Assembly: GCA_032622095.1 (NCBI GenBank) | Contig: CP136064.1 | Location: 5,635,512 to 5,699,511, forward strand | Length of the DNA: 64,000 bases | Source: Siphonodentalium dalli | Lineage: Eukaryota; Mollusca; Scaphopoda; Gadilida; Siphonodentaliidae | Direction of reading: 5' to 3' | In this document: positions 1-64,000 of the stretch, piece by piece | How positions within the stretch are numbered: position 1 is the first letter of the stretch | Layout: each line of letters begins with the position of its first letter | Position numbers and translations under genes: made by a program | The notes under the pieces: model-generated | What the model saw: the letters and a program-made list of their open reading frames with translations, nothing else | What the model was told of the DNA's origin: nothing | Databases searched by the model: none

Positions 1-1337
1 CCGTGATCGGTGAAGACTCTATGTTGCAGCAGGTAGGATCTTGATTTTGCTCCGTGATCGTTGAAGACTCTATGTTGCAGCAGTTAGGACCTTGATTTTG
101 CTCCGTGATCGTTGAAGACTCTATGTTGCAGCAGGTAGGACCTTGATTTTGCTCAGTGATCGTTGAAGACTCTATAGTTGCAGCAGGTAGGACCTTGATT
201 TTGCTCCGTGATCGTTGAAGACTCTATGTTGCAGCAGGTATGATCTTGATTTTGCTCCGTGATCGTTGAAGACTCTATGTTGCAGCAGGTAGGATCTTGA
301 TTTTGCTCCGTGATCGTTGAAGACTCTATGTTGCAGCAGGTAGGATCTTGATTTTGCTCCGTGATCGTTGAAGACTCTATGTTGCAGCAGGTAGGACCTT
401 GATTTTGCTCCGTGATCGTTGAAGACTCTATGTTGCAGCAGTTAGGACCTTGATTTTGCTCAGTGATCGTTGAAGACTCTATAGTTGCAGCAGGTAGGAC
501 CTTGATTTTGCTCAGTGATCGTTGAAGACTCTATAGTTGCAGCAGGTAGGACCTTGATTTTGCTCCGTGATCGTTGAAGACTCTATGTTGCAGCAGGTAG
601 GATCTTGATTTTGCTCCGTGATCGTTGGAAGACTCTATGTTGCAGCAGGTAGGATCTTGATTTTGCTCCGTGATCGTTGAAGACTCTATGTTGCAGCAGG
701 TAGGATCTTGATTTTGCTCCGTGATCGTTGAAGACTCTATGTTGCAGCAGGTAGGACCTTGATTTTGCTCCGTGATCGTTGAAGACTCTATGTTGCAGCA
801 GTTAGGACCTTGATTTTGCTCAGTGATCGTTGAAGACTCTATAGTTGCAGCAGGTAGGACCTTGATTTTGCTCCGTGATCGTTGAAGACTCTATGTTGCA
901 GCAGGTAGGATCTTGATTTTGCTCCGTGATCGTTGAAGACTCTATGTTGCAGCAGGTAGGACCTTGATTTTGCTCCGTGATCGTTGAAGACTCTATGTTG
1001 CAGCAGTTAGGACCTTGATTTTGCTCAGTGATCGTTGAAGACTCTATGTTGCAGCAGGTAGGATCTTGATTTTGTTCCGTGATCGTTGAAGACTCTATGT
1101 TTCAGCAGGTAGGACCTTGATTTTTCTCCGTGATCGTTGAAGACTCTATGTTGCAGCAGTTAGGACCTTGATTTTGCTCAGTGATCGTTGAAGACTCTAT
1201 AGTTGCAGCAGGTAGGACCTTGATTTTGCTCCGTGATCGTTGAAGACTCTATGTTGCAGCAGTTAGGATCTTGATTTTGCTCCGTGATCGTTGAAGACTC
1301 CTATGTTGCAGCAGGTAGGACCTTGATTTTGCTCAGT
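1..1337. repeat. 51-bp satellite array, about 26 copies
   Basis: Head-to-tail copies of a 51-base unit that begins ccgtgatcgttgaagactct and ends accttgattttgct. Recurrent variants are gctcagtg for gctccgtg, cagttagg for caggtagg, and a 52-base form with an extra a in 'ctatagttgc'. The array already runs at base 1, so its left end lies outside the window. A solitary diverged monomer sits at 1853-1899. The last monomer runs into unique sequence 'gatctgtgaagccc'. No open frame crosses it. Non-coding satellite. Confidence 0.95.
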
Positions 1338-1359
1338 GATCTGTGAAGCCCATTTTCCC

Positions 1360-1810
1360 CAAGCCTGAACATAGTGTGTCTGTCATCTGCAGAATGAGGT
1401 CCCCAGTGGGTGAATTTAGTGATGCTATCCCATGGGCTAGCATCATCAAATTCACCCTCTGGGGACCTCATTCTGCATGGCCTCATCTGCTATGGGAGAC
1501 ACAGACTCAGATTGAAGTTACCAAGTAGTGAATATTGTGATGTACACCCATTGGGAACCTCAATTACACAATGTGTCTTCTGCCAATTTGGGGATATAGA
1601 GAAACTAAACTTAAAAAGAAATAGAATCTGTGTGAAGAAGTTTTTTTAAAGAAATTTGATAATAAAGAAACTTCCAGAGAAGATGAGGCCTAAGCAGAAT
1701 GAGGTCCCCAGAGGGTGAATTTGATGAATCTAGACCACGGGATAGCATCACTAAATTCACCCTCTGGGGACCTCATTCTGCAAATGGCAGGCACACTGAA
1801 CTCAGGCTTG
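1360..1810. mobile_element. hAT-like MITE, family M (full-length, 451 bp)
   Basis: Ends are caagcctg and caggcttg, followed inward by the family TIR 'agtgtgtctgtcat' and two internal hairpins built from 'gaatgaggtccccag' / 'ctggggacctcattc'. Between them is a ~230-base AT-rich core. Flanks are cattttccc on the left and catattccc on the right, an 8-9 base target duplication with one mismatch. The uninterrupted target is present at 1898-1956 (aagcccatattgccacttg), which confirms the boundaries. No transposase; non-autonomous. Family naming rests on TSD length and CA..TG ends, as is usual for hAT. Confidence 0.85.
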
Positions 1811-2017
1811 CATATTCCCACTTGTAATCGTCATTATGAGTAATAACATGATCGGTGAAGACTCCATGTTGTAGCAGTTAGGACCTTGATTTTGCTCAGT
1901 AATCTGTGAAGCCCATATTGCCACTTGTAATCGTCATTATGAGTAATAACATGCTCCGTGGGTGCTTACAACATGCTCCGTGGGTGCTTACAACATGCTC
2001 CGTGGGTGCTTACAACA
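1811..2017. repeat. Duplicated satellite edge and 22-bp triplet
   Basis: The 35 bases at 1818-1853 (cacttgtaatcgtcattatg and onward) recur at 1921-1952, and a lone 51-bp satellite monomer lies between them. The second copy then runs into three direct copies of a 22-base unit beginning catgctccgtgggtgcttac (about 1950-2017). The block is a small duplication of the right edge of the 51-bp array; its second copy lacks the family M insertion. Confidence 0.8.
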
Positions 2018-2376
2018 TACTGCTGCTGAACTTAAAGCTTAAAGTTCATCTTTATGCCTTATCGTCATATTCATTGATTTTTGTTTAGCTGCATTGTAAA
2101 GAAAACATATAAAACAATCAATTAAGAAACCACCTACTGTGTACATGCATCTCCAACTCACAAGAAATATACAAGAAAATACTTTGATTGGCGGTAAAGA
2201 AGTTTCTATTCTTCTCAGGGGTCACATGTGTGTCTAGTCGAGTAGTTGTGGCAACTTTTAAGGTCTTTCCTTCTCCTGTGAAACTGACACATCGTGTTAT
2301 GACGTGTTATGATCGTGTGCTGAAGCAATGATAAAACTAAAATGACCCAATCACCAAGACTGCTTTGTTACATGTA
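2018..2376. other. Unannotated spacer
   Basis: AT-rich sequence with no recognisable gene, exon or repeat. The last bases, gactgctttgttacatgta, recur just right of the next element (2604-2622), so the MITE there sits between two copies of a ~20-base word, longer than its own TA target duplication. Confidence 0.5.
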
Positions 2377-2589
2377 CAGTAATGCCCTAATTAATCGACT
2401 CCATAACCACAGCAGAATTATGGGTAACTTTTCAGGATTTAGTCGGAAATATGGCTTGTTGCCATTCATCGGAAAGCTCTCGGGGAGAGCTTTCCGATGA
2501 ATGGCAACAAGCCATATTTCCGACTAAATCCTGAAAAGTTACCCATAATTCTGCTGTGTTTAAGGAGTCGATTAATTAGAGCATTACTG
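2377..2589. mobile_element. TA-site hairpin MITE, family P (213 bp, intact)
   Basis: Starts cagtaatgccctaattaatc and ends with the reverse complement gagcattactg, flanked by TA on both sides. The two ~104-base arms are almost perfect reverse complements, meeting at gctctcggggagagc. TA target duplication and a CAGT terminus fit pogo/Tigger-type Tc1/mariner MITEs. Any transcript through it would fold into a ~100-bp double-stranded stem. No coding capacity. Confidence 0.9.
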
Positions 2590-2660
2590 TAGTTAGACCT
2601 AGACTCTGCTTTGTTACATGTAACTTTCCATGACTGGATCTTTGTGAAATTTTGCATTTC

Positions 2661-3276
2661 ATATATAAGATCTCGGTCGCCTCGCATATATAAGATCTCG
2701 GTCGCCTCGCATATATAAGATCTCGGTCGCCTCGCATATATAAGATCTCGGTCGCCTCGCATATATAAGATCTCGGTCGCCTCGCATATATAAGATCTCG
2801 GTCGCCTCGCATATATAAGATCTCGGTCGCCTCGCATATATAAGATCTCGGTCGCCTCGCATATATAAGATCTCGGTCGCCTCGCATATATAAGATCTCG
2901 GTCGCCTCGCATATATAAGATCTCGGTCGCCTCGCATATATAAGATCTCGGTCGCCTCGCATATATAAGATCTCGGTCGCCTCGCATATATAAGATCTCG
3001 GTCGCCTCGCATATATAAGATCTCGGTCGCCTCGCATATATAAGATCTCGGTCGCCTCGCATATATAAGATCTCGGTCGCCTCGCATATATAAGATCTCG
3101 GTCGCCTCGCATATATAAGATCTCGGTCGCCTCGCATATATAAGATCTCGGTCGCCTCGCATATATAAGATCTCGGTCGCCTCGCATATATAAGATCTCG
3201 GTCGCCTCGCATATATAAGATCTCGGTCGCCTCGCATATATAAGATCTCGGTCGCCTCGCATATATAAGATCTCGG
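2661..3276. repeat. 25-bp satellite, 24.6 near-identical copies
   Basis: Unit atatataagatctcggtcg plus cctcgc, repeated with no base difference that I can see over 616 bases, so it is young or efficiently homogenised. Twenty-one of the 25 bases (ggtcgcctcgcatatataag plus a) match one half of the hairpin module of the TTAA MITEs in this window. The long minus-strand open frame is a product of a unit without stops (three units = 75 bases = 25 codons) and is not called as a gene. Confidence 0.96.
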
Positions 3277-3548
3277 TTTTTACATTGTCCAGATGATAAC
3301 TTCAGCAATATTCAACAGAATTTCTTGAAATTTGGTACATGGTTCACATTTGAGAGGATGCAGGCCAAGTTCGATTATGGTCCGATGATTTCAGATGGAG
3401 TTAAGCCCCTTTTTTAATGCCACCTCGTTCGGGGGACCATGGGGTCTGCAACCTTTTTTCTGGCATATTTTATCTGTAAAACTGTTTGTTTTTCCCACAA
3501 TCCTCGATTATTACCACTATGTGACACTTGTTCGGGCATTTCAATCCC
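3277..3548. other. Unannotated spacer
   Basis: AT-rich spacer between the 25-bp array and the next MITE fragment. No recognisable repeat, exon or motif. A short open frame begins at 3395 but runs on into the MITE, so it is not a gene. Confidence 0.5.
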
Positions 3549-3552
3549 TTAA

Positions 3553-3674
3553 CCCTTTACCCAACAGAATGGCCCGTTGCCAATGCATTCTCTTATATAT
3601 GCGAGTCGACCATAGGTCGCCTCGCATATATAAGAGAATGCATTGGCTTAACACATTAAAAATTATAAAATTGG
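3553..3674 (+). mobile_element. piggyBac-like MITE fragment, family B1
   Basis: Follows a TTAA (3549-3552) with the B1 terminus ccctttacccaacagaa, then one complete hairpin module (gccaatgcattctcttatat .. 3580-3647). It breaks off after 'cattaaaaattataaaattg'; the right half and the second TTAA are missing. 5' fragment of the element seen whole at 17094, 27967, 29689 and 36346. Confidence 0.85.
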
Positions 3675-4370
3675 ATGCTTCCGGCGCCCCTGGGAGTAAC
3701 AAATGCTTTGGGCCAGGGAGGATAACTAAGCAATCTTTTAATTATATCCTTATACATTTGGCAGGCATACTTGTACCGGATAGCAGACACTGTTCTTATG
3801 TATTACCGTAAACTAATTCCCAGAACCTCCCAGAACGGATGAATATTAGGAAGACACTGAAGTATTGCTTTACTAAAAGTTAACAACAAATTAATCAGGA
3901 TGTTTAGTTTGTCTGACATCTGTGGAGAGAATACAGTAAGATTTATCAGTATGTGTCACATTTGAGCTCGATTGCGTCACAGGTCAATTGGAATATATGC
4001 CTCCTACCATCACATGTCTCCTACGAGCTAATTTATCAGTATAATTTATTAGTATATAGCACCATATGTCTGCGGTCAGAACATTACCACTTAATATCTG
4101 CTGTAGAAAAATACACCTGCATGTATAGGCTACAGACAAACAAATCGCTCAAAATGGTATGATTTTCTCATACTACGTGCCACGTGGTTACATAAATAAA
4201 TCAATATTTGTGTCTGTGATCAGTATATTTATACCCCCTCCCCCCTCCCCCGCAACGAAGTTGTGGAGGGGTGTATACTGGAATCAGCTTGGCTGTTGTC
4301 GTACTTGGACACAAATTTGTGGCAATATAAATTCCCATGTCGACCGATGGCTCAATAGTGTGGTCGTCAG
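3675..4370. other. Spacer with a dispersed-repeat fragment
   Basis: Mostly unique AT-rich DNA. At 4236-4310 a pyrimidine run (ccccctcccccctccccc) is followed by 'gcaacgaagttgtggagggg' and 'gtatactggaatcagcttg', resembling a dispersed repeat I associate with molluscan genomes (from memory). At 4345-4381 'tggctcaatagtgtgg' and 'gggttcgaccc' resemble pol III A and B boxes, but they are only ~24 bases apart, too close for a normal tRNA head. No gene. Confidence 0.4.
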
Positions 4371-7300
4371 AGGGTTCGACCCGGAAGAAATTGGTATAGA
4401 AGCGGTTTTGGTGTCATTCGACGTGGGAGAATCTCGTGAATAACATATCCAAAATCCGCTAAAATCCGCTTTTGGCAAAATTCAGGATCCAAGATGGCGT
4501 CCAACATGGCTGCCGTTAGTCAAAAGATACTCTGACTGAGATTAATTCGATAACAGTGAGAACAAATGTTGTCATATGTATACAAATGTATACATTTTTG
4601 CAAAGGTAAAATGTTGAGCCACCTGTTTATGGCAAAAATGGAACCCATCATCCCAGATGGCCGCCAAAATGGCGGCCTAAACTCGAACATTTGAAGTTTT
4701 TGCCTAATATCTTAAAGATCAATTCCTGTTGTTTGATAATGGTTCAGACTGGCGACATTGATTAGTCATATTCATGCTAATTCATCATTGGAGCAATGAA
4801 AGATACCATAAATGGGGTCCCAGACTCATCTACACCCTCAAAAATTCGATTTTACAGAACGCGGTATAACATTCCACAAAACTCTCCATTGTGATTACAG
4901 TCATATATCAACAAGAAATGGACAGAACTGTACAATGTAAGTTGGGCATACCAATATCTATAAATACTCCAATTCAATGAAACCCAAATTGGCGCTTTGT
5001 CTCAAAATGGCTGCCAAAATGGCGGTCAAAATATGGAAAATGGCGGATATTGATCACAGTGTCATTCAATCCATTATAAGTAGTGGTTGATGAATAAAAT
5101 TGACTAAATAAATACGAATGAATACCTCTTTATGATGCCATTATGCTAGCTCTATGTAAAAACTTAAAAATCAGTACCAAAAATGGCCACCCGATGTGAA
5201 AAATACTATTTTCTATCACTTCTGTTTATCACTTGTTGCTCAATGGGTATATTCTTTCAATGATCGTGTCAACTGATCATTACAGCAATGAAATTTCTAA
5301 TAGATTAGATCATAGTTTACTCCGGTCCTTCACTAATAAGTTATAACGAATGCGGTATGAAATTTAACCAAAATCGACTTTGGGGTTCTGGTCACATTTG
5401 ATATTTAGGGATGAGCAGATCTTGTCTACAAAATAATTGATCGTTTCTTTTATTTGTGAACATTCCATCTCAAATAGACCAAAAGAAACAATAAATTTGA
5501 TCTAATATGGCTTCCAAAACGAAAATGGTAGACTCTGCCCAGCTTATCACATAATGGAAGTTGTGAGTGGTGGATGCAGTTGATAGTTGGCTCATATACA
5601 TGTATGTGGCTCATATATATCAAAACTATTTATTTTCAATCTTTTGGTGGCTTCCCGCGGGTTGACAAAATCTCGACTCATCAGTGCTATAATGTCGTAT
5701 ATCCATTATGGCGGGAGATGAGTATTTGATACCATTTGAATCGTGAGAAAAAATCCAATCCGATGGGCCAAACTGTCCTTGCATTGGATGACAAATATTC
5801 GCACAAACCAGTGAAGCAAATGTCGTATATCCAGCGATCTTTACAATTATTCGTACTATGAGGTCGTATGTCCAACAGCAGCCAATCGGACGCTTCAGGT
5901 TGTCCACGTGACTTCTGTTTTGTGTTTGTGAATTCTAAAATGTGTGCTATATGGCAGTATCTCCATGTTAGTCGCGTGATCATTTGGTGATTTAAATTTT
6001 GTGATTGTTCCACACATTTCTGTATGATGATGCACATGGGTGAATTTTCATAGTGTAGAATAGGCACTTTTTAGTTCATAGACACATGCGATTGCCACCA
6101 TATTTAGCTTAATCTGCATTTATTAGCACAACTTCATTATAGCACGGAAACGAATCGTCGCTGGCATACGCAAAATGTCATATCTCCAAACAAGCTATTG
6201 CTTTTTAAAAGAAAACGAGGGAATAAACAGAAAACAATATGTGGTTCAATGAACAGCTAATGTCAGTTTTCATTGGGATAAATACAACAATACGTCATGC
6301 TTTGTCAACATTAGGAGAAATGTTGTCTAAAAACTTCAACCTTCATTTTCTCGGAAAGTTGAAAATGTGGGTTACATTATAGTACTGATGCGACGAAATA
6401 TTAACTATTCGGGCTCGGCCATCATTTTCAAATTTCAAGCTGGAACTAAATGTAGCCCATGGATTCCCCATTTCGACATGTAAGAAAAGTAGTTTTACTC
6501 TGATCTCTTCCCAGATATCAACTCTCCGGTAAATGGTGATCTCTTATGTTCTAGAAAATACGTGTGCCAAATACATATATGTATGAAGAAACTATTCCCA
6601 TACATTGTTTACACATCGACTCCGTAAGTATGTGGAGGTTTTCTTGGACAAGCGGGATTTTCAAACCTCGAAACCGTCCGTACAACAATAAAAGTTAATA
6701 GGAAATGACGTTGGATGTAGGTCTAGAGTACGTCGTCCGCATGAAATAGTTTCGTGTCATTAATTTGCACATAGTTCGTGCTCTGATGAGCATGGATGAA
6801 CGCCTTATGTGGCAGTTTGATTGTCTAACATCCAGAAAATAACATGTTCATTGTTCACATTTCTTAGACAAACATGTTGTTAATCACCATCTTCATGTGG
6901 CATTTCTATCCAATGACAACCTTGAAATGCCAGTTAATCAAGCTAAATGGTTGATACCTTTACGCCTACGGGTCAGATCCAGCCGTGACGCACATTGTGT
7001 CTACATATCATTGATGAAATTTACTAAATGTGTAGAAGATATAGGTGCGTCTATATATGTACTAGAATGTTTCTATCCACATGTATATACCCACAATCGC
7101 ATGACACAGAATTGTCACATAAAGTGTGAAGGGTATACAATGTACGTGCGAATTTTCATTTTTCCTCTTGATATTGAAGAAAATAATGTTACTTTGAAAC
7201 TCTCCAGCTCCGATAACCAACTTGGCCACCAATTAAGTAATCCCCAGATTATTCGCTTTTCCCTCCTGTCCTTTTCACTTTCGCCAGCACTGGAAAACCT

Positions 7301-8625
7301 ATTATAGCCTGATGCTTCCGTACTAGACCACCGATGCCCATATAATTGATGTTCGTTATAAGTAGAAATGTTGACACTGTGTTTTCAAATAATCCAGATT
7401 CGTAGCAATTTAATTTATTTTTAATTAATTTCCAGATAGTCCCTCGTAATAAGTGGACATCGTGTTGGTTCCTGCAGTAGATACTGCTTAGTTGGAACAT
7501 TTCAGGCTGAACTGATTGTGGTAGTAGATTATTGGCAACATGTTTAATAGGTCTGTCATCGTTAGCTCACAACCGAAGTGTTGTTTCGGCTTTCCTCTGA
7601 GCAGAACTTAAATTTCGACAATTTTCGGTGGCCATTTTGGTAGCCATCTTAGCATTTTGAATCGTGATTGGCTACTCATACCCACAAAAAACATTGATTT
7701 CAATCAATGATGTGTATTGGTGCCGAATTGGCGTTTTGTCGAATGGGTTTTCGTGAATAACTACATATTTGCCATTTTCATTATTATTGGCGACCATGTT
7801 GGACGCCATCTTGAATTCTGTATGTTCCCAAAAGCGGATTTTAGCGGATTTTGGATATGTTATACACGAGATTCTCCCGCGTCGAATGACAACAAAACCG
7901 TTTCTTTACCAATTCCTTCTGGGTCTAACCCTCTGACGACCATTCTAAATATCTGCCATTTTCCATATTTTGACCGCCATTTTGGCAGCCATTTTAAGAC
8001 AAAGCGCCAATTTGGGTTTCATTGAATTGGAGCAATTATAGATAATGGTATGCCCAACTTACATTGTACAGTTCTCTCCATTTCTTGTTGATATACGACT
8101 GGAATCCCAATGGCGATATTTGTGGAATTTTATACCGCGTTCTGTAAAATCGAATTTTTGAGGGTGTATATGAGTCTGGGACCCCATTTATGGTATCTTT
8201 CATTGCTCCAATGATGAATTAACATGAATATGACTAATCAATGTCGCCAGTCTGAACCATTATCAAACAACAGGAATTGATCTTTAAGATATTAGGCAAA
8301 AATTTCAAATTTTCGAGTTTAGGCCACCATTTTGGCAGCCATCTGGGGCGAGGGGTTACATTTGTTCTATAGATATGTGGCATAATACTTTACCTTCGCA
8401 AAAATGTATACATTTGTATTAATATGGCAACATTTGTTCTCATTATGTCGAATTAATCTCAGTCAGAATCTCTTTTGACTAATGGCGGCCATGTTGGACG
8501 CCATGTTGGATCCTGGATTTTGCCCAAAGCGGATTTTAGCGGATTTTGGATATGTTGTAGCAGAGATTCTCCCGGGTTGAATGACACCGAGATCGCTTCT
8601 ATACCAATTTCTTCTGGGTTGACCC
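4371..8625. mobile_element. 4.3-kb inverted-repeat (foldback-like) element
   Basis: The left arm, about 4371-5056, reappears as a diverged reverse complement at about 7951-8625. Matching landmarks: 'gaagaaattggtatagaagc' against its complement at 8600-8615, 'aaaatccgctaaaatccgct' against 8529-8548, and 'gatcaattcctgttgtttga' against 8262-8281. An extra copy of the arm tip, same orientation as the right tip, lies at 7790-7946. Arms carry repeated 'aagatggc' / 'caaaatggc' words. The ~2.7-kb interior (5057-7780) holds no transposase or domain I recognise, and its open frames are short. Possibly a foldback transposon or two elements in inverted orientation. Confidence 0.75.
5057..7780. other. Interior of the inverted-repeat element, no gene recognised
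   Basis: Low-GC sequence, with several open frames of 80-140 codons on both strands (for example 6897-7307 + and 5687-6067 -). Their translations show no family signature, no consistent coding periodicity that I can judge, and no splice-bounded structure. I see no transposase catalytic motif. Left unannotated. Confidence 0.5.
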
Positions 8626-8810
8626 CTTTTTTTTTGCGTACCAACATAAGATAAACCAAGACATTCGTTCCAACGTTCCAAGGATCATGTTTGATAATGA
8701 CTAGGATGGTGTATGATAACAATTAGGATTTTGTATGATAATCTGTGCCCCAAAACCAGACATTCCCTTTAAACTGGAATTTCAATTTTATGATATCATG
8801 GATTCATGTG

Positions 8811-9385
8811 CAGGGTCCGCGCTTGCCCGAAATTTGTTTTTGCCAAATGAAAATAATTTTTGCCAAATGTTGTTATAAGTTGCCAAATTCTATCAGTTCT
8901 ACAACATTGTGCCTTTTATTTTGACTATTTCGACAATCGCTGCTTGAGCGGCCATTGATATCGATAGTAAAGCGGTTAATTACTGACAATTCTCGCCTCT
9001 TTACTTGGGTATATCATAGAATAATAAACCAACAACATAACAATGGAATTGCGGAAGGGTTTCTTCATCAGAAAGTCCCGTCGAAACAAGGAGGATTAGC
9101 TACCGGTATGTAAACACCACCACCAGATACTAATGATATCGGATTAATTGTATCTTGATAGAGGGGTTAACTTTTCATAACCTTATAAATCACCACTAAT
9201 TTATAAGTGATGAAAGATTTTCCTGGAATGAGTGGTATTAGTTGACAAATATTATTAAATTTTCTTTAGGAATAAAAAGTGACTTGTCAAATTTTTTGCC
9301 AAATGAAAATATTTTTTGCCAAACGTGAATTATTTTTGCCATTGGCAAATTTGGCAAATTTGGCAAGTGGCAGCGCGAACCACTG
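8811..9385. mobile_element. hAT MITE with perfect 8-bp target duplication (575 bp)
   Basis: Left end cagggtccgcgcttgcc, right end the imperfect complement ggcagcgcgaaccactg. Flanking ttcatgtg at 8803-8810 and again at 9386-9393 is an exact 8-bp target duplication, diagnostic of hAT-type insertion. The subterminal regions carry several direct and inverted copies of 'tttttgccaaatg', typical of hAT transposase-binding arrays. Within it, 9043-9099 is a 19-codon frame (MELRKGFFIRKSRRNKED, then stop) that could be a relic of the parental first exon, though this is weak. Unrelated in sequence to family M. Confidence 0.92.
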
Positions 9386-9393
9386 TTCATGTG

Positions 9394-9620
9394 TCTGTTT
9401 AGGGTCGGGCATACTTAATACACTATGCCGTCACAACATTGCTAATAATTCACTCACATGGTATTCTATTGATTATGAATGGATTATAATGCTCTGAATG
9501 GAAGCTGTACTCATACTCTATTTGCTTTAGACATTAAGTTCTCCTGCGTATATGTCTAATGTCTCAATATTTTACCAAACACATACTCAACATGGTCTTA
9601 ACCATTTCATGTATGGGAGG
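9394..9620. other. Unannotated spacer
   Basis: AT-rich spacer between a hAT MITE and a TTAA MITE. Nothing recognisable. Confidence 0.5.
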
Positions 9621-9624
9621 TTAA

Positions 9625-10125
9625 CCCTTTATTGAACCCCATACAGAGGGAGCAATGCACCGATGACTGTCATCTGCTTGAGTCTGTGTGGGGCTCCAAA
9701 TGGGAGTGTTTTATAATTTCCTTTTCGTGATGGGAGCTGCACTGGTGCAGCATTAACCCTTTGAGTGCCAGGTCGATTTTTGTATCAACCCATATACCCT
9801 GTGCCAATGCATTCTCTTATATATGCGAGTCGACCATAGGTCGCCTCGCATATATAAGAGAATGCATTGGCCTAACAATTATTATTATTTTTTTTTTTTT
9901 TACAATTTTTTACAATTTTAATAATTTATTCTTATATTCTTTAACAGACTTATTTTGTAGGTTTAGGGCCCCTGGCACTCAAAGGGTTAAAGATCCTGTG
10001 CCAGTGCATTCTCTTATATATGCAAAAGTGAGACTCTGGGAGACTCGCATAATATAAGAGAATACATTGTCACAGGTTTTTCACAAAATTTCAGGAAGCT
10101 TCAGTCATGAGTCTCAGGATTAAAA
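9625..10125 (+). mobile_element. piggyBac-like MITE, family B3 (interrupted)
   Basis: Begins after TTAA (9621-9624) as ccctttattgaaccccatac, matching the B3 copy at 28586. The shared body includes 'gcaccgatgactgtc', 'gtgtggggctcca' and 'ggtgcagcattaaagatcct'. It is interrupted at its internal TTAA by the B2 MITE at 9757-9986. The right part carries a degenerate hairpin module (10007-10072) and ends near 'ttcaggaagcttcagtcatga'; the terminal TTAA is unclear. Confidence 0.75.
9757..9986 (+). mobile_element. piggyBac-like MITE, family B2, nested in B3
   Basis: TTAA at 9753-9756 and 9987-9990 bound the TIRs ccctttgagtgccagg and cctggcactcaaaggg. Inside is one full hairpin module (9807-9873) and a poly-T/AT-rich stretch. 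The uninterrupted target 'gcagcattaaagatcctgtg' exists at 28722-28741, so this is a precise TTAA insertion into a B3 element. 230 bases, no coding capacity. Confidence 0.93.
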
Positions 10126-10258
10126 TTAAGCAGGGTTTCTGCTAGTGTTGGGGGTATGAGCCCCAATAACACACACCGATTCCGATACAATATAATAAGC
10201 CAATGGGCCTCACATTGATATCTGTTGTTACACTACCATTCCATTTCGTAATCGTCTG

Positions 10259-10485
10259 CAAGCCTTGAAAAAGGGTGTCTGTCATTTGAGAATGAGGTCC
10301 CCAGAGGGTGAATTTAGTGATGCTACCCCGCATAGTGGGCTGGCATCACCAAATTCACCTTCTGGGGACCTCATTCTGCTTACACCTCAGCAGAATGAGA
10401 TCCCCAGAGGGTGAATTTGGTGATGCTAAATTCACCCTCTGGGGACCTCATTCTGCAAATGACAGACACACTATTTCAAGGCTTG
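10259..10485. mobile_element. hAT-like MITE, family M, double-hairpin form
   Basis: caagcctt .. aaggcttg ends, flanked by atcgtctg at 10251-10258 and 10486-10493, an exact 8-bp target duplication. Inside are two tandem hairpins, each made of a 'gaggtccccagagggtgaat' arm and its complement, joined by 'cttacacctcag'. A diverged uninterrupted version of the target lies at 11331-11369 (ttccatttcgtaatcgtttg followed by caatctgaggtcaatgc). Confidence 0.93.
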
Positions 10486-10493
10486 ATCGTCTG

Positions 10494-10857
10494 CGATCTG
10501 AGATCAATGCTTCTGGGTATGCAGCTATTTATATGCGTGATGTTTGATCAACCTGTTTATAATGCCAAGGATTCTTTTTGGTCACTGAGCCGAAACGTAA
10601 CGAGTCGAAACATAATGTGACATGTGCTTAGTATGTAGTCGGCAATCAGCAACTGATTATGATGCTATCAAAACATATTGGCATCTTTTCAACTCATTGG
10701 GAATCAATTTCGAAAAATGTCTAAATTCTAATTGGCATAAAATGAAATCTTGTTTTTATGGGGTACTTTCTAAAACTATTTTCAAAATTCCAATAAACCA
10801 CTCCAGGTTCTACGGTAGCTTTCACCTCAAAATTCATGTCATGAGAACGGAGAGCTA
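10494..10857. other. Unannotated spacer
   Basis: Continuation of the pre-insertion locus of the family M element ('cgatctgagatcaatgc' matches 11353-11369). No gene or other repeat recognised. Confidence 0.5.
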
Positions 10858-10951
10858 CAGTAATGCTCTAAATAATCGACTCCTTAACCACAGCAGAATT
10901 ATGGGTAACATTTCAGGATTTAGTATGAAATATAGGTTGTTGCCATGTATG
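10858..10951 (+). mobile_element. Family P hairpin MITE, left arm only
   Basis: cagtaatgctctaaataatc through 'gttgttgccat', after TA. The right arm is absent; the sequence passes directly into the TA MITE at 10954. A diverged solo arm left by deletion or by insertion-associated rearrangement. Confidence 0.8.
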
Positions 10952-10953
10952 TA

Positions 10954-11199
10954 CTCTCAAGTGCCTAATAATCAGCATGATTATTAATTCTGGAGAAAAT
11001 TCCCAACAATCGCTATTATTTGGCATTGAGACAAAGAGCAAAATGCCATCACTATGGTTAATTTCAGCCTAAATTCCCAACAATCACTATTATTTGGCAT
11101 TGAGACAAAGAGCAAAATTGCCATCACTATTATTAATTTCAGCCTAAATCCCCAGCCATCACTATTATTAGGCCATCACAATTATTAGGCACCTGAGTG
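10954..11199. mobile_element. TA-site MITE, family G (246 bp)
   Basis: Ends ctctcaagtgcctaataatc and attattaggcacctgagtg are imperfect inverted repeats flanked by TA (10952-10953 and 11200-11201). The same TIR bounds the precisely mapped element at 51708-52093. The interior holds two direct copies of a ~76-base unit beginning attcccaacaatc (11001-11150). No coding capacity. Confidence 0.75.
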
Positions 11200-11201
11200 T
11201 A

Positions 11202-11700
11202 CAGTACAGTGATCCCCCAAGAGAAGTTGATATATCTTCTCACACATAGTCGTATATATGTACGATTCCATTTAGTAATGTGTCACAAGGTCAATGGCAC
11301 ATGGCTTTCTGACATCTTCATAGTCGAATCATTCCATTTCGTAATCGTTTGCAATCTGAGGTCAATGCCACACGGCAACCTAACAAAAACACTGTATAAG
11401 TATCAATCACTTGGCCCCCGAAGCAGCTATTTAAGTTACGTATCTGGATCAACCTGATGTGTATAATCACCAATCACTTGGCGCTGAAGCCATTCACCTT
11501 CCAACATCTCTCACTTTCAATGATAGTCGTTATAATACAATTGTCAAAAAAACGTCTCAATCGATGGAGAATATAACTGATACCTATCTATTTATGCATA
11601 GTGAATCTGTCTCCATTTATGCATGCCCACTCCAGTGATTCCCTTTCCCCTGTCGGGATTGATTTTGCTAACTTCCTCTAAATTTAGACTTCGCACCAAC
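11202..11700. other. Spacer containing a paralogous empty site
   Basis: Mostly unclassified AT-rich DNA. 11331-11369 is a diverged duplicate of the flanks of the family M element at 10259, without that element. No coding signal. Confidence 0.5.
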
Positions 11701-11701
11701 T

Positions 11702-13452
11702 TGAATGGGACCGTCTCATGTGCGGGAATTCCTCGCTATCTATTGATTGTTCGAGATATGAAGCCACTGGCTACTTACTTACATTGTCCCATAACAATTT
11801 CTCACGAGGTTAATGTTATTATTCTGATGAATTTGATTTAATGCAGTACTGAAGCACTAAGTTCTTGATGAATCTTATGTAACTACATGTACATGTATAT
11901 GTCTCCTTTATTACGACAATTAACAGACAGTCTATAAAAACACTTGACATGGTGGGATATTTGAGATACCACCAAGTCCTAGCATCAATGTTCTGCTTTG
12001 AAAAAAACAAACATTTGGCACTAAATACATTACTATATAGAAAATATCAGAAATGATAAATATATCTCCTATATATATATATAGATAAATATATGCTTTG
12101 TCTATATATATATATGTCAAACAATTTTTAAATACATTGTAGGATTCCAAACTTCGGAAAGGACTATAGCCATCGAAATTAATAAAAATGTTCCATGGCA
12201 AATTTTGTGCTGTGGCATTATAGGTTCTGCATGTTGCTATGGCATTTCCCATGGCATTGCTTATTGCCATTTCCAATTTCAAAGACTGGGACTGACCATA
12301 ATCCACGCTTGTTGTCAGATCCATTCAACTATTGTTCATACATCATATTTTATATTGTATAGATTTGACTTGCCTTGTCTCATGTGCTGAATTCCTCGCT
12401 GTCTATTGATTGTTCGAGATATGAAGCCACTGGCTACTTACTTACATTGTCCCATAACAATTTCTCACGAGGTTAATGCGTTTGTGGCTATTTTATCGCC
12501 CGTGTTATTATTCTGATGAATAGCGTCTGAATTTGATTTAACACAGTACTGAAGCACTAGTTCCTAGAATCTACCACCATCAGGAATCTTATCTAATTTT
12601 ATGTCTCTTTTATTACGACCATCACGGGTCAGTCTATAAATACATGTGATGTGATGCGATATTTCAAGATACCACCAAGTCCTAACATCAAAGTTCTGCT
12701 TTGATAACAACAAATATTTGGCACTAAATACATTACTGTATAGAAAAGATCAGAAATGATAAATATATGCTCTGTCCATATATAAATGTGAAACAATTTT
12801 CAAATAGGATTCCAAAGTTCGGGAAGGACTACAGCCCTCGAAATTAAGAAAAATGTTCCACAGCAAATTTTGTGGTCCTTTTTCGACTTGTTTTACTTAG
12901 AAAATTTCTCACTTTTTCGGTTTCCGGTTGATATCTCAAGTTTGGATCCTTTAATTGCAAATACCATTTTTAATGGGATCAGTCAAGTTCGAATTTGAGT
13001 TTGATCCGATGATTTTTCTCAGAGTTGTGGGCTTTTCTTTTCTTGTAATTTTCTTTATTTTGTGCCAATTTGAGGTTATATTTTGACGTTAAGAGTTTTT
13101 TAAAGATTTGGTTATTTGTATGCATGTCAGTAGTGAGACAATGCACAAGTGTCTTATCCATATAGTATACTTCTACAAAGCCTCCGCTCCAAATGAAGCC
13201 ACCGGTTCGGGGGACACTGTGGCCGAGCGGCCTTTTATTTATTTTATATATAGATATATATTATATAGATTTGACGTGTTCCATCTCGTGGGCGGAATTC
13301 CTCGCTGTCTATTGATTGTGTGAGATATGAAGCCATTGGCTACTTACTTACATTGTCCCATAACATCTTCTCATGAGGTTAATGCGTTTGTGGCTTTTGT
13401 ATCGCCCGTGTTATTAATCTGATGAATAGCGTCTGAATTTGATTTAATGCTA
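11702..13452 (+). repeat. Direct triplication of a ~0.5-kb unit
   Basis: Copy 1 about 11702-12215, copy 2 about 12370-12872, copy 3 (truncated) about 13272-13452. Shared words include 'ggaattcctcgct', 'tctattgattgt', 'gatatgaagccactggctac' and 'ttacttacattgtcccataa'. Copies 1 and 2 also share 'gataccaccaagtcct' and 'tttggcactaaatacattac'. Copies 2 and 3 carry 'gcgtttgtggct' and 'aatagcgtctgaatttgatt', which copy 1 lacks. (AT)n microsatellites lie at 12063-12115 and 13240-13272. Near 13215 'gtggccgagcggcc' resembles a tRNA box A but no tRNA follows. No reading frame survives between copies. Confidence 0.85.
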
Positions 13453-13485
13453 ATACACTCAGATATATCACGTCCCGTGTGTTTA

Positions 13486-13931
13486 CAAGCCTTCAAATAG
13501 TGCATCTGTCATTTGCAGAATGATAACCCCAGAGGGTGAATTTAGTGATGCTATCCCGCACAGAGGGCTAGCATCACCAAATTCACCCTCTGGAGACCTC
13601 ATTCTGCTTAGGCCTAATCTTCTGGGAAGTATCTATAGTATCAAATTAACATTGTTTTTAGTTACGTTTTCCCATCTGGGAAGTTTATATATCCCCTAAT
13701 TTGCAGAAGGTAAAATCCGTAATCGAGGTGCCCAATGTGTGACCATCACCAACTTCAACTGGGGAACTTAAATCTGATCCTAGATCTACCATAGCAGTTG
13801 AGGGTCAAAGCAGAATGAGGTCCCCAGAGGGTGAATTTAGTGATGCTAGCCCGCTATGCGGGATAGCGTCACTAAATTAACCCTCTGGGGACCTCATTCT
13901 GCAAATGACAGACACGCTATTTGCAGGCTTG
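13486..13931. mobile_element. hAT-like MITE, family M, long form
   Basis: caagccttc at the left and gcaggcttg at the right, with the family TIR and a hairpin near each end (13524-13613 and 13810-13904) around a ~200-base AT-rich core like that of the copy at 1360. No clean 8-bp duplication is visible, perhaps because a second partial copy abuts the right end. Confidence 0.8.
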
Positions 13932-14035
13932 TGTCTGTCATTTGCAGAATGAGTTCCCCAGAGGGTGAATTTAGTGACGCTACCATGTACAGCACTAAAT
14001 TCACCCTCTGGGGACCTTATTCTGCAAATGACTGA
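13932..14035. mobile_element. Family M MITE, abutting single-hairpin copy
   Basis: tgtctgtcatttgcagaatg through 'gcaaatgactgaca', a single 'gttccccagagggtg' hairpin joined directly to the preceding element. Following 'tatatcacgtatcgtgcgtttg' resembles the left flank of the pair (13463-13485), suggesting the two copies inserted or duplicated within one target. Confidence 0.7.
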
Positions 14036-14039
14036 CATA

Positions 14040-14376
14040 GTATATCACGTATCGTGCGTTTGTAGACTGTCTTGTGATCCTTGTAATAAGACAGACATAT
14101 AGTTGTTGTAATGCCCTAAATAATTGACTCCTTAACCACAGCAGTATTATGGGTAACTTTTCAGGATTTAGTCGGAAATATGGCTTGTTACCATTCATCG
14201 GAAGATCTCGGGGAGAGCTTTCCGATGAATGGCAACCAGCCATATTTCCGACTAAATCCTGAAAAGTTACCCATAATTCTGCTGTGGTTAAGGAGTCGAT
14301 TACTTACAGTATAACTATAACACGTATCGTGTGTTTGTAGACTGTCTTGTTATCCTTGTAATAAGACAGACATATA
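14040..14376 (+). repeat. ~60-bp direct repeats flanking a family P MITE
   Basis: 'acgtatcgtgcgtttgtaga' then 'ctgtcttgtgatcc' and 'taataagacagacatata' at about 14046-14100 recur at about 14321-14376. Between them lies the hairpin MITE at 14108. The repeats are longer than its TA duplication, so they reflect a local duplication and not the insertion itself. Confidence 0.7.
14108..14311. mobile_element. Family P hairpin MITE, both arms, degraded tips
   Basis: Starts gtaatgccctaaataattga (the first two bases of the family end are lost) and ends 'gagtcgattacttacagta', with the last bases rearranged. Arms pair around 'gatctcggggagagc'. About 200 bases, non-coding. Confidence 0.85.
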
Positions 14377-14650
14377 CACATGTAGTTACATAAGATTTCT
14401 CATGATTGTAGATTCTGGCGTGTCTCAGGGGGTCAGTTAATGCAATTTTGAATAGCAGATATAGGCTGGTTATATCGAACTTTTGACATTTCAACTTCCC
14501 AAGCAATAGCCTTTCTTTTAGAAAACTTATCCCAATTTCTTGACCAACAGAAATGTGACGTTATTGTCCAAAAATGACTTCGTCGAGAACATAGAATCTA
14601 TAATATTTATTTAAAAGCCTTGAAAATAGTGTGTACAAACTGGAGATGAC
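14377..14650. other. Intronic spacer upstream of the syntaxin exon
   Basis: AT-rich, no repeat or gene recognised. Confidence 0.5.
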
Positions 14651-14651
14651 T

Positions 14652-14798
14652 TTCAGTCATGTGATAAACACAGAACCACATTTTTGACCCTCTTGTGAAT
14701 ATCAGTCATGTGATAAACACAGAACCACATTTTTGACCCTCTTGTGGATATCAGTCATGTGATAAACACAGAACCACATTTTTGACCCTCTTGTGAAT
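14652..14798 (+). repeat. 49-bp tandem repeat, 3 copies
   Basis: Three nearly identical direct copies of a 49-base unit starting tcagtcatgtgataaacaca and containing 'gaaccacatttttgaccctc'. They lie about 80-220 bases upstream of the syntaxin exon acceptor. Confidence 0.9.
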
Positions 14799-14876
14799 AC
14801 CTTCATCTTGTACTACTCTCTTCACATCACAACAGTATAAGACATTAACTAATTGTTGTCTGTTTTTTATCCACAG

Positions 14877-14976
14877 GTCGATGAGATTCGGCAGATGATA
14901 GACAAAATATCTGACAATGTGGACGAAGTTAAAAAGAAACATAGTGCAATACTGTCGGCACCTAACACCGATGATA
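14877..14976 (+). CDS. Syntaxin-1-type internal exon (partial gene)
   Basis: A 100-base exon with a polypyrimidine-rich acceptor ending atccacag and a donor gtaagt at 14977. It enters in phase 0 and encodes 33 codons plus one base. The translation starts [11 protein letters not shown] and continues with [15 protein letters not shown], closely matching the first helix (Ha) of the N-terminal Habc domain of metazoan syntaxin-1, where the family reads V-E-E-I-R .. I-D-K-I .. N-V-E-E-V-K .. K-H-S-A-I-L. Syntaxin-1 is a plasma-membrane t-SNARE that pairs with SNAP-25 and synaptobrevin in regulated exocytosis; Habc folds back on the SNARE helix and is bound by Munc18. Length and phase fit, as I recall, one conserved exon of vertebrate STX1A. 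There is no stop or frameshift, so it looks functional. Neighbouring exons (acidic N terminus, second Habc helix) were not found within the window, which implies very long flanking introns. A close paralogue, or a lone exon copy, cannot be excluded. Confidence 0.85.
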
Positions 14977-15046
14977 GTAAGTCTATTACATACACGTTGT
15001 ACTCTTTAGTTCCAGCCTTTATCAGCTCAACTGGAAGTTTGAGTTA
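14977..15046. other. Intron immediately downstream of the exon
   Basis: Starts with the donor gtaagtct. About 70 bases of unique sequence separate the exon from a family P MITE. Confidence 0.6.
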
Positions 15047-15317
15047 CAGTAATGCCCTAAGTAATCGACTCCTTAACCACAGCAGAATTATGGGTAACTT
15101 TTCAGGATTTATTCAGAAATATGGCTTGTTGCCATTCATCGGATAGATAGATCTCAAATTCGTTTCAATTCTATAAGAAATTTATTAACCTCAGTTCAAA
15201 TCGAATTTAATGCACTCGGTTAATAAATTTCTCTCCCAGTCATATTTCCGACTAAATCCTGAAAAGTTACCCATAATTCTGCTGTGGTTAAGGAGTCGAT
15301 TACTTAGGGCATTACTG
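15047..15317. mobile_element. Family P hairpin MITE with foreign loop
   Basis: TA-flanked: cagtaatgccctaagtaatc .. gggcattactg. The left arm breaks after 'ccattcatcgga' and the right arm resumes at 'catatttccgactaaatcc'. In between, 15149-15232 is a different hairpin with 'agaaatttattaacc' paired to 'ggttaataaatttct', also found at 34599-34716. So one MITE has lost its centre to another small inverted repeat. Confidence 0.88.
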
Positions 15318-15960
15318 TATTGTCATGGGTTGACGTCCATCCTTGTGTCGTGGTGGGTTCATCAACAATTTCCTTTAGCAAATCCTACAAATCACATATC
15401 TCATCTGATTGTCACCAAAATTCATATTGATCTTCAGGGTGACCTCTACATGGGAGCCATCAATTTTTTACGTCATTAAAAACATGAGCAGCCATCTTGG
15501 ATTTCGAAGTTGAATCAATCGGCAGGCCGCATTTATTGGACAATTGTTTTGGAAAATTACAGGCATGTTTAGGATCACCTTTAGATAGGAGCTATCAAAT
15601 ATGAATGATTTTCGATGAAAAACATGGCTGCTGGCAGCCATCATTGATTTTACTCTTTGCATGACCAAATCTTTTGGCACACCATACAGACCACATCCTT
15701 CATCTGATCGTCTCCAAACTTGATATGGATCTTTTTTGGTGACCATTAGATGGAAACCATAACATTTTTCTAAATTTCATTTAAAAGCATGGCTGCCAGT
15801 GGCCATCTTGTATTTTCCTCTTTACATCTCTCATTCGATAATCACCAAACTTAATATGAACCTCTGAATGGGAAGCGATCAATTTTTACCAAATTTGTTA
15901 CATAAAACATAGCTGTCAGCAGCCATCTTGAATTTTATATAATGGTTTTGCTTCATTGTT
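15318..15960 (+). repeat. Dispersed 'catggctgccagcagcc' repeat, copy A
   Basis: Related to 18360-18880. Shared words: 'tggctgc', 'cagcagccatctt', 'ccgcatttattgga', 'acaggcttgtttaggatcac' (with changes), 'tttactctttgcatgac'. Internally it is a degenerate series of ~150-base subunits, each ending near a 'gcagccatcttg'-like word. I associate this kind of repeat with molluscs. Non-coding as far as I can tell. Confidence 0.65.
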
Positions 15961-16265
15961 ACATATATACTTGCTGAACCCCCAAACTTCATGTATCTCT
16001 TGTATCTTCATGTTGACATCTAGTATTGCATAGACATTCCAACTTTCCGCAGCATTCATTATCGCTCCATTAACTGTAACATTTGACATTAGCCTCTTTC
16101 CAAGTTGAGCTTCAGTGTCATTGACACTTTCATTCCCCCTGGAGATCAACGAATGATCTATGACATAGTTACGTTTCAAAAGGTATCAAACTCATGTCAC
16201 TGTGTTGACAGCTACGATTATCAGAAGTCTCTTACTACTGGACCGTGATTTAATTCAACACAACA
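15961..16265 (-). other. Unclassified segment with an 87-codon open frame
   Basis: The minus strand at 15916-16179 is open for 87 codons. Its middle reads like natural protein (for example SRGNESVNDTEAQLGKRLM), but I recognise no family, and its C-terminal end overlaps the dispersed repeat. It might be a piece of a decayed gene or retroelement, or chance. Not called as a gene. Confidence 0.3.
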
Positions 16266-16276
16266 CAATTCACCTC

Positions 16277-16583
16277 TTGAGATTTGAACATTGTTGAGTG
16301 ATTAGGCCAAAAAAAAACAACCTCTTTGTTTCCGATACCCTGCCTGGCTTGAGATTTGAACATTGTTGAGTGATTAGGCCAAAAAAAAACAACCTCTTTG
16401 TTTCCGATACCCTGCCTGGCTTGAGATTTGAACATTGTTGAGTGATTAGGCCAAAAAAAAACAACCTCTTTGTTTCCGATACCCTGCCTGGCTTGAGATT
16501 TGAACATTGTTGAGTGATTAGGCCAAAAAAAAAAACCTCTTTGTTTCCGATACCCTGCCTGGCTTGAGATTTTCTTGCCTGCC
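16277..16583. repeat. 72-bp tandem repeat, ~4 copies
   Basis: Unit begins cttgagatttgaacattgtt and contains 'gattaggccaaaaaaaaac' and 'ctttgtttccgataccctgc'. The A-run differs in length among copies. Two overlapping minus-strand open frames arise because 72 is divisible by three; they are not genes. Confidence 0.93.
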
Positions 16584-17053
16584 TCAATTTTTTATTTTCA
16601 ATTTTCTCTAGATGGCTAGTCTATAGTTATCTGTTACAGTGTCAATGTGAATATTTATAATTTTGTCCCAATCCCAAAATCAAAAGTAAGTAGAGATCTT
16701 ACTGCAGAGTGAATGAATTCAAGGGACAGCATGTCTTTATCAAATGCTTGGCTCATTTTCAATGCACATTGATTTGACATGTTCCATGGCACTGTGACTA
16801 CACTATTATATCACTTACGGCTGAAAGGTTTAAAAAAAAAAAATGTAACGAAATAAATCCCTGCCTGCCTGTCTTGAAAATTATCCCAATGTTATCGGAA
16901 ACTTAGAAGTTTTTTGTTTTGGCCTGATACAGTTACACATCAATTAACATGACAGGGAGTCACTGTCAGGAAACTTAATAGTTCACCACAGGGACCAGCT
17001 GAGAGATGTAGAGTCAGGCAGGGAGAAGTTATCAAGGCTGCGGATCACACGTA
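16584..17053. other. Unannotated spacer
   Basis: AT-rich with a poly-A tract (16831-16843). Words such as 'gggaccagctgagag' and 'agggagaagt' recur near 27343, 33385 and 42410, so a diffuse old repeat is present. No coding sequence recognised. Confidence 0.45.
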
Positions 17054-17550
17054 CAGTAATGCTCTAAATAATCCACTCCTTAACCCTTTACCCAACAGAA
17101 CGGCCCTGTGCCAATGCATTCTCTTATATATGCGAGTCGACCATAGGTCGCCTCGCATATATAAGAGAATGCATTGGCTTAACACATTAAAAATTATAAA
17201 ATTGTTAAAGAATGTAAGAAAAAATGGTAAAAAGTGTTAAAAAAAGATTTTTTTTAGGCCAATGCATTCTCTTATATATGCGAGGCGACCTATGGTCGAC
17301 TCGCATATATAAGAGAATGCATTGGCACAGGGCATAACTGTAACTATCACAATGTGGTCAAGGAGCCGATTTCAATGATATCCATATTTGTATGGTTCTA
17401 TTGAGACAGACCGAAGATATTTTAGGCTGTTGAAGCTTTATTTGGCCGGTTTTGGCCGGTTTGTTGGGTAAAGGGTTAACCACAGCAGAATTATGGGTCA
17501 TTTTTCAGGATTTAGTCGGAAATATGGCTTGTTCCCATTCATCGGAAAGC
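17054..17550 (+). mobile_element. Family P MITE arm interrupted by a TTAA MITE
   Basis: cagtaatgctctaaataatc up to 'ctcc' (17089), then the B1 element, then the arm resumes 'ccacagcagaattatggg' (17480) through 'catcggaaagct'. The right arm is missing. The break falls exactly at the TTAA of the arm (ctccttaacc), the same site used by B2 in the P copy at 29129. Confidence 0.9.
17094..17475 (+). mobile_element. piggyBac-like MITE, family B1, full length (382 bp)
   Basis: TTAA at 17090-17093 and 17476-17479. TIRs ccctttacccaaca and tgttgggtaaaggg. It holds two hairpin modules, 17109-17177 and 17259-17327, separated by an AT-rich linker, then a conserved right region (gtaactatcacaatgtggtc .. ggccggttttggccggtttg). 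Inserted into a family P arm. Confidence 0.93.
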
Positions 17551-17600
17551 TAAAGAAATAGTCGCAGATATCATGTCATGATAATACCATGAGTGGAATA

Positions 17601-17813
17601 CAGTAATGCTCTAATTAATCGACTGCTTAACCACAGCAGAATTATGGGAATTTTTCTGGATTTAGTCGGGAAATATGGCTTGTTGCCATTCATTGGAAAG
17701 CTCTCAGTGAGAGCTTTCCGATAAATGGCAACAAGCCATATTTCCAACTAAATCCTGAATTTTTTTCCATAATTCCTCTGTGGTTAAGGAGTCGATTAAT
17801 TAGAGCATTACTG
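17601..17813. mobile_element. Family P hairpin MITE, intact (213 bp)
   Basis: cagtaatgctctaattaatc .. tagagcattactg, TA on both sides. Arms are near-perfect complements around 'gctctcagtgagagc'. Confidence 0.9.
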
Positions 17814-18359
17814 TACATATGAGAGAATAGACTGCTATCAGGGTGAAGTCATATATTACAAACTTAAATCAACAAATGGGACGTGAAACTAATGTCACCT
17901 ACGATGATATTTCATGAAACTATTTGTTGTTTGCCCACATAAAGAAATAGTCGCAGATAAATAAAGACTCCTTGATGTATTTAATGGCATGTATTTAATG
18001 ATGTAACTTTTCAAACTCTTCATTAATTAGAGTTTGTTTGAAAATATTGGAAGTCTAGTATTTTGAGACGTAGCATACGGAATGTAAACAGATGACAAAC
18101 CGGAAGTCAAAGGTAAACTGGCACTATTTGCTGTTATGCAACAAACGTTGCATATCACAATTTATGGAATAGAATAATGGTAGGATCTTGTAATAAAGAG
18201 AATATGAATAAATACTTAGAAATGTTACATTAATATCATAATTATCATGAAATAGTAACCATAACTTCAACAAACAGAGAAGTATTATATTGAACTAAAT
18301 CAAAATATGTCATTCAGGCTGGAAAATAATCCAAATTTGTATAAATTTGTGTACCAGTC
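17814..18359. other. Unannotated spacer
   Basis: AT-rich. 'aaagaaatagtcgcagata' at 17941 also occurs at 17552, so the two family P copies sit in a small duplicated context. No gene recognised. Confidence 0.45.
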
Positions 18360-18880
18360 TTTTTTAGCTCAACTTCACAAAGTAAATTTTGAGCTATTGC
18401 CATGGGTTGTTGTCCGCCATGCATGCTTAAAAAAAAAAAAATCCTTCGGCATGACCTACATGCCGCATCCCTCATCCGATCTTCACCAAACTTCATATGC
18501 AGCTTCAGTGTGACCTATAGATGGGAGCTATAAATTTTTCCGCGATGAAAAACTTGGCTGCCAGCAGCCATCTTGGATTTCAAATTTTAATTCATCCGCA
18601 CACCCTGCAGTCCGCATTTATTGGAAAATTGTTTTGAAACTTTACAGGCTTGTTTAGGATCACCGATAGATGGGAGCTATGTAATTTGAACGGTTTTCGA
18701 TGAAACCCATGGTGGCCAGCAGCCATCTTGGATTATACTCTTTGCATGACTAAATCCTCTAGATTGGAGCCATCGATTATTTCTGAAATTCGTTATAGAA
18801 CATGGCTGCCAGCAGTTGTCTTTGATCTCAAATTTGAAACTATCCGTACACCCTGCAGCCTACTGTACATTTATTGGTGA
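18360..18880 (+). repeat. Dispersed 'catggctgccagcagcc' repeat, copy B
   Basis: Starts 'tttttagctcaacttcac' and 'gagctattgccatggg', resembling a very common bivalve repeat that contains '..gagctattgccatgg..' followed by 'gtccg' words (from memory). It continues with 'tcaccaaacttcatatg', 'ggctgccagcagccatcttg' and 'tccgcatttattgga', shared with copy A at 15318. Several degenerate ~150-base subunits. No coding evidence. Confidence 0.65.
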
Positions 18881-19150
18881 AATGTTTGAAGTGAAAATAA
18901 TACACTATTTTAACATATATAAAAAGAAAGTCCTCCCCTAATATATTCTGTAATATTTTCGGATATATTTAATTGGATTTTGATGAAACTTTCCACAAAT
19001 GATTTGTGGTACCAAAGACATCAAGTGTGCTAAGAACTGTGCTGTGAGGTGAGATATCGCTGAGTGATCACAAATTGAATGGAAAAGGGGCACTTCTCAA
19101 AAGTTGCAAAAACACAGGTAGAGTGATCACAGTCATTCGGCTGTGCCTTT
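18881..19150. other. Unannotated spacer
   Basis: AT-rich, nothing recognised. Confidence 0.4.
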
Positions 19151-19159
19151 GTCCCTACT

Positions 19160-19455
19160 TCTCACACAGGCTTGGAACATCCTTATCTGTTGGTACCTCA
19201 ATTGCCCACATTTTGGGAAATACGGTTTACTGAAAAATGGCTTCAAAGAGGCTGATTTCATTAACTTCTCTGTTGCTCATGGCATGAAACTTCAAGGTGT
19301 AATTCCTAAGGAATGTGGTTAGGCTGAATGGCCTGGGCATGCAGCGGGCACATTAGATCCCAAAGATGTTATCGTCACTTTTGGTTGTGTCTCTGATGCC
19401 ACTAAACATTTGCTTGAAGTTTCGTCAAAATGCATCCAATATCTCTTAAAATATT
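19160..19455 (+). pseudogene. Possible decayed coding fragment
   Basis: After an acceptor-like 'ctacttctcacacag', one frame reads about 49 codons including HFGKYGLLKNGFKEADF and FSVAHGMKLQGVIPKECG, meets a single TAG, and continues in the same frame with AEWPGHAAGTLDPKD and VIVTFGCVSDATKHLLE. The composition looks more like real protein than the surrounding repeats. I do not recognise the family. It could be a relic exon, part of an old retroelement, or chance. Confidence 0.25.
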
Positions 19456-19873
19456 ACTGAATATATTAGTGGGGACTTTCTTTTTTGGATGTGTTTATAT
19501 GCTGGAATGGCAGAGAAATGTACTTCTCCCTAGGATAAAAATAGGGAGAAATGAAATAATTAAGGAAAATATATCTTCCATGTCCCCTTCTTGGCTGGTG
19601 CCTGTAGTTCACCGATAGGTTTCAAACTCATATGTTGACAGTTAGGATAATCGGAAGACTCTTACCACCGGATAAGTGAGGGGGGTAACAGTATGCCAGC
19701 ACTCGGAGCCAACTCATGCACCAATATATATCTGGAAATCGCTAATTGTCGTATTGCATTATGATTGAATGGAATATGTTTGGGTTCGCGTTGATCAATA
19801 GTGAATTAGTCTTGTATAAGTTCTAACACTCAGAGGTTCACTGTATCATTTGTATGTAAAGAGGTCATTCACA
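19456..19873. other. Unannotated spacer
   Basis: AT-rich intronic-type DNA. A short open frame (19430-19618 +) has no recognisable features. Confidence 0.45.
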
Positions 19874-20260
19874 ATTTTTTACCCTGTGCCAATGCATTCT
19901 CTTATATATGCGAGTCGACCATAGGTCGCCTCGCATATATAAGAGAATGCATTGGCCTAACAATTTTTTATCATTTTTTTTAAATAAATGTTTCTTACAA
20001 TATTTAGGACATAAAATAAAAAAACATCCATTACCCTGCAGGGAGCCCCACACACATATAGAAGCATATAGAAGAGTGTCGTCTGCTCATGTTTGTCTGG
20101 GGCTCTGTATGGGTGAAATTATAAAATTGTTAAAGAATACAAGAAAAAATTATTTAAATTGTAAAAAATTGTTAGGCCAATGTATTCTCTTATATATGCG
20201 AGGCGACCTATGGTCGACTCGCATATATAAGAGAATGCATTGGCACAGGGTAAAAAAAAT
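19874..20260. mobile_element. MITE, family B4 (two hairpin modules)
   Basis: Ends ttttttaccctgtgcc and ggcacagggtaaaaaa. Each end carries a complete hairpin module (19889-19957 and 20176-20246), with 'accctgcagggagccccaca' and 'gtgtcgtctgctcatg' between them. Related full copy at 52711-53099; partial copies at 26059 and 54367. Confidence 0.85.
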
Positions 20261-21140
20261 CCAAAGTGCCGTCTCTTTGATCTGGTTACAAGCCATGTCA
20301 TAACAATATCAAATCAGCAATCTCATCATCTCCCTCTGTGGTTTTAAAATGTATGATTTGATCAGCTGAGAACTAATTTCCTTAATTAGTATGTGCTGAC
20401 CTACTTTCTGTTCATGTTATTCCCCGGAGAATACAATAAATGTCTCTGATATAAGGGCACTATACACAGCATGATGGTACAATACAAAGCACATAATGGT
20501 ATTCTCGCCTGCTGTCATGCATATTCTGTATGAATCAACATGCATTTTTACTTTAATAATACCCACCCCCCCTTGTTATGGGGTGATATAATCTCCTTGT
20601 TATGGGGGCGATATATAGGATCAGCTTTGTATAGTGTTACGTCTAACCGTCCGTCCGTCTGTTAGTCAATTATTTTTAAAAACTTTCACCGATATTTAGT
20701 ACCATGGGATTATGAGTATGAGTATGAGGTCTGACTGATGTGTAGTTATCCCAATTTTTCGACTTAGCTCAAAGAATTTTTTTGCAATGTGCATAATTTT
20801 GTCCGAGCTTGAATTGCTACAATTTCTGGTAAATTTTAAAAAAACTTGGTACAGATACATAACCACTATGCAACTGCGATTATGAGCTCAAAGATTTTTT
20901 TGGCAACATGCATAATTTTGTATTCCTTGTTTTTTTCCAAATAGGTTAAAGGATTACACTGGTGTAATTTTTCTCAGTCAATATCGATGCCCGCTAATCC
21001 ACTGAACATGTTGCTGAAAAGATTTTTGTGATAGGTCCCCCGTAACTGAAGTTATGGTGATTCATGCAATTGAATATTACTTTATGGATTATGCAGTCCT
21101 TTCGATACTAAATGGTACTAGATGGTAGACAGACAGATAA
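20261..21140. other. Spacer with degenerate dispersed repeats
   Basis: 20565-20665 ('cccccccttgttatggggtg', 'gtccgtccgtctgttagtc') resembles a dispersed repeat I associate with molluscs. 'aaagaatttttttgcaatgt' and 'caaagatttttttggcaaca' (20769 and 20888) are diverged direct copies. No gene recognised. Confidence 0.4.
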
Positions 21141-21173
21141 TAAAAGTGCAGAATGTGTCCTATTTAATGAAGT

Positions 21174-21242
21174 GAAATGTTCAGATAATAAGTTCAACAA
21201 ACAGCCTATGGTTGTTTGTTAAACTTATTATCTGAACATTTC
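21174..21242. mobile_element. Family R hairpin (69 bases)
   Basis: 'gaaatgttcagataataagt' pairs with 'acttattatctgaacatttc' around 'ctatgg'. Flanking words 'agataataaaagtgcagaat' and 'aactactcgtcaatga' also flank the copy at 25116 and the array at 40736, so a short inverted-repeat element is indicated. The outer boundary is not clear. Confidence 0.75.
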
Positions 21243-21326
21243 CAAACAAATAACTACTCGTCAATGAGTACTTAGCATAGAAAGGTTAATCAAGGATTCT
21301 GATACAGTGAATGGTACAGTGATATA

Positions 21327-21522
21327 CGGCAATGCCCTAAATAATCGACTCCATAACCACAGCAGAATTATGTGTAATTTTTCAGGATTTAGTCGGAAAT
21401 ATGGCTTGCTGCCATTCATCGGAAAGCTCTCAGTGAGAACAAGCCATATTTACGACTAAATCCTGAAAAATTACCCATAATTCCTCTGTTGTTAAGGAGT
21501 CTGATTATTTAGGGCATTACTG
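21327..21522. mobile_element. Family P hairpin MITE
   Basis: After TA (21325-21326): cggcaatgccctaaataatc .. agggcattactg, then TA. The right arm is shortened at the centre (after 'cagtgaga'). Confidence 0.88.
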
Positions 21523-21798
21523 TAGTATTCAGCATATCTAATTCCCTCCCTTTATGACCAGGGCTGAAGCCTCAACTCGAGGGACTTTCCTTTTTATCCG
21601 GCACTAACTGCAACCAATCCTGCTCCACCAAGGCATTGTTCAATACTAATTCACCATGACTGCACTGGAACGAGTCTTATGCAAATTATAATCAGTATTA
21701 AATCTTGCTGGGTCGTTATGTCATCTGTAACGGGAGCGGTTCCAGACGCCTTCTCATGCTATTCAGTTTGTCCGATTTCTGCAGCAGGAGCAGAATTA
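21523..21798. other. Unannotated spacer
   Basis: Unique AT-rich sequence leading into the 38-bp array. Nothing recognised. Confidence 0.45.
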
Positions 21799-24560
21799 AG
21801 TTCACCTACTTCTCGTAGTCTGGTGTGGTATTAAGCTATTCATCTCATCTCATAGTCGGGGTATGGTATTAAGCCATTCACCTATGTCCTGTAGTCTGTG
21901 TGTGTTATTAAGCCATTCAACTACATGTACATGTATGTCTCGTATTCTGGGTGTTGTATTAAGCCATTCACCTACATCTCGTAGTCTGGTGTGGTATTAA
22001 GCCATTCACCTATGTCTCGTAGTCTGGTGTGGTACTAAGCCATTCACCTATGTCTCGTAGTCTGGTGTGGTACTAAGCCATTCACCTATGTCTCGTAGTC
22101 TGGTGTGGTACTAAGCCATTCACCTATGTCTCGTAGTCTGGTGTGGTATTAAGCCATTCACCTCATCTCATAGTCGGGGTATGGTATTAAGCCATTCACC
22201 TATGTCCTGTAGTCTGTGTGTGTTATTAAGCCATTCAACTACATGTACATGTATGTCTCGTAAATCTGGGTGTGGTATTAAGCCATTCACCTCTGTCTCG
22301 TAGTCTGGTGTGGTATTAAGCTATTCATCGCATCTCATAGTCCAGGTATGGTATTAAGCCATTCACCTATGTCTCATAGTCTGGTATGGTATTAAGCCAT
22401 TCACCTACATGTATGTCTCATAGTCTGGTGTTGTATTAAGCCATTCACCTCATCTCATAGTCGGGGTATGGTATTAACTCATTCACCTATGTCTCGTAGT
22501 CTGGTGTGGTATTAAGCCATTCACCTATGTTTCATAGTCTGGTGTGGTATTAAGCCATTCACCTATGTCTCGTAGTCTGGTGTGGTATTAAGCCATTCAC
22601 CTACGTCTGGTAGTCTGGTGTGGTATTAAGCCATTCACCTCATCTCATAGTCGGGGTATGGTATTAAGCCATTCACCTATGTCCTGTAGTCTGTGTGTGT
22701 TATTAAGCCATTCAACTACATGTACATGTATGTCTCGTAATCTGGGTGTTGTATTAAGCCATTCACCTACATCTCGTAGTCTGGTGTGGTATTAAGCCAT
22801 TCACCTCTGTCTGGTAGTCCAGGTATGGTATTAAGCCATTCACCTATGTCCTGTAGTCTGGTGTTGTATTAAGCCATTCACCTATGTCTCGTAGTCTGGT
22901 GTGGTATTAAGCCATTCACCTCATCTCATCTCATAGTCCGGGTATGTTATTAAGCCATTCACCTCATCTCATAGTCGGGGTATGGTATTAAGCCATTCAC
23001 CTATGTCTCGTAGTCTGGTATGGTATTAAGCCATTCACCTATGTCTCGTAGTCTGGTATGGTATTAAGCCATTCACCTATGTCTCATAGTCTGGTGTGGT
23101 ATTAAGCCATTCACCTCATCTCATAGTCCAGGTATGGTATTAACTCATTCACCTCATCTCATAGTCCAGGTATGGTATTAACTCATTCACCTATGTCCTG
23201 TAGTCTGGTGTGGTATTAAGCCATTCACCTATGTCTCATAGTCTGGTGTGGTATTAAGCCATTCACCTCATCTCATAGTCCAGGTATGGTATTAACTCAT
23301 TCACCTCATCTCATCTCATAGTCCGGGTATGGTATTAACTCATTCACCTCATCTCATAGTCCAGGTATGGTATTAACTCATTCACCTATGTCCTGTAGTC
23401 TGGTGTGGTATTAAGCCATTAACCTATGTCCTGTAGTCTGTGTGTGTTATTAAGCCATTCAACTACATGTATGTCTCGTAATCTGGGTGTTGTATTAAGC
23501 CATTCACCTATGTCTCGTAGTCTGGTATGGTATTAAGCCATTCACCTCATCTCATCTCATAGTCCGGGTATGTTATTAAGCCATTCACCTCATCTCATAG
23601 TCGGGGTATGGTATTAAGCCATTCACCTATGTCTCGTAGTCTGGTATGGTATTAAGCCATTCACCTATGTCTCGTAGTCTGGTATGGTATTAAGCCATTC
23701 ACCTATGTCTCATAGTCTGGTGTGGTATTAAGCCATTCACCTCATCTCATAGTCCAGGTATGGTATTAACTCATTCACCTCATCTCATAGTCCAGGTATG
23801 GTATTAACTCATTCACCTATGTCCTGTAGTCTGGTGTGGTATTAAGCCATTAACCTATGTCCTGTAGTCTGTGTGTGTTATTAAGCCATTCACCTATGTC
23901 TCGTAGTCTGGTGTGTTATTAAGCCATTCACCTACATCTCGTAGTCTGGTGTTGTATTAAGCCATTCACCTATGTTTCATAGTCTGGTGTGGTATTAAGC
24001 CATTCACCTCATCTCATCTCATAGTCCGGGTATGGTATTAAGCCATTCACCTCATCTCATAGTCCAGGTATGGTATTAAGCCATTCACCTATGTCCTGTA
24101 GTCTGTGTGTGTTATTAAGCCATTCAACTACATGTACATGTATGTCTCGTAATCTGGGTGTTGTATTAAGCCATTCACCTACATCTCGTAGTCTGGTGTG
24201 GTATTAAGCCCTTCACCTATGTCTTGTAGTCTGGTGTGGTATTAAGCCATTCACCTCATCTCATCTCATAGTCCGGGTATGGTATTAAGCCATTCACCTC
24301 ATCTCATAGTCCAGGTATGGTATTAAGCCATTCACCTATGTCCTGTAGTCTGTGTGTGTTATTAAGCCATTCAACTACATGTACATGTATGTCTCGTAAT
24401 CTGGGTGTTGTATTAAGCCATTCACCTACATCTCGTAGTCTGGTGTGGTATTAAGCCATTCACCTACGTCTCGTAGTCTGGTGTTGTATTAAGCCATTCA
24501 CCTCATCTCATAGTCGGGGTATGGTATTAACTCATTCACCTACCGTATGTCCTGTTAGTA
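21799..24560 (+). repeat. 38-bp satellite, roughly 70 copies, with higher-order structure
   Basis: Unit cacctatgtctcgtagtctg followed by gtgtggtattaagccatt. Recurrent variants: 'cacctcatctcatagtccag', 'cctgtagtctgtgtgtg', and a longer form with 'caactacatgtacatgtatg'. These variants recur in the same order in larger blocks (for instance at 22200, 22690, 24080 and 24320), showing multi-unit duplication. Degenerate units continue to ~24760. No open frame. Confidence 0.94.
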
Positions 24561-24758
24561 GCCATGCAACTATGTCTCGTAGTCTGGTGTGGTACTAAGC
24601 CAGTGAAAGTATTCAACTACTAGTACATGTATGAAACATTAACTGGGGGCTGTTTTTAAGTCATTAAACTATGTCTTGTTGTCTGTATCAAAGAATTAAA
24701 CAATTTCTCTTCACAGGGCCGATTTTAAGCCATTCAACTCATCTTGTTGGTATGGTAT

Positions 24759-24909
24759 TAAGTCTTGAAATAGTGTGTCTGTCATTTGCAGAATGAGGTC
24801 CCCAGAGTGTGAATTTAGTGATGCTACCCCGCATAGTGGGCTAGCATCACTAAATTCACCCTCTGGGGACCTCATTCTGCAAATGACAGACACACTATTT
24901 CAAGGCTTG
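24759..24909. mobile_element. hAT-like MITE, family M, single-hairpin form (151 bp)
   Basis: taagtcttgaaatagtgtgt .. acactatttcaaggcttg. Flanking tatggtat at 24751-24758 and 24910-24917 is an exact 8-bp target duplication taken from a degenerate 38-bp satellite unit. One hairpin only. Confidence 0.92.
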
Positions 24910-24979
24910 TATGGTATTAAGCTATTCTACTCTGTCTTGTCCATAGGCCAGTATTAACCATACATGTACATGTATCTAC

Positions 24980-25640
24980 ATGTATACCAAATGGATTCTC
25001 CCTATCAGTTAAAATATGTACATAGGAATGGTCTATTATTAATTTGAGGGATGTTAACGTTATAAAAGCAGACGGCAGATTAATAAAAGTGCAGAATGAT
25101 CCCTATTTATTGAGGGAAATGTTCAGATAATAAGTTCAGCAAACGACCTATGTTTGTTTGTTGAACTTATTATCTGAACATTTCCTGGGATAACTACTCG
25201 TCAATGATTATTTAGTATAGAGAGGGTTAATAAGGTAACTACTCATCAATGATAATTTAGTATAGAGAGGGTTAATAAGGTAACTACTCATCAAGAGGGT
25301 TAATAGGGTAACTACTCATCAATGATAATTTAGTATAGAGAGGGTTAACTTACTGTCTGAACATTTCCTGTGGAATAACTACTCATCAATGATCAGTTTG
25401 CTTAATGAAAACCAGAGATGACGTCATGGCACGGTTCATGACATCATTTACGTCATGTTGGCTGTGTGAGCTAGAATCCAGACAATATTGCGCAATTCAT
25501 GACAATACTTGTCATGTCGTCTCCACCCTGGCCATTATATACATGCTGTTACATAAATTATTATTAGCGTTATGTCCCCGATAAAAATTAAATTTGAGGC
25601 ATAGCATGTGTGGATGCTCCTATACGTGTTATCCTCGGGC
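24980..25640 (+). repeat. Diverged duplicate of 40430-42130
   Basis: In shared order: 'aatggattctcccta(t/g)', 'gtctattattaatttg', 'ataaaagcagacggcagat', 'aataaaagtgcagaa', 'cttattatctgaacatttcc' with 'taactactc(g/a)tcaatgat', then 'agaatccagacaa', 'tgttacataaattatt' and 'agcgttatgtc'. The 25-kb version has a hairpin at 25116-25184 and three short 'gagagggttaa' units (25190-25345). The 40-kb version has a 68-bp array, a family P and a family M insertion instead. Confidence 0.75.
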
Positions 25641-26058
25641 TCCAAATAAAAGTGCAGGCCCAAATATTACTGCAGGCAGGGGGGGCAGGGGGAATTCCAT
25701 TGAAAGTTAATTAAAGTGCAGACCCAAATAATAGTGCAGGGGGAACTCGGAGCAAAACATAAAAATAACTGTGGTTAAACAAATTATTTTTATAGTACTA
25801 GTAGGTCAAGTATAGGAATCAACATACATGTAGTATGTGTCATGTGATGTTTTATTCCATATTTAAATGTTCACATGTATGTCATATACTTGAATATGTA
25901 CATGCATAAAGCTATAAGCTCATCATTTTGATATCAGAATCATATAGAAATCTTGAGTTTATGCTGATTTCAAAATTAATAAACGTGCAGACCCAAAAAT
26001 AAGCATTGTGCAGGGGGGAAATTTCTCAAGAAAATAATAAACGTGAATGATTGTGTAT
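25641..26058. other. Spacer with small repeat fragments
   Basis: 'aataaaagtgcaggcccaaa', 'aaagtgcagacccaaataat' and 'aataaacgtgcagacccaaa' at 25646, 25713 and 25980 are diverged copies of a short word that also starts family R elements. Nothing else recognised. Confidence 0.45.
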
Positions 26059-26283
26059 TTTTTACCCTGTGCCAATGCATTCTCTTATATATGTGAGTCG
26101 ACCATAGGTCGCCTCGCATATATAAGAGAATGCATTGGCCTAACAATTTTTTACAATTTTAATAATTTGTTCTTGTATTCTTTAACAATTTTATAATTTC
26201 ACCCATAGAGAGCCCCAGACAAACATGAGCAGATGACACTCTTCTATATGCTTCTATATATGTGTGGGGCTCCCTGCAGGGTA
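26059..26283. mobile_element. MITE family B4, truncated
   Basis: 'ttttttaccctgtgcc' and a full hairpin module (26072-26140), then 'caattttttacaattttaat' and the internal 'gagccccaga' / 'gtggggctccctgcagggta'. The second hairpin module is absent. The interior is in the opposite orientation to the copy at 19874. Confidence 0.8.
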
Positions 26284-26410
26284 ATGGATGACCCGAACAA
26301 ATACATATCATGTCTTTAAAGATACATTTACTTTTCTCAAATGTCTCAAGATAAGGCATGTTTATTTGGAGCCCAAGAGTACATATGATTCATATTAGAT
26401 TTTCAATTTA

Positions 26411-26551
26411 AAAATATACACTTACATGTACATCACAACTGAACAGTGAAATGTTTTAAAATATACACTTACATGTACATCACAACTGAACAGTGAAATG
26501 TTTTAAAATATACACTTACATGAACATCACAACTGAACAGTGAAATGTTTT
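26411..26551 (+). repeat. 47-bp tandem repeat, 3 copies
   Basis: Unit includes 'atatacacttacatgtacat' and 'cacaactgaacagtgaaatg', with starts at 26414, 26461 and 26508. The third copy has one substitution (catgaacatc). Confidence 0.92.
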
Positions 26552-26698
26552 TAAAATAATAACTTTTTTGTCCCAGATCATGGAAAATAATTATGGAGAA
26601 AATAAATTCTTCTGCACTTGTATTATCTGTTTATCTCTCTGGTTGTTGTCTGCTTATATTTCCTGAAAATCCCTCAAGATTAATAATAGACCATTCCA

Positions 26699-26884
26699 AT
26701 GTATACTGTTATAACTGATTGGAGAATCCATTTAGTAACTAGAGGGTTAAAGCCGTATGTTACGACACTTATTTCCGATGACATGTGCATGAAAGGACAT
26801 CGCTGTGCAGTAACTAGAGGGTTAAAGCCGTATGTTACGACACTTATTTCCGATGACGCCGTGCATGAGAGGACATCGCTGTAC
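26699..26884 (+). repeat. 76-bp tandem pair next to a MITE-like end
   Basis: 26699-26732 'actgattggagaatccattt' is a word also seen near other TTAA MITE ends (29090). Two 76-base copies follow at 26733 and 26809, starting agtaactagagggttaaagc and containing 'tgttacgacacttatttccg'. Each carries a 'gggttaa' motif. Confidence 0.85.
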
Positions 26885-27442
26885 ACTTATATGGCTGCTT
26901 CACGTAGATCTGTAGTTAACTTAACGCCGAGCTAATAATATCCCCAGGAACATGTTCCATTTGTCACGTCGTTGTCAATGACACGTTTCTGCTCTGATTT
27001 CATCGATTTCAGATTATACTTGTTATATATAAATTGATTTCAGATCTTCTTAGTTATATATAAATTGATTTCCGCCTTGCCTGGTAGATCTTTATAAATA
27101 GATGGCCTCGAGAGTGACGTATATATTGACTGTGGTCTGATCTTGTGAATCATGCTGCGGCTGGCTTCTGGTGGGAGGGCCGTTATTTCATTAGTGTTAT
27201 AGGCTTAACGTCAATCATCATTAATCTACGTCTGTTGCTCAAACTTAATCTCAGGACACATGTGATAATATCAGTGGAAGGAGGTTACGCACAATGGTTT
27301 TGAATGACTATCTCAAGTTATCTCATACTGGTTCCACACAGGGACCAGCTAAGAGGGCGACTTGGGAGACATCTTCTCCCTAAAATGTGCCACATCTCCC
27401 TATTTAATGTCCCAGGGAGAAGTAACCTCTCTCTCTCATATA
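26885..27442. other. Unannotated spacer
   Basis: AT-rich. 'tatatataaattgatttc' occurs twice (27026 and 27056), a short local duplication. No gene recognised. Confidence 0.45.
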
Positions 27443-27567
27443 CAGTAATACCCTAAATAATCGACTCCTTAACCACAGCAGAATTATGGGTAACTTTTAA
27501 GGATTTAGTCGGAAATATGGCTTGTTGATATTCATCGGAAAGCTCACACTGATGAATGGCAACAAGC
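27443..27567. mobile_element. Family P hairpin MITE, right side truncated
   Basis: TA then cagtaataccctaaataatc through the arm; the second arm stops after 'gatgaatggcaacaagc'. Non-coding. Confidence 0.85.
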
Positions 27568-27642
27568 TTTTATACTTCTTTTTTTTTTAAACAAATAGGT
27601 TAGTAATGTAGCCCAATTGCACTGCGGGGGTATCTTTAGGTA

Positions 27643-27874
27643 CAGTAATGCCCTAAATAATTGACTCCTTAACCACAGCAGAATTATGGGTAATTTTTCA
27701 GGATTTAGTTGGAAATATGGCTTGTTGCAATTCATCAGAAAGCTCTCAGTGAGAGCTTCCCGTGAATGGCTGCTAATTAATAAAGATGTTTCGGTCAGAA
27801 TATTTCTGACTAAATCCTGAAAAGTTACCCATAATTCTGCTGTGGTTAAGGAGTTGATTATTTAGGGATTACTG
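27643..27874. mobile_element. Family P hairpin MITE with a small centre insertion
   Basis: TA-flanked cagtaatgccctaaataatt .. tttagggattactg. 'ctaattaataaagatgtttc' interrupts the right arm near 27770. Confidence 0.88.
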
Positions 27875-27966
27875 TAACCCCTCTCTCTCATACACCAGTA
27901 TGCATATGTCCAAACAGCCTATTTAAAGTACATTTATTGATAATATGGTGTTCTTACTGACTTTAA

Positions 27967-28346
27967 CCCTTTACACAACAGAAGGGTCCTGTGCCAATGC
28001 ATTCTCTTATATATGCGAGTCGACCATAGGTCGCCTCGCATATATAAGAGAATGCATTGGCTTAACACATTAAAAATTCTAAAATTGTTAAAGAATGTAA
28101 GAAAAAATGGTAAAAAATGTTTTTTTAGGCCAATGCATTCTCTTATATATGCGAGGCGACCTATGGTCGACTCGCATATATAAGAGAATGCATTGGCACA
28201 GGGCATAACTGTAACTATCACAATGTGGTCAAGGAGCCGGTTCCAATGATATCCATATTTGTATGGTTCTATTGAGACAGACCGAAGATATTTTAGGCTG
28301 TTGAAGCTTTATTTGGCCGGTTTTGGCCGTTTTGTTGGGTAAAGGG
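27967..28346 (+). mobile_element. piggyBac-like MITE, family B1, full length (380 bp)
   Basis: TTAA at 27963-27966 and 28347-28350. ccctttacacaaca .. tgttgggtaaaggg. Two hairpin modules (27992-28060 and 28130-28198) and the conserved right region. A minus-strand open frame here ('NPLPNK..') is merely the complement of the TIR and right region; it appears in every B1 copy. Confidence 0.93.
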
Positions 28347-28350
28347 TTAA

Positions 28351-28581
28351 TGTTTGATAAATGGGCTCTTGTGTTGCATAATTTTTGTTGGATCTCAGAA
28401 GGGTGATGTTGGGGTGTAAATTGAACTTCAGCCATTGTTACTTCTCTCTGGTAACAGTCCATGTCTCCCTAATAACCAAACAGGGAGAAGTGACTGTGAC
28501 TTCTCCCAATTTGAAACCACCAGGCTGGACCCTAGTTCCAACATTGTAGTTTGTTTTTTAATATTTGAGACTTGAACTCAA
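28351..28581. other. Unannotated spacer
   Basis: Contains 'gggagaagtgactgtgactt' and related 'cttctccc' words shared with 32336, 33307 and 42430. No gene. Confidence 0.45.
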
Positions 28582-28585
28582 TTAA

Positions 28586-29111
28586 CCCTTTCATAACTAC
28601 CCTTTATTGAACCCCAAACAGAGAGAGAAATGCACCGATGACTGTCGTCTGCTTGAGTCTGTGTGGGGCTCCATACGGGAGTGTTATATAATTTCCTTTT
28701 CATCACGGGAGCTGCGCTGGTGCAGCATTAAAGATCCTGTGCCAGTGCATTCTCTTATATATGCGAGTCTCCCATAGGGAGCTCTTCATATATAAGAGAA
28801 TGCACTGCCTTACCAGGTGAAGGTAAATATTGTTAGGCCAATGTATTCTCATATATGCGAGTCTCCCAATATTTCCTTTTCGTACACTAGGGCGATAGGG
28901 ATTGAGACTTGCATATGTAAGAGAATGCACTGGCTTACAATATCAATGTAAATATTGTTAGGCCAATGTATTCTCTTATAGATCTATGGGAGACTCGCAT
29001 ATATACATGTCAGAGAATGCATTGGCACAGGGTTTTCACAATATTTCTGGAAGCTCCAGTCCAATGTATACTTTCATAATTGAGTAGGAGAATCCATTAT
29101 AATAGAAGGGG
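28586..29111 (+). mobile_element. piggyBac-like MITE, family B3, full length (526 bp)
   Basis: TTAA at 28582-28585 and 29112-29115. Left end ccctttcataactacccttt; right end 'gagaatccattataatagaa' then gggg. It contains three variant hairpin modules with 'agtgcattctcttatatatg' or 'ccaatgtattctc' arms (28740-28810, 28832-28934, 28953-29026). The intact 'gcagcattaaagatcct' at 28722 is the empty form of the site occupied at 9757. Confidence 0.85.
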
Positions 29112-29128
29112 TTAATAGTATAGAAGTA

Positions 29129-29589
29129 CAGTAATGCCCTAAATAATCGACTCCTTAACCCTTTCAGTGCCAGGGGCCGATCTCATCGGCCCTAATTTAC
29201 AGTCTGTAAAATCGGCCCTAAAAAATAAAAAACACTCTTTTTTTTAGATTTTTAAAAAATTATTAAAATTGTTAAGAATAATAACAAATGATGAAAAATT
29301 GTTAGGCCAATGCATTCTCTTATATATGCGAGGCGACCTATGGTCGACTCGCATATATAAGAGAATGCAGTGGCACAGGGTATATGGGTTGATACAAAAA
29401 TTGGACCAGGCACTCAAAGGGTTAACCACAGCAGAATTATTTGTAATTTTTCCGGATTTTGTCGGAAATATGGTTTGTCACACTGAGAGCTCTCCGATGA
29501 ATGGCAACAAGCCATATTTCCGAGTAAATCCTGAAAAATTATCCATAATTTTGCTGTGGATAAGGAGTTGATTATTTAGGGCATTACTG
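29129..29589. mobile_element. Family P hairpin MITE carrying a nested B2
   Basis: TA then cagtaatgccctaaataatc .. ctcc, B2 element, then 'ccacagcagaattatttg' .. 'agggcattactg' TA. The outer element regains both arms once the insert is removed. Confidence 0.92.
29159..29421 (+). mobile_element. piggyBac-like MITE, family B2, nested in family P
   Basis: TTAA at 29155-29158 and 29422-29425. ccctttcagtgccagg .. 'ggcactcaaaggg'. One hairpin module (29303-29373) and a small inverted repeat 'ggccgatctcatcggcc' near the left end. Inserted at the same arm TTAA as the B1 copy at 17094. Confidence 0.93.
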
Positions 29590-29688
29590 TATTTTTGTGC
29601 CTATTTTGATCCCCAGAATTGTGACAAAAGTGAGAATTACTTACTAATATCATAATTTGAGGTTTCAAACTGGCCAGTGATATATTAA

Positions 29689-30034
29689 CCTTTTACCCAA
29701 CAGAAGGGCCCTGTGCCAATGCATTCTATTATATATGAGAATGCATTGGCTTAACACATTAAAAATTATAAAATTGTTAAAGAATGTAAAAAGTGTTAAA
29801 AAAAGATTTTTTTTAGGCCAATGCATTCTCTTATATATGCGAGGTGACCTATGGTCGACTCGCATATATAAGAGAATGCATTGGCACAGGGCATAACTGT
29901 AACTATCACAATGTGGTCAAGGAGCCGGTTCCAACGATATCCATATTTGTATGGTTCTATTGAGACAGACCGAAGATATTTTAGGCTGTTGAAGCTTTAT
30001 TTGGCCGGTTTTGGCCGTTCTGTTGGGTAAAGGG
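29689..30034 (+). mobile_element. piggyBac-like MITE, family B1
   Basis: TTAA at 29685-29688 and 30035-30038. 'ccttttacccaaca' .. 'ctgttgggtaaaggg'. The first hairpin module has lost its centre (29716-29751 keeps only the outer arms); the second is complete (29817-29885). Confidence 0.92.
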
Positions 30035-30087
30035 TTAACAAAACAATTTGTTCAATTTCTTTTCATTGTATTTTCATGCATCTCGGA

Positions 30088-30141
30088 TGCTGGGGGGTGG
30101 GAGGGGTGGGGGTGGGGGGGGGGGGTGGGGGGGGGGGTGGG
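30088..30141 (+). repeat. G-rich tract, potential G-quadruplex
   Basis: About 50 bases of near-pure G with spaced T or A ('gctggggggtgggaggggtg' and onward), at least four G-runs. Could form a quadruplex on this strand. Low-complexity; run lengths may also be assembly-sensitive. Confidence 0.85.
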
Positions 30142-30239
30142 TATCTCTCCACACTGTGTGTTTAAGAACAATTATGCAAATTAGTTTGCTCAAAGAGTTC
30201 AATACCAATTTTAGTTGCTGTTGGAAGTGTTAAGACAGG

Positions 30240-30596
30240 AAATTCACCCTCTGGGAACCTCATTCTGCATGGCCTCATCTGCTATGGGAGACCTAGACTC
30301 ATATTTATGTTCCCAGATAGTGAATATTGTGCACCTATTGGACGCCTTTATTATGCAATATGTCATCTGCCAATTTGGGCACATGCAGAAATAATACTAA
30401 AAAAAAATAAAAAAAATTGTAAAATATTTTTTTATTTGATAATAAAAAACTTTCCATTGAAAATGAGGTCTAAGCAGAATGAGGTCCCCAGAGGGTTAAT
30501 TTAGTGATGCTAGCCCGCTATATGAGATAGTATCACTAAATTCACCCTCTGGGGACCTCATTCTGCAAATGACAGGCACCTTATTATCAGGCCTGT
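30240..30596. mobile_element. hAT-like MITE, family M, long form, 5'-truncated
   Basis: Starts within the first hairpin ('aaattcaccctctgggaacc') and then shares the AT-rich core of the copies at 1360 and 35318. It ends with a complete hairpin and 'gcaaatgacaggcacc'. The left TIR is missing and the right end is degraded (caggcctg). Confidence 0.82.
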
Positions 30597-30662
30597 AACC
30601 AAAAGTATCCAGTCGATTAGATTCTATTTATCCTGTTTAGTTATCATACTATCCAACGCATG

Positions 30663-30998
30663 CATAATAATTGAGTTATGTTCTGTATGCCGATATGGTA
30701 ATAATTGAGTTATGTTCTGTATGCCGATATGGTAACTGTCCCGCACATAATAATTGAGTTATGTTCTGTATGCCGATATGGTAACTGTCCCGATATGGTA
30801 ACTGTCCCGCACATAATAATTGAGTTATGTTCTGTATGCCGATATGGTAACATAATAATTGAGTTATGTTCTGTATGCCGATATGCTAACTGTCCCGCAA
30901 ATAATAATTGAGTTATGTTCTGTATGCCGATATGGTAACTGTCCCGCACATAATAATTGAGTTATGTTCTGTATGCCGATATGCTAACTGTCCTGCAC
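30663..30998 (+). repeat. ~49-bp tandem repeat, about 7 irregular copies
   Basis: Unit cataataattgagttatgtt then 'ctgtatgccgatatggtaac' and 'tgtcccgca'. Several copies lack the 'actgtcccgc' part, so period varies. Overlapping open frames on both strands are period artefacts. Confidence 0.92.
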
Positions 30999-31235
30999 AA
31001 TATTCTCAGGCTGTCCGGTGTCGATAGAATATTGCCAAAACATCGCTGTAGCTTCTCATTTTGATCAAGACTGTACATAGGAACTAAATTTAGCAACAGG
31101 GCTTCTCGTTTTGATAAAGACTATAGATGGGGGGGCATTCGATCAGATTTATGTAGAAACTCGTAGATCTGGAAACTCTTAAATATTAATGGGCGTTATT
31201 GATTTCGGAAGTGGGAATATACATTAGGCTGCATC

Positions 31236-31640
31236 CCCCGAAAGCTGGCCGTAGACAGGTCATCCGTCAGCATGGAAAGGCGTCCCCGGGGGGATGAATC
31301 GCTCTGATAGCGTCGACATCGTGTCACTGGGTACCTTGGCCAAATTAACTCCGCTAGCTTGTTACATCGGGGATCATTGCTCGATTTCGTCCCGCAGCCA
31401 GAAGGTCATCACTAATTGACTTGACCTTTGGAATCCGTCCATGTTTGCTGCGGTTTTCCATTCAATTTTCTGCTGCCGGAGAATAACTGTGTTATGTTTA
31501 GTCACTTTTTGCTAATTTATGATACTTAGTAGTGTGTCGTTCCTTCTGGCTCAGTCGGTTGGTGCATAGTGCACTAGACTCGCTTTTCTTACATCACGGT
31601 CCTGCAACTCCTGTTCTGGGGATCAAAATTTGTCGATAAA
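31236..31640 (+). repeat. Duplicate of 33520-34150, with tRNA-like SINE head
   Basis: Shared with the later copy: 'gacaggtcatc', 'cgctctgatagcg', 'ttacatcggggat', 'aattgacttgacctttggaa', 'tttatgatacttagta'. At 31546-31572 'ttctggctcagtcggttggt' fits a pol III A box (tggctcagtcgg), but the expected B box downstream is degenerate, so this is a decayed tRNA-derived SINE, not a tRNA gene. Confidence 0.7.
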
Positions 31641-31657
31641 TTTGTTAATAAACCATT

Positions 31658-31966
31658 TAATGACTGGAGCTTCCTGAAATTTTACGAAAACCCTGTGCCA
31701 ATGCATTCTCTTATACAGTAATGTCCCAAATAATCGACTCCTCAACCACAGCAGAATTATGGGTAATTTTTCAGGATTTAGTGAGATTTCCAATGAATGG
31801 CAGCAAGCCATATTTCCGACTAAATCCTGAAAAATTACCCACAATTCTGCTGTGGTTAAGGAGTCGATTATTTAGGGCATTACTGTATGTGAGTCTCCCA
31901 TTGGCCTAACAATATTTACCTTGACCTTTTAAGCCAGTGCATTCTCTGGCACAGGATCTCATGATC
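31658..31966 (-). mobile_element. B3-type MITE fragment interrupted by family P
   Basis: 'taatgactggagcttcctga' and 'ccctgtgccaatgcattctc' match the complement of the right end of B3. The family P hairpin at 31716-31885 interrupts it, and it resumes 'tgtgagtctccc' .. 'gccagtgcattctctggcac'. Confidence 0.8.
31716..31885. mobile_element. Family P hairpin MITE nested in B3
   Basis: 'cttata' + cagtaatgtcccaaataatc .. 'agggcattactg' + 'tatgtg': a TA target duplication inside a TTAA MITE. Shortened at the centre (170 bases). Confidence 0.9.
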
Positions 31967-31989
31967 TCATGAAAGAGGTTAACTATTTT

Positions 31990-32295
31990 TTAATTTACTG
32001 ACGCTATCCTGCACATCGGACCAGCATAACTAAATTCCCCCTCTGGGGACCTCATTCTGCTCAGGCCTCATCATCTCTGGAAATTATCTTTATTTTTAAA
32101 TTAACAACTTTTTTTATTCTTCAGTTTCTTTTTAGCTTAGTTTCTCTATATCTCCAAATATGCAGACGACACAATCGAGGTGCCCCATCTTCACCATTTG
32201 GGAACTTAAATCTAGTGTCTAGATCACTCATAGCAGATGAGGCTATACAAAATGAGGTCCTCAGAGGATGAATTTGGTGATGCTGGCCCTCTGTG
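31990..32295. mobile_element. hAT-like MITE, family M, internal piece
   Basis: 'gacgctatcctgcacatcgg' and 'cccctctggggacctcattc' at the left, the AT-rich core, and 'aaaatgaggtcctcagagga' at the right. Core in the opposite orientation to the copy at 1360. Both TIRs are missing. Confidence 0.75.
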
Positions 32296-32397
32296 CATGG
32301 TTTGGTTATCAGGGAGAAACTTGTGGACTGTTATCAGGGAGAAGTAACAATGGCTGAAGTTCAATTTTCACCCAGTATGATCCAATATGTATCATGC

Positions 32398-33245
32398 AAC
32401 ACAAGAACACATTGATAAGACCATTCTAATGAGTAAGAACCCATTGATAAGACCATTCTAATGAGTAAGAACCCATTGATAAGACCATTCTAATGAGTAA
32501 GAACCCATTGATAAGACCATTCTAATGAGTAAGAACCCATTGATAAGACCATTCTAATGAGTGAGAACACATTGATAAGACCATTCTAATGAGTGAGAAC
32601 ACATTGATAAGACCATTCTAATGAGTAAGAACCCATTGATAAGACCATTCTAATGAGTAAGAACCCATTGATAAGACCATTCTAATGAGTGAGAACACAT
32701 TGATAACACCATTCTAATGAGTAAGAACCCATTGATAAGACCATTCTAATGAGTGAGAACACATTGATAAGACCATTCTAATGAGTAAGAACCCATTGAT
32801 AAGACCATTCTAATGAGTAAGAACCCATTGATAAGACCATTCTAATGAGTGAGAACACATTGATAAGACCATTCTAATGAGTGAGAACACATTGATAAGA
32901 CCATTCTAATGAGTGAGAACACATTGATAAGACCATTCTAATGAGTAAGAACCCATTGATAAGACCATTCTAATGAGTAAGAACCCATTGATAAGACCAT
33001 TCTAATGAGTGAGAACACATTGATAACACCATTCTAATGAGTAAGAACCCATTGATAAGACCATTCTAATGAGTAAGAACCCATTGATAAGACCATTCTA
33101 ATGAGTGAGAACCCATTGATAAGACCATTCTAATGAGTAAGAACCCATTGATAAGACCATTCTAATGAGTAAGAACCCATTGATAAGACTATTCTAATGA
33201 GTAAGAACGCATTGACAAGACCATCCTAATGAGTAAGAACACCAT
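32398..33245 (+). repeat. 32-bp satellite, ~26 copies, two variants
   Basis: Unit gataagaccattctaatgag followed by taagaacccatt or tgagaacacatt. The two variants alternate in blocks. 'gataacacc' occurs in two copies with identical neighbours (32701 and 33018), showing a block duplication of ~317 bases. No coding potential. Confidence 0.95.
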
Positions 33246-33519
33246 TATAATCAGTAAATATACTTTAAATGTGCTGTTGGGACATATGCATACTAGTATA
33301 TGAGTGAGAAGTCACTTCTCCCTGGGACAAAAATAGGGAGTATTGGCACATATTAGGGAGAAGATGTCTCCCAAGTCGCCCACTAGACTGGTCCCTGGTT
33401 TATATAAAGCCTGTTGTTTATTTCTTGTTTATCGAGCTATCCCATCGCTCCTTTCTAATTACGTAGACATAATTTGCAAATTCAAATAAGCCATGTCCAT
33501 TTAAATTGCTGGCAGGAGA

Positions 33520-34150
33520 CAGGTCATCTATCAGCATGGAAAGTCCCCGGGATCGCTCTGATAGCGTGGAAAGGCGTCCCCGAGGATGATCGCTCTGATA
33601 GCGCGGACATCATGTTACTGGGTACCATGGCCAGATTGTTACATCAGGGATGATCGCTCTGGTAGCATGGAAAGGCATCCCCGGGGATGATCGCTCTGAT
33701 AGCGTGGACATTATGTTACTGGGTACCTGAATTATGGGTAACTTTTCAGGATTTAGTCGGAAATATGGCTTGTTGCCATTCATCGGAAAGCTCTCGGTCG
33801 GGGAGAGCATTCCGATGAATGGCAACAAGCCATATTTCCGACTAAATCCTGAAAAGTTACCCATAATTCTGCTGTGGTTAAGGGGTCGATTTAATTAGAG
33901 CATTACTGTTAACATCGGGGATTATGGCTCGATTTTGTCCCGCAGCCTGATTGTTATCGCTAATTGACTTGACCTTTGGAATCCGTCCCGTGTTTGCTGA
34001 GGTTTTCCATACAATTTTCTGGAGAAAAATTATGTTATGTTTCTGTTTAGTCACTTGCTGCCAGTTTATGATACTTAGTAGAGCATGGACTGCCGCTGAC
34101 TCAGTTGGATAAGTGCATAGTCCACTATAGGCTCACTAATTGTTACATCT
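33520..34150 (+). repeat. Duplicate of 31236-31640, expanded
   Basis: Adds direct copies of a ~60-base piece with 'gatgatcgctctgatagcg' and 'gttactgggtacc' (33530-33730), then a family P fragment, then 'ggattatggctcgattttgt', 'aattgacttgacctttggaa' and 'tttatgatacttagta'. At 34087-34113 'ctgactcagttggataagtg' is a diverged version of the A-box-like word at 31546. Confidence 0.75.
33730..33908. mobile_element. Family P hairpin MITE, left tip deleted
   Basis: Starts inside the arm ('attatgggtaacttttcagg'), centre 'gctctcggtcggggagagc', and ends 'tagagcattactg'. About 35 bases of the left end are gone. Confidence 0.88.
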
Positions 34151-34159
34151 TGATCCGTT

Positions 34160-34597
34160 TCTTTGGCATCACTGTAGTTCGATAAATGAATTGAATACTT
34201 TTATTACATAATTAGCCCCTGAACCCAGCCTCATATTTAGTAATTTAGTAATCTTGACACATGTATTATCTGCGCTCGCAGTTACGTAAGAGCTTAGCGA
34301 AATGAGGTTGATATCAATGCCGGATTTTTTATTATTTATAATAATTAGAATAATAATCATGATATGCAATTTGTGTTGGGTTATTTAGTGTTGACTTTGA
34401 GATAAACATGCGTGTCAGATAAAGGTGGTTGAACAATTTTGTCAACATGAAAAGACACATTTAAAATGGAACAATATTTTGTCTTGACGGTGTCTTTACT
34501 TCCTATTTGGTTGTAATAATGAAATCAATATTAATTTGTTTTAACCCCAGCTATTTCAATATCGTTTTTCCTTGCAAAAATGTCATTATGTGATAAA
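34160..34597. other. Unannotated spacer
   Basis: AT-rich, no repeat or gene recognised. A 66-codon minus-strand frame (34169-34369) shows nothing recognisable. Confidence 0.45.
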
Positions 34598-34598
34598 A

Positions 34599-34823
34599 TA
34601 GATCTCAAATTCGTTTCAATTCTATAAGAAATTTATTAACCTCATCCACTAAATTTGATTCGAGCCTTGCTCAGTTCAAATCGAATTTAATGCACTCTGT
34701 TAATAAATTTCTCTCAGTGAGAGCTTTCCGATGAATGGCAACAAGCCATATTTTCGACTAAATCCTGAAAAGTTACCCATAATTCTGCTGTGGTTTAGGA
34801 GTCGATTATTTAGGGCATTACTG
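34599..34823. mobile_element. Small hairpin element joined to a family P right arm
   Basis: 'atagatctcaaattcgtttc' with 'agaaatttattaacc' (34629) paired to 'gttaataaatttct' (34700), as at 15149-15232. It passes directly into 'cagtgagagctttccgatga' and the family P right arm ending 'agggcattactg' TA. The family P left arm is absent. Confidence 0.8.
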
Positions 34824-35219
34824 TATGGTATCCCATGTTGATTGATATTTCATGTTTTTATCGAGCTATGGTATCCTATCTCTCCTGTCCTCCCGTAATT
34901 TATATGCTGATTTAATTTGGAGGTTGCAATGAGCCGTGATTGTTTAAAACTGTATCCCCCCTTTGGTTACCACAGTTCAAGTTTGTACGTACGGTAGGAG
35001 ATGACCTTGGGGTATATAGCAGTAAAAAAATTAACTGATTCTACATCTTTAATTGTAAATGATGGATATTGACTCGCCCGATGAGGCACCATTCTATATT
35101 TTCTTAAGCATCATTGATTTTTTCACAGATAACTTCTCCATTGATAAGACAAGGTGTGTGGGCGATGGTTTGCTTCCAATTTATATTCGGAGAGAGATAT
35201 CACAAGTGCAGGTCACTAT
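34824..35219. other. Unannotated spacer
   Basis: No recognised repeat. An open frame starting at 35059 continues into the adjacent tandem repeat and MITE, so it is not supported as a gene. Confidence 0.45.
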
Positions 35220-35317
35220 GGCTGTAATGATACAAAACAAATCACGATCAACCCTGAGTTTAGTGATGTCTGTAATGATACAAAACAAATCACGATCAAC
35301 CCTGAGTTTAGTGTTTA
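35220..35317 (+). repeat. 49-bp direct repeat, 2 copies
   Basis: 'ctgtaatgatacaaaacaaa' then 'tcacgatcaaccctgagttt' twice in tandem, immediately left of a family M MITE. Confidence 0.9.
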
Positions 35318-36076
35318 TGTCTGTCATTTGCAGAATGAGGTCCCCAGAGTGTGAATTTAGTGACGCTTTCCTGCACAGCGGGCTATCACTAAATTCACCC
35401 TCTTGGGACCTCATTCTGCATGGCCTCTTCTGCTATGGGAGACATAGACTCCGATTGAAGTTCCCAAATGGTGATTATTGTGATGTACACCCATTGGGAA
35501 CCTTGATTATGCAATGTGTCGTCTGCTAATTTGGGGATATAGAGAAACTAAACTAAACTAAAAAAGAAATAGAATCTATGTGAAGAAGTTTCTACAGAAA
35601 TTTGATAATAATGAAACTTTCCAGTGAAGATGAGGCCTAAGCAGAATGAGCTCCCCAGAGTGTGAATTTAGTGATGCTAGCCCGCTATGCAGGATAGCGT
35701 CACTAAATTCACCCTCTGGGGACCTCATTCTGCAAATGTCAGACAGGCTATTTGATTGATTGGGGTTTTAATGTTGCTTTCAGCAACTAAGGCCATATCA
35801 AGACATTGCCAGTTTTTAGTGGTGGAGGAAATCCACAAACTTACAGCTAATCTAACAGTGATTTCATTGGCTCATATACTCGTCGCCAAACCACCGGCGA
35901 GTAAACTTGCAACTCCACCAGATAACAATTTTGAGTTATAAAGTCCATGATGGAAACATGTGGATTTGAACCCTCACTGCCAGTACTGGAGGGCGAGACG
36001 GCTTGGAGTTGTACCCCTTGTTCCCCTAACCGACTGAGCCACCGAGGCCCCCCAGACACACTATTTAAAGGCTTGC
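35318..36076. mobile_element. hAT-like MITE, family M, long form, split by a SINE
   Basis: Left hairpin 35331-35419, AT-rich core, right hairpin 35640-35735. The right TIR is split: 'cagacaggctattt' (35742) stops at the SINE and 'cagacacactatttaaaggc' (36053) resumes after it. Left TIR truncated. Confidence 0.88.
35757..36052 (-). mobile_element. tRNA-derived SINE with target duplication
   Basis: On the minus strand it begins ggggggcctcggtggctcag, with an A box tggctcagtcgg, then after ~45 bases a B box gggttcaaatcc. A ~190-base body follows, ending ttaaaaccccaatcaatc. The target word cagacacactattt flanks both ends (two mismatches), a target-primed insertion signature inside a family M MITE. 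Tail wording recalls the molluscan RUDI/V-SINE group (from memory). Too degenerate to be a tRNA: no proper acceptor stem, and SINE-like length. Mobilised in trans by a LINE. Confidence 0.85.
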
Positions 36077-36341
36077 CTATATTGGCTACTCACCTTACCA
36101 ACTGAGTTCCTGGGGGACGGACATTCTCTGGGAGATCATTCATCATGTTTTCACTGATTGTAATAGTTCCAGACCGTGTGGTTGTCCTTCAATCATAACT
36201 TATCTCCATGAAATCTCCACTTTGGGGGCTCATTGGGTAAATGCATAGCTCATTAGACTGTCATTAGCAGCTTCCAGACTGGCTCAACTCCCAAGTGAAG
36301 GTTATAGTGTTCAAGTTCAGAAGAATATGTATCATATTGTC
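36077..36341. other. Unannotated spacer
   Basis: 36222-36265 'gggggctcattgggtaaatg' followed by 'catagctcattagac' weakly resembles the tRNA-like SINE heads at 31546 and 34087. Otherwise nothing. Confidence 0.4.
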
Positions 36342-36345
36342 TTAA

Positions 36346-36737
36346 CCCTTTACCCAACAGAAGGGCCCTGTGCCAATGCATTCTCTTATATATGCGAGTC
36401 GACCATAGGTCGCCTCGCATATATAAGAGAATGCATTGGCTTAACACATTAAAAATTATAAAATTGTTAAAGAATGTAAGAAAAAATGGTAAAAAGTGTT
36501 AAAAAAAGATTTTTGTTAGGCCAATGCATTTTCTTATATATGCGAGACGACCTATGGTCGACTCGCATATATAAGAGAATGCATTGGCACAGGGCATAAC
36601 TGTAACTATCACAATGTGGTCAAGGAGCCGGTTCCAATGATATCCATATTTGTATGGTTCTATTGAGACAGACCGAAGATATTTTAGGCTGTTGAAGCTT
36701 TATTTGGCCGGTTTTGGCCGGTTTGTTGGGTAAAGGG
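36346..36737 (+). mobile_element. piggyBac-like MITE, family B1, full length (392 bp)
   Basis: TTAA at 36342-36345 and 36738-36741. Two hairpin modules (36371-36441 and 36521-36589), and TIRs as in the other B1 copies. Confidence 0.93.
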
Positions 36738-36770
36738 TTAATGTATATACAGAAGCAAACACACAGTGGT

Positions 36771-36840
36771 CTAGCATCACCAAATTCACCCTCTGGGAAC
36801 CTCATTCTGCTCAGGCCTCAACTGCTATGGAAGACCTACG
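36771..36840. mobile_element. Family M MITE fragment
   Basis: 'ctagcatcaccaaattcacc' then 'ctctgggaacctcattctgc' and 'tcaggcctcaactgctatgg'. One hairpin half plus a few bases of core. Confidence 0.75.
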
Positions 36841-37064
36841 GCTTGTGATGCTGAATCCTTATACATGTAAGCTGGGATTTATGATCTACACTTAGGGATT
36901 CCTATATTTGGGGATGTCAGTTACACAGTGGGGAGAGGGGAGGCCCAGGAGTGGGAGAGCTGCTTCTTCATGCAGTAAAGTGATATCTTGGTGAAATTAC
37001 CTGTCCGCACAATCTTTCCTCCACCATGTTTATTGACGTTGTGATATAGCGACTGAATCGACAT
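36841..37064. other. Unannotated spacer
   Basis: Nothing recognised. Confidence 0.45.
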
Positions 37065-37068
37065 TTAA

Positions 37069-37510
37069 AGTGGTACTGTACACTAAATCCAGTCATTTAT
37101 GGGATCATCTCCTTCTATACGCAGAAGATATGCAACAAATGAATGAATTTGAATAATGGATTAGTGCAAAATACACTCCTGTGCTCTGTGAATGATGCAA
37201 AAAACATGGTAATTATAATGAAAATGAATTTATGACTCCAGCCATTTATTCAATTTCATTATAATTACCATGTTGTTTGCATCGTTCATAGAGCACATGA
37301 GTGTATTTTGCACAAATCCATGGCTCAAATTCATTCATTTGTTGCATATATTCTGAGCATAAATGGAGATGGTCCCATAAATGGCCGGCTTAGAGTACAT
37401 TACAGTACCCCTTTAATGGCCGGATTTAGTGTACAGTACCCCTTTAATGGCCGAATTTAGTGTACAGTACCCCTTTAATGGCCGGATTTACTGCGCAGTC
37501 CCCCCTTTAA
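37069..37510. mobile_element. TTAA inverted-repeat MITE (family B5) with amplified right end
   Basis: TTAA at 37065-37068, then agtggtactgtacactaaat. The arms pair across the centre near 37245 ('catggtaattataatgaaaa' against 'tttcattataattaccatg'; 'caacaaatgaatgaattt' against its complement at 37330). The right terminus 'ggatttagtgtacagtaccc' plus ctttaa occurs four times in a row, with TTAA at 37413, 37444, 37475 and 37507, a 31-base tandem of the element's own end. Confidence 0.85.
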
Positions 37511-38040
37511 CATGATTTCCTGCATTTACAAGGACATTCAAAGAGACGGCCAATTTTATTAGACAATGTGTAAAAACAACAAGCGTTATTTCTTTCTTGT
37601 ATGAAATGAAACAATTTTTCTTGCTTCTTTGAAATAGCCTTCGACTAACAACAAACGTTACTTATTTCATGTATCCATGGAATAGTGTCAATAGATTTTC
37701 CTACAAAGAATCAATGTATTGGAAGGAGAGATTATGTATTCTGTCTCTGTACACACTCTCTCCGTAAGAGTCCGCCTTGATCTATCCTCATCAATAAGTA
37801 CGCCTCGCTCGACCAGATTAGGTTTCTTATTGACGCACCCTCAGCTACACGGCTATTGAACGGCATGTGTAATGGTAATTGATTGAGTCTGAAAAGCGCC
37901 TACCTGTTTTGTTTGTTTTGTATTGTATATTCGTCAGATAATCTATACAGCAATTCGCAGCCTGTTGTTATTTACTTTTCGTATTGATGTGTCATTCTTA
38001 AGGCGGAGTTGAGATAGCTGATATCAGCATTAATATATAG
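37511..38040. other. Unannotated spacer
   Basis: AT-rich, no feature recognised. Confidence 0.45.
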
Positions 38041-38041
38041 A

Positions 38042-38186
38042 GGATCTCCAATGAGTTATGTTGGGATATTTTATGAAACAAATATGATAAATTTGATTCA
38101 CAACGAGTCGTAGATGAGTTGTGAATCAAATTTATCAAACAAGTTTCATAAAATTTTATATTCCAACATAACGAGTTGAAGATCTT
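38042..38186. repeat. Imperfect palindrome, ~145 bases
   Basis: 'atgagttatgttgggatatt' pairs with 'aaaattttatattccaacat', and 'aaatttgattcacaac' with 'gttgtgaatcaaattt', around 'gagtcgtagat'. A lone hairpin element. Termini and target duplication are not evident. Confidence 0.8.
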
Positions 38187-38518
38187 GTATATGACATGAA
38201 AAAACTTTATGCCTTTTAACAAATCAAAATCCTCAAAAGAAGCTTAAAATTGCATACATTTACATTGTTGGCTGAGATGCTTCACTTCACTTCGCGAAAG
38301 TATTGTGTGCTCGATCTGCTGAAGGAAAATATAATCCCCCAATTTGCCTCTTTGTTTTTATGTCTATTTTCGTTCGCTCACACACTACCCCTCTAACAAT
38401 AGATAAAACAGTGCTTGTGCAGGAGATTTTTCAGAAGAGTATCCAATTTCATTGTTTACATTTCGCTTCCTAGAGTTATCCTTCTTTGTTTTCTGTTTTT
38501 TGTTTATTTTCTGTCTGT
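38187..38518. other. Unannotated spacer
   Basis: Nothing recognised. Confidence 0.45.
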
Positions 38519-38932
38519 CAGGGTTCCCACGCTCTTGAAAAGTACTTGAATATCAGACCATTCCTTGAAAAATGCTTAAATTCATTTTATTCCTTGAATA
38601 GTACTTGATTTTCACCCATCACCCTTGATAAGTGCTTGAATTTAGTCAAATTGAGTATTTTTGAACAATAATTTCTCTCAAATCCTTATGAAAAATGTAT
38701 CTGATAATTTTCGTTGAGTCGCATTTTCATAGAATTTAATCCTTACACTGTTTTTTTTCTCAATATTATAGGAAAACAAATTCTAATATGGGAAGAATGT
38801 TTGCAGGCTATTTTATGATAGCGCCAAAATATAATGTTCAACTATAATTGTCCTTGAAATTTATCACTGAGGTCCATGAAAAGTGCTTGAATAGTGCTTA
38901 AATTTGGATAGCAGTAATTAGTGGGAACCCTG
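38519..38932. mobile_element. hAT-like MITE with 'cagggttcccac' ends (414 bp)
   Basis: cagggttcccac at 38519 and its exact complement gtgggaaccctg ending at 38932. Subterminal repeats 'ccttgaa(t/a)a', 'agtgcttgaat' and 'cttgaaaagta' are arrayed on both sides, typical of a widespread metazoan hAT family with 'cttgaaaa' repeats (from memory). Flanks share tctgt (5 bases) and no clear 8-bp duplication, so the target copy is eroded or complex. No transposase. Confidence 0.85.
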
Positions 38933-39005
38933 TCTGTTCACATTGATATCTTAGCCATTCATGATTTGATCTCTACAGATTTCAATGAAATTTGGCTAAA
39001 ACTCA

Positions 39006-39137
39006 GGAGGACTGTATGAATACATGTATCAGATAGCATGGTGCCTTGTTCGTAATGGCAGAATATCCTACAGGCTGCATGAATACATATATCGAATAGC
39101 ATGGTGCCTTGTTTGTAATGGCAGAATATCCTACAGA
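39006..39137 (+). repeat. ~73-bp direct repeat, 2 copies
   Basis: 'atagcatggtgccttgtt' and 'gtaatggcagaatatcctac' occur twice with a few changes. Confidence 0.9.
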
Positions 39138-39608
39138 CAGGATGCTAGATCAGTCCATCACATAATAAGCAAATAAAACACACAAAATGGCTGTCGATAT
39201 GATACGATCGTCTGACCGGACAAATTAAAACTCTCCTGCAATGGAGCATATCTTTATTGTTTCCAGTAATATATCTGCCCAGATCATGCACCATTTGCTC
39301 TGCAATAAACAGAGCAGACAGAACCGGATAAAGGAATAGACCTCTTGCTTTAGCAGGCACATTTACACAAATTTCTATGCATTGACTGCGTCTTGCCGAT
39401 AAATCAGCCAAACCATATAAATTGATGATCAATGAGACTGCTATATACACGGAGATATATCCACTACTCGCAGAGCTTTTGTGATTTTCCAATAGGCCAC
39501 ATTACATCAATTATGTACTGCGTTCTCATCGTTTCCCAGTGGGAAGGTGGAATTATTCACTTCGCAGTGTTTCATGTGCATCAGAGGGGATAATAGATCT
39601 AAATTTGG
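39138..39608. other. Unannotated segment with a 115-codon minus-strand frame
   Basis: 39145-39492 on the minus strand is open for 115 codons from an ATG. The translation has hydrophobic runs (for example YISVYIAVSLIINLYGLA), but I recognise no family, and no splice or polyadenylation signals stand out. Not called. Confidence 0.3.
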
Positions 39609-39611
39609 TTA

Positions 39612-40204
39612 ATAAAGTCTCTTAATATTAATAAAGTCACTTAATATTAATAAAGTCGCTTGATATTAATAAAGTCGCTCGAAGTTAATAAAGTCGCTTG
39701 ATATTAATAAAGTCGCTTGATATTAATAAAGTTGCTTATATATAATATTAATAAAGTCGCTCGATGTTAATAAAGTTGCTTGATATTAATAAAGTCACTC
39801 GATGTTAATAAAGTCGCTTGATATTAATAAAGTCGCTTGATATTAATAAAGTTGCTTAATATTAATAAAGTTGCTCGATGTTAATAAAGTCGCTTGATAT
39901 TAATAAAGTCGCTCGATGTTAATAAAGTCGCTTGATATTAATAAAGTCGCTTGATATTAATAAAGTTGCTTAATATTAATAAAGTCGCTCGATGTTAATA
40001 AAGTTGCTTGATATTAATAAAGTTGCTTGATATTAATAAAGTCACTCGATGTTAATAAAGTTGCTTAATATTAATAAAGTCGCTTGATATTAATAAAGTC
40101 GCTTGATATTAATAAAGTTGCTCGATGTTAATAAAGTCGCTTGATATTAATAAAGTCGCTTGATATTAATAAAGTTGCTTGATATTAATAAAGTCACTCG
40201 ATAG
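39612..40204 (+). repeat. 19-bp satellite, ~31 copies
   Basis: Unit attaataaagtcgcttgat with variants gttgct, gtcact and ctcgatgt for cttgatat. The ctcgat variant recurs at multi-unit spacing, indicating higher-order duplication. Very AT-rich. Confidence 0.95.
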
Positions 40205-40206
40205 TA

Positions 40207-40396
40207 ATGGATTCTCCCACTCAGTTTCACCATGTCCACAGCACATTTAATGGATTCTCCCAGTCAGTTTCACCATGTCCACAGCACATTTTATTAATGG
40301 AATCTCCCAGTCAGTTTCACCATGTCCACGGCACATTTTATTAATGGATTCTCCCAGTCAGTTTCACCATGTCCACAGCACATTTTCCACTCTGGG
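40207..40396 (+). repeat. 43-47-bp tandem repeat, 4 copies
   Basis: 'ggattctcccagtcagtttc' then 'accatgtccacagcacattt', starting at 40209, 40252, 40299 and 40346. It is related to the edge word of the 24.98-kb duplicate ('aatggattctccctatcag'). Confidence 0.92.
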
Positions 40397-40539
40397 AAGT
40401 GTTTATCACTACTCATTTTGCATTCAATATTTGTTCTCCCAATTAGTTATACAAGTATACATTGGAACAGTCTATTATTCATTTGGAGGGATGCCAAGAT
40501 GATAAAAGCAGACGGCAGATAAATAAAAGTGCAGAAGTA

Positions 40540-40708
40540 CAGTAAATGCTCTAATTAATCAACTTCTTAACCACAGCAGAATTATGGGTAACTTTTCAGG
40601 ATTTAGTCGGAAATATGGCTTGTTGCCGAGAGCTTTCCATTGAATGGCAACAAGCCATATATTTCCGACTAAATCCTGAAAGTTACCCATAATTCTGCTG
40701 TGGTTAAG
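40540..40708. mobile_element. Family P hairpin MITE, right end deleted
   Basis: After TA: cagtaaatgctctaattaat .. centre 'ttgccgagagc' .. 'ctgctgtggttaag', then 'aatcaagttcagcaaacggc' of the host repeat R. It split the R element between 'aaaagtgcagaa' and 'ttcagcaaacg'. Confidence 0.87.
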
Positions 40709-40735
40709 AATCAAGTTCAGCAAACGGCCCATGTG

Positions 40736-41210
40736 AACTTATTATCTGAACATTTCCTATGGGATAACTACTCATCAATGATGTTTTAGTATAGAAAGGG
40801 TTAAACTTATTATCTGAACATTTCCTATGGGATAACTACTCATCAATGATGTTTTAGTATAGAAAGGGTTAAACTTATTATCTGAACATTTCCTATAGGA
40901 TAACTACTCATTAATGATGCTTTAGTATAGAAAGGGTTAAACTTATTATCTGAACATTTCATATGGGATAACTACTCATCAATGATGCTTTAGTATAGAA
41001 AGGGTTAAACTTATTATCTGAACATTTCATATGGGATAACTACTCATCAATGATGTTTTAGTATAGAAAGGGTTAAACTTATTATCTGAACATTTCCTAT
41101 GGGATAACTACTCATCAATGATGTTTTAGTATAGAAAGGGTTAAACTTATTATCTGAACATTTCCTATGGGATAACTACTCATAAATGATGCTTTAATGT
41201 AGAATGGGAG
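40736..41210 (+). repeat. 68-bp tandem repeat, 7 copies
   Basis: Unit aacttattatctgaacattt, then 'ataactactcatcaatgatg' and 'ttttagtatagaaagggtta'. Unit boundaries fall at a gggttaa, as in TTAA MITE ends. The 25-kb paralogue has only short partial units, so this expansion happened after the duplication. Confidence 0.94.
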
Positions 41211-41588
41211 ACCAATAATAAATGGTCTATATTTGATCAGTGATGCCATTTGTTTCTGTTTTTGATTTATCACTTCTGCTGCCAGCTGTGAGATTTTATC
41301 TGGTTCTGCTCTATGAATTGAATTTCGCTCTCTGATGTTTCTGTAGCCAAATATCCAGCTTCCAGTTGAGCTTTTGACAATTGTGTTTCTTCAGCTTTTG
41401 GTCTGAAAAGTGAAAAAAGCATAATTGCTCTTAAGATGAGAGGTCCCTCAGGCTCGCCTTGGTTGAAGGAAATCTTGGGTTTGTTTACAAACATTTTCGA
41501 TCGTTTCGAGTCAATATTTATGAGTTTCATTAAAAAAAAAAATACTACTTTTAGTTCACTTAAAAACATATTTGTTAATCTTTGGGTG
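41211..41588 (-). other. Spacer with a possible minus-strand coding fragment
   Basis: Minus-strand 41405 down to 41276: after the acceptor-like 'cttttttcacttttcag' the frame reads PKAEETQLSKAQLEAGYLA and continues ETSESEIQFIEQNQ to a stop. Composition is protein-like, but I recognise no family and no matching exon. Confidence 0.25.
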
Positions 41589-41715
41589 CAAGCCTTGAAA
41601 TAGTGTGTCTGTCATTTGCAGAATGAGGTTCCCAGGGGGGGAATTTAGTGATGCTACCCCGCATAGCGGACTAGCATCACCAAATTCACCCTCTGGGGAC
41701 CTCATTCTGTTTACA
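41589..41715. mobile_element. hAT-like MITE, family M, left half
   Basis: caagccttgaaatagtgtgt, one complete hairpin ('gaggttcccag' to 'ctggggacctcattctg') and the first bases of the 'tttacac' joint. The second hairpin and right TIR are absent, as at 55341. Confidence 0.85.
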
Positions 41716-41929
41716 CAACAGCTGGTCACGCTCATATTGTTGTGTTCATTAGATTAGATTTATAGATGTATTTGATTTTGGAGAAATTGTCACGTGTGGT
41801 GATTTCAAAAAACGCGGAATTGGGAATGAAGTATCGCGATAAAAATGAAAGTAACTGCTTCACAACTTACGAAGAATTCACATGTGATTTATGTCTATTA
41901 ATTTCATTTAGACTAATTTCGTTGGTTAG

Positions 41930-42130
41930 CTTAATGAAAACGAAAAATGAAGAAGTCATGACTAGAATCCAGACAAGATTTTACAATCCACGACACGTCT
42001 TGTCAAGCTGACATGTCGTCTCTGTTGTGACCACTGCATGGTGTTACATAAATTATTCTTAGCGTTATGTCGCCGAAAAAAAGGCAAATTTGAGGAACAT
42101 CATGTGTGGTTGCTCCACTACGCGTCACGT
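41930..42130 (+). repeat. Right part of the 25-kb paralogue
   Basis: 'ctagaatccagacaa', 'tgttacataaattattctta' and 'gcgttatgtc' match 25471-25580 with many differences. Marks the right side of the old duplication. Confidence 0.65.
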
Positions 42131-42479
42131 ACGATTCATATTACTTCACGAGATAGCGAGAGATTGAGAGAAACTAAGTGAAAGGAGAAAATAAGATTTA
42201 ACAGATTTATCTTTTGGGCATAGCATCATCCAAAGTAGATAGTACATAATACTACACGTTGTACACGAGGTAGTGAGAAAGTGAGGGAATTTATCTCTTG
42301 GGCATAGCATCATGCGTCCAAAGTAGATGCATCAACCAGTCAACAGATGTTAATAGTTGCGGAAAATTTTAGTCTTGCACCGCAATTAACGTATTCTGCC
42401 CAGGGATCAGCCTAGAGAATTATGAGAAGTCACTTCTCCCTATTAGGTAAAAGGGAGAAATGGACTGTTATCAGGGATA
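42131..42479. other. Spacer with a diverged ~90-bp direct repeat
   Basis: 'ttgggcatagcatcat' (42215 and 42298), 'ccaaagtagat', and 'cacgag(a/g)tag(c/t)gaga' occur twice in the same order. No gene. Confidence 0.5.
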
Positions 42480-42693
42480 CATTAATGCCCTAAGTAATCG
42501 ACTCTTTTAATCACAGCAGAATTATGGGTAACTTTTCAGGATTTACTCGGAAATATGGCTTGTTGCCATTCATCGGAAAGCTATCGGGGAGAGCTTTCCG
42601 ATGAATGGCAACAAGCCATATTTCCGACTAAATCCTGAAAAGTTACCCATAATTCTGCTGTGGTTAAGAAGTCGATTACTTAGAGCATTACTG
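42480..42693. mobile_element. Family P hairpin MITE, both arms (214 bp)
   Basis: cattaatgccctaagtaatc .. tagagcattactg, TA-flanked. Arms meet at 'gctatcggggagagc'. Confidence 0.9.
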
Positions 42694-43169
42694 TATCTGT
42701 CTGTTATAATATTAGAATACTAGTACTAGTATGATGAGTAAACTCCCAAGTCGCCCTCTTGGCTGGTCTCTAATTCTGTCCCAGTTGTAATATACTCAGC
42801 GTTCCAGGGAAATAGTTGGATATTTTCCTCATAAGTGTCTTAACACCTCTGTTCGCCCTAGATTAATAATCGTGTAGGGATTATGATTAAAAAACGAGGT
42901 CAGATATCAAAGATTATATGTCTTCTTGATTACGGGATCTCCTCCATTAAAAAGCAACATGATTTTACTGTATGGTTTCTGTTGGCAGCCTGGAGATGAC
43001 ATTATTACGACTCATGGGGTTTATAGTATACCGATACTGGTATAGGGGTGTAACGATTAATTGTGATACATGTGTATCTTGAATTTATCTATTATAGTTA
43101 CATTGAACTGTAATAGGTAAATATGATTATCGTCATTTAGTGAATTCGATACAAGAGAAGAGGCATAAC
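42694..43169. other. Unannotated spacer
   Basis: AT-rich. 'ggtataggggtgtaacgatt' at 43041 is a diverged version of 'ggtatagggctgtaatgatt' in the 44-49-kb duplications. No gene. Confidence 0.45.
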
Positions 43170-43273
43170 CCAAGTTACCCAATATACATGTATCTAAAAA
43201 CAATATGATTAAAAGATCGGTACCATGTTACCCAATATATCTAAAAACAATATGATTAAAAGATCGGTACCAT
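43170..43273 (+). repeat. ~48-55-bp direct repeat, 2 copies
   Basis: 'gttacccaatata' and 'aacaatatgattaaaagatc' plus 'ggtaccatg' occur twice. The first has an extra 'catgta'. Confidence 0.88.
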
Positions 43274-43299
43274 GTTTGTTATTGTGAAGAAATAACATA

Positions 43300-43427
43300 C
43301 AGTAATGCTCTAATTAATCGACTTCTTAACCACAGCAGAATTATGGGTAACTTTTCAGGATTTAGTCGGAAATATGGATTGTTGCCATTAATCGGAAAGC
43401 TCTCGTCGATTAATTAGATCATTACTG
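43300..43427. mobile_element. Family P hairpin MITE, internal deletion
   Basis: TA + cagtaatgctctaattaatc .. 'ggaaagctctcg' joined to 'tcgattaattagatcattac' tg + TA. Most of the right arm is deleted but both tips remain. Confidence 0.88.
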
Positions 43428-43532
43428 TACCTCCATCTGTGCGAAAGATTAATCATGATGGCACATGATAAGGAAGTCAACTAACAACCAATTGGTCTAA
43501 ATTTGGTTATGAAACTGTAGCGTAGCGATTAA

Positions 43533-43689
43533 CCCTTTGAGTGCCAGGGGCCGATCTCATCGGCCCTAAACCTACAAAATAAGTCTGTTAAAGAATATAA
43601 GAATAAATGTTAGGCCAATGCATTCTCTTATATATGCGAGGCGACCTATGGTCGACTCGCATATATAAGAGAATGCATTGGCACAGGGT
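43533..43689 (+). mobile_element. piggyBac-like MITE, family B2, right end missing
   Basis: TTAA 43529-43532, ccctttgagtgccagg, 'ggccgatctcatcggcc', and one hairpin module (43613-43683), ending 'gcacagggta'. No second TTAA. Confidence 0.85.
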
Positions 43690-43748
43690 ACTGTTATTAT
43701 GAGTGAAATTTGGCTGTGCACTGGCAGGCGCAATCCCATAGTTTCCAC

Positions 43749-43956
43749 AATAATATGGAAATTGTGGATTTAGCACTGTCAAATATAACTATAATAGTTG
43801 ATTTCATGATGTGCGTGACCTGTGTATTGTGATAGTGTGTGTCATAATTCACTTACATGTATTCCCACATTCAAAACTAATTTCTAATTGAAGCAAAAGG
43901 ATAAATTCAATGGTTTCAGTTTGACTATATAAGCTGGTATAGGGCTGTAATAATTT
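43749..43956 (+). repeat. Duplicate of 44306-44525
   Basis: 'ataatatggaaattgtggat' through 'tatagggctgtaat', with small differences. This is the left-most of three related segments (also 44306 and 46699). Confidence 0.85.
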
Positions 43957-45535
43957 CTTGGAATCTTGGTTAAATGGTTTACCACCACATAGATATCGCA
44001 TAATCATATACTGAATACAATTCCAGAATTGAATATGTATGGATTGTAAGATCTGTATATGCATACATCTATTTTATACACATATCACGTGAAAAATTTA
44101 CATATATGGCGACAGAATGATCGGCAATTTTACTATCCTGTATCATGTGTTGACTTGTAGATAGCCGAGGGTTCACTTTCGGTTACCAGTCAATCCTTCA
44201 TACTAGTATTTTCCTGCTAGTCCGGTGGGTTGGTGTGGTGCTATCCACCCAGTTTGAGGTTACTAGATCTGACATCCCTTTGCCATAATGGCATAAACCA
44301 TAAAACAATAATATGGAAATTGTGGATTTAGCACTGTCAAATATAACTATAATAGTTGAAATCATGATGTGCGTGACCTGTTTATTGTGTTATTTTTTCA
44401 ACAGGTTTGTCATAATTCACTTACATGTATTCCCACATTCAAAACTAATTTCTAACTGAAGCAAAAGGATAAATTCAATGGTTTCAGTCTGACTATATAA
44501 GCTAGTATAGGGCTGTAATGATTAATCTCAATACACAAGTATTACATTTTTTTCTTAAGAATCGTATTGCGATATATTTTAACAGGTCTGTCACGATGCA
44601 CTTATTGTCACATTTTAATCTATTTTGTCAACTACATATACAATTCCTTGCTGGCTCCTGGCTGTGAGTAGTAAATCTACTGTCCAACACTACTGTCCAG
44701 CTAAAGCTAAAAGATAAATTCATGTAACCTTATAGGCATGGAATGGTATGATATTAGAATTAAGAAATGGAATAACCATTATACCAGGTCACTGCGGGTT
44801 AAAATTTCGATATTTTTTAAAGTCTATAAAGTCAATCATGATATACATATTGTATCATGAGGGGAATATATCGTTGCAACACTGCTGCATTCTCAAGTAA
44901 CAAGTCTGGTCATAACATTATCATGCCTCATGGGGGGTTAAAGAATGCCCACACTGGAGGCCCTCCAATTAAATTAACGCTATCATGTTGCAAATTTTAT
45001 GGAAGTGTGAAAATGATTACATAAAAAATCTGATTCTCAGATTTCATTGATCCATTTTTGTGAATAATTTAGCAGTTCCACCAGACGTGAAATCACCTGC
45101 CAATGCACTCGTACATATATTAAACTAATTTCTAAATCATTCATGACTTTCCTCGTCTTATAACTTGAGAACTCTGGCAATGCGTTCTCAGTTCAAGTAT
45201 TCTGATAATATCAATACAGCTGCATTACTTCAGAGTTTTTATCGCGAGCTTATTTAGCTAATTCAATTCGTGGAGACGGCTTTCTGTGATCGCATCCAAT
45301 CCCTCAAATCGATATGCGCTGCTCAAATCTTTAAAAAATCTTCATGCAAAATTAATTCCTGATTCATGCAATAAGGTCCATAATAAATGACATTTTCTGC
45401 CGTTTGTTAGAGCTGTTTTCTCGCAGGGGAATACGTGTTGGAACTGTTATCTCGCTGGGGAATACACGGGGAATCTTGGGAAGACCAATACATCACTGCT
45501 CTATGATTTGGATTTCGTTATTTAACCCTTGCATG

Positions 45536-45604
45536 ACTGGAGCTTCCCGAAATTTTGCGAAAACCCTCTGCCAATGCATTCTCTTATATAGGGAACCTCC
45601 CATA
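45536..45604 (-). mobile_element. B3-type MITE end, followed by family P
   Basis: TTAA 45532-45535, then cccttgcatgactggagctt and 'ctctgccaatgcattctctt'. Cut off at 'cctcccata' where the family P arm begins. Same arrangement at 47766 in copy 2. Confidence 0.8.
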
Positions 45605-45713
45605 CAGTAATGCTCTAAATAATTGACTCCTTAACCACAGCAGAATTATGGGTAACTTTTCAGGATTTAGTCAGAAATATGGCTTGTTGCCATTCATCGG
45701 GAAGCTCTCACTG
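45605..45713 (+). mobile_element. Family P left arm (copy 1)
   Basis: cagtaatgctctaaataatt .. 'gggaagctctcac', then lost. The orthologous element in copy 2 (47832-48044) is complete. Confidence 0.85.
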
Positions 45714-45858
45714 TACCTTGACCTTTTAAGCCAGTGCATTCTCTGGCACAGGATCTCTAATGCTGCATCAGTGCAGATCCTGTCATGAAACTATTTTTGA
45801 ATTTAGTGACGCTATATCCTGCACAGTGGTTCATGATGCTAATAATGATACACAATTA
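45714..45858. other. Scrambled MITE fragments
   Basis: 'taccttgaccttttaagcca' and 'gtgcattctctggcacagga' match B3-type sequence at 31917-31957. 'tgaatttagtgacgctatat' with 'cctgcacagtgg' is a piece of family M. No gene. Confidence 0.6.
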
Positions 45859-46070
45859 CACTAATGCCCTAAGTAATCACCTCTTAGCCAAAGCAGAATT
45901 ATGGGTAACTTTTCTGGATTTAGTCGGAAATATGGCTTGTTGCCATTCATCGGAAAGCTCTCCCCGAGAGCTTTCCGATGAATGGCAACAAGCCATATTT
46001 CCGACTAAATCCTGAAAAGTTATCCATAATTCTGCTTTGGTTAAGAGGTCGATTACTTAGGGCATTACTG
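45859..46070. mobile_element. Family P hairpin MITE, both arms
   Basis: cactaatgccctaagtaatc .. 'cttagggcattactg' + TA. Arms meet at 'gctctccccgagagc'. Confidence 0.88.
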
Positions 46071-46657
46071 TAGACCTCAATACAAATTCTGATACATATT
46101 CCTTCACAATTATAAACCGGTATCTAATATTTTATACCCAACTTCTGAGGGTTTGCTGGATAAACTTCACCCGTCCATTAGTCTGTCCATTCTTCTGTCT
46201 GAAAATTGGAATATTTGAGGGCATTGGTTACTTAAAGACATATTATGTACTTGTTCGAGTGAGTGAAACTGATAAGTTAGTATTCAGGCGCTATATGCCA
46301 ACTGGAGGAATGTAGCATTCTACTAACATCACCGAAAATCTCAAGCAAATCGACCGTACCATAGAAAACATTGTCTGAACTACGCTAAATTGTAAAATTG
46401 TGAATATTTACTACTCGATTCGGGACGCTTCTATCGGCGATAAACTAACAAAAACGATTTCGCCATCGGCAGTCACTGCATTTAATTAATATATCAGAAT
46501 ACGGTGTGTGTTGTCAATTTAGATATAATATTTGTAAAAATAACTACTTTGAACAAGATTATTTTCCATTTCTATTTGATCACCATACCGGAGTGTTTCA
46601 CATCACTTAAATAGCTGAGATGCATTTGCGGAAAAAATTGCTTGTTGGTGGCTTTGA

Positions 46658-46688
46658 CCACCCCCCCCCACCCCCCCCCCCCCCCCCA
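46658..46688. repeat. C-rich tract at a duplication junction
   Basis: 'caccccccccca' then a long C run ending 'aaagcc'. It separates copy 1 from copy 2 and would be G-quadruplex-capable on the minus strand. Run lengths may be assembly-sensitive. Confidence 0.85.
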
Positions 46689-47831
46689 AAGCCGACTGAA
46701 GCAAAAGGATAAATTCAATGGTTTCAGTCTGACTATATAAGCTGGTATAGGGCTGTAATGATTAATCTCAATACACAAGTATTACATTTTTTTCTTAAGA
46801 ATCGTATTGCGATATATTTTAACAGGTCTGTCACGATGCACTTATTCCCACATTTTAATCTATTTTGTCAACTACATATACAATTCCCTGCTGGCTGTGA
46901 GTAGTAAATCTACTGTCCAACACTACTGTCCAGCTAAAGCTAAAAGATAAATTCATGTAACCTTATAGGCATGGAATGGTATGATATTAGAATTAAGAAA
47001 TGGAATAACCATTATACCAGGTCACTGCGGGTTAAAATTTCGATATTTTTTAAAGTCTATAAAGTCAATCATGATATACATATTGTATCATGAGGGGAAT
47101 ATATCGTTGCAACACTGCTGCATTCTCAAGTAACAAGTCTGGTTATAACATTATCATGCCTCATGGGGGGGGGGGGTAAAGAATGCCCACACTGGAGGCC
47201 CTCCAATTAAATTAACGCTATCATGTTGCAAATTTTATGGAAGTGTGAAAATGATTACATAAAAAATCTGATTCTCAGATTTCATTGATCCATTTTTGTG
47301 AATAATTTAGCAGTTCCACCAGACGTGAAATCACCTGCCAATGCACTCGTACATATATTAAACTAATTTCTAAATCATTCATGACTTTCCTCGTCTTATA
47401 ACTTGAGAACTCTCGCAATGCGTTCTCAGTTCAAGTATTCTGATAATATCAATACAGCTGCATTACTTCAGAGTTTTTATTGCGAGCTTATTTAGCTAAT
47501 TCAATTCGTGGAGACGGCTTTCTGTGATCGCATCCAATCCCTCAAATCGATATGCGCTGCTCAAATCTTTAAAAAATCTTCATGCAAAATTAATTCCTGA
47601 TTCATGCAATAAGGTCCATAATAAATGACATTTTCTGCCGTTTGTTAGAGCAGGGGAATACGTGTTGGAACTGTTATCTCGCTGGGGAATACACGGGGAA
47701 TCTTGGGAAGACCAATACATCACTGCTCTATGATTTGGATTTCGTTATTTAACCCTTGCATGACTGGAGCTTCCCGAAATTTTGCGAAAACCCTCTGCCA
47801 ATGCATTCTCTTATATAGGGAGCCTCCCATA

Positions 47832-48044
47832 CAGTAATGCTCTAAATAATTGACTCCTTAACCACAGCAGAATTATGGGTAACTTTTCAGGATTTAGTCA
47901 GAAATATGGCTTGTTGCCATTCATCGGGAAGCTCTCACTGAGAGCTTTCCGATGAATGCCAACAAGCCATATTTCCGACTAAATCCTGAAAAGTTACCCA
48001 TAATTCTGCTGTTGTTAAGGAGTCGATTATTTAGGGCATTACTG
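47832..48044. mobile_element. Family P hairpin MITE, intact (213 bp)
   Basis: TA + cagtaatgctctaaataatt .. 'tttagggcattactg' + TA. The complete counterpart of the truncated arm at 45605. Confidence 0.9.
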
Positions 48045-48334
48045 TAGATCTAGATTCCCTAGATACTCCCACTCCAGTCCTTCCCAGGACCTATGTCTAG
48101 TTACACTTTAATATGCCATATAGTTGAACTGAGATGGTAAAGGATCTAAATAAAACTTCAAATAGTTCACTATTGAACCAACAATTACAGTCTCCATTTG
48201 TATTTTGCGAAGAGGGACGGGTGCGAATTTTAGCACCCCTGATTTGAAAATTGCGAGTGCGTACGGGTGCGAGAGGAATTACTCCCATCTCCTGGGAAGG
48301 ACTGGAGTGGGAGTATCTAGGAAATCTAGATCTA
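48045..48334. mobile_element. Inverted-repeat element between two family P copies (290 bp)
   Basis: 'agatctagattccctagata' .. 'ctcccactccagtcctt' at the left, with the near-exact complement 'aaggactggagtgggagtat' .. 'ctaggaaatctagatcta' at the right: ~44-base TIRs. The interior has 'gacgggtgcgaattttagca' and 'gcgtacgggtgcgag' repeats. It abuts a family P element on each side, so together with them it forms a P-S-P sandwich. Confidence 0.82.
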
Positions 48335-48533
48335 CAGTAATGCCTTAAATAATCGACCCCTAAACCACAGCAGAATTATGGGAAATTTTTCAGGATTTAG
48401 TCTGAAATATGGCTTGCTGCCATTAATCGGAAAGCTCTCAACAAGCCATATTTCCGACTAAATCCTGAAGAGTTACCCATAATTCTGCTTTGGTTAAGAG
48501 GTCGATTACTTAGGGCATTACTGTAGACCTCAA
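48335..48533. mobile_element. Family P hairpin MITE
   Basis: cagtaatgccttaaataatc .. 'cttagggcattactg' + TA. Shortened at the centre ('gctctcaacaagcc'). The right arm corresponds to that at 46000-46070 in copy 1. Confidence 0.88.
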
Positions 48534-49070
48534 TACAAATTCTGATACATATTCCTTCACAATTATAAACCGGTATCTAATATTTTATACCCAACTTCTG
48601 AGGGTTTGCTGGATAAACTTCACCCGTCCATTAGTCTGTCTGTCCATTCTTCTGTCTGAAAATTTTAATATTTGAGGCCATTGGTTACTTAAAGACATAT
48701 TATGTACTTGTTCGAGTGAGTGAAACCGATAAGTTAGTATTCAGGCGCTATATGCCAACTGGAGGAATGTAGCATTCTACTAACATCACCGAAAATCTCA
48801 AGCAAATCGACCGTACCATAGAAAAAATTGTCTGAACTACGCTAAATTGTAAATATTTACTACTCGAATCAGGATGCTTCTATCGGCGATAAACTAACAA
48901 AAACGATTTCGCCATCGGCAGTCACTGCATTTAATTAATATATCAGATTGTTGTCAATTTAGATATAATATTTGTAAAAATAACTACTTTGAACAAGATT
49001 ATTTTCCATTTCTATTTGATCACCATATCGGAGTGTTTCACATCACTTTATTAGCTGAGATGCATTTGCA

Positions 49071-49445
49071 TCAGGGACCTCCCCCTTTAAAATTGAACCA
49101 TAATAATTTATGGGCAGAATACAGTCCATAACCCACACCCACCCACACAGGTCCGAGTCAAGTCTGCTATAGTAATTGCATGTTACAAGCGTTCTTTTCT
49201 GGCACAGCCAACACTGTGTATGAACTTCTTAAGCCTAAACTTGGTACACTGATTTCATATAAATTACCAAGTCACGTTCATAGATCAAAACTCTTCACAA
49301 ATTGGTTTAGTTAAGCGTGTATTTAAACTTTGATTGTATTCAGCATTAAATCCCCATTGGGACATACAGCCTGGTGTATGGTAGTTAATGTGGCTAATAC
49401 ACCCACATTATTCTTCTGTTACACAAGTTAACAGTGAAATTGTTG
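49071..49445. other. Unannotated spacer
   Basis: AT-rich. Nothing recognised. Confidence 0.45.
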
Positions 49446-49453
49446 AAAGCGGC

Positions 49454-49706
49454 CAAGCCTTGAAATAGTGTGTCTGTCATTTGCAGAATGAGGTCCCCAG
49501 AGGGTGAATTTAGTGATGCTACCCCGCATAGCGGGCTAGCATCACCAAATTCACCCTCTGGGAACCTCATTCTGCTGAGGTGTAAGCACAATGAGGTCCC
49601 CAGAGGGTGAATTTGGTGATGCTAGCCCGCTAGCGGGGTAGCATCACTAAATTCACCCTCTGGGGACCTCATTCTGCAAATGACAGACACACTATTTCAA
49701 GGCTTG
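49454..49706. mobile_element. hAT-like MITE, family M, double-hairpin form (253 bp)
   Basis: caagccttgaaatagtgtgt .. acactatttcaaggcttg. Exact 8-bp target duplication aaagcggc at 49446-49453 and 49707-49714. Two tandem hairpins centred on 'ccccgcatagcgggctag' and 'ctagcccgctagcggggtag', joined by 'tgaggtgtaagc'. Confidence 0.95.
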
Positions 49707-49721
49707 AAAGCGGCAACTTGG

Positions 49722-50050
49722 TGCAAATTCAATGCGTTCCTCAGTATGTTACGCCAGGTTCCTCGTTATATTATGCCACACAAATTCAATGCTTCCTCAG
49801 TATGTTATGCCACACAAATTCAATGCTTCCTCAGTATGTTATGCCACACAAAGAAATTCAATGCGTTCCTCGGTATGTTAGGCCACACAAATTCAATGCG
49901 TTCCTCGTTATGTTAGGCCATGTTGCTCGGTATGTTAGGCCAGGTTCCTCGGTATGTTAGGCCACACAAATTCAACGCGTTCCTCGGTATGTTAGGCCAG
50001 GTTCCTCGGTATGTTAGGCCACACAAATTCAACGCGTTCCTCGGTATGTT
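49722..50050 (+). repeat. ~35-bp tandem repeat, about 9 irregular copies
   Basis: Unit 'ccacacaaattcaatgcgtt' + 'cctcggtatgttagg', with shorter interspersed 'ccaggttcctcggtatgtta' units. Open frames across it shift from one to another and are period artefacts. Confidence 0.9.
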
Positions 50051-50365
50051 ATTTTTCACCATGGAGACTTATTGGTGGCCCAGTAAAAAGTCGACGAGCC
50101 GATGGTCTCCGACCAAATTGCGGATGAAGATGGATAACTCTAATATCAAGAGGCCTTGTGTTCATAATAAGGCCAAATTTCGTCGAACAAAATGTTGATA
50201 AAAAACATGTTTCAGGCAATTTGATACTATAGTTGACAGTGGTTAGCATTATTTTTGGGCAATTAATAGATTCTGATAAATGAAGCGGCATTTCTAAAAA
50301 TGTTGTTGTTGGAATCTGTTTATGTGGGGACAATCGAATCAGATTGAGTACCTTTAATTATGTAA
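50048..50365 (+). repeat. Diverged duplicate of 54765-55300
   Basis: 'ggcccagtaaaaagt', 'gatgaagatggat', 'aataaggccaaatttc', 'gcattatttttgggcaatta' and 'gattgagtaccttta' recur at 54790-55285. The later copy has a family P insertion where this one reads 'gatactatagttgacag'. Confidence 0.85.
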
Positions 50366-50473
50366 GTGAATCTATTTTTTTATGTACTTGATGATAGTTG
50401 TGTTCATGTTATATCGCATGAACCAACTTTACGACCATAGGTTGAACTTACTATCTAAACATTTAAACTTTAA

Positions 50474-50813
50474 CCCTTTACCCAACAAACTGGCCAAAAC
50501 CGGCCAAATAAAGCTTCAACAGCCTAAAATATCTTCGGTCTGTCTCAATAGAACCATACAAATATGGATATCATTGGAACCGGCTCATTGACCACATTGT
50601 GATAGTTACAGTTATGCCCTGTGCCAATGAATTCTCTTATATATGCGAGTCGACCATAGGTCACCTCGCATATATAAGAGAATGCATTGGCCTAAAAAAA
50701 ATTCTTACATTCTTTAACAATTTTATAATTTTTAATGTGTTAAGCCAATGCATTCTCTTACATGTATATATAAGAGAATGCATTGGCACAGGGCCGTTCT
50801 GTTGGGTAAAGGG
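50474..50813 (-). mobile_element. piggyBac-like MITE, family B1, inverted orientation
   Basis: TTAA 50470-50473 and 50814-50817. 'ccctttacccaacaaac' + 'tggccaaaaccggccaaata' at the left is the complement of the B1 right region. Hairpin modules at 50622-50692 (complete) and 50744-50788 (centre deleted). Right end 'ctgttgggtaaaggg'. Confidence 0.93.
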
Positions 50814-50817
50814 TTAA

Positions 50818-51640
50818 TATTACCAGAAATAGCAAAGGGAGAGACAGTGTATATTGTGAAGCTGAGCGGCAAGATTACTTCAGAGGGCTGAATTTTTATG
50901 AGAAGGCAGAGAAACAGAAGATTAATATTATTTGGCCTTAGAGGCTTTCTGGCTTACAGTTAATATTTGTTCCACTTCCAGCCCAAATGAACTCTCTTTC
51001 AATATGTTTTGTATACCTTGGTGCATGTTAACATTGTGTAATACTACCTGCTATTCACTCCACTCCCAACTTTATCAATATATAGCTGTGACTCTTAGTA
51101 AAGTGGCCGTGTTAATTAGCAGAAATTCATGATCATCTTCCAAATGTGCAAAAGGTGTTAAAGGTCACCCAGAATGTGAAAGTCTCGTTCTCATGTGACT
51201 GTCAAAATAAATTTGTTATGAGACTTGGAAATGCTGGGTGTTTTTTATACGTTTAGGAGATCCTGGGTTCGAAAAAAAATGCGGCAATAACCAATTTAGC
51301 GCAACTTGGTGCAATGCTTACCTCGGTTTTTATGCATCTTTTTGCATTTTAACAGCGTTCTGCATTACTGTTGCTATTTATTCCACTTCCAGCTTGCGAT
51401 TATGGCCGTAGGCTGGGTCTCACTTTCTATACTTACTATTTACAAGAGTTTCATAGAATTGTTTGCAGTGCTCCCAGGAAGAGATAGAGCGTCTGTAAAT
51501 AATAATCTTCTTCCGATAGAGTCTTAACACCAGCGACCATGTTGGTTTTCATCTTGTACCTTAAGGACATATCACCCGATAACGATGCCGTTATTAAGGT
51601 GGTGCTGTGGGAACAAATATGTCCACCCTCAAAATATAGT
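50818..51640. other. Unannotated spacer
   Basis: More than 800 bases without recognised repeats. Frames at 50932-51132 + and 51306-51527 + are short and unremarkable. No exon could be supported. Confidence 0.45.
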
Positions 51641-51647
51641 GCTGGAC

Positions 51648-52375
51648 ATTTGCAATATGAGGTCCCCAGAGGGTGAATTTAATGACTCTAACCCACACAG
51701 CCGCCTACTCTTGAGTGCCTAATAAACATACATGTACGATTATTAAAATCGAGGTAAAATTCCCACCTGTACGATCGTTATTTGGTCCTGTACGTTTATT
51801 AAATTAACCAAAAGAAATAATTCACCAATCTTAAATTGTGTAATTCATAGATAAATGAACTCTGATTGTTGACAGTAATCAGCACACTGTAGATTCACAG
51901 ACCTGGCTATCCATCGAAACTATTTCTGTCACATGGCATCAGTAAACCAGTCAGATGGTGCGTTTTGTTGGGATGTATGGTACTAATATTTCCAGTCTGT
52001 ACGTTTATTCCGCCCTGTACTATTATTCAGTTACGCGACATTTTCCAACCTGTAGTATTATTCTACTCTGTACTTTTATTAGGCACTCAAGAGTAACATC
52101 ACTAAATTCACCCTCTGGGGACCTAATTCTGCTGAGGTGTAAGCAGTATGAGGTCCCCAGAGGGTTAATTTAGTGATGCTACCCCACACAGCCGCCTAAC
52201 ATCACTAAATTCACCCTCTGGGGACCTCATTCTGCTGAGGTGTAAGCAGTATGAGGTCCCCAGTATGAGGTCCCCAGAGGGTTAATTTAGTGATGCTAAC
52301 CCACACAGCCGCCTAACATCACTAAATTCACCCTCTGGGGACCTCATTCTGCTTAGGTCTCATCTTCTCTGGAAA
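51648..52375. mobile_element. Family M MITE cluster interrupted by a TA MITE
   Basis: 'ggacatttgcaatatgaggt' starts a family M hairpin that is split at 'gccgcc|ta' by the element at 51708. It resumes 'acatcactaaattcacc' and is followed by two more hairpins (52147-52241 and 52265-52351) with identical loops 'cacacagccgcctaacatc'. A duplicated 'tatgaggtccccag' lies at 52249-52272. Confidence 0.85.
51708..52093. mobile_element. TA-site MITE, family G, with internal empty-site proof (386 bp)
   Basis: ctcttgagtgcctaataa .. ttattaggcactcaagag, flanked by TA at 51706-51707 and 52094-52095. Two neighbouring family M hairpins carry the uninterrupted site 'gccgcctaacatcac', so insertion at this TA with TA duplication is directly visible. 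The interior has several 'ctgtacnnttatt' words and no open frame. Confidence 0.95.
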
Positions 52376-52680
52376 TTATCTTTATTATCAAATTGACAAG
52401 TTTTAAGTTTTTAATTAAGTTATAATTTTTCAGTGTGAAGCCTTTATATCATCTATATAGATATAAACAAGTAGGATATGTCTATATGTCCATCTGTCTG
52501 TCTGGATTTTTCTACTAAACTGCTGTCTGATTTCATCCAAATTTGGTGTGGTGACTCGGGTACTCTGGCTGAGATTATAATGGCGTTAGTTTTTCGAAAT
52601 TTTGATTTAAAAAAATTAAATAAATAAAATAGCAAAACAAATAAGCTCGACGTATTTTTAGTCCTAAATTATTGTATTAT
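52376..52680. other. Unannotated spacer
   Basis: 'gtctatatgtccatctgtctgtc' wording and 'tgatttcatccaaatttgg' resemble diffuse dispersed repeats. No gene. Confidence 0.4.
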
Positions 52681-53140
52681 ATGTGACCCGCCATATCAAA
52701 TCCAGTCGTAAGTCGGCATTTTTTTACCCTGTGCCAATGCATTCTCTTATATATGCGAGTCGACCATAGGTCGCCTCGCATATATAAGAGAATGCATTGG
52801 CCTAACAATTTTTTATCATTTTTTTTAAATAAATGTTTCTTACAATTTTTAGGACATAAAATAAAAAACATCCATTACCCTGCAGGGAGCCCCACACATA
52901 TATATAAGCATATAGAAGAGTGTCGTCTGCTCATGTTTGTCTGGGGCTCTGTATGGGTGAAATTATAAAATTGTTAAAGAATACAAGAAAAAATTATTAA
53001 AATTGTAAAAAATTGTTAGGCCAATGCATTCTCTTATATATGCGAGGCGACCTATGGTCAATGCGCATATATAAGAGAATGCATTGGCACAGGGTAAAAA
53101 AATCCCGACTTACGACTGGATTTGATATGGCGGGTCACAT
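52681..53140. mobile_element. Inverted-repeat MITE with B4 core (460 bp)
   Basis: Outer TIRs 'atgtgacccgccatatcaaa' + 'tccagtcgtaagtcgg' and their complement ending 'ggcgggtcacat' at 53140, with one or two mismatches. The TIR continues without a break into the B4 ends (ttttttaccctgtgcc). Two hairpin modules at 52731-52802 and 53020-53091. Other B4 copies (19874, 26059) lack the outer TIRs, so either B4 sits in the centre of another element or this is the fuller form. Confidence 0.88.
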
Positions 53141-53239
53141 ATATAAAAGATGGTAAATCTGTCATGTGCGAAAGGTGTGTCAAAGTAATGCATAAAGAGG
53201 CTGCATGCCCCTCCATGCTAAAATAAAGGCTCTATTTGG

Positions 53240-53423
53240 GAGCCTGTTTTGGGAGCCTGTATTGTCGATAAGATACACTGACCACGGAGCCTGTATTGTC
53301 GATAAGATACACTGACCACGGAGCCTGTATTGTCGATAAGATACACTGACCACGGGGCCTGTATTGTCGATAAGATACACTGACCACGGAGCCTGTATTG
53401 TCGATAAGATACACTGACCACGG
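53240..53423. repeat. 34-bp tandem repeat, ~5.4 copies
   Basis: Unit gagcctgtattgtcgataag + atacactgaccacg, with one g/a variant. Minus-strand open frames in all three phases are period artefacts. Confidence 0.95.
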
Positions 53424-53904
53424 ATTCCATTCCCATATACAGCAGCAATATACCAGCTGTGGCTCTCGGGTCTAAAGCACACGCTAATCTTACGGATGCG
53501 TTTTTTGTCTGTGTGGTTGATGTGAACCTTAATCTTTATTTATTGTGCTAAGGGACAGCCGATCAATATACCGTACATTTCTATTCATTACCGTAAGAAG
53601 TATATTGACGTTCTAAGAAGCACCAGTGTCTATAATTCACTCATGCACTATTTATTTGTGAATGGCTCAGAATGGCGCGACTGAATAAGACTGACAGTGA
53701 AGCTGGTTCCCATCCATGTGATTTAGCCCTGAGATAGCCATATCGAGATCTATTTACTTCTTAATTCTCTCTCTGGAGGCTCTAGCTGTTCTTGTCCAGT
53801 TCTGCAGTACTTGGTCTCCCTAGTTTAATTAAGATGGTATTATCAAGCAGAACCTCATTGGTTCAAAGGGACTTATTCTTTTCTATGGCCTGAGTGTTAA
53901 TGTT
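53424..53904. other. Unannotated spacer
   Basis: About 480 bases without a recognisable repeat or exon. Confidence 0.45.
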
Positions 53905-54062
53905 GGAAATAGTGTGTATGGCATTTGCATAATGAGGTCCCCAGAGGGTGAATTTAGTGATGCTACCTCGCAAGGTGAGCTGGTATCACAAATTCATCCT
54001 CTGGGGACCTCATTCTGCTTGGGCCTCATCTTCTGGCAAATGTCAGACACACTATTTCCAGG
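53905..54062. mobile_element. hAT-like MITE, family M, single hairpin
   Basis: 'ttggaaatagtgtgtatggc' .. 'gtcagacacactatttccag'. Hairpin core 'gaggtccccagagggtgaat' to 'ctggggacctcattctgc', with an extra 'ttgggcctcatcttctgg' before the right TIR. No clear target duplication. Confidence 0.82.
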
Positions 54063-54080
54063 CTGGCATATACTCATGTG

Positions 54081-54335
54081 AAAGCCTGGAAATAGTGTGT
54101 CTGTCATTTGCAGAATGAGGGTCCCCAGAGGGTGAATTTAGTGATGCTACCCCGCACAGCGGGCTAGCATCACCAAATTCAACCTCTGGGGACCACATTC
54201 TGCTTACACCTCAGCAGAATGAGGTTCCCAGAGGGTGAATTTGGTGATGCTAGCCCGCTATGTGGGGTAGCATCACTAAATTCACCCTCTGGGGACCTCA
54301 TTCTGCCAATGACAGGCACACTATTTCAAGGCTTG
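54081..54335. mobile_element. hAT-like MITE, family M, double-hairpin form
   Basis: aagcctggaaatagtgtgtc .. gcacactatttcaaggcttg. Two hairpins joined by 'cttacacctcag'. It begins only ~18 bases after the previous copy. No 8-bp duplication, perhaps because the pair formed by recombination. Confidence 0.85.
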
Positions 54336-54366
54336 ATGACTATTTTTACCAAGTGCATCTCCTAGA

Positions 54367-54526
54367 CTCCATAGTAATGGGTGAAATTATAAAATTGTTA
54401 AAGAATACAAGAAAAAATTATTAAAATTGTAAAAAATTGTTAGGCCAATGCATTCTCTTATATATGCGAGGCGACCTATGGTCGACTCGCATATATAAGA
54501 GAATGCATTGGCACAGGGTAAAAAAT
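54367..54526. mobile_element. MITE family B4, right half
   Basis: 'gggtgaaattataaaattgt' to 'ggcacagggtaaaaaat' with one hairpin module (54444-54514). It joins directly to a family P fragment. Confidence 0.82.
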
Positions 54527-54532
54527 ATAATA

Positions 54533-54653
54533 TAATCGACTCCTTACTGAGAGCTTTCCAATGAATAGCAACAAGCCATATGTCTGACTAAATCCTGAAA
54601 AGTTACCCATAATTCTGCTGTGGTTAAGGAGTCGATTATTTAGGGCATTACTG
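54533..54653. mobile_element. Family P hairpin MITE, left arm mostly deleted
   Basis: 'aatcgactccttactgagag' joins the left tip region to the centre; the right arm is complete to 'tttagggcattactg' + TA. Confidence 0.85.
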
Positions 54654-54764
54654 TAACGAGCTAAGATGTATAATCCGATTAAGTGCCCCTCAAATACTAT
54701 TTATTTGGATTCGGGGGAAAAATATTTGATTCGAGTAACCCACTTATTAAAGTTATTAGATATT

Positions 54765-55300
54765 TCACCATCTAGACTTATTTGTGGCCCAGTAAAAAGT
54801 TGACGAGTCGACGGCCTTGGACTGAATTGCAGATGAAGATGGATCACTCTAAAATCAAGAGGCTTTGTTTTGATAATAAGGCCAAATTTTGTTGAACAAC
54901 ATGTTGATAAATAACACGTTTCAGGGAAATTGTATACTATTCAGTAATGCCCTAATTAATTGACTTCTTAACCACAGCAGAATTATGGGTAACTTTTCTG
55001 GATTTAGTCGGAAATATGGCTTGTTGCCATTCATCGGAAAGCTCTCGGCTAGAGCTTTCCGATGAATGGCAACAAGCCATATTTCCGACTAAATCCTGAA
55101 AAGTTACCCATAATTCTGATGTGGTTAAGAAGTCAATTAATTAGGGCATTACTATAGTTGACAGCGTTATTAGCATTATTTTTGGGCAATTAATCGATTC
55201 TGATACTAAATCGGCATTTCTAAAAATGTTGTTATTGGAATCTGGTTATATGGGGACCATTGAATCTGATTGAGTACCTTTAAGTACATGTGGCTAAACC
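54765..55300 (+). repeat. Diverged duplicate of 50048-50365, with family P inserted
   Basis: Same landmarks as the 50-kb copy. The sequence 'gtatactat' before the insert and 'agttgacag' after it rejoin to the uninterrupted 'gatactatagttgacag' at 50230. Confidence 0.85.
54942..55154. mobile_element. Family P hairpin MITE with paralogous empty site (213 bp)
   Basis: cagtaatgccctaattaatt .. 'ttagggcattact', arms meeting at 'gctctcggctagagc'. The left TA has mutated to tt; the right TA is intact (55155-55156). The empty paralogue at 50230 shows the target was one TA. Confidence 0.93.
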
Positions 55301-55340
55301 TTGCTATTATCTGAGTATTCCGGCGAATGAAGAATAGAAC

Positions 55341-55469
55341 CAAGCCTTGAAATAGCGTGTCTGTCATTTGCAGAATGAGGTCCCCAGAGGGTGAATTTAG
55401 TGATGCTACCCCGCATAGCGGGCTAGCATCACCAAATTCGCCCTCTGGGAACCTCATTCTGCTTACACC
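55341..55469. mobile_element. hAT-like MITE, family M, cut by the 42-bp satellite
   Basis: caagccttgaaatagcgtgt, the first hairpin complete ('ccccgcatagcgggctag' loop), and 'ctgcttacacc' of the joint. The next base starts the satellite; the second hairpin and right TIR do not appear before the end of the window. Confidence 0.9.
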
Positions 55470-58400
55470 GTGAGAGACGGGTTAACAGTGGCTGAATGGG
55501 AGAATCTATTGGTGAGAGACGGGTTAACAGTGGCTGAATGGGAGAATCTATTGGTGAGAGACGGGTTAACAGTGGCTGAATGGGAGAATCTATTGGTGAG
55601 AGACGGGTTAACAGTGGCTGAATGGGAGAATCTATTGGTGAGAGACGTGTTAACAGTGAATGAATGGGAGAATCTATTGGTGAGAGACGGGTTAACAGAG
55701 GCTGAATGAGAGAATCTATTGGTGAGAGACGGGTTAACAGTGGCTGAATGGGAGAATCTATTGGTGAGAGACGGGTTAACAGTGGCTGAATGGGAGAATC
55801 TATTGGTGAGAGACGGGTTAACAGTGGCTGAATGGGAGAATCTATTGGTGAGAGACGGGTTAACAGTGGCTGAATGGGAGAATCTATTGAGGCGAGAGCG
55901 GGTTAACAGTGGCTGAATGGGAGAATCTATTGAGGCGAGAGCGGGTTAACAGTGGCTGAATGGGAGAATCTATTGAGGCGGGAGCGGGTTAACAGTGGCT
56001 GAATGGGAGAATCTATTGGTGAGAGACGGGTTAACAGTGGCTGAATGGGAGAATCTATTGGTGAGAGACGGGTTAACAGTGGCTGAATGGGAGAATCTAT
56101 TGAGGCGAGAGCGGGTTAACAGTGGCTGAATGGGAGAATCTATTGAGGCGAGAGCGGGTTAACAGTGGCTGAATGGGAGAATCTATTGAGGCGAGAGCGG
56201 GTTAACAGTGGCTGAATGGGAGAATCTATTGGTGAGAGACGGGTTAACAGTGACTGAATGGGAGAATCTATTGGTGAGAGACGGGTTAACAGTGAATGAA
56301 TGGGAGAATCTATTGGTGAGAGACGGGTTAACAGTGGCTGAATGGGAGAATCTATTGGTGAGAGACGGGTTAACAGTGGCTGAATGGGAGAATCTATTGG
56401 TGAGAGACGGGTTAACAGTGGCTGAATGGGAGAATCTATTGGTGAGAGACGGGTTAACAGTGAATGAATGGGAGAATCTATTGGTGAGAGACGGGTTAAC
56501 AGTGGCTGAATGGGAGAATCTATTGGTGAGAGACGGGTTAACAGTGACTGAATGGGAGAATCTATTGGTGAGAGACGGGTTAACAGTGACTGAATGGGAG
56601 AATCTATTGGTGAGAGACGAGTTAACAGTGGCTGAATGGGAGAATCTATTGGTGAGAGACGGGTTAACAGTGACTGAATGGGAGAATCTATTGGTGAGAG
56701 ACGGGTTAACAGTGAATGAATGGGAGAATCTATTGGTGAGAGACGGGTTAACAGTGGCTGAATGGGAGAATCTATTGGTGAGAGACGGGTTAACAGTGAA
56801 TGAATGGGAGAATCTATTGGTGAGAGACGGGTTAACAGTGGCTGAATGGGAGAATCTATTGGTGAGAGACGGGTTAACAGTGGGTGAATGGGAGAATCTA
56901 TTGGTGAGAGACGGGTTAACAGTGAATGAATGGGAGAATCTATTGGTGAGAGACGGGTTAACAGTGGCTGAATGGGAGAATCTATTGGTGAGAGACGGGT
57001 TAACAGTGGCTGAATGGGAGAATCTATTGGTGAGAGACGGGCTAACAGTGGCTGAATGGGAGAATCTATTGGTGAGAGACGGGTTAACAGTGGCTGAATG
57101 GGAGAATCTATTGGTGAGAGACGGGTTAACAGTGAATGAATGGGAGAATCTATTGGTGAGAGACGGGTTAACAGTGGCTGAATGGGAGAATCTATTGGTG
57201 AGAGACGGGTTAACAGTGGCTGAATGGGAGAATCTATTGGTGAGAGACGGGTTAACAGTGGCTGAATGGGAGAATCTATTGGTGAGAGACGGGTTAACAG
57301 TGAATGAATGGGAGAATCTATTGGTGAGAGACGGGTTAACAGTGGCTGAATGGGAGAATCTATTGGTGAGAGACGGGTTAACAGTGGCTGAATGGGAGAA
57401 TCTATTGAGGCGAGAGCGGGTTAACAGTGGCTGAATGTGAGAATCTATTGGTGAGAGACGGGTTAACAGTGGCTGAATGGGAGAATCTATTGAGGTGAGA
57501 GACGGGTTAACAGTGGCTGAATGGGAGAATCTATTGGTGAGAGACGGGTTAACAGTGGCTGAATGGGAGAATCTATTGAGGCGAGAGCGGGTTAACAGTG
57601 GCTGAATGGGAGAATCTATTGGTGAGAGACGGGTTAACAGTGAATGAATGGGAGAATCTATTGGTGAGAGACGGGTTAACAGTGGCTGAATGGGAGAATC
57701 TATTGGTGAGAGACGGGTTAACAGTGGCTGAATGGGAGAATATATTGGTGAGAGACGGGTTAACAGTGACTGAATGGGAGAATGTATTGGTGAGAGACGG
57801 GTTAACAGTGGCTGAATGGGAGAATCTATTGGTGAGAGACGGGTTAATAGTGGCTGAATGGGAGAATCTATTGGTGAGAGACGGGTTAACAGTGGCTGAA
57901 TGGGAGAATCTATTGAGGTGAGAGACGGGTTAATAGTGGCTGAATGGGAGAATCTATTGGTGAGAGACGGGTTAACAGTGGCTGAATGGGAGAATATATT
58001 GGTGAGAGACGGGTTAACAGTGACTGAATGTGAGAATCTATTGGTGAGAGACGGGTTAACAGTGGCTGAATGGGAGAATCTATTGGTGAGAGACGGGTTA
58101 ACAGTGGCTGAATGGGAGAATATATTGGTGAGAGACGGGTTAACAGTGACTGAATGGGAGAATGTATTGGTGAGAGACGGGTTAACAGTGACTGAATGGG
58201 AGAATCTATTGGTGAGAGACGGGTTAACAGTGGCTGAATGGGAGAATCTATTGGTGAGAGACGCGTTAACAGTGGCTGAATGGGAGAATCTATTGGTGAG
58301 AGACGAGTTAACAGTGGCTGAATGGGAGAATCTATTGGTGAGAGACGGGTTAACAGTGAATGAATGGGAGAATCTATTGGTGAGAGACGGGTTAACAGTG

Positions 58401-61400
58401 GCTGAATGGGAGAATCTATTGGTGAGAGGCGGGTTAACAGTGAATGAATGGGAGAATCTATTGGTGAGAGACGGGTTAACAGTGGCTGAATGGGAGAATC
58501 TATTTGTGAGAGACGGGTTAACAGTGGCTGAATGGGAGAATCTATTGGTGAGAGACGGGTTAACAGTGGCTGAATGGGAGAATCTATTGGTGAGAGACGG
58601 GTTAACAGTGAATGAATGGGAGAATCTATTGGTGAGAGACGGGTTAACAGTGGGTGAATGGGAGAATCTATTGGTGAGAGACGGGTTAACAGTGGCTGAA
58701 TGGGAGAATCTATTGGTGAGAGACGGGTTAACAGTGGCTGAATGGGAGAATCTATTGGTGAGAGACGGGTTAACAGTGGCTGAATGGGAGAATCTATTGG
58801 TGAGAGACAGGTTAACAGTGGCTGAATGGGAGAATCTATTGGTGAGAGACGGGTTAACAGTGGCTGAATGGGAGAATCTATTGGTGAGAGACGGTTAACA
58901 GTGGCTGAATGGGAGAATCTATTGGTGAGAGACGGTTAACAGTGGCTGAATGGGAGAATCTATTGGTGAGAGACGGTTAACAGTGGCTGAATGGGAGAAT
59001 CTATTGGTGAGAGACGGTTAACAGTGGCTGAATGGGAGAATCTATTGGTGAGAGACGGGTTAACAGTGAATGAATGGGAGAATCTATAAGTGAGAGACGG
59101 GTTAACAGTGGCTGAATGGGAGAATCTATTGGTGAGAGACGGTTAACAGTGGCTGAATGGGAGAATCTATTGGTGAGAGACGGGTTAACAGTGAATGAAT
59201 GGGAGAATCTATTGGTGAGAGACGGGTTAACAGTGGCTGAATGGGAGAATCTATTGGTGAGAGACGGGTTAACAGTGGCTGAATGGGAGAATCTATTGGT
59301 GAGAGACGGTTAACAGTGGCTGAATGGGAGAATCTATTGGTGAGAGACGGGTTAACAGTGAATGAATGGGAGAATCTATTGGTGAGAGACGGGTTAACAG
59401 TGGCTGAATGGGAGAATCTATTGGTGAGAGACGGGTTAACAGTGGCTGAATGGGAGAATCTATTGGTGAGAGACGGGTTAACAGTGGCTGAATGGGAGAA
59501 TCTATTGGTGAGAGACGGGTTAACAGTGGCTGAATGGGAGAATCTATTGGTGAGAGACGGGTTAACAGTGGCTGAATGGGAGAATCTATTGGTGAGAGAC
59601 GGGTTAACTGTGGCTGAATGGGAGAATCTATTGGTGAGTGACGGGTTAACAGTGGCTGAATGGGAGAATCTATTGGTGAGAGACGGGTTAACAGTGGCTG
59701 AATGGGAGAATCTATTGGTGAGAGACGGGTTAACAGTGGCTGAATGGGAGAATCTATTGGTGAGAGACGGGTTAACAGTGGCTGAATGGGAGAATCTATT
59801 GGTGAGAGACGGGTTAACAGTGGCTGAATGGGAGAATCTATTGGTGAGAGACGGGTTAACAGTGGCTGAATGGGAGAATCTATTGGTGAGAGACGGGTTA
59901 ACTGTGGCTGAATGGGAGAATCTATTGGTGAGAGACGGGTTAACAGTGGCTGAATGGGAGAATCTATTGGTGAGAGACGGGTTAACAGTGGCTGAATGGG
60001 AGAATCTATTGGTGAGAGACGGGTTAACAGTGGCTGAATGGGAGAATCTATTGGTGAGAGACGGGTTAACAGTGGCTGAATGGGAGAATCTATTGGTGAG
60101 AGACGGGTTAACAGTGACTGAATGGGAGAATCTATTGGTGAGAGACGTGTTAACAGTGAATGAATGGGAGAATCTATTGGTGAGAGACGGGTTAACAGTG
60201 GCTGAATGGGAGAATCTATTGGTGAGAGACGGGTTAACAGTGACTGAATGGGAGAATCTATTGGTGAGAGACGTGTTAACAGTGAATGAATGGGAGAATC
60301 TATTGGTGAGAGACGGGTTAACAGTGGCTGAATGGGAGAATCTATTGGTGAGAGACGGGTTAACAGTGGCTGAATGGGAGAATCTATTGGTGAGAGACGT
60401 GTTAACAGTGGCTGAATGGGAGAATCTATTGGTGAGAGACGGGTTAACAGTGGCTGAATGGGAGAATCTATTGGTGAGAGACGGGTTAACAGTGGCTGAA
60501 TGGGAGAATCTATTGGTGAGAGACGGGTTAACAGTGGCTGAATGGGAGAATCTATTGGTGAGAGACGGGTTAACAGTGGCTGAATGGGAGAATCTATTGG
60601 TGAGAGACGGGTTAACAGTGGCTGAATGGGAGAATCTATTGGTGAGAGACGGGTTAACAGTGGCTGAATGGGAGAATCTATTGGTGAGAGACGGGTTAAC
60701 AGTGGCTGAATGGGAGAATCTATTGGTGAGAGACGGGTTAACAGTGGCTGAATGGGAGAATCTATTGGTGAGAGACGGGTTAACAGTGGCTGAATGGGAG
60801 AATCTATTGGTGAGAGACGGGTTAACAGTGGCTGAATGGGAGAATCTATTGGTGAGAGACGGGTTAACAGTGAATGAATGGGAGAATCTATTGGTGAGAG
60901 ACGCGTTAACAGTGAATGAATGGGAGAATCTATTGGTGAGAGACGCGTTAACAGTGAATGAATGGGAGAATCTATTGGTGAGAGACGGGTTAACAGTGGC
61001 TGAATGGGAGAATCTATTGGTGAGAGACGCGTTAACAGTGGCTGAATGGGAGAATCTATTGGTGAGAGACGCGTTAACAGTGAATGAATGGGAGAATCTA
61101 TTGGCGAGAGACGGGTTAACAGTGGCTGAATGGGAGAATCTATTGGTGAGAGACGGGTTAACAGTGAATGAATGAGAGAATCTATTGGCGAGAGACGGGT
61201 TAACAGTGGCTGAATGGGAGAATCTATTGGTGAGAGACGCGTTAACAGTGAATGAATGAGAGAATCTATTGGTGAGAGACGGGTTAACAGTGGCTGAATG
61301 GGAGAATCTATTGGTGAGAGACGGGTTAACAGTGGCTGAATGGGTGAATCTATTGGTGAGAGACGGGTTAACAGTGGCTGAATGGGAGAATCTATTGGTG

Positions 61401-64000
61401 AGAGACGCGTTAACAGTGAATGAATGGGAGAATCTATTGGTGAGAGACGGGTTAACAGTGGCTGAATGGGAGAATCTATTGGTGAGAGACGGGTTAACAG
61501 TGGCTGAATGGGAGAATCTATTGGTGAGAGACGGGTTAACAGTGGCTGAATGGGAGAATCTATTGGTGAGAGACGGGTTAACAGTGAATGAATGGGAGAA
61601 TCTATTGGTGAGAGACGGGTTAACAGTGGCTGAATGGGAGAATCTATTGGTGAGAGGCGGGTTAACAGTGGCTGAATGGGAGAATCTATTGGTGAGAGAC
61701 GGGTTAACAGTGGCTGAATGGGAGAATCTATTGGTGAGAGGCGGGTTAACAGGGGCTGAATGGGAGAATCTATTGGTGAGAGACGGGTTAACAGTGGCTG
61801 AATGGGAGAATCTATTGGTGAGAGACGGGTTAACAGTGGCTGAATGGGAGAATCTATTGGTGACAGACGGGTTAACAGTGGCTGAATGGGAGAATCTATT
61901 GGTGAGAGGCGGGTTAACAGTGGCTGAATGGGAGAATCTATTGGTGAGAGACGGGTTAACAGTGGCTGAATGGGAGAATCTATTGGTGAGAGACGGGTTA
62001 ACAGTGGCTGAATGGGAGAATCTATTGGTGAGAGACGGGTTAACAGTGAATGAATGGGAGAATCTATTGGTGAGAGACGGGTTAACAGTGGCTGAATGGG
62101 AGAATGTATTGGTGAGAGACGGGTTAACAGTGGCTGAATGGGAGAATCTATTGGTGAGAGACGGGTTAACAGCGGCTGAATGGGAGAATCTATTGGTGAG
62201 AGACGGGTTAACAGAGGCTGAATGGGAGAATCTATTGGTGAGAGACAGGTTAACAGTGGCTGAATGGGAGAATCTATTGGTGAGAGACGGGTTAACAGAG
62301 GCTGAATGGGAGAATCTATTGGTGAGAGACGGGTTAACAGTGAATGAATGGGAGAATCTATTGGTGAGAGACGGGTTAACAGTGAATGAATGGGAGAATG
62401 TATTGGTGAGAGACGGGTTAACAGTGGCTGAATGGGAGAATCTATTGGTGAGAGACGGGTTAACAGTGGCTGAATGGGAGAATCTATTGGTGAGAGACGG
62501 GTTAACAGTGAATGAATGGGAGAATCTAATGAGGCGAGAGACGGGTTAACAGTGGCTGAATGGGAGAATCTATTGGTGAGAGACGGGTTAACAGTGGCTG
62601 AATGGGAGAATCTATTGATGAGAGACGGGTTAACAGTGAATGAATGGGAGAATCTATTGGTGAGAGACGTGTTAACAGTGGCTGAATGGGAGAATCTATT
62701 GGTGAGAGACGTGTTAACAGTGGCTGAATGGGAGAATCTATTGGTGAGAGACGGGTTAACAGTGGCTGAATGGGAGAATCTATTGGTGAGAGACGGGTTA
62801 ACAGTGAATGAATGTGAGAATCTATTGGTGAGAGACGGGTTAACAGTGTCTGAATGGGAGAATCTATTGGTGAGAGACGGGTTAACAGTGGCTGAATGGG
62901 AGAATCTATTGGTGAGAGACGGGTTAACAGTGGCTGAATGGGAGAATCTATTGGTGAGAGACGGGTTAACAGTGAATGAATGTGAGAATCTATTGGTGAG
63001 AGACGGGTTAACCGTGAATGAATGGGAGAATCTATTGGTGAGAGACGGGTTAACAGTGGCTGAATGGGAGAATCTATTGGTGAGAGACGGGTTAACAGTG
63101 AATGAATGGGAGAATCTATTGGTGAGAGACGGGTTAACAGTGGCTGAATGGGAGAATCTATTGGTGAGAGACGGGTTAACAGTGGCTGAATGGGAGAATC
63201 TATTGGTGAGTGACGGGTTAACAGTGGCTGAATGGGAGAATCTATTGGTGAGAGACGGGTTAACAGTGGCTGAATGGGAGAATCTATTGGTGAGAGACGG
63301 GTTAACAGTGGCTGAATGGGAGAATCTATTGGTGAGAGACGGGTTAACAGTGGCTGAATGGGAGAATCTATTGGTGAGAGACGGGTTAACAGTGGCTGAA
63401 TGGGAGAATCTATTGGTGAGAGACGGGTTAACAGTGGCTGAATGGGAGAATCTATTGGTGAGAGACGGGTTAACAGTGGCTGAATGGGAGAATCTATTGG
63501 TGAGAGACGGGTTAACAATGGCTGAATGGGAGAATCTATTGGTGAGAGACGGGTTAACAGTGGCTGAATGGGAGAATCTATTGGTGAGAGACGGGTTAAC
63601 AGTGGCTGAATGGGAGAATCTATTGGTGAGAGACGGGTTAACAATGGCTGAATGGGAGAATCTATTGGTGAGAGACGGGTTAACAGTGGCTGAATGAGAG
63701 AATCTATTGGTGAGAGACGGGTTAACAGTGGCTGAATGAGAGAATCTATTGGTGAGTGACGGGTTAACAGTGGCTGAATGGGAGAATCTATTGGTGAGAG
63801 ACGGGTTAACAGTGGCTGAATGGGAGAATCTATTGGTGAGAGACGAGTTAACAGTGGCTGAATGGGAGAATCTATTGGTGAGAGACGGGTTAACAGTGGC
63901 TGAATGGGAGAATCTATTGATGAGAGACGGGTTAACAGTGGCTGAATGGGAGAATCTATTGGTGAGAGACGGGTTAACAGTGGCTGAATGGGAGAATCTA
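55470..64000. repeat. 42-bp satellite, about 200 copies, running off the window
   Basis: Unit gtgagagacgggttaacagt + ggctgaatgggagaatctat + tg. Common variants: gtgaatgaatg, gtgactgaatg, cgcgtt, and a 43-base form with gaggcgagagcggg (55890-56200, 57409 and 57585). A cluster of 41-base units (gagacggttaac) lies at 58890-59310. Higher-order copies: a 167-base block at 59116 repeated at 59283, and a 126-base block at 60100 repeated at 60226. Because 42 = 3 x 14, one + frame reads a 14-residue repeat VRDGLTVAEWENLL and one - frame is also open. One-base indels and in-frame stops (for example at 55707 and 61173) break these frames at random, which argues against a protein. Non-coding satellite. 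Confidence 0.95.

Follow-up and report, generated by a model that had tools for sequence, protein, structure and literature searches.

The DNA analysed here, termed the window, is a 64,000 nt stretch of the Siphonodentalium dalli genome. It lies on contig C4, and the genome searched comprises 2.23 Gb in 9 contigs. Near its 5′ end the window carries a minisatellite between the end of a hairpin-bearing element and an older dispersed repeat. The features are as follows.

2621–2654, + strand: left end portion of a TTAA-type element that carries a hairpin (TAACTTTCCATGACTGGATCTTTGTGAAATTTTG); hairpin sequence follows in L034 and L037
2654–2660, + strand: GCATTTC, probably what is left of the hairpin 5′ arm (GCATTCTC); loss of the hairpin centre would have joined it to the first unit
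2660–3277, + strand: minisatellite array of 24 perfect CATATATAAGATCTCGGTCGCCTCG units and a further 18 bp; the 25-mer is found genome-wide only in this array
3268–3435, + strand: older dispersed repeat, which at its start overlaps the last unit of the array (ATCTCGG aligned on ATCTCAG of the consensus); profile score 182.3 bits
3549–3647, + strand: start of a nearby element (TTAACCCTTTACCCAACAG) and its 69-bp hairpin module (hairpin 3579–3647); fold −35.4 kcal/mol

The array measures 618 bp with a unit of 25 bp, and its 24 copies and terminal 18 bp show a 100% match. A preliminary description of this DNA had placed about 24 identical copies at 2661–3276; the copy number stands and the bounds shift to 2660–3277. 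It had also termed the array a satellite. Satellite DNA forms long arrays and/or displays the same unit at many loci. The 25-mer CATATATAAGATCTCGGTCGCCTCG occurs 24 times in the genome and the 17-mer CATATATAAGATCTCGG 25 times, every occurrence being inside this array. An older, widespread array, which the preliminary description had named as a possible objection, is thereby ruled out for this genome, and the satellite label is too strong for a sequence confined to one locus. The unit falls within the minisatellite range, given as approximately 15–100 bp in excerpts of PMC3618361.

The unit shares 21 of its 25 bases with the 3′ arm of a 69-bp hairpin. The hairpin at 3579–3647 (3580–3647 in the preliminary description) has arms of 33 nt that are 97% complementary and 3 nt apart, and the 21-mer GGTCGCCTCGCATATATAAGA forms the start of the 3′ arm immediately past the 3-nt loop. 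As single-stranded DNA the 69-nt module gives a predicted fold of −35.4 kcal/mol (z = −15.6); 69 nt of the array give −2.8 kcal/mol (z = +1.6). Besides its 24 occurrences within the array, the 21-mer is found at 15 further sites in the window, 8 on the + strand and 7 on the − strand. A strict two-arm pattern detects 19 hairpin modules in the window, fewer than the more than 20 copies previously claimed.

Genome-wide, a 45-bp core of the hairpin has 105,419 exact copies (52,869 + 52,550), and the reversed control has 0. Because the core is so abundant, the 21-base identity is not attributable to chance, and a coincidental likeness of unit and hairpin is ruled out. That the shared word might be a common unrelated motif had been named as a possible objection; the word is indeed common genome-wide, yet it is common because the hairpin itself is. 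The identity across the 105,419 cores suggests that the hairpin either spread in a recent burst or is under constraint. Three hairpin words were found in no paper of an open-licence library. Among the matches listed, several core copies form inverted pairs about 148 bp apart. Also among the matches listed, hairpin copies at C1:742225–785841 and C1:837603–915829 are spaced at about 14.5 kb and about 11.2 kb, a regularity that suggests multi-kb units repeated in tandem.

The left flank of the array is the end of an element of the TTAA type, a putative piggyBac-like MITE. The sequence at 2621–2654 recurs in L034, where it is followed by nearly the whole hairpin, and in L037, where the hairpin that follows has no 5′ arm. 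At 115 other genomic places (54 + 61; 100 of the 115 listed) the motif TCCATGACTGGATCTT leads within 16–46 bases into the 5′ arm GCATTCTCTTATATATG, a pattern that ends at the 5′ arm and does not imply that each hairpin is whole. Since the left-flank motif elsewhere leads into the hairpin 5′ arm, the array occupies the place where such an element carries its hairpin. The usual reading of the left end among the matches listed is TCCATGACTGGATCTTCCTGAAATTTTGCGAAAACCCTGTGCCAATGCATTCTC; the window differs from it at 2 of the first 29 bases and then continues as GCATTT-CATATATAAGA. The left-end motif followed by CATATATAAGA within 10–40 bases is found at five places, this array and four others. Two of the four (L098 and L099) are hairpins with the centre deleted, and their edge is like the left edge of the array, although the letters at that edge are few. 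The relatives L088 and L099 begin with TTAACCCTTCCATGAC and L099 ends with GTCATGAAAGGGTTA; the element at the array shows GTAACTTTCC at its end and lacks a right end. The unit is homologous to part of a MITE (21/25 bases) and the array is contiguous with the element, as in a MITE-derived tandem repeat.

At the right flank, window positions 3268–3435 match a profile of the dispersed repeat, built from 49 copies from 28 loci, with 182.3 bits (E = 2.2e-55). Copies elsewhere are approximately 77–87% identical in the longer matches and up to 89% in short pieces (40 of 1729 candidates scored). The consensus of this first profile reads AAATCTCAG before TTTTTGCGTTGTCC, and because of this the ATCTCGG at the end of the last unit aligns on ATCTCAG, the locus having CGG where the profile has CAG. 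When the array flanks are joined, the score is 183.6 bits with one partial unit kept and 176.0 with none. Random window DNA put in place of the 57 bases before the flank scores as high in 9 of 3000 trials (10 of 3000 in a repeat run). The query that fetched the paralogs included 17 array bases. A profile made from the 22 copies not picked by array letters gives 79 of 3000 as high (P = 0.026) and a consensus of AAATTACAG instead of AAATCTCAG. ATCTC itself is present in 6 of the 34 copies that could be parsed, out of 49. The earlier statement that only TCTC is new may need correcting, the right-flank repeat being a possible source of TCTC (9/3000; 79/3000 in the less biased comparison).

Duplications of the hairpin arm are not confined to this locus. 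Direct copies of the arm CTCGCATATATAAGA at a period of 15–28 form 108 pairs genome-wide, and the control shows 0. The 100 pairs listed represent at least 45 loci with 40 distinct units, and 8 loci have three or more copies. Some loci, e.g. the two on C8, have identical units and may stem from a single event by copying. Widening the period to 15–45 gives 632 arm pairs, which among the matches listed are all on C1 and mostly in one array. This array has a 45-bp unit starting with the same hairpin arm; it is present at 76,783,540, 76,790,000 and 76,794,000 and absent at 76,798,000 and 76,802,000. If continuous it spans 10.6–14.5 kb, ending between 76794150 and 76798000 (L093–L096), and is a hairpin descendant on the scale of a satellite.

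The seven other loci with three or more copies are likewise arm-derived arrays, contiguous with hairpin or element sequence. As judged by eye in eight arrays, the present one counted among them, six exit into the outer arm of the hairpin (GAATRCATTGG or a variant), the exceptions being the array at 2660–3277 and L090, and two (L086 and L088) retain the full 5′ arm. L086, L087, L088 and L091 carry an element left end of the same kind as the array at 2660–3277.

At 26 of the 45 loci the junctions fit a simple tandem duplication of hairpin sequence, with 0–4 bp of microhomology (100 of the 108 pairs listed), and random letters are explained this way in 0.2% of cases. The other 19 loci, among them the array at 2660–3277, require filler or diverged letters. 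With each distinct unit counted once, 22 of 40 are explained, with a mean microhomology of 1.14 as compared to 0.68 for random joints (P = 0.0096). The excess for the 26 loci is reached in 0 of 20,000 resamplings, stronger than the value per distinct unit, with a null that is crude, uniform breakpoints on a few typed consensus templates. At the present array GGT opens the duplicated segment and also comes directly after it (GGTCGCC and GGTTTTT).

A second hairpin element (arm AAATTCACCCTCTGG) shows 36 arm pairs grouped into 26 loci, 4 of them with three or more copies. As its word belongs to another hairpin element, these loci are evidence for generality and not for specificity. Small arrays of this element with periods of 23–28 bp are found at C3:203023397, C3:267400667, C4:15936789 and C9:15017916. 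A non-hairpin word from the right-flank repeat (CAATATTCAACAGAA) has 699 genome copies, too few against the more than 100,000 of the hairpin for a comparison of duplication rates.

The array is probably a young minisatellite that arose where it now lies, its source being the hairpin of a small element of the TTAA type adjoining an older dispersed repeat. A deletion would have joined ...CATATATAAGA in the 3′ arm of the hairpin to (A)TCTC(A/G)G-TTTTT in the neighbouring repeat, giving GGTCGCCTCGCATATATAAGA-TCTC-GGT. Slippage, template switching or break repair would then have produced a tandem duplication of this 25-bp segment, which begins with GGT and has a second GGT directly behind it, and the 5′ arm and centre of the hairpin would have been lost at the left edge of the array. 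Slippage or unequal exchange may have expanded and homogenised the array to 24 perfect copies. An inverted repeat would thereby have become a direct repeat that no longer folds. The anatomy is read directly from the letters, and we infer the order of the steps and the enzymes. The earlier proposal of a recent conversion of a MITE hairpin into a tandem array is thus supported, by the 21 of 25 shared bases and by the left flank being an element end. As conversion in situ is most likely, the module 900 bases away need not be involved. All units of the array are the same, and the flank formed by the element departs from its usual reading at 2 of 29 bases. The identities fit an age order, from old to young, of repeat, element and array, although the identity of the units may also stem from homogenisation. 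No function beyond repeat evolution is needed.

The weakest step of the in situ explanation is the origin of TCTC, which likely derives from the right-flank repeat, and the explanation was graded lower because the 22-copy profile gave 79 of 3000. In a variant that overlaps the best explanation, the array is likewise born in situ but TCTC would be untemplated filler or a copy from the hairpin 5′ arm (CATTCTCTT). This variant has a substantial minority chance of being correct. Filler is required at other loci too (19/45), and the 22-copy profile favours the repeat only weakly (79/3000); the first profile, however, favours the repeat (9/3000), and the last unit continues unbroken into it.

An unlikely alternative places the source of the unit at a distance. 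A polymerase at the right repeat would have switched to a hairpin elsewhere, e.g. that at 3579–3647, copied 21 bases and returned; the chimeric duplication would then have expanded, the element end on the left being a bystander. The unit does combine letters of the hairpin and of the neighbouring repeat, and 105,419 identical donor cores are available. However, element ends like the one on the left normally run into such a hairpin, so no distant donor is needed, and the other arrays sit within their own hairpins.

An assembly artefact, in which a shorter true array was expanded or the flanks were misjoined, is very improbable, for although short reads cannot tell 24 identical copies apart, arrays of the same logic are found at other loci. 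Least probable is an origin of the array within a copy of a mobile element that then transposed to this site. MITEs that carry tandem repeats are known (excerpts of PMC12628747 and PMC9659126), but neither the 25-mer nor the 17-mer has a second site in the genome, and the element lacks its right half.

Birth in place from a hairpin may also have a wider form. The hairpin could act as a minisatellite nursery, its folding provoking errors of replication or repair by which one arm becomes a direct tandem repeat, often with deletion of the partner arm, and loss of the hairpin would then let arrays grow. With more than 100,000 identical hairpin cores in the genome, this would have happened dozens of times independently and would once have led to an array of more than 10 kb, a reading which is put forward tentatively and is more doubtful than the origin proposed for the single array.

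Conversion of a MITE or foldback element into a tandem array is already established, and the array at 2660–3277 belongs to that kind. The Xstir tandem repeats of Xenopus derive from a MITE (Hikosaka and Kawahara 2004, as excerpted via PMC12628747 and PMC9659126), with the source region listed as TIR in PMC9659126. The excerpts describe a tandem repeat made from a MITE, composite loci of MITE plus array, and a stem-and-loop in the proposed mechanism, all of which resemble the present case; here, however, a single arm of a compact 69-bp hairpin, extended by four bases, makes up the unit, and there have been many events, most of them small. In miDNA4 of Xenopus tropicalis (Scalvenzi and Pollet 2014, excerpted via the same two sources, PMC12628747 and PMC9659126) the MITE is considered to have picked up a repeat that was already there. 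The likeness as excerpted lies in microhomology-driven change in the copy number of tandem units inside a MITE and in element ends lost over time, whereas the unit here is derived from the hairpin and not from a captured repeat.

Tetris TIR-220 of Drosophila virilis is described in excerpts of PMC4079207 as a foldback-type element, part of whose inverted repeat was duplicated into growing tandem arrays. An inverted-repeat part is likewise turned into tandem units here, but the Tetris units are approximately 220 bp, inside a mobile element and amplified in beta-heterochromatin. The units in this genome are 21–28 bp, with one array alternating 28 and 30 and another having 45. Minisatellites derived from transposable elements, e.g. 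from Alu, are noted in excerpts of PMC9659126 and are similar in that a short-unit array arises within a dispersed element; the source here differs in being a palindromic hairpin whose inverted order is lost.

The present case adds one arm of a compact hairpin as the source, a possibly chimeric unit, and many replicate events in one genome. Accounts of how transposable elements become tandem repeats usually rest on a small number of finished satellites. This genome offers a series with readable junctions, from hairpins that are whole or have lost their centre, through dozens of loci with a two-copy duplication, to arrays of 4–24 copies and one of more than 10 kb, if continuous. Breakpoints, the amount of microhomology, any need for loss of the partner arm and any role of hairpins as hotspots, the first steps of the process, thereby become countable.

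The window carries other repeats as well. A 17-bp direct repeat (CTGCTTTGTTACATGTA) at 2360–2376 and 2606–2622 flanks a long palindrome at 2375–2591; at 17 bp it is long for a target-site duplication. Four further large tandem arrays are present.

1–1348: tandem array, 51 bp × 26
21801–24602: tandem array, 38 bp × 56 and more
32403–33250: tandem array, 32 bp × 26.5
55470–64000: tandem array, 42 bp × 203
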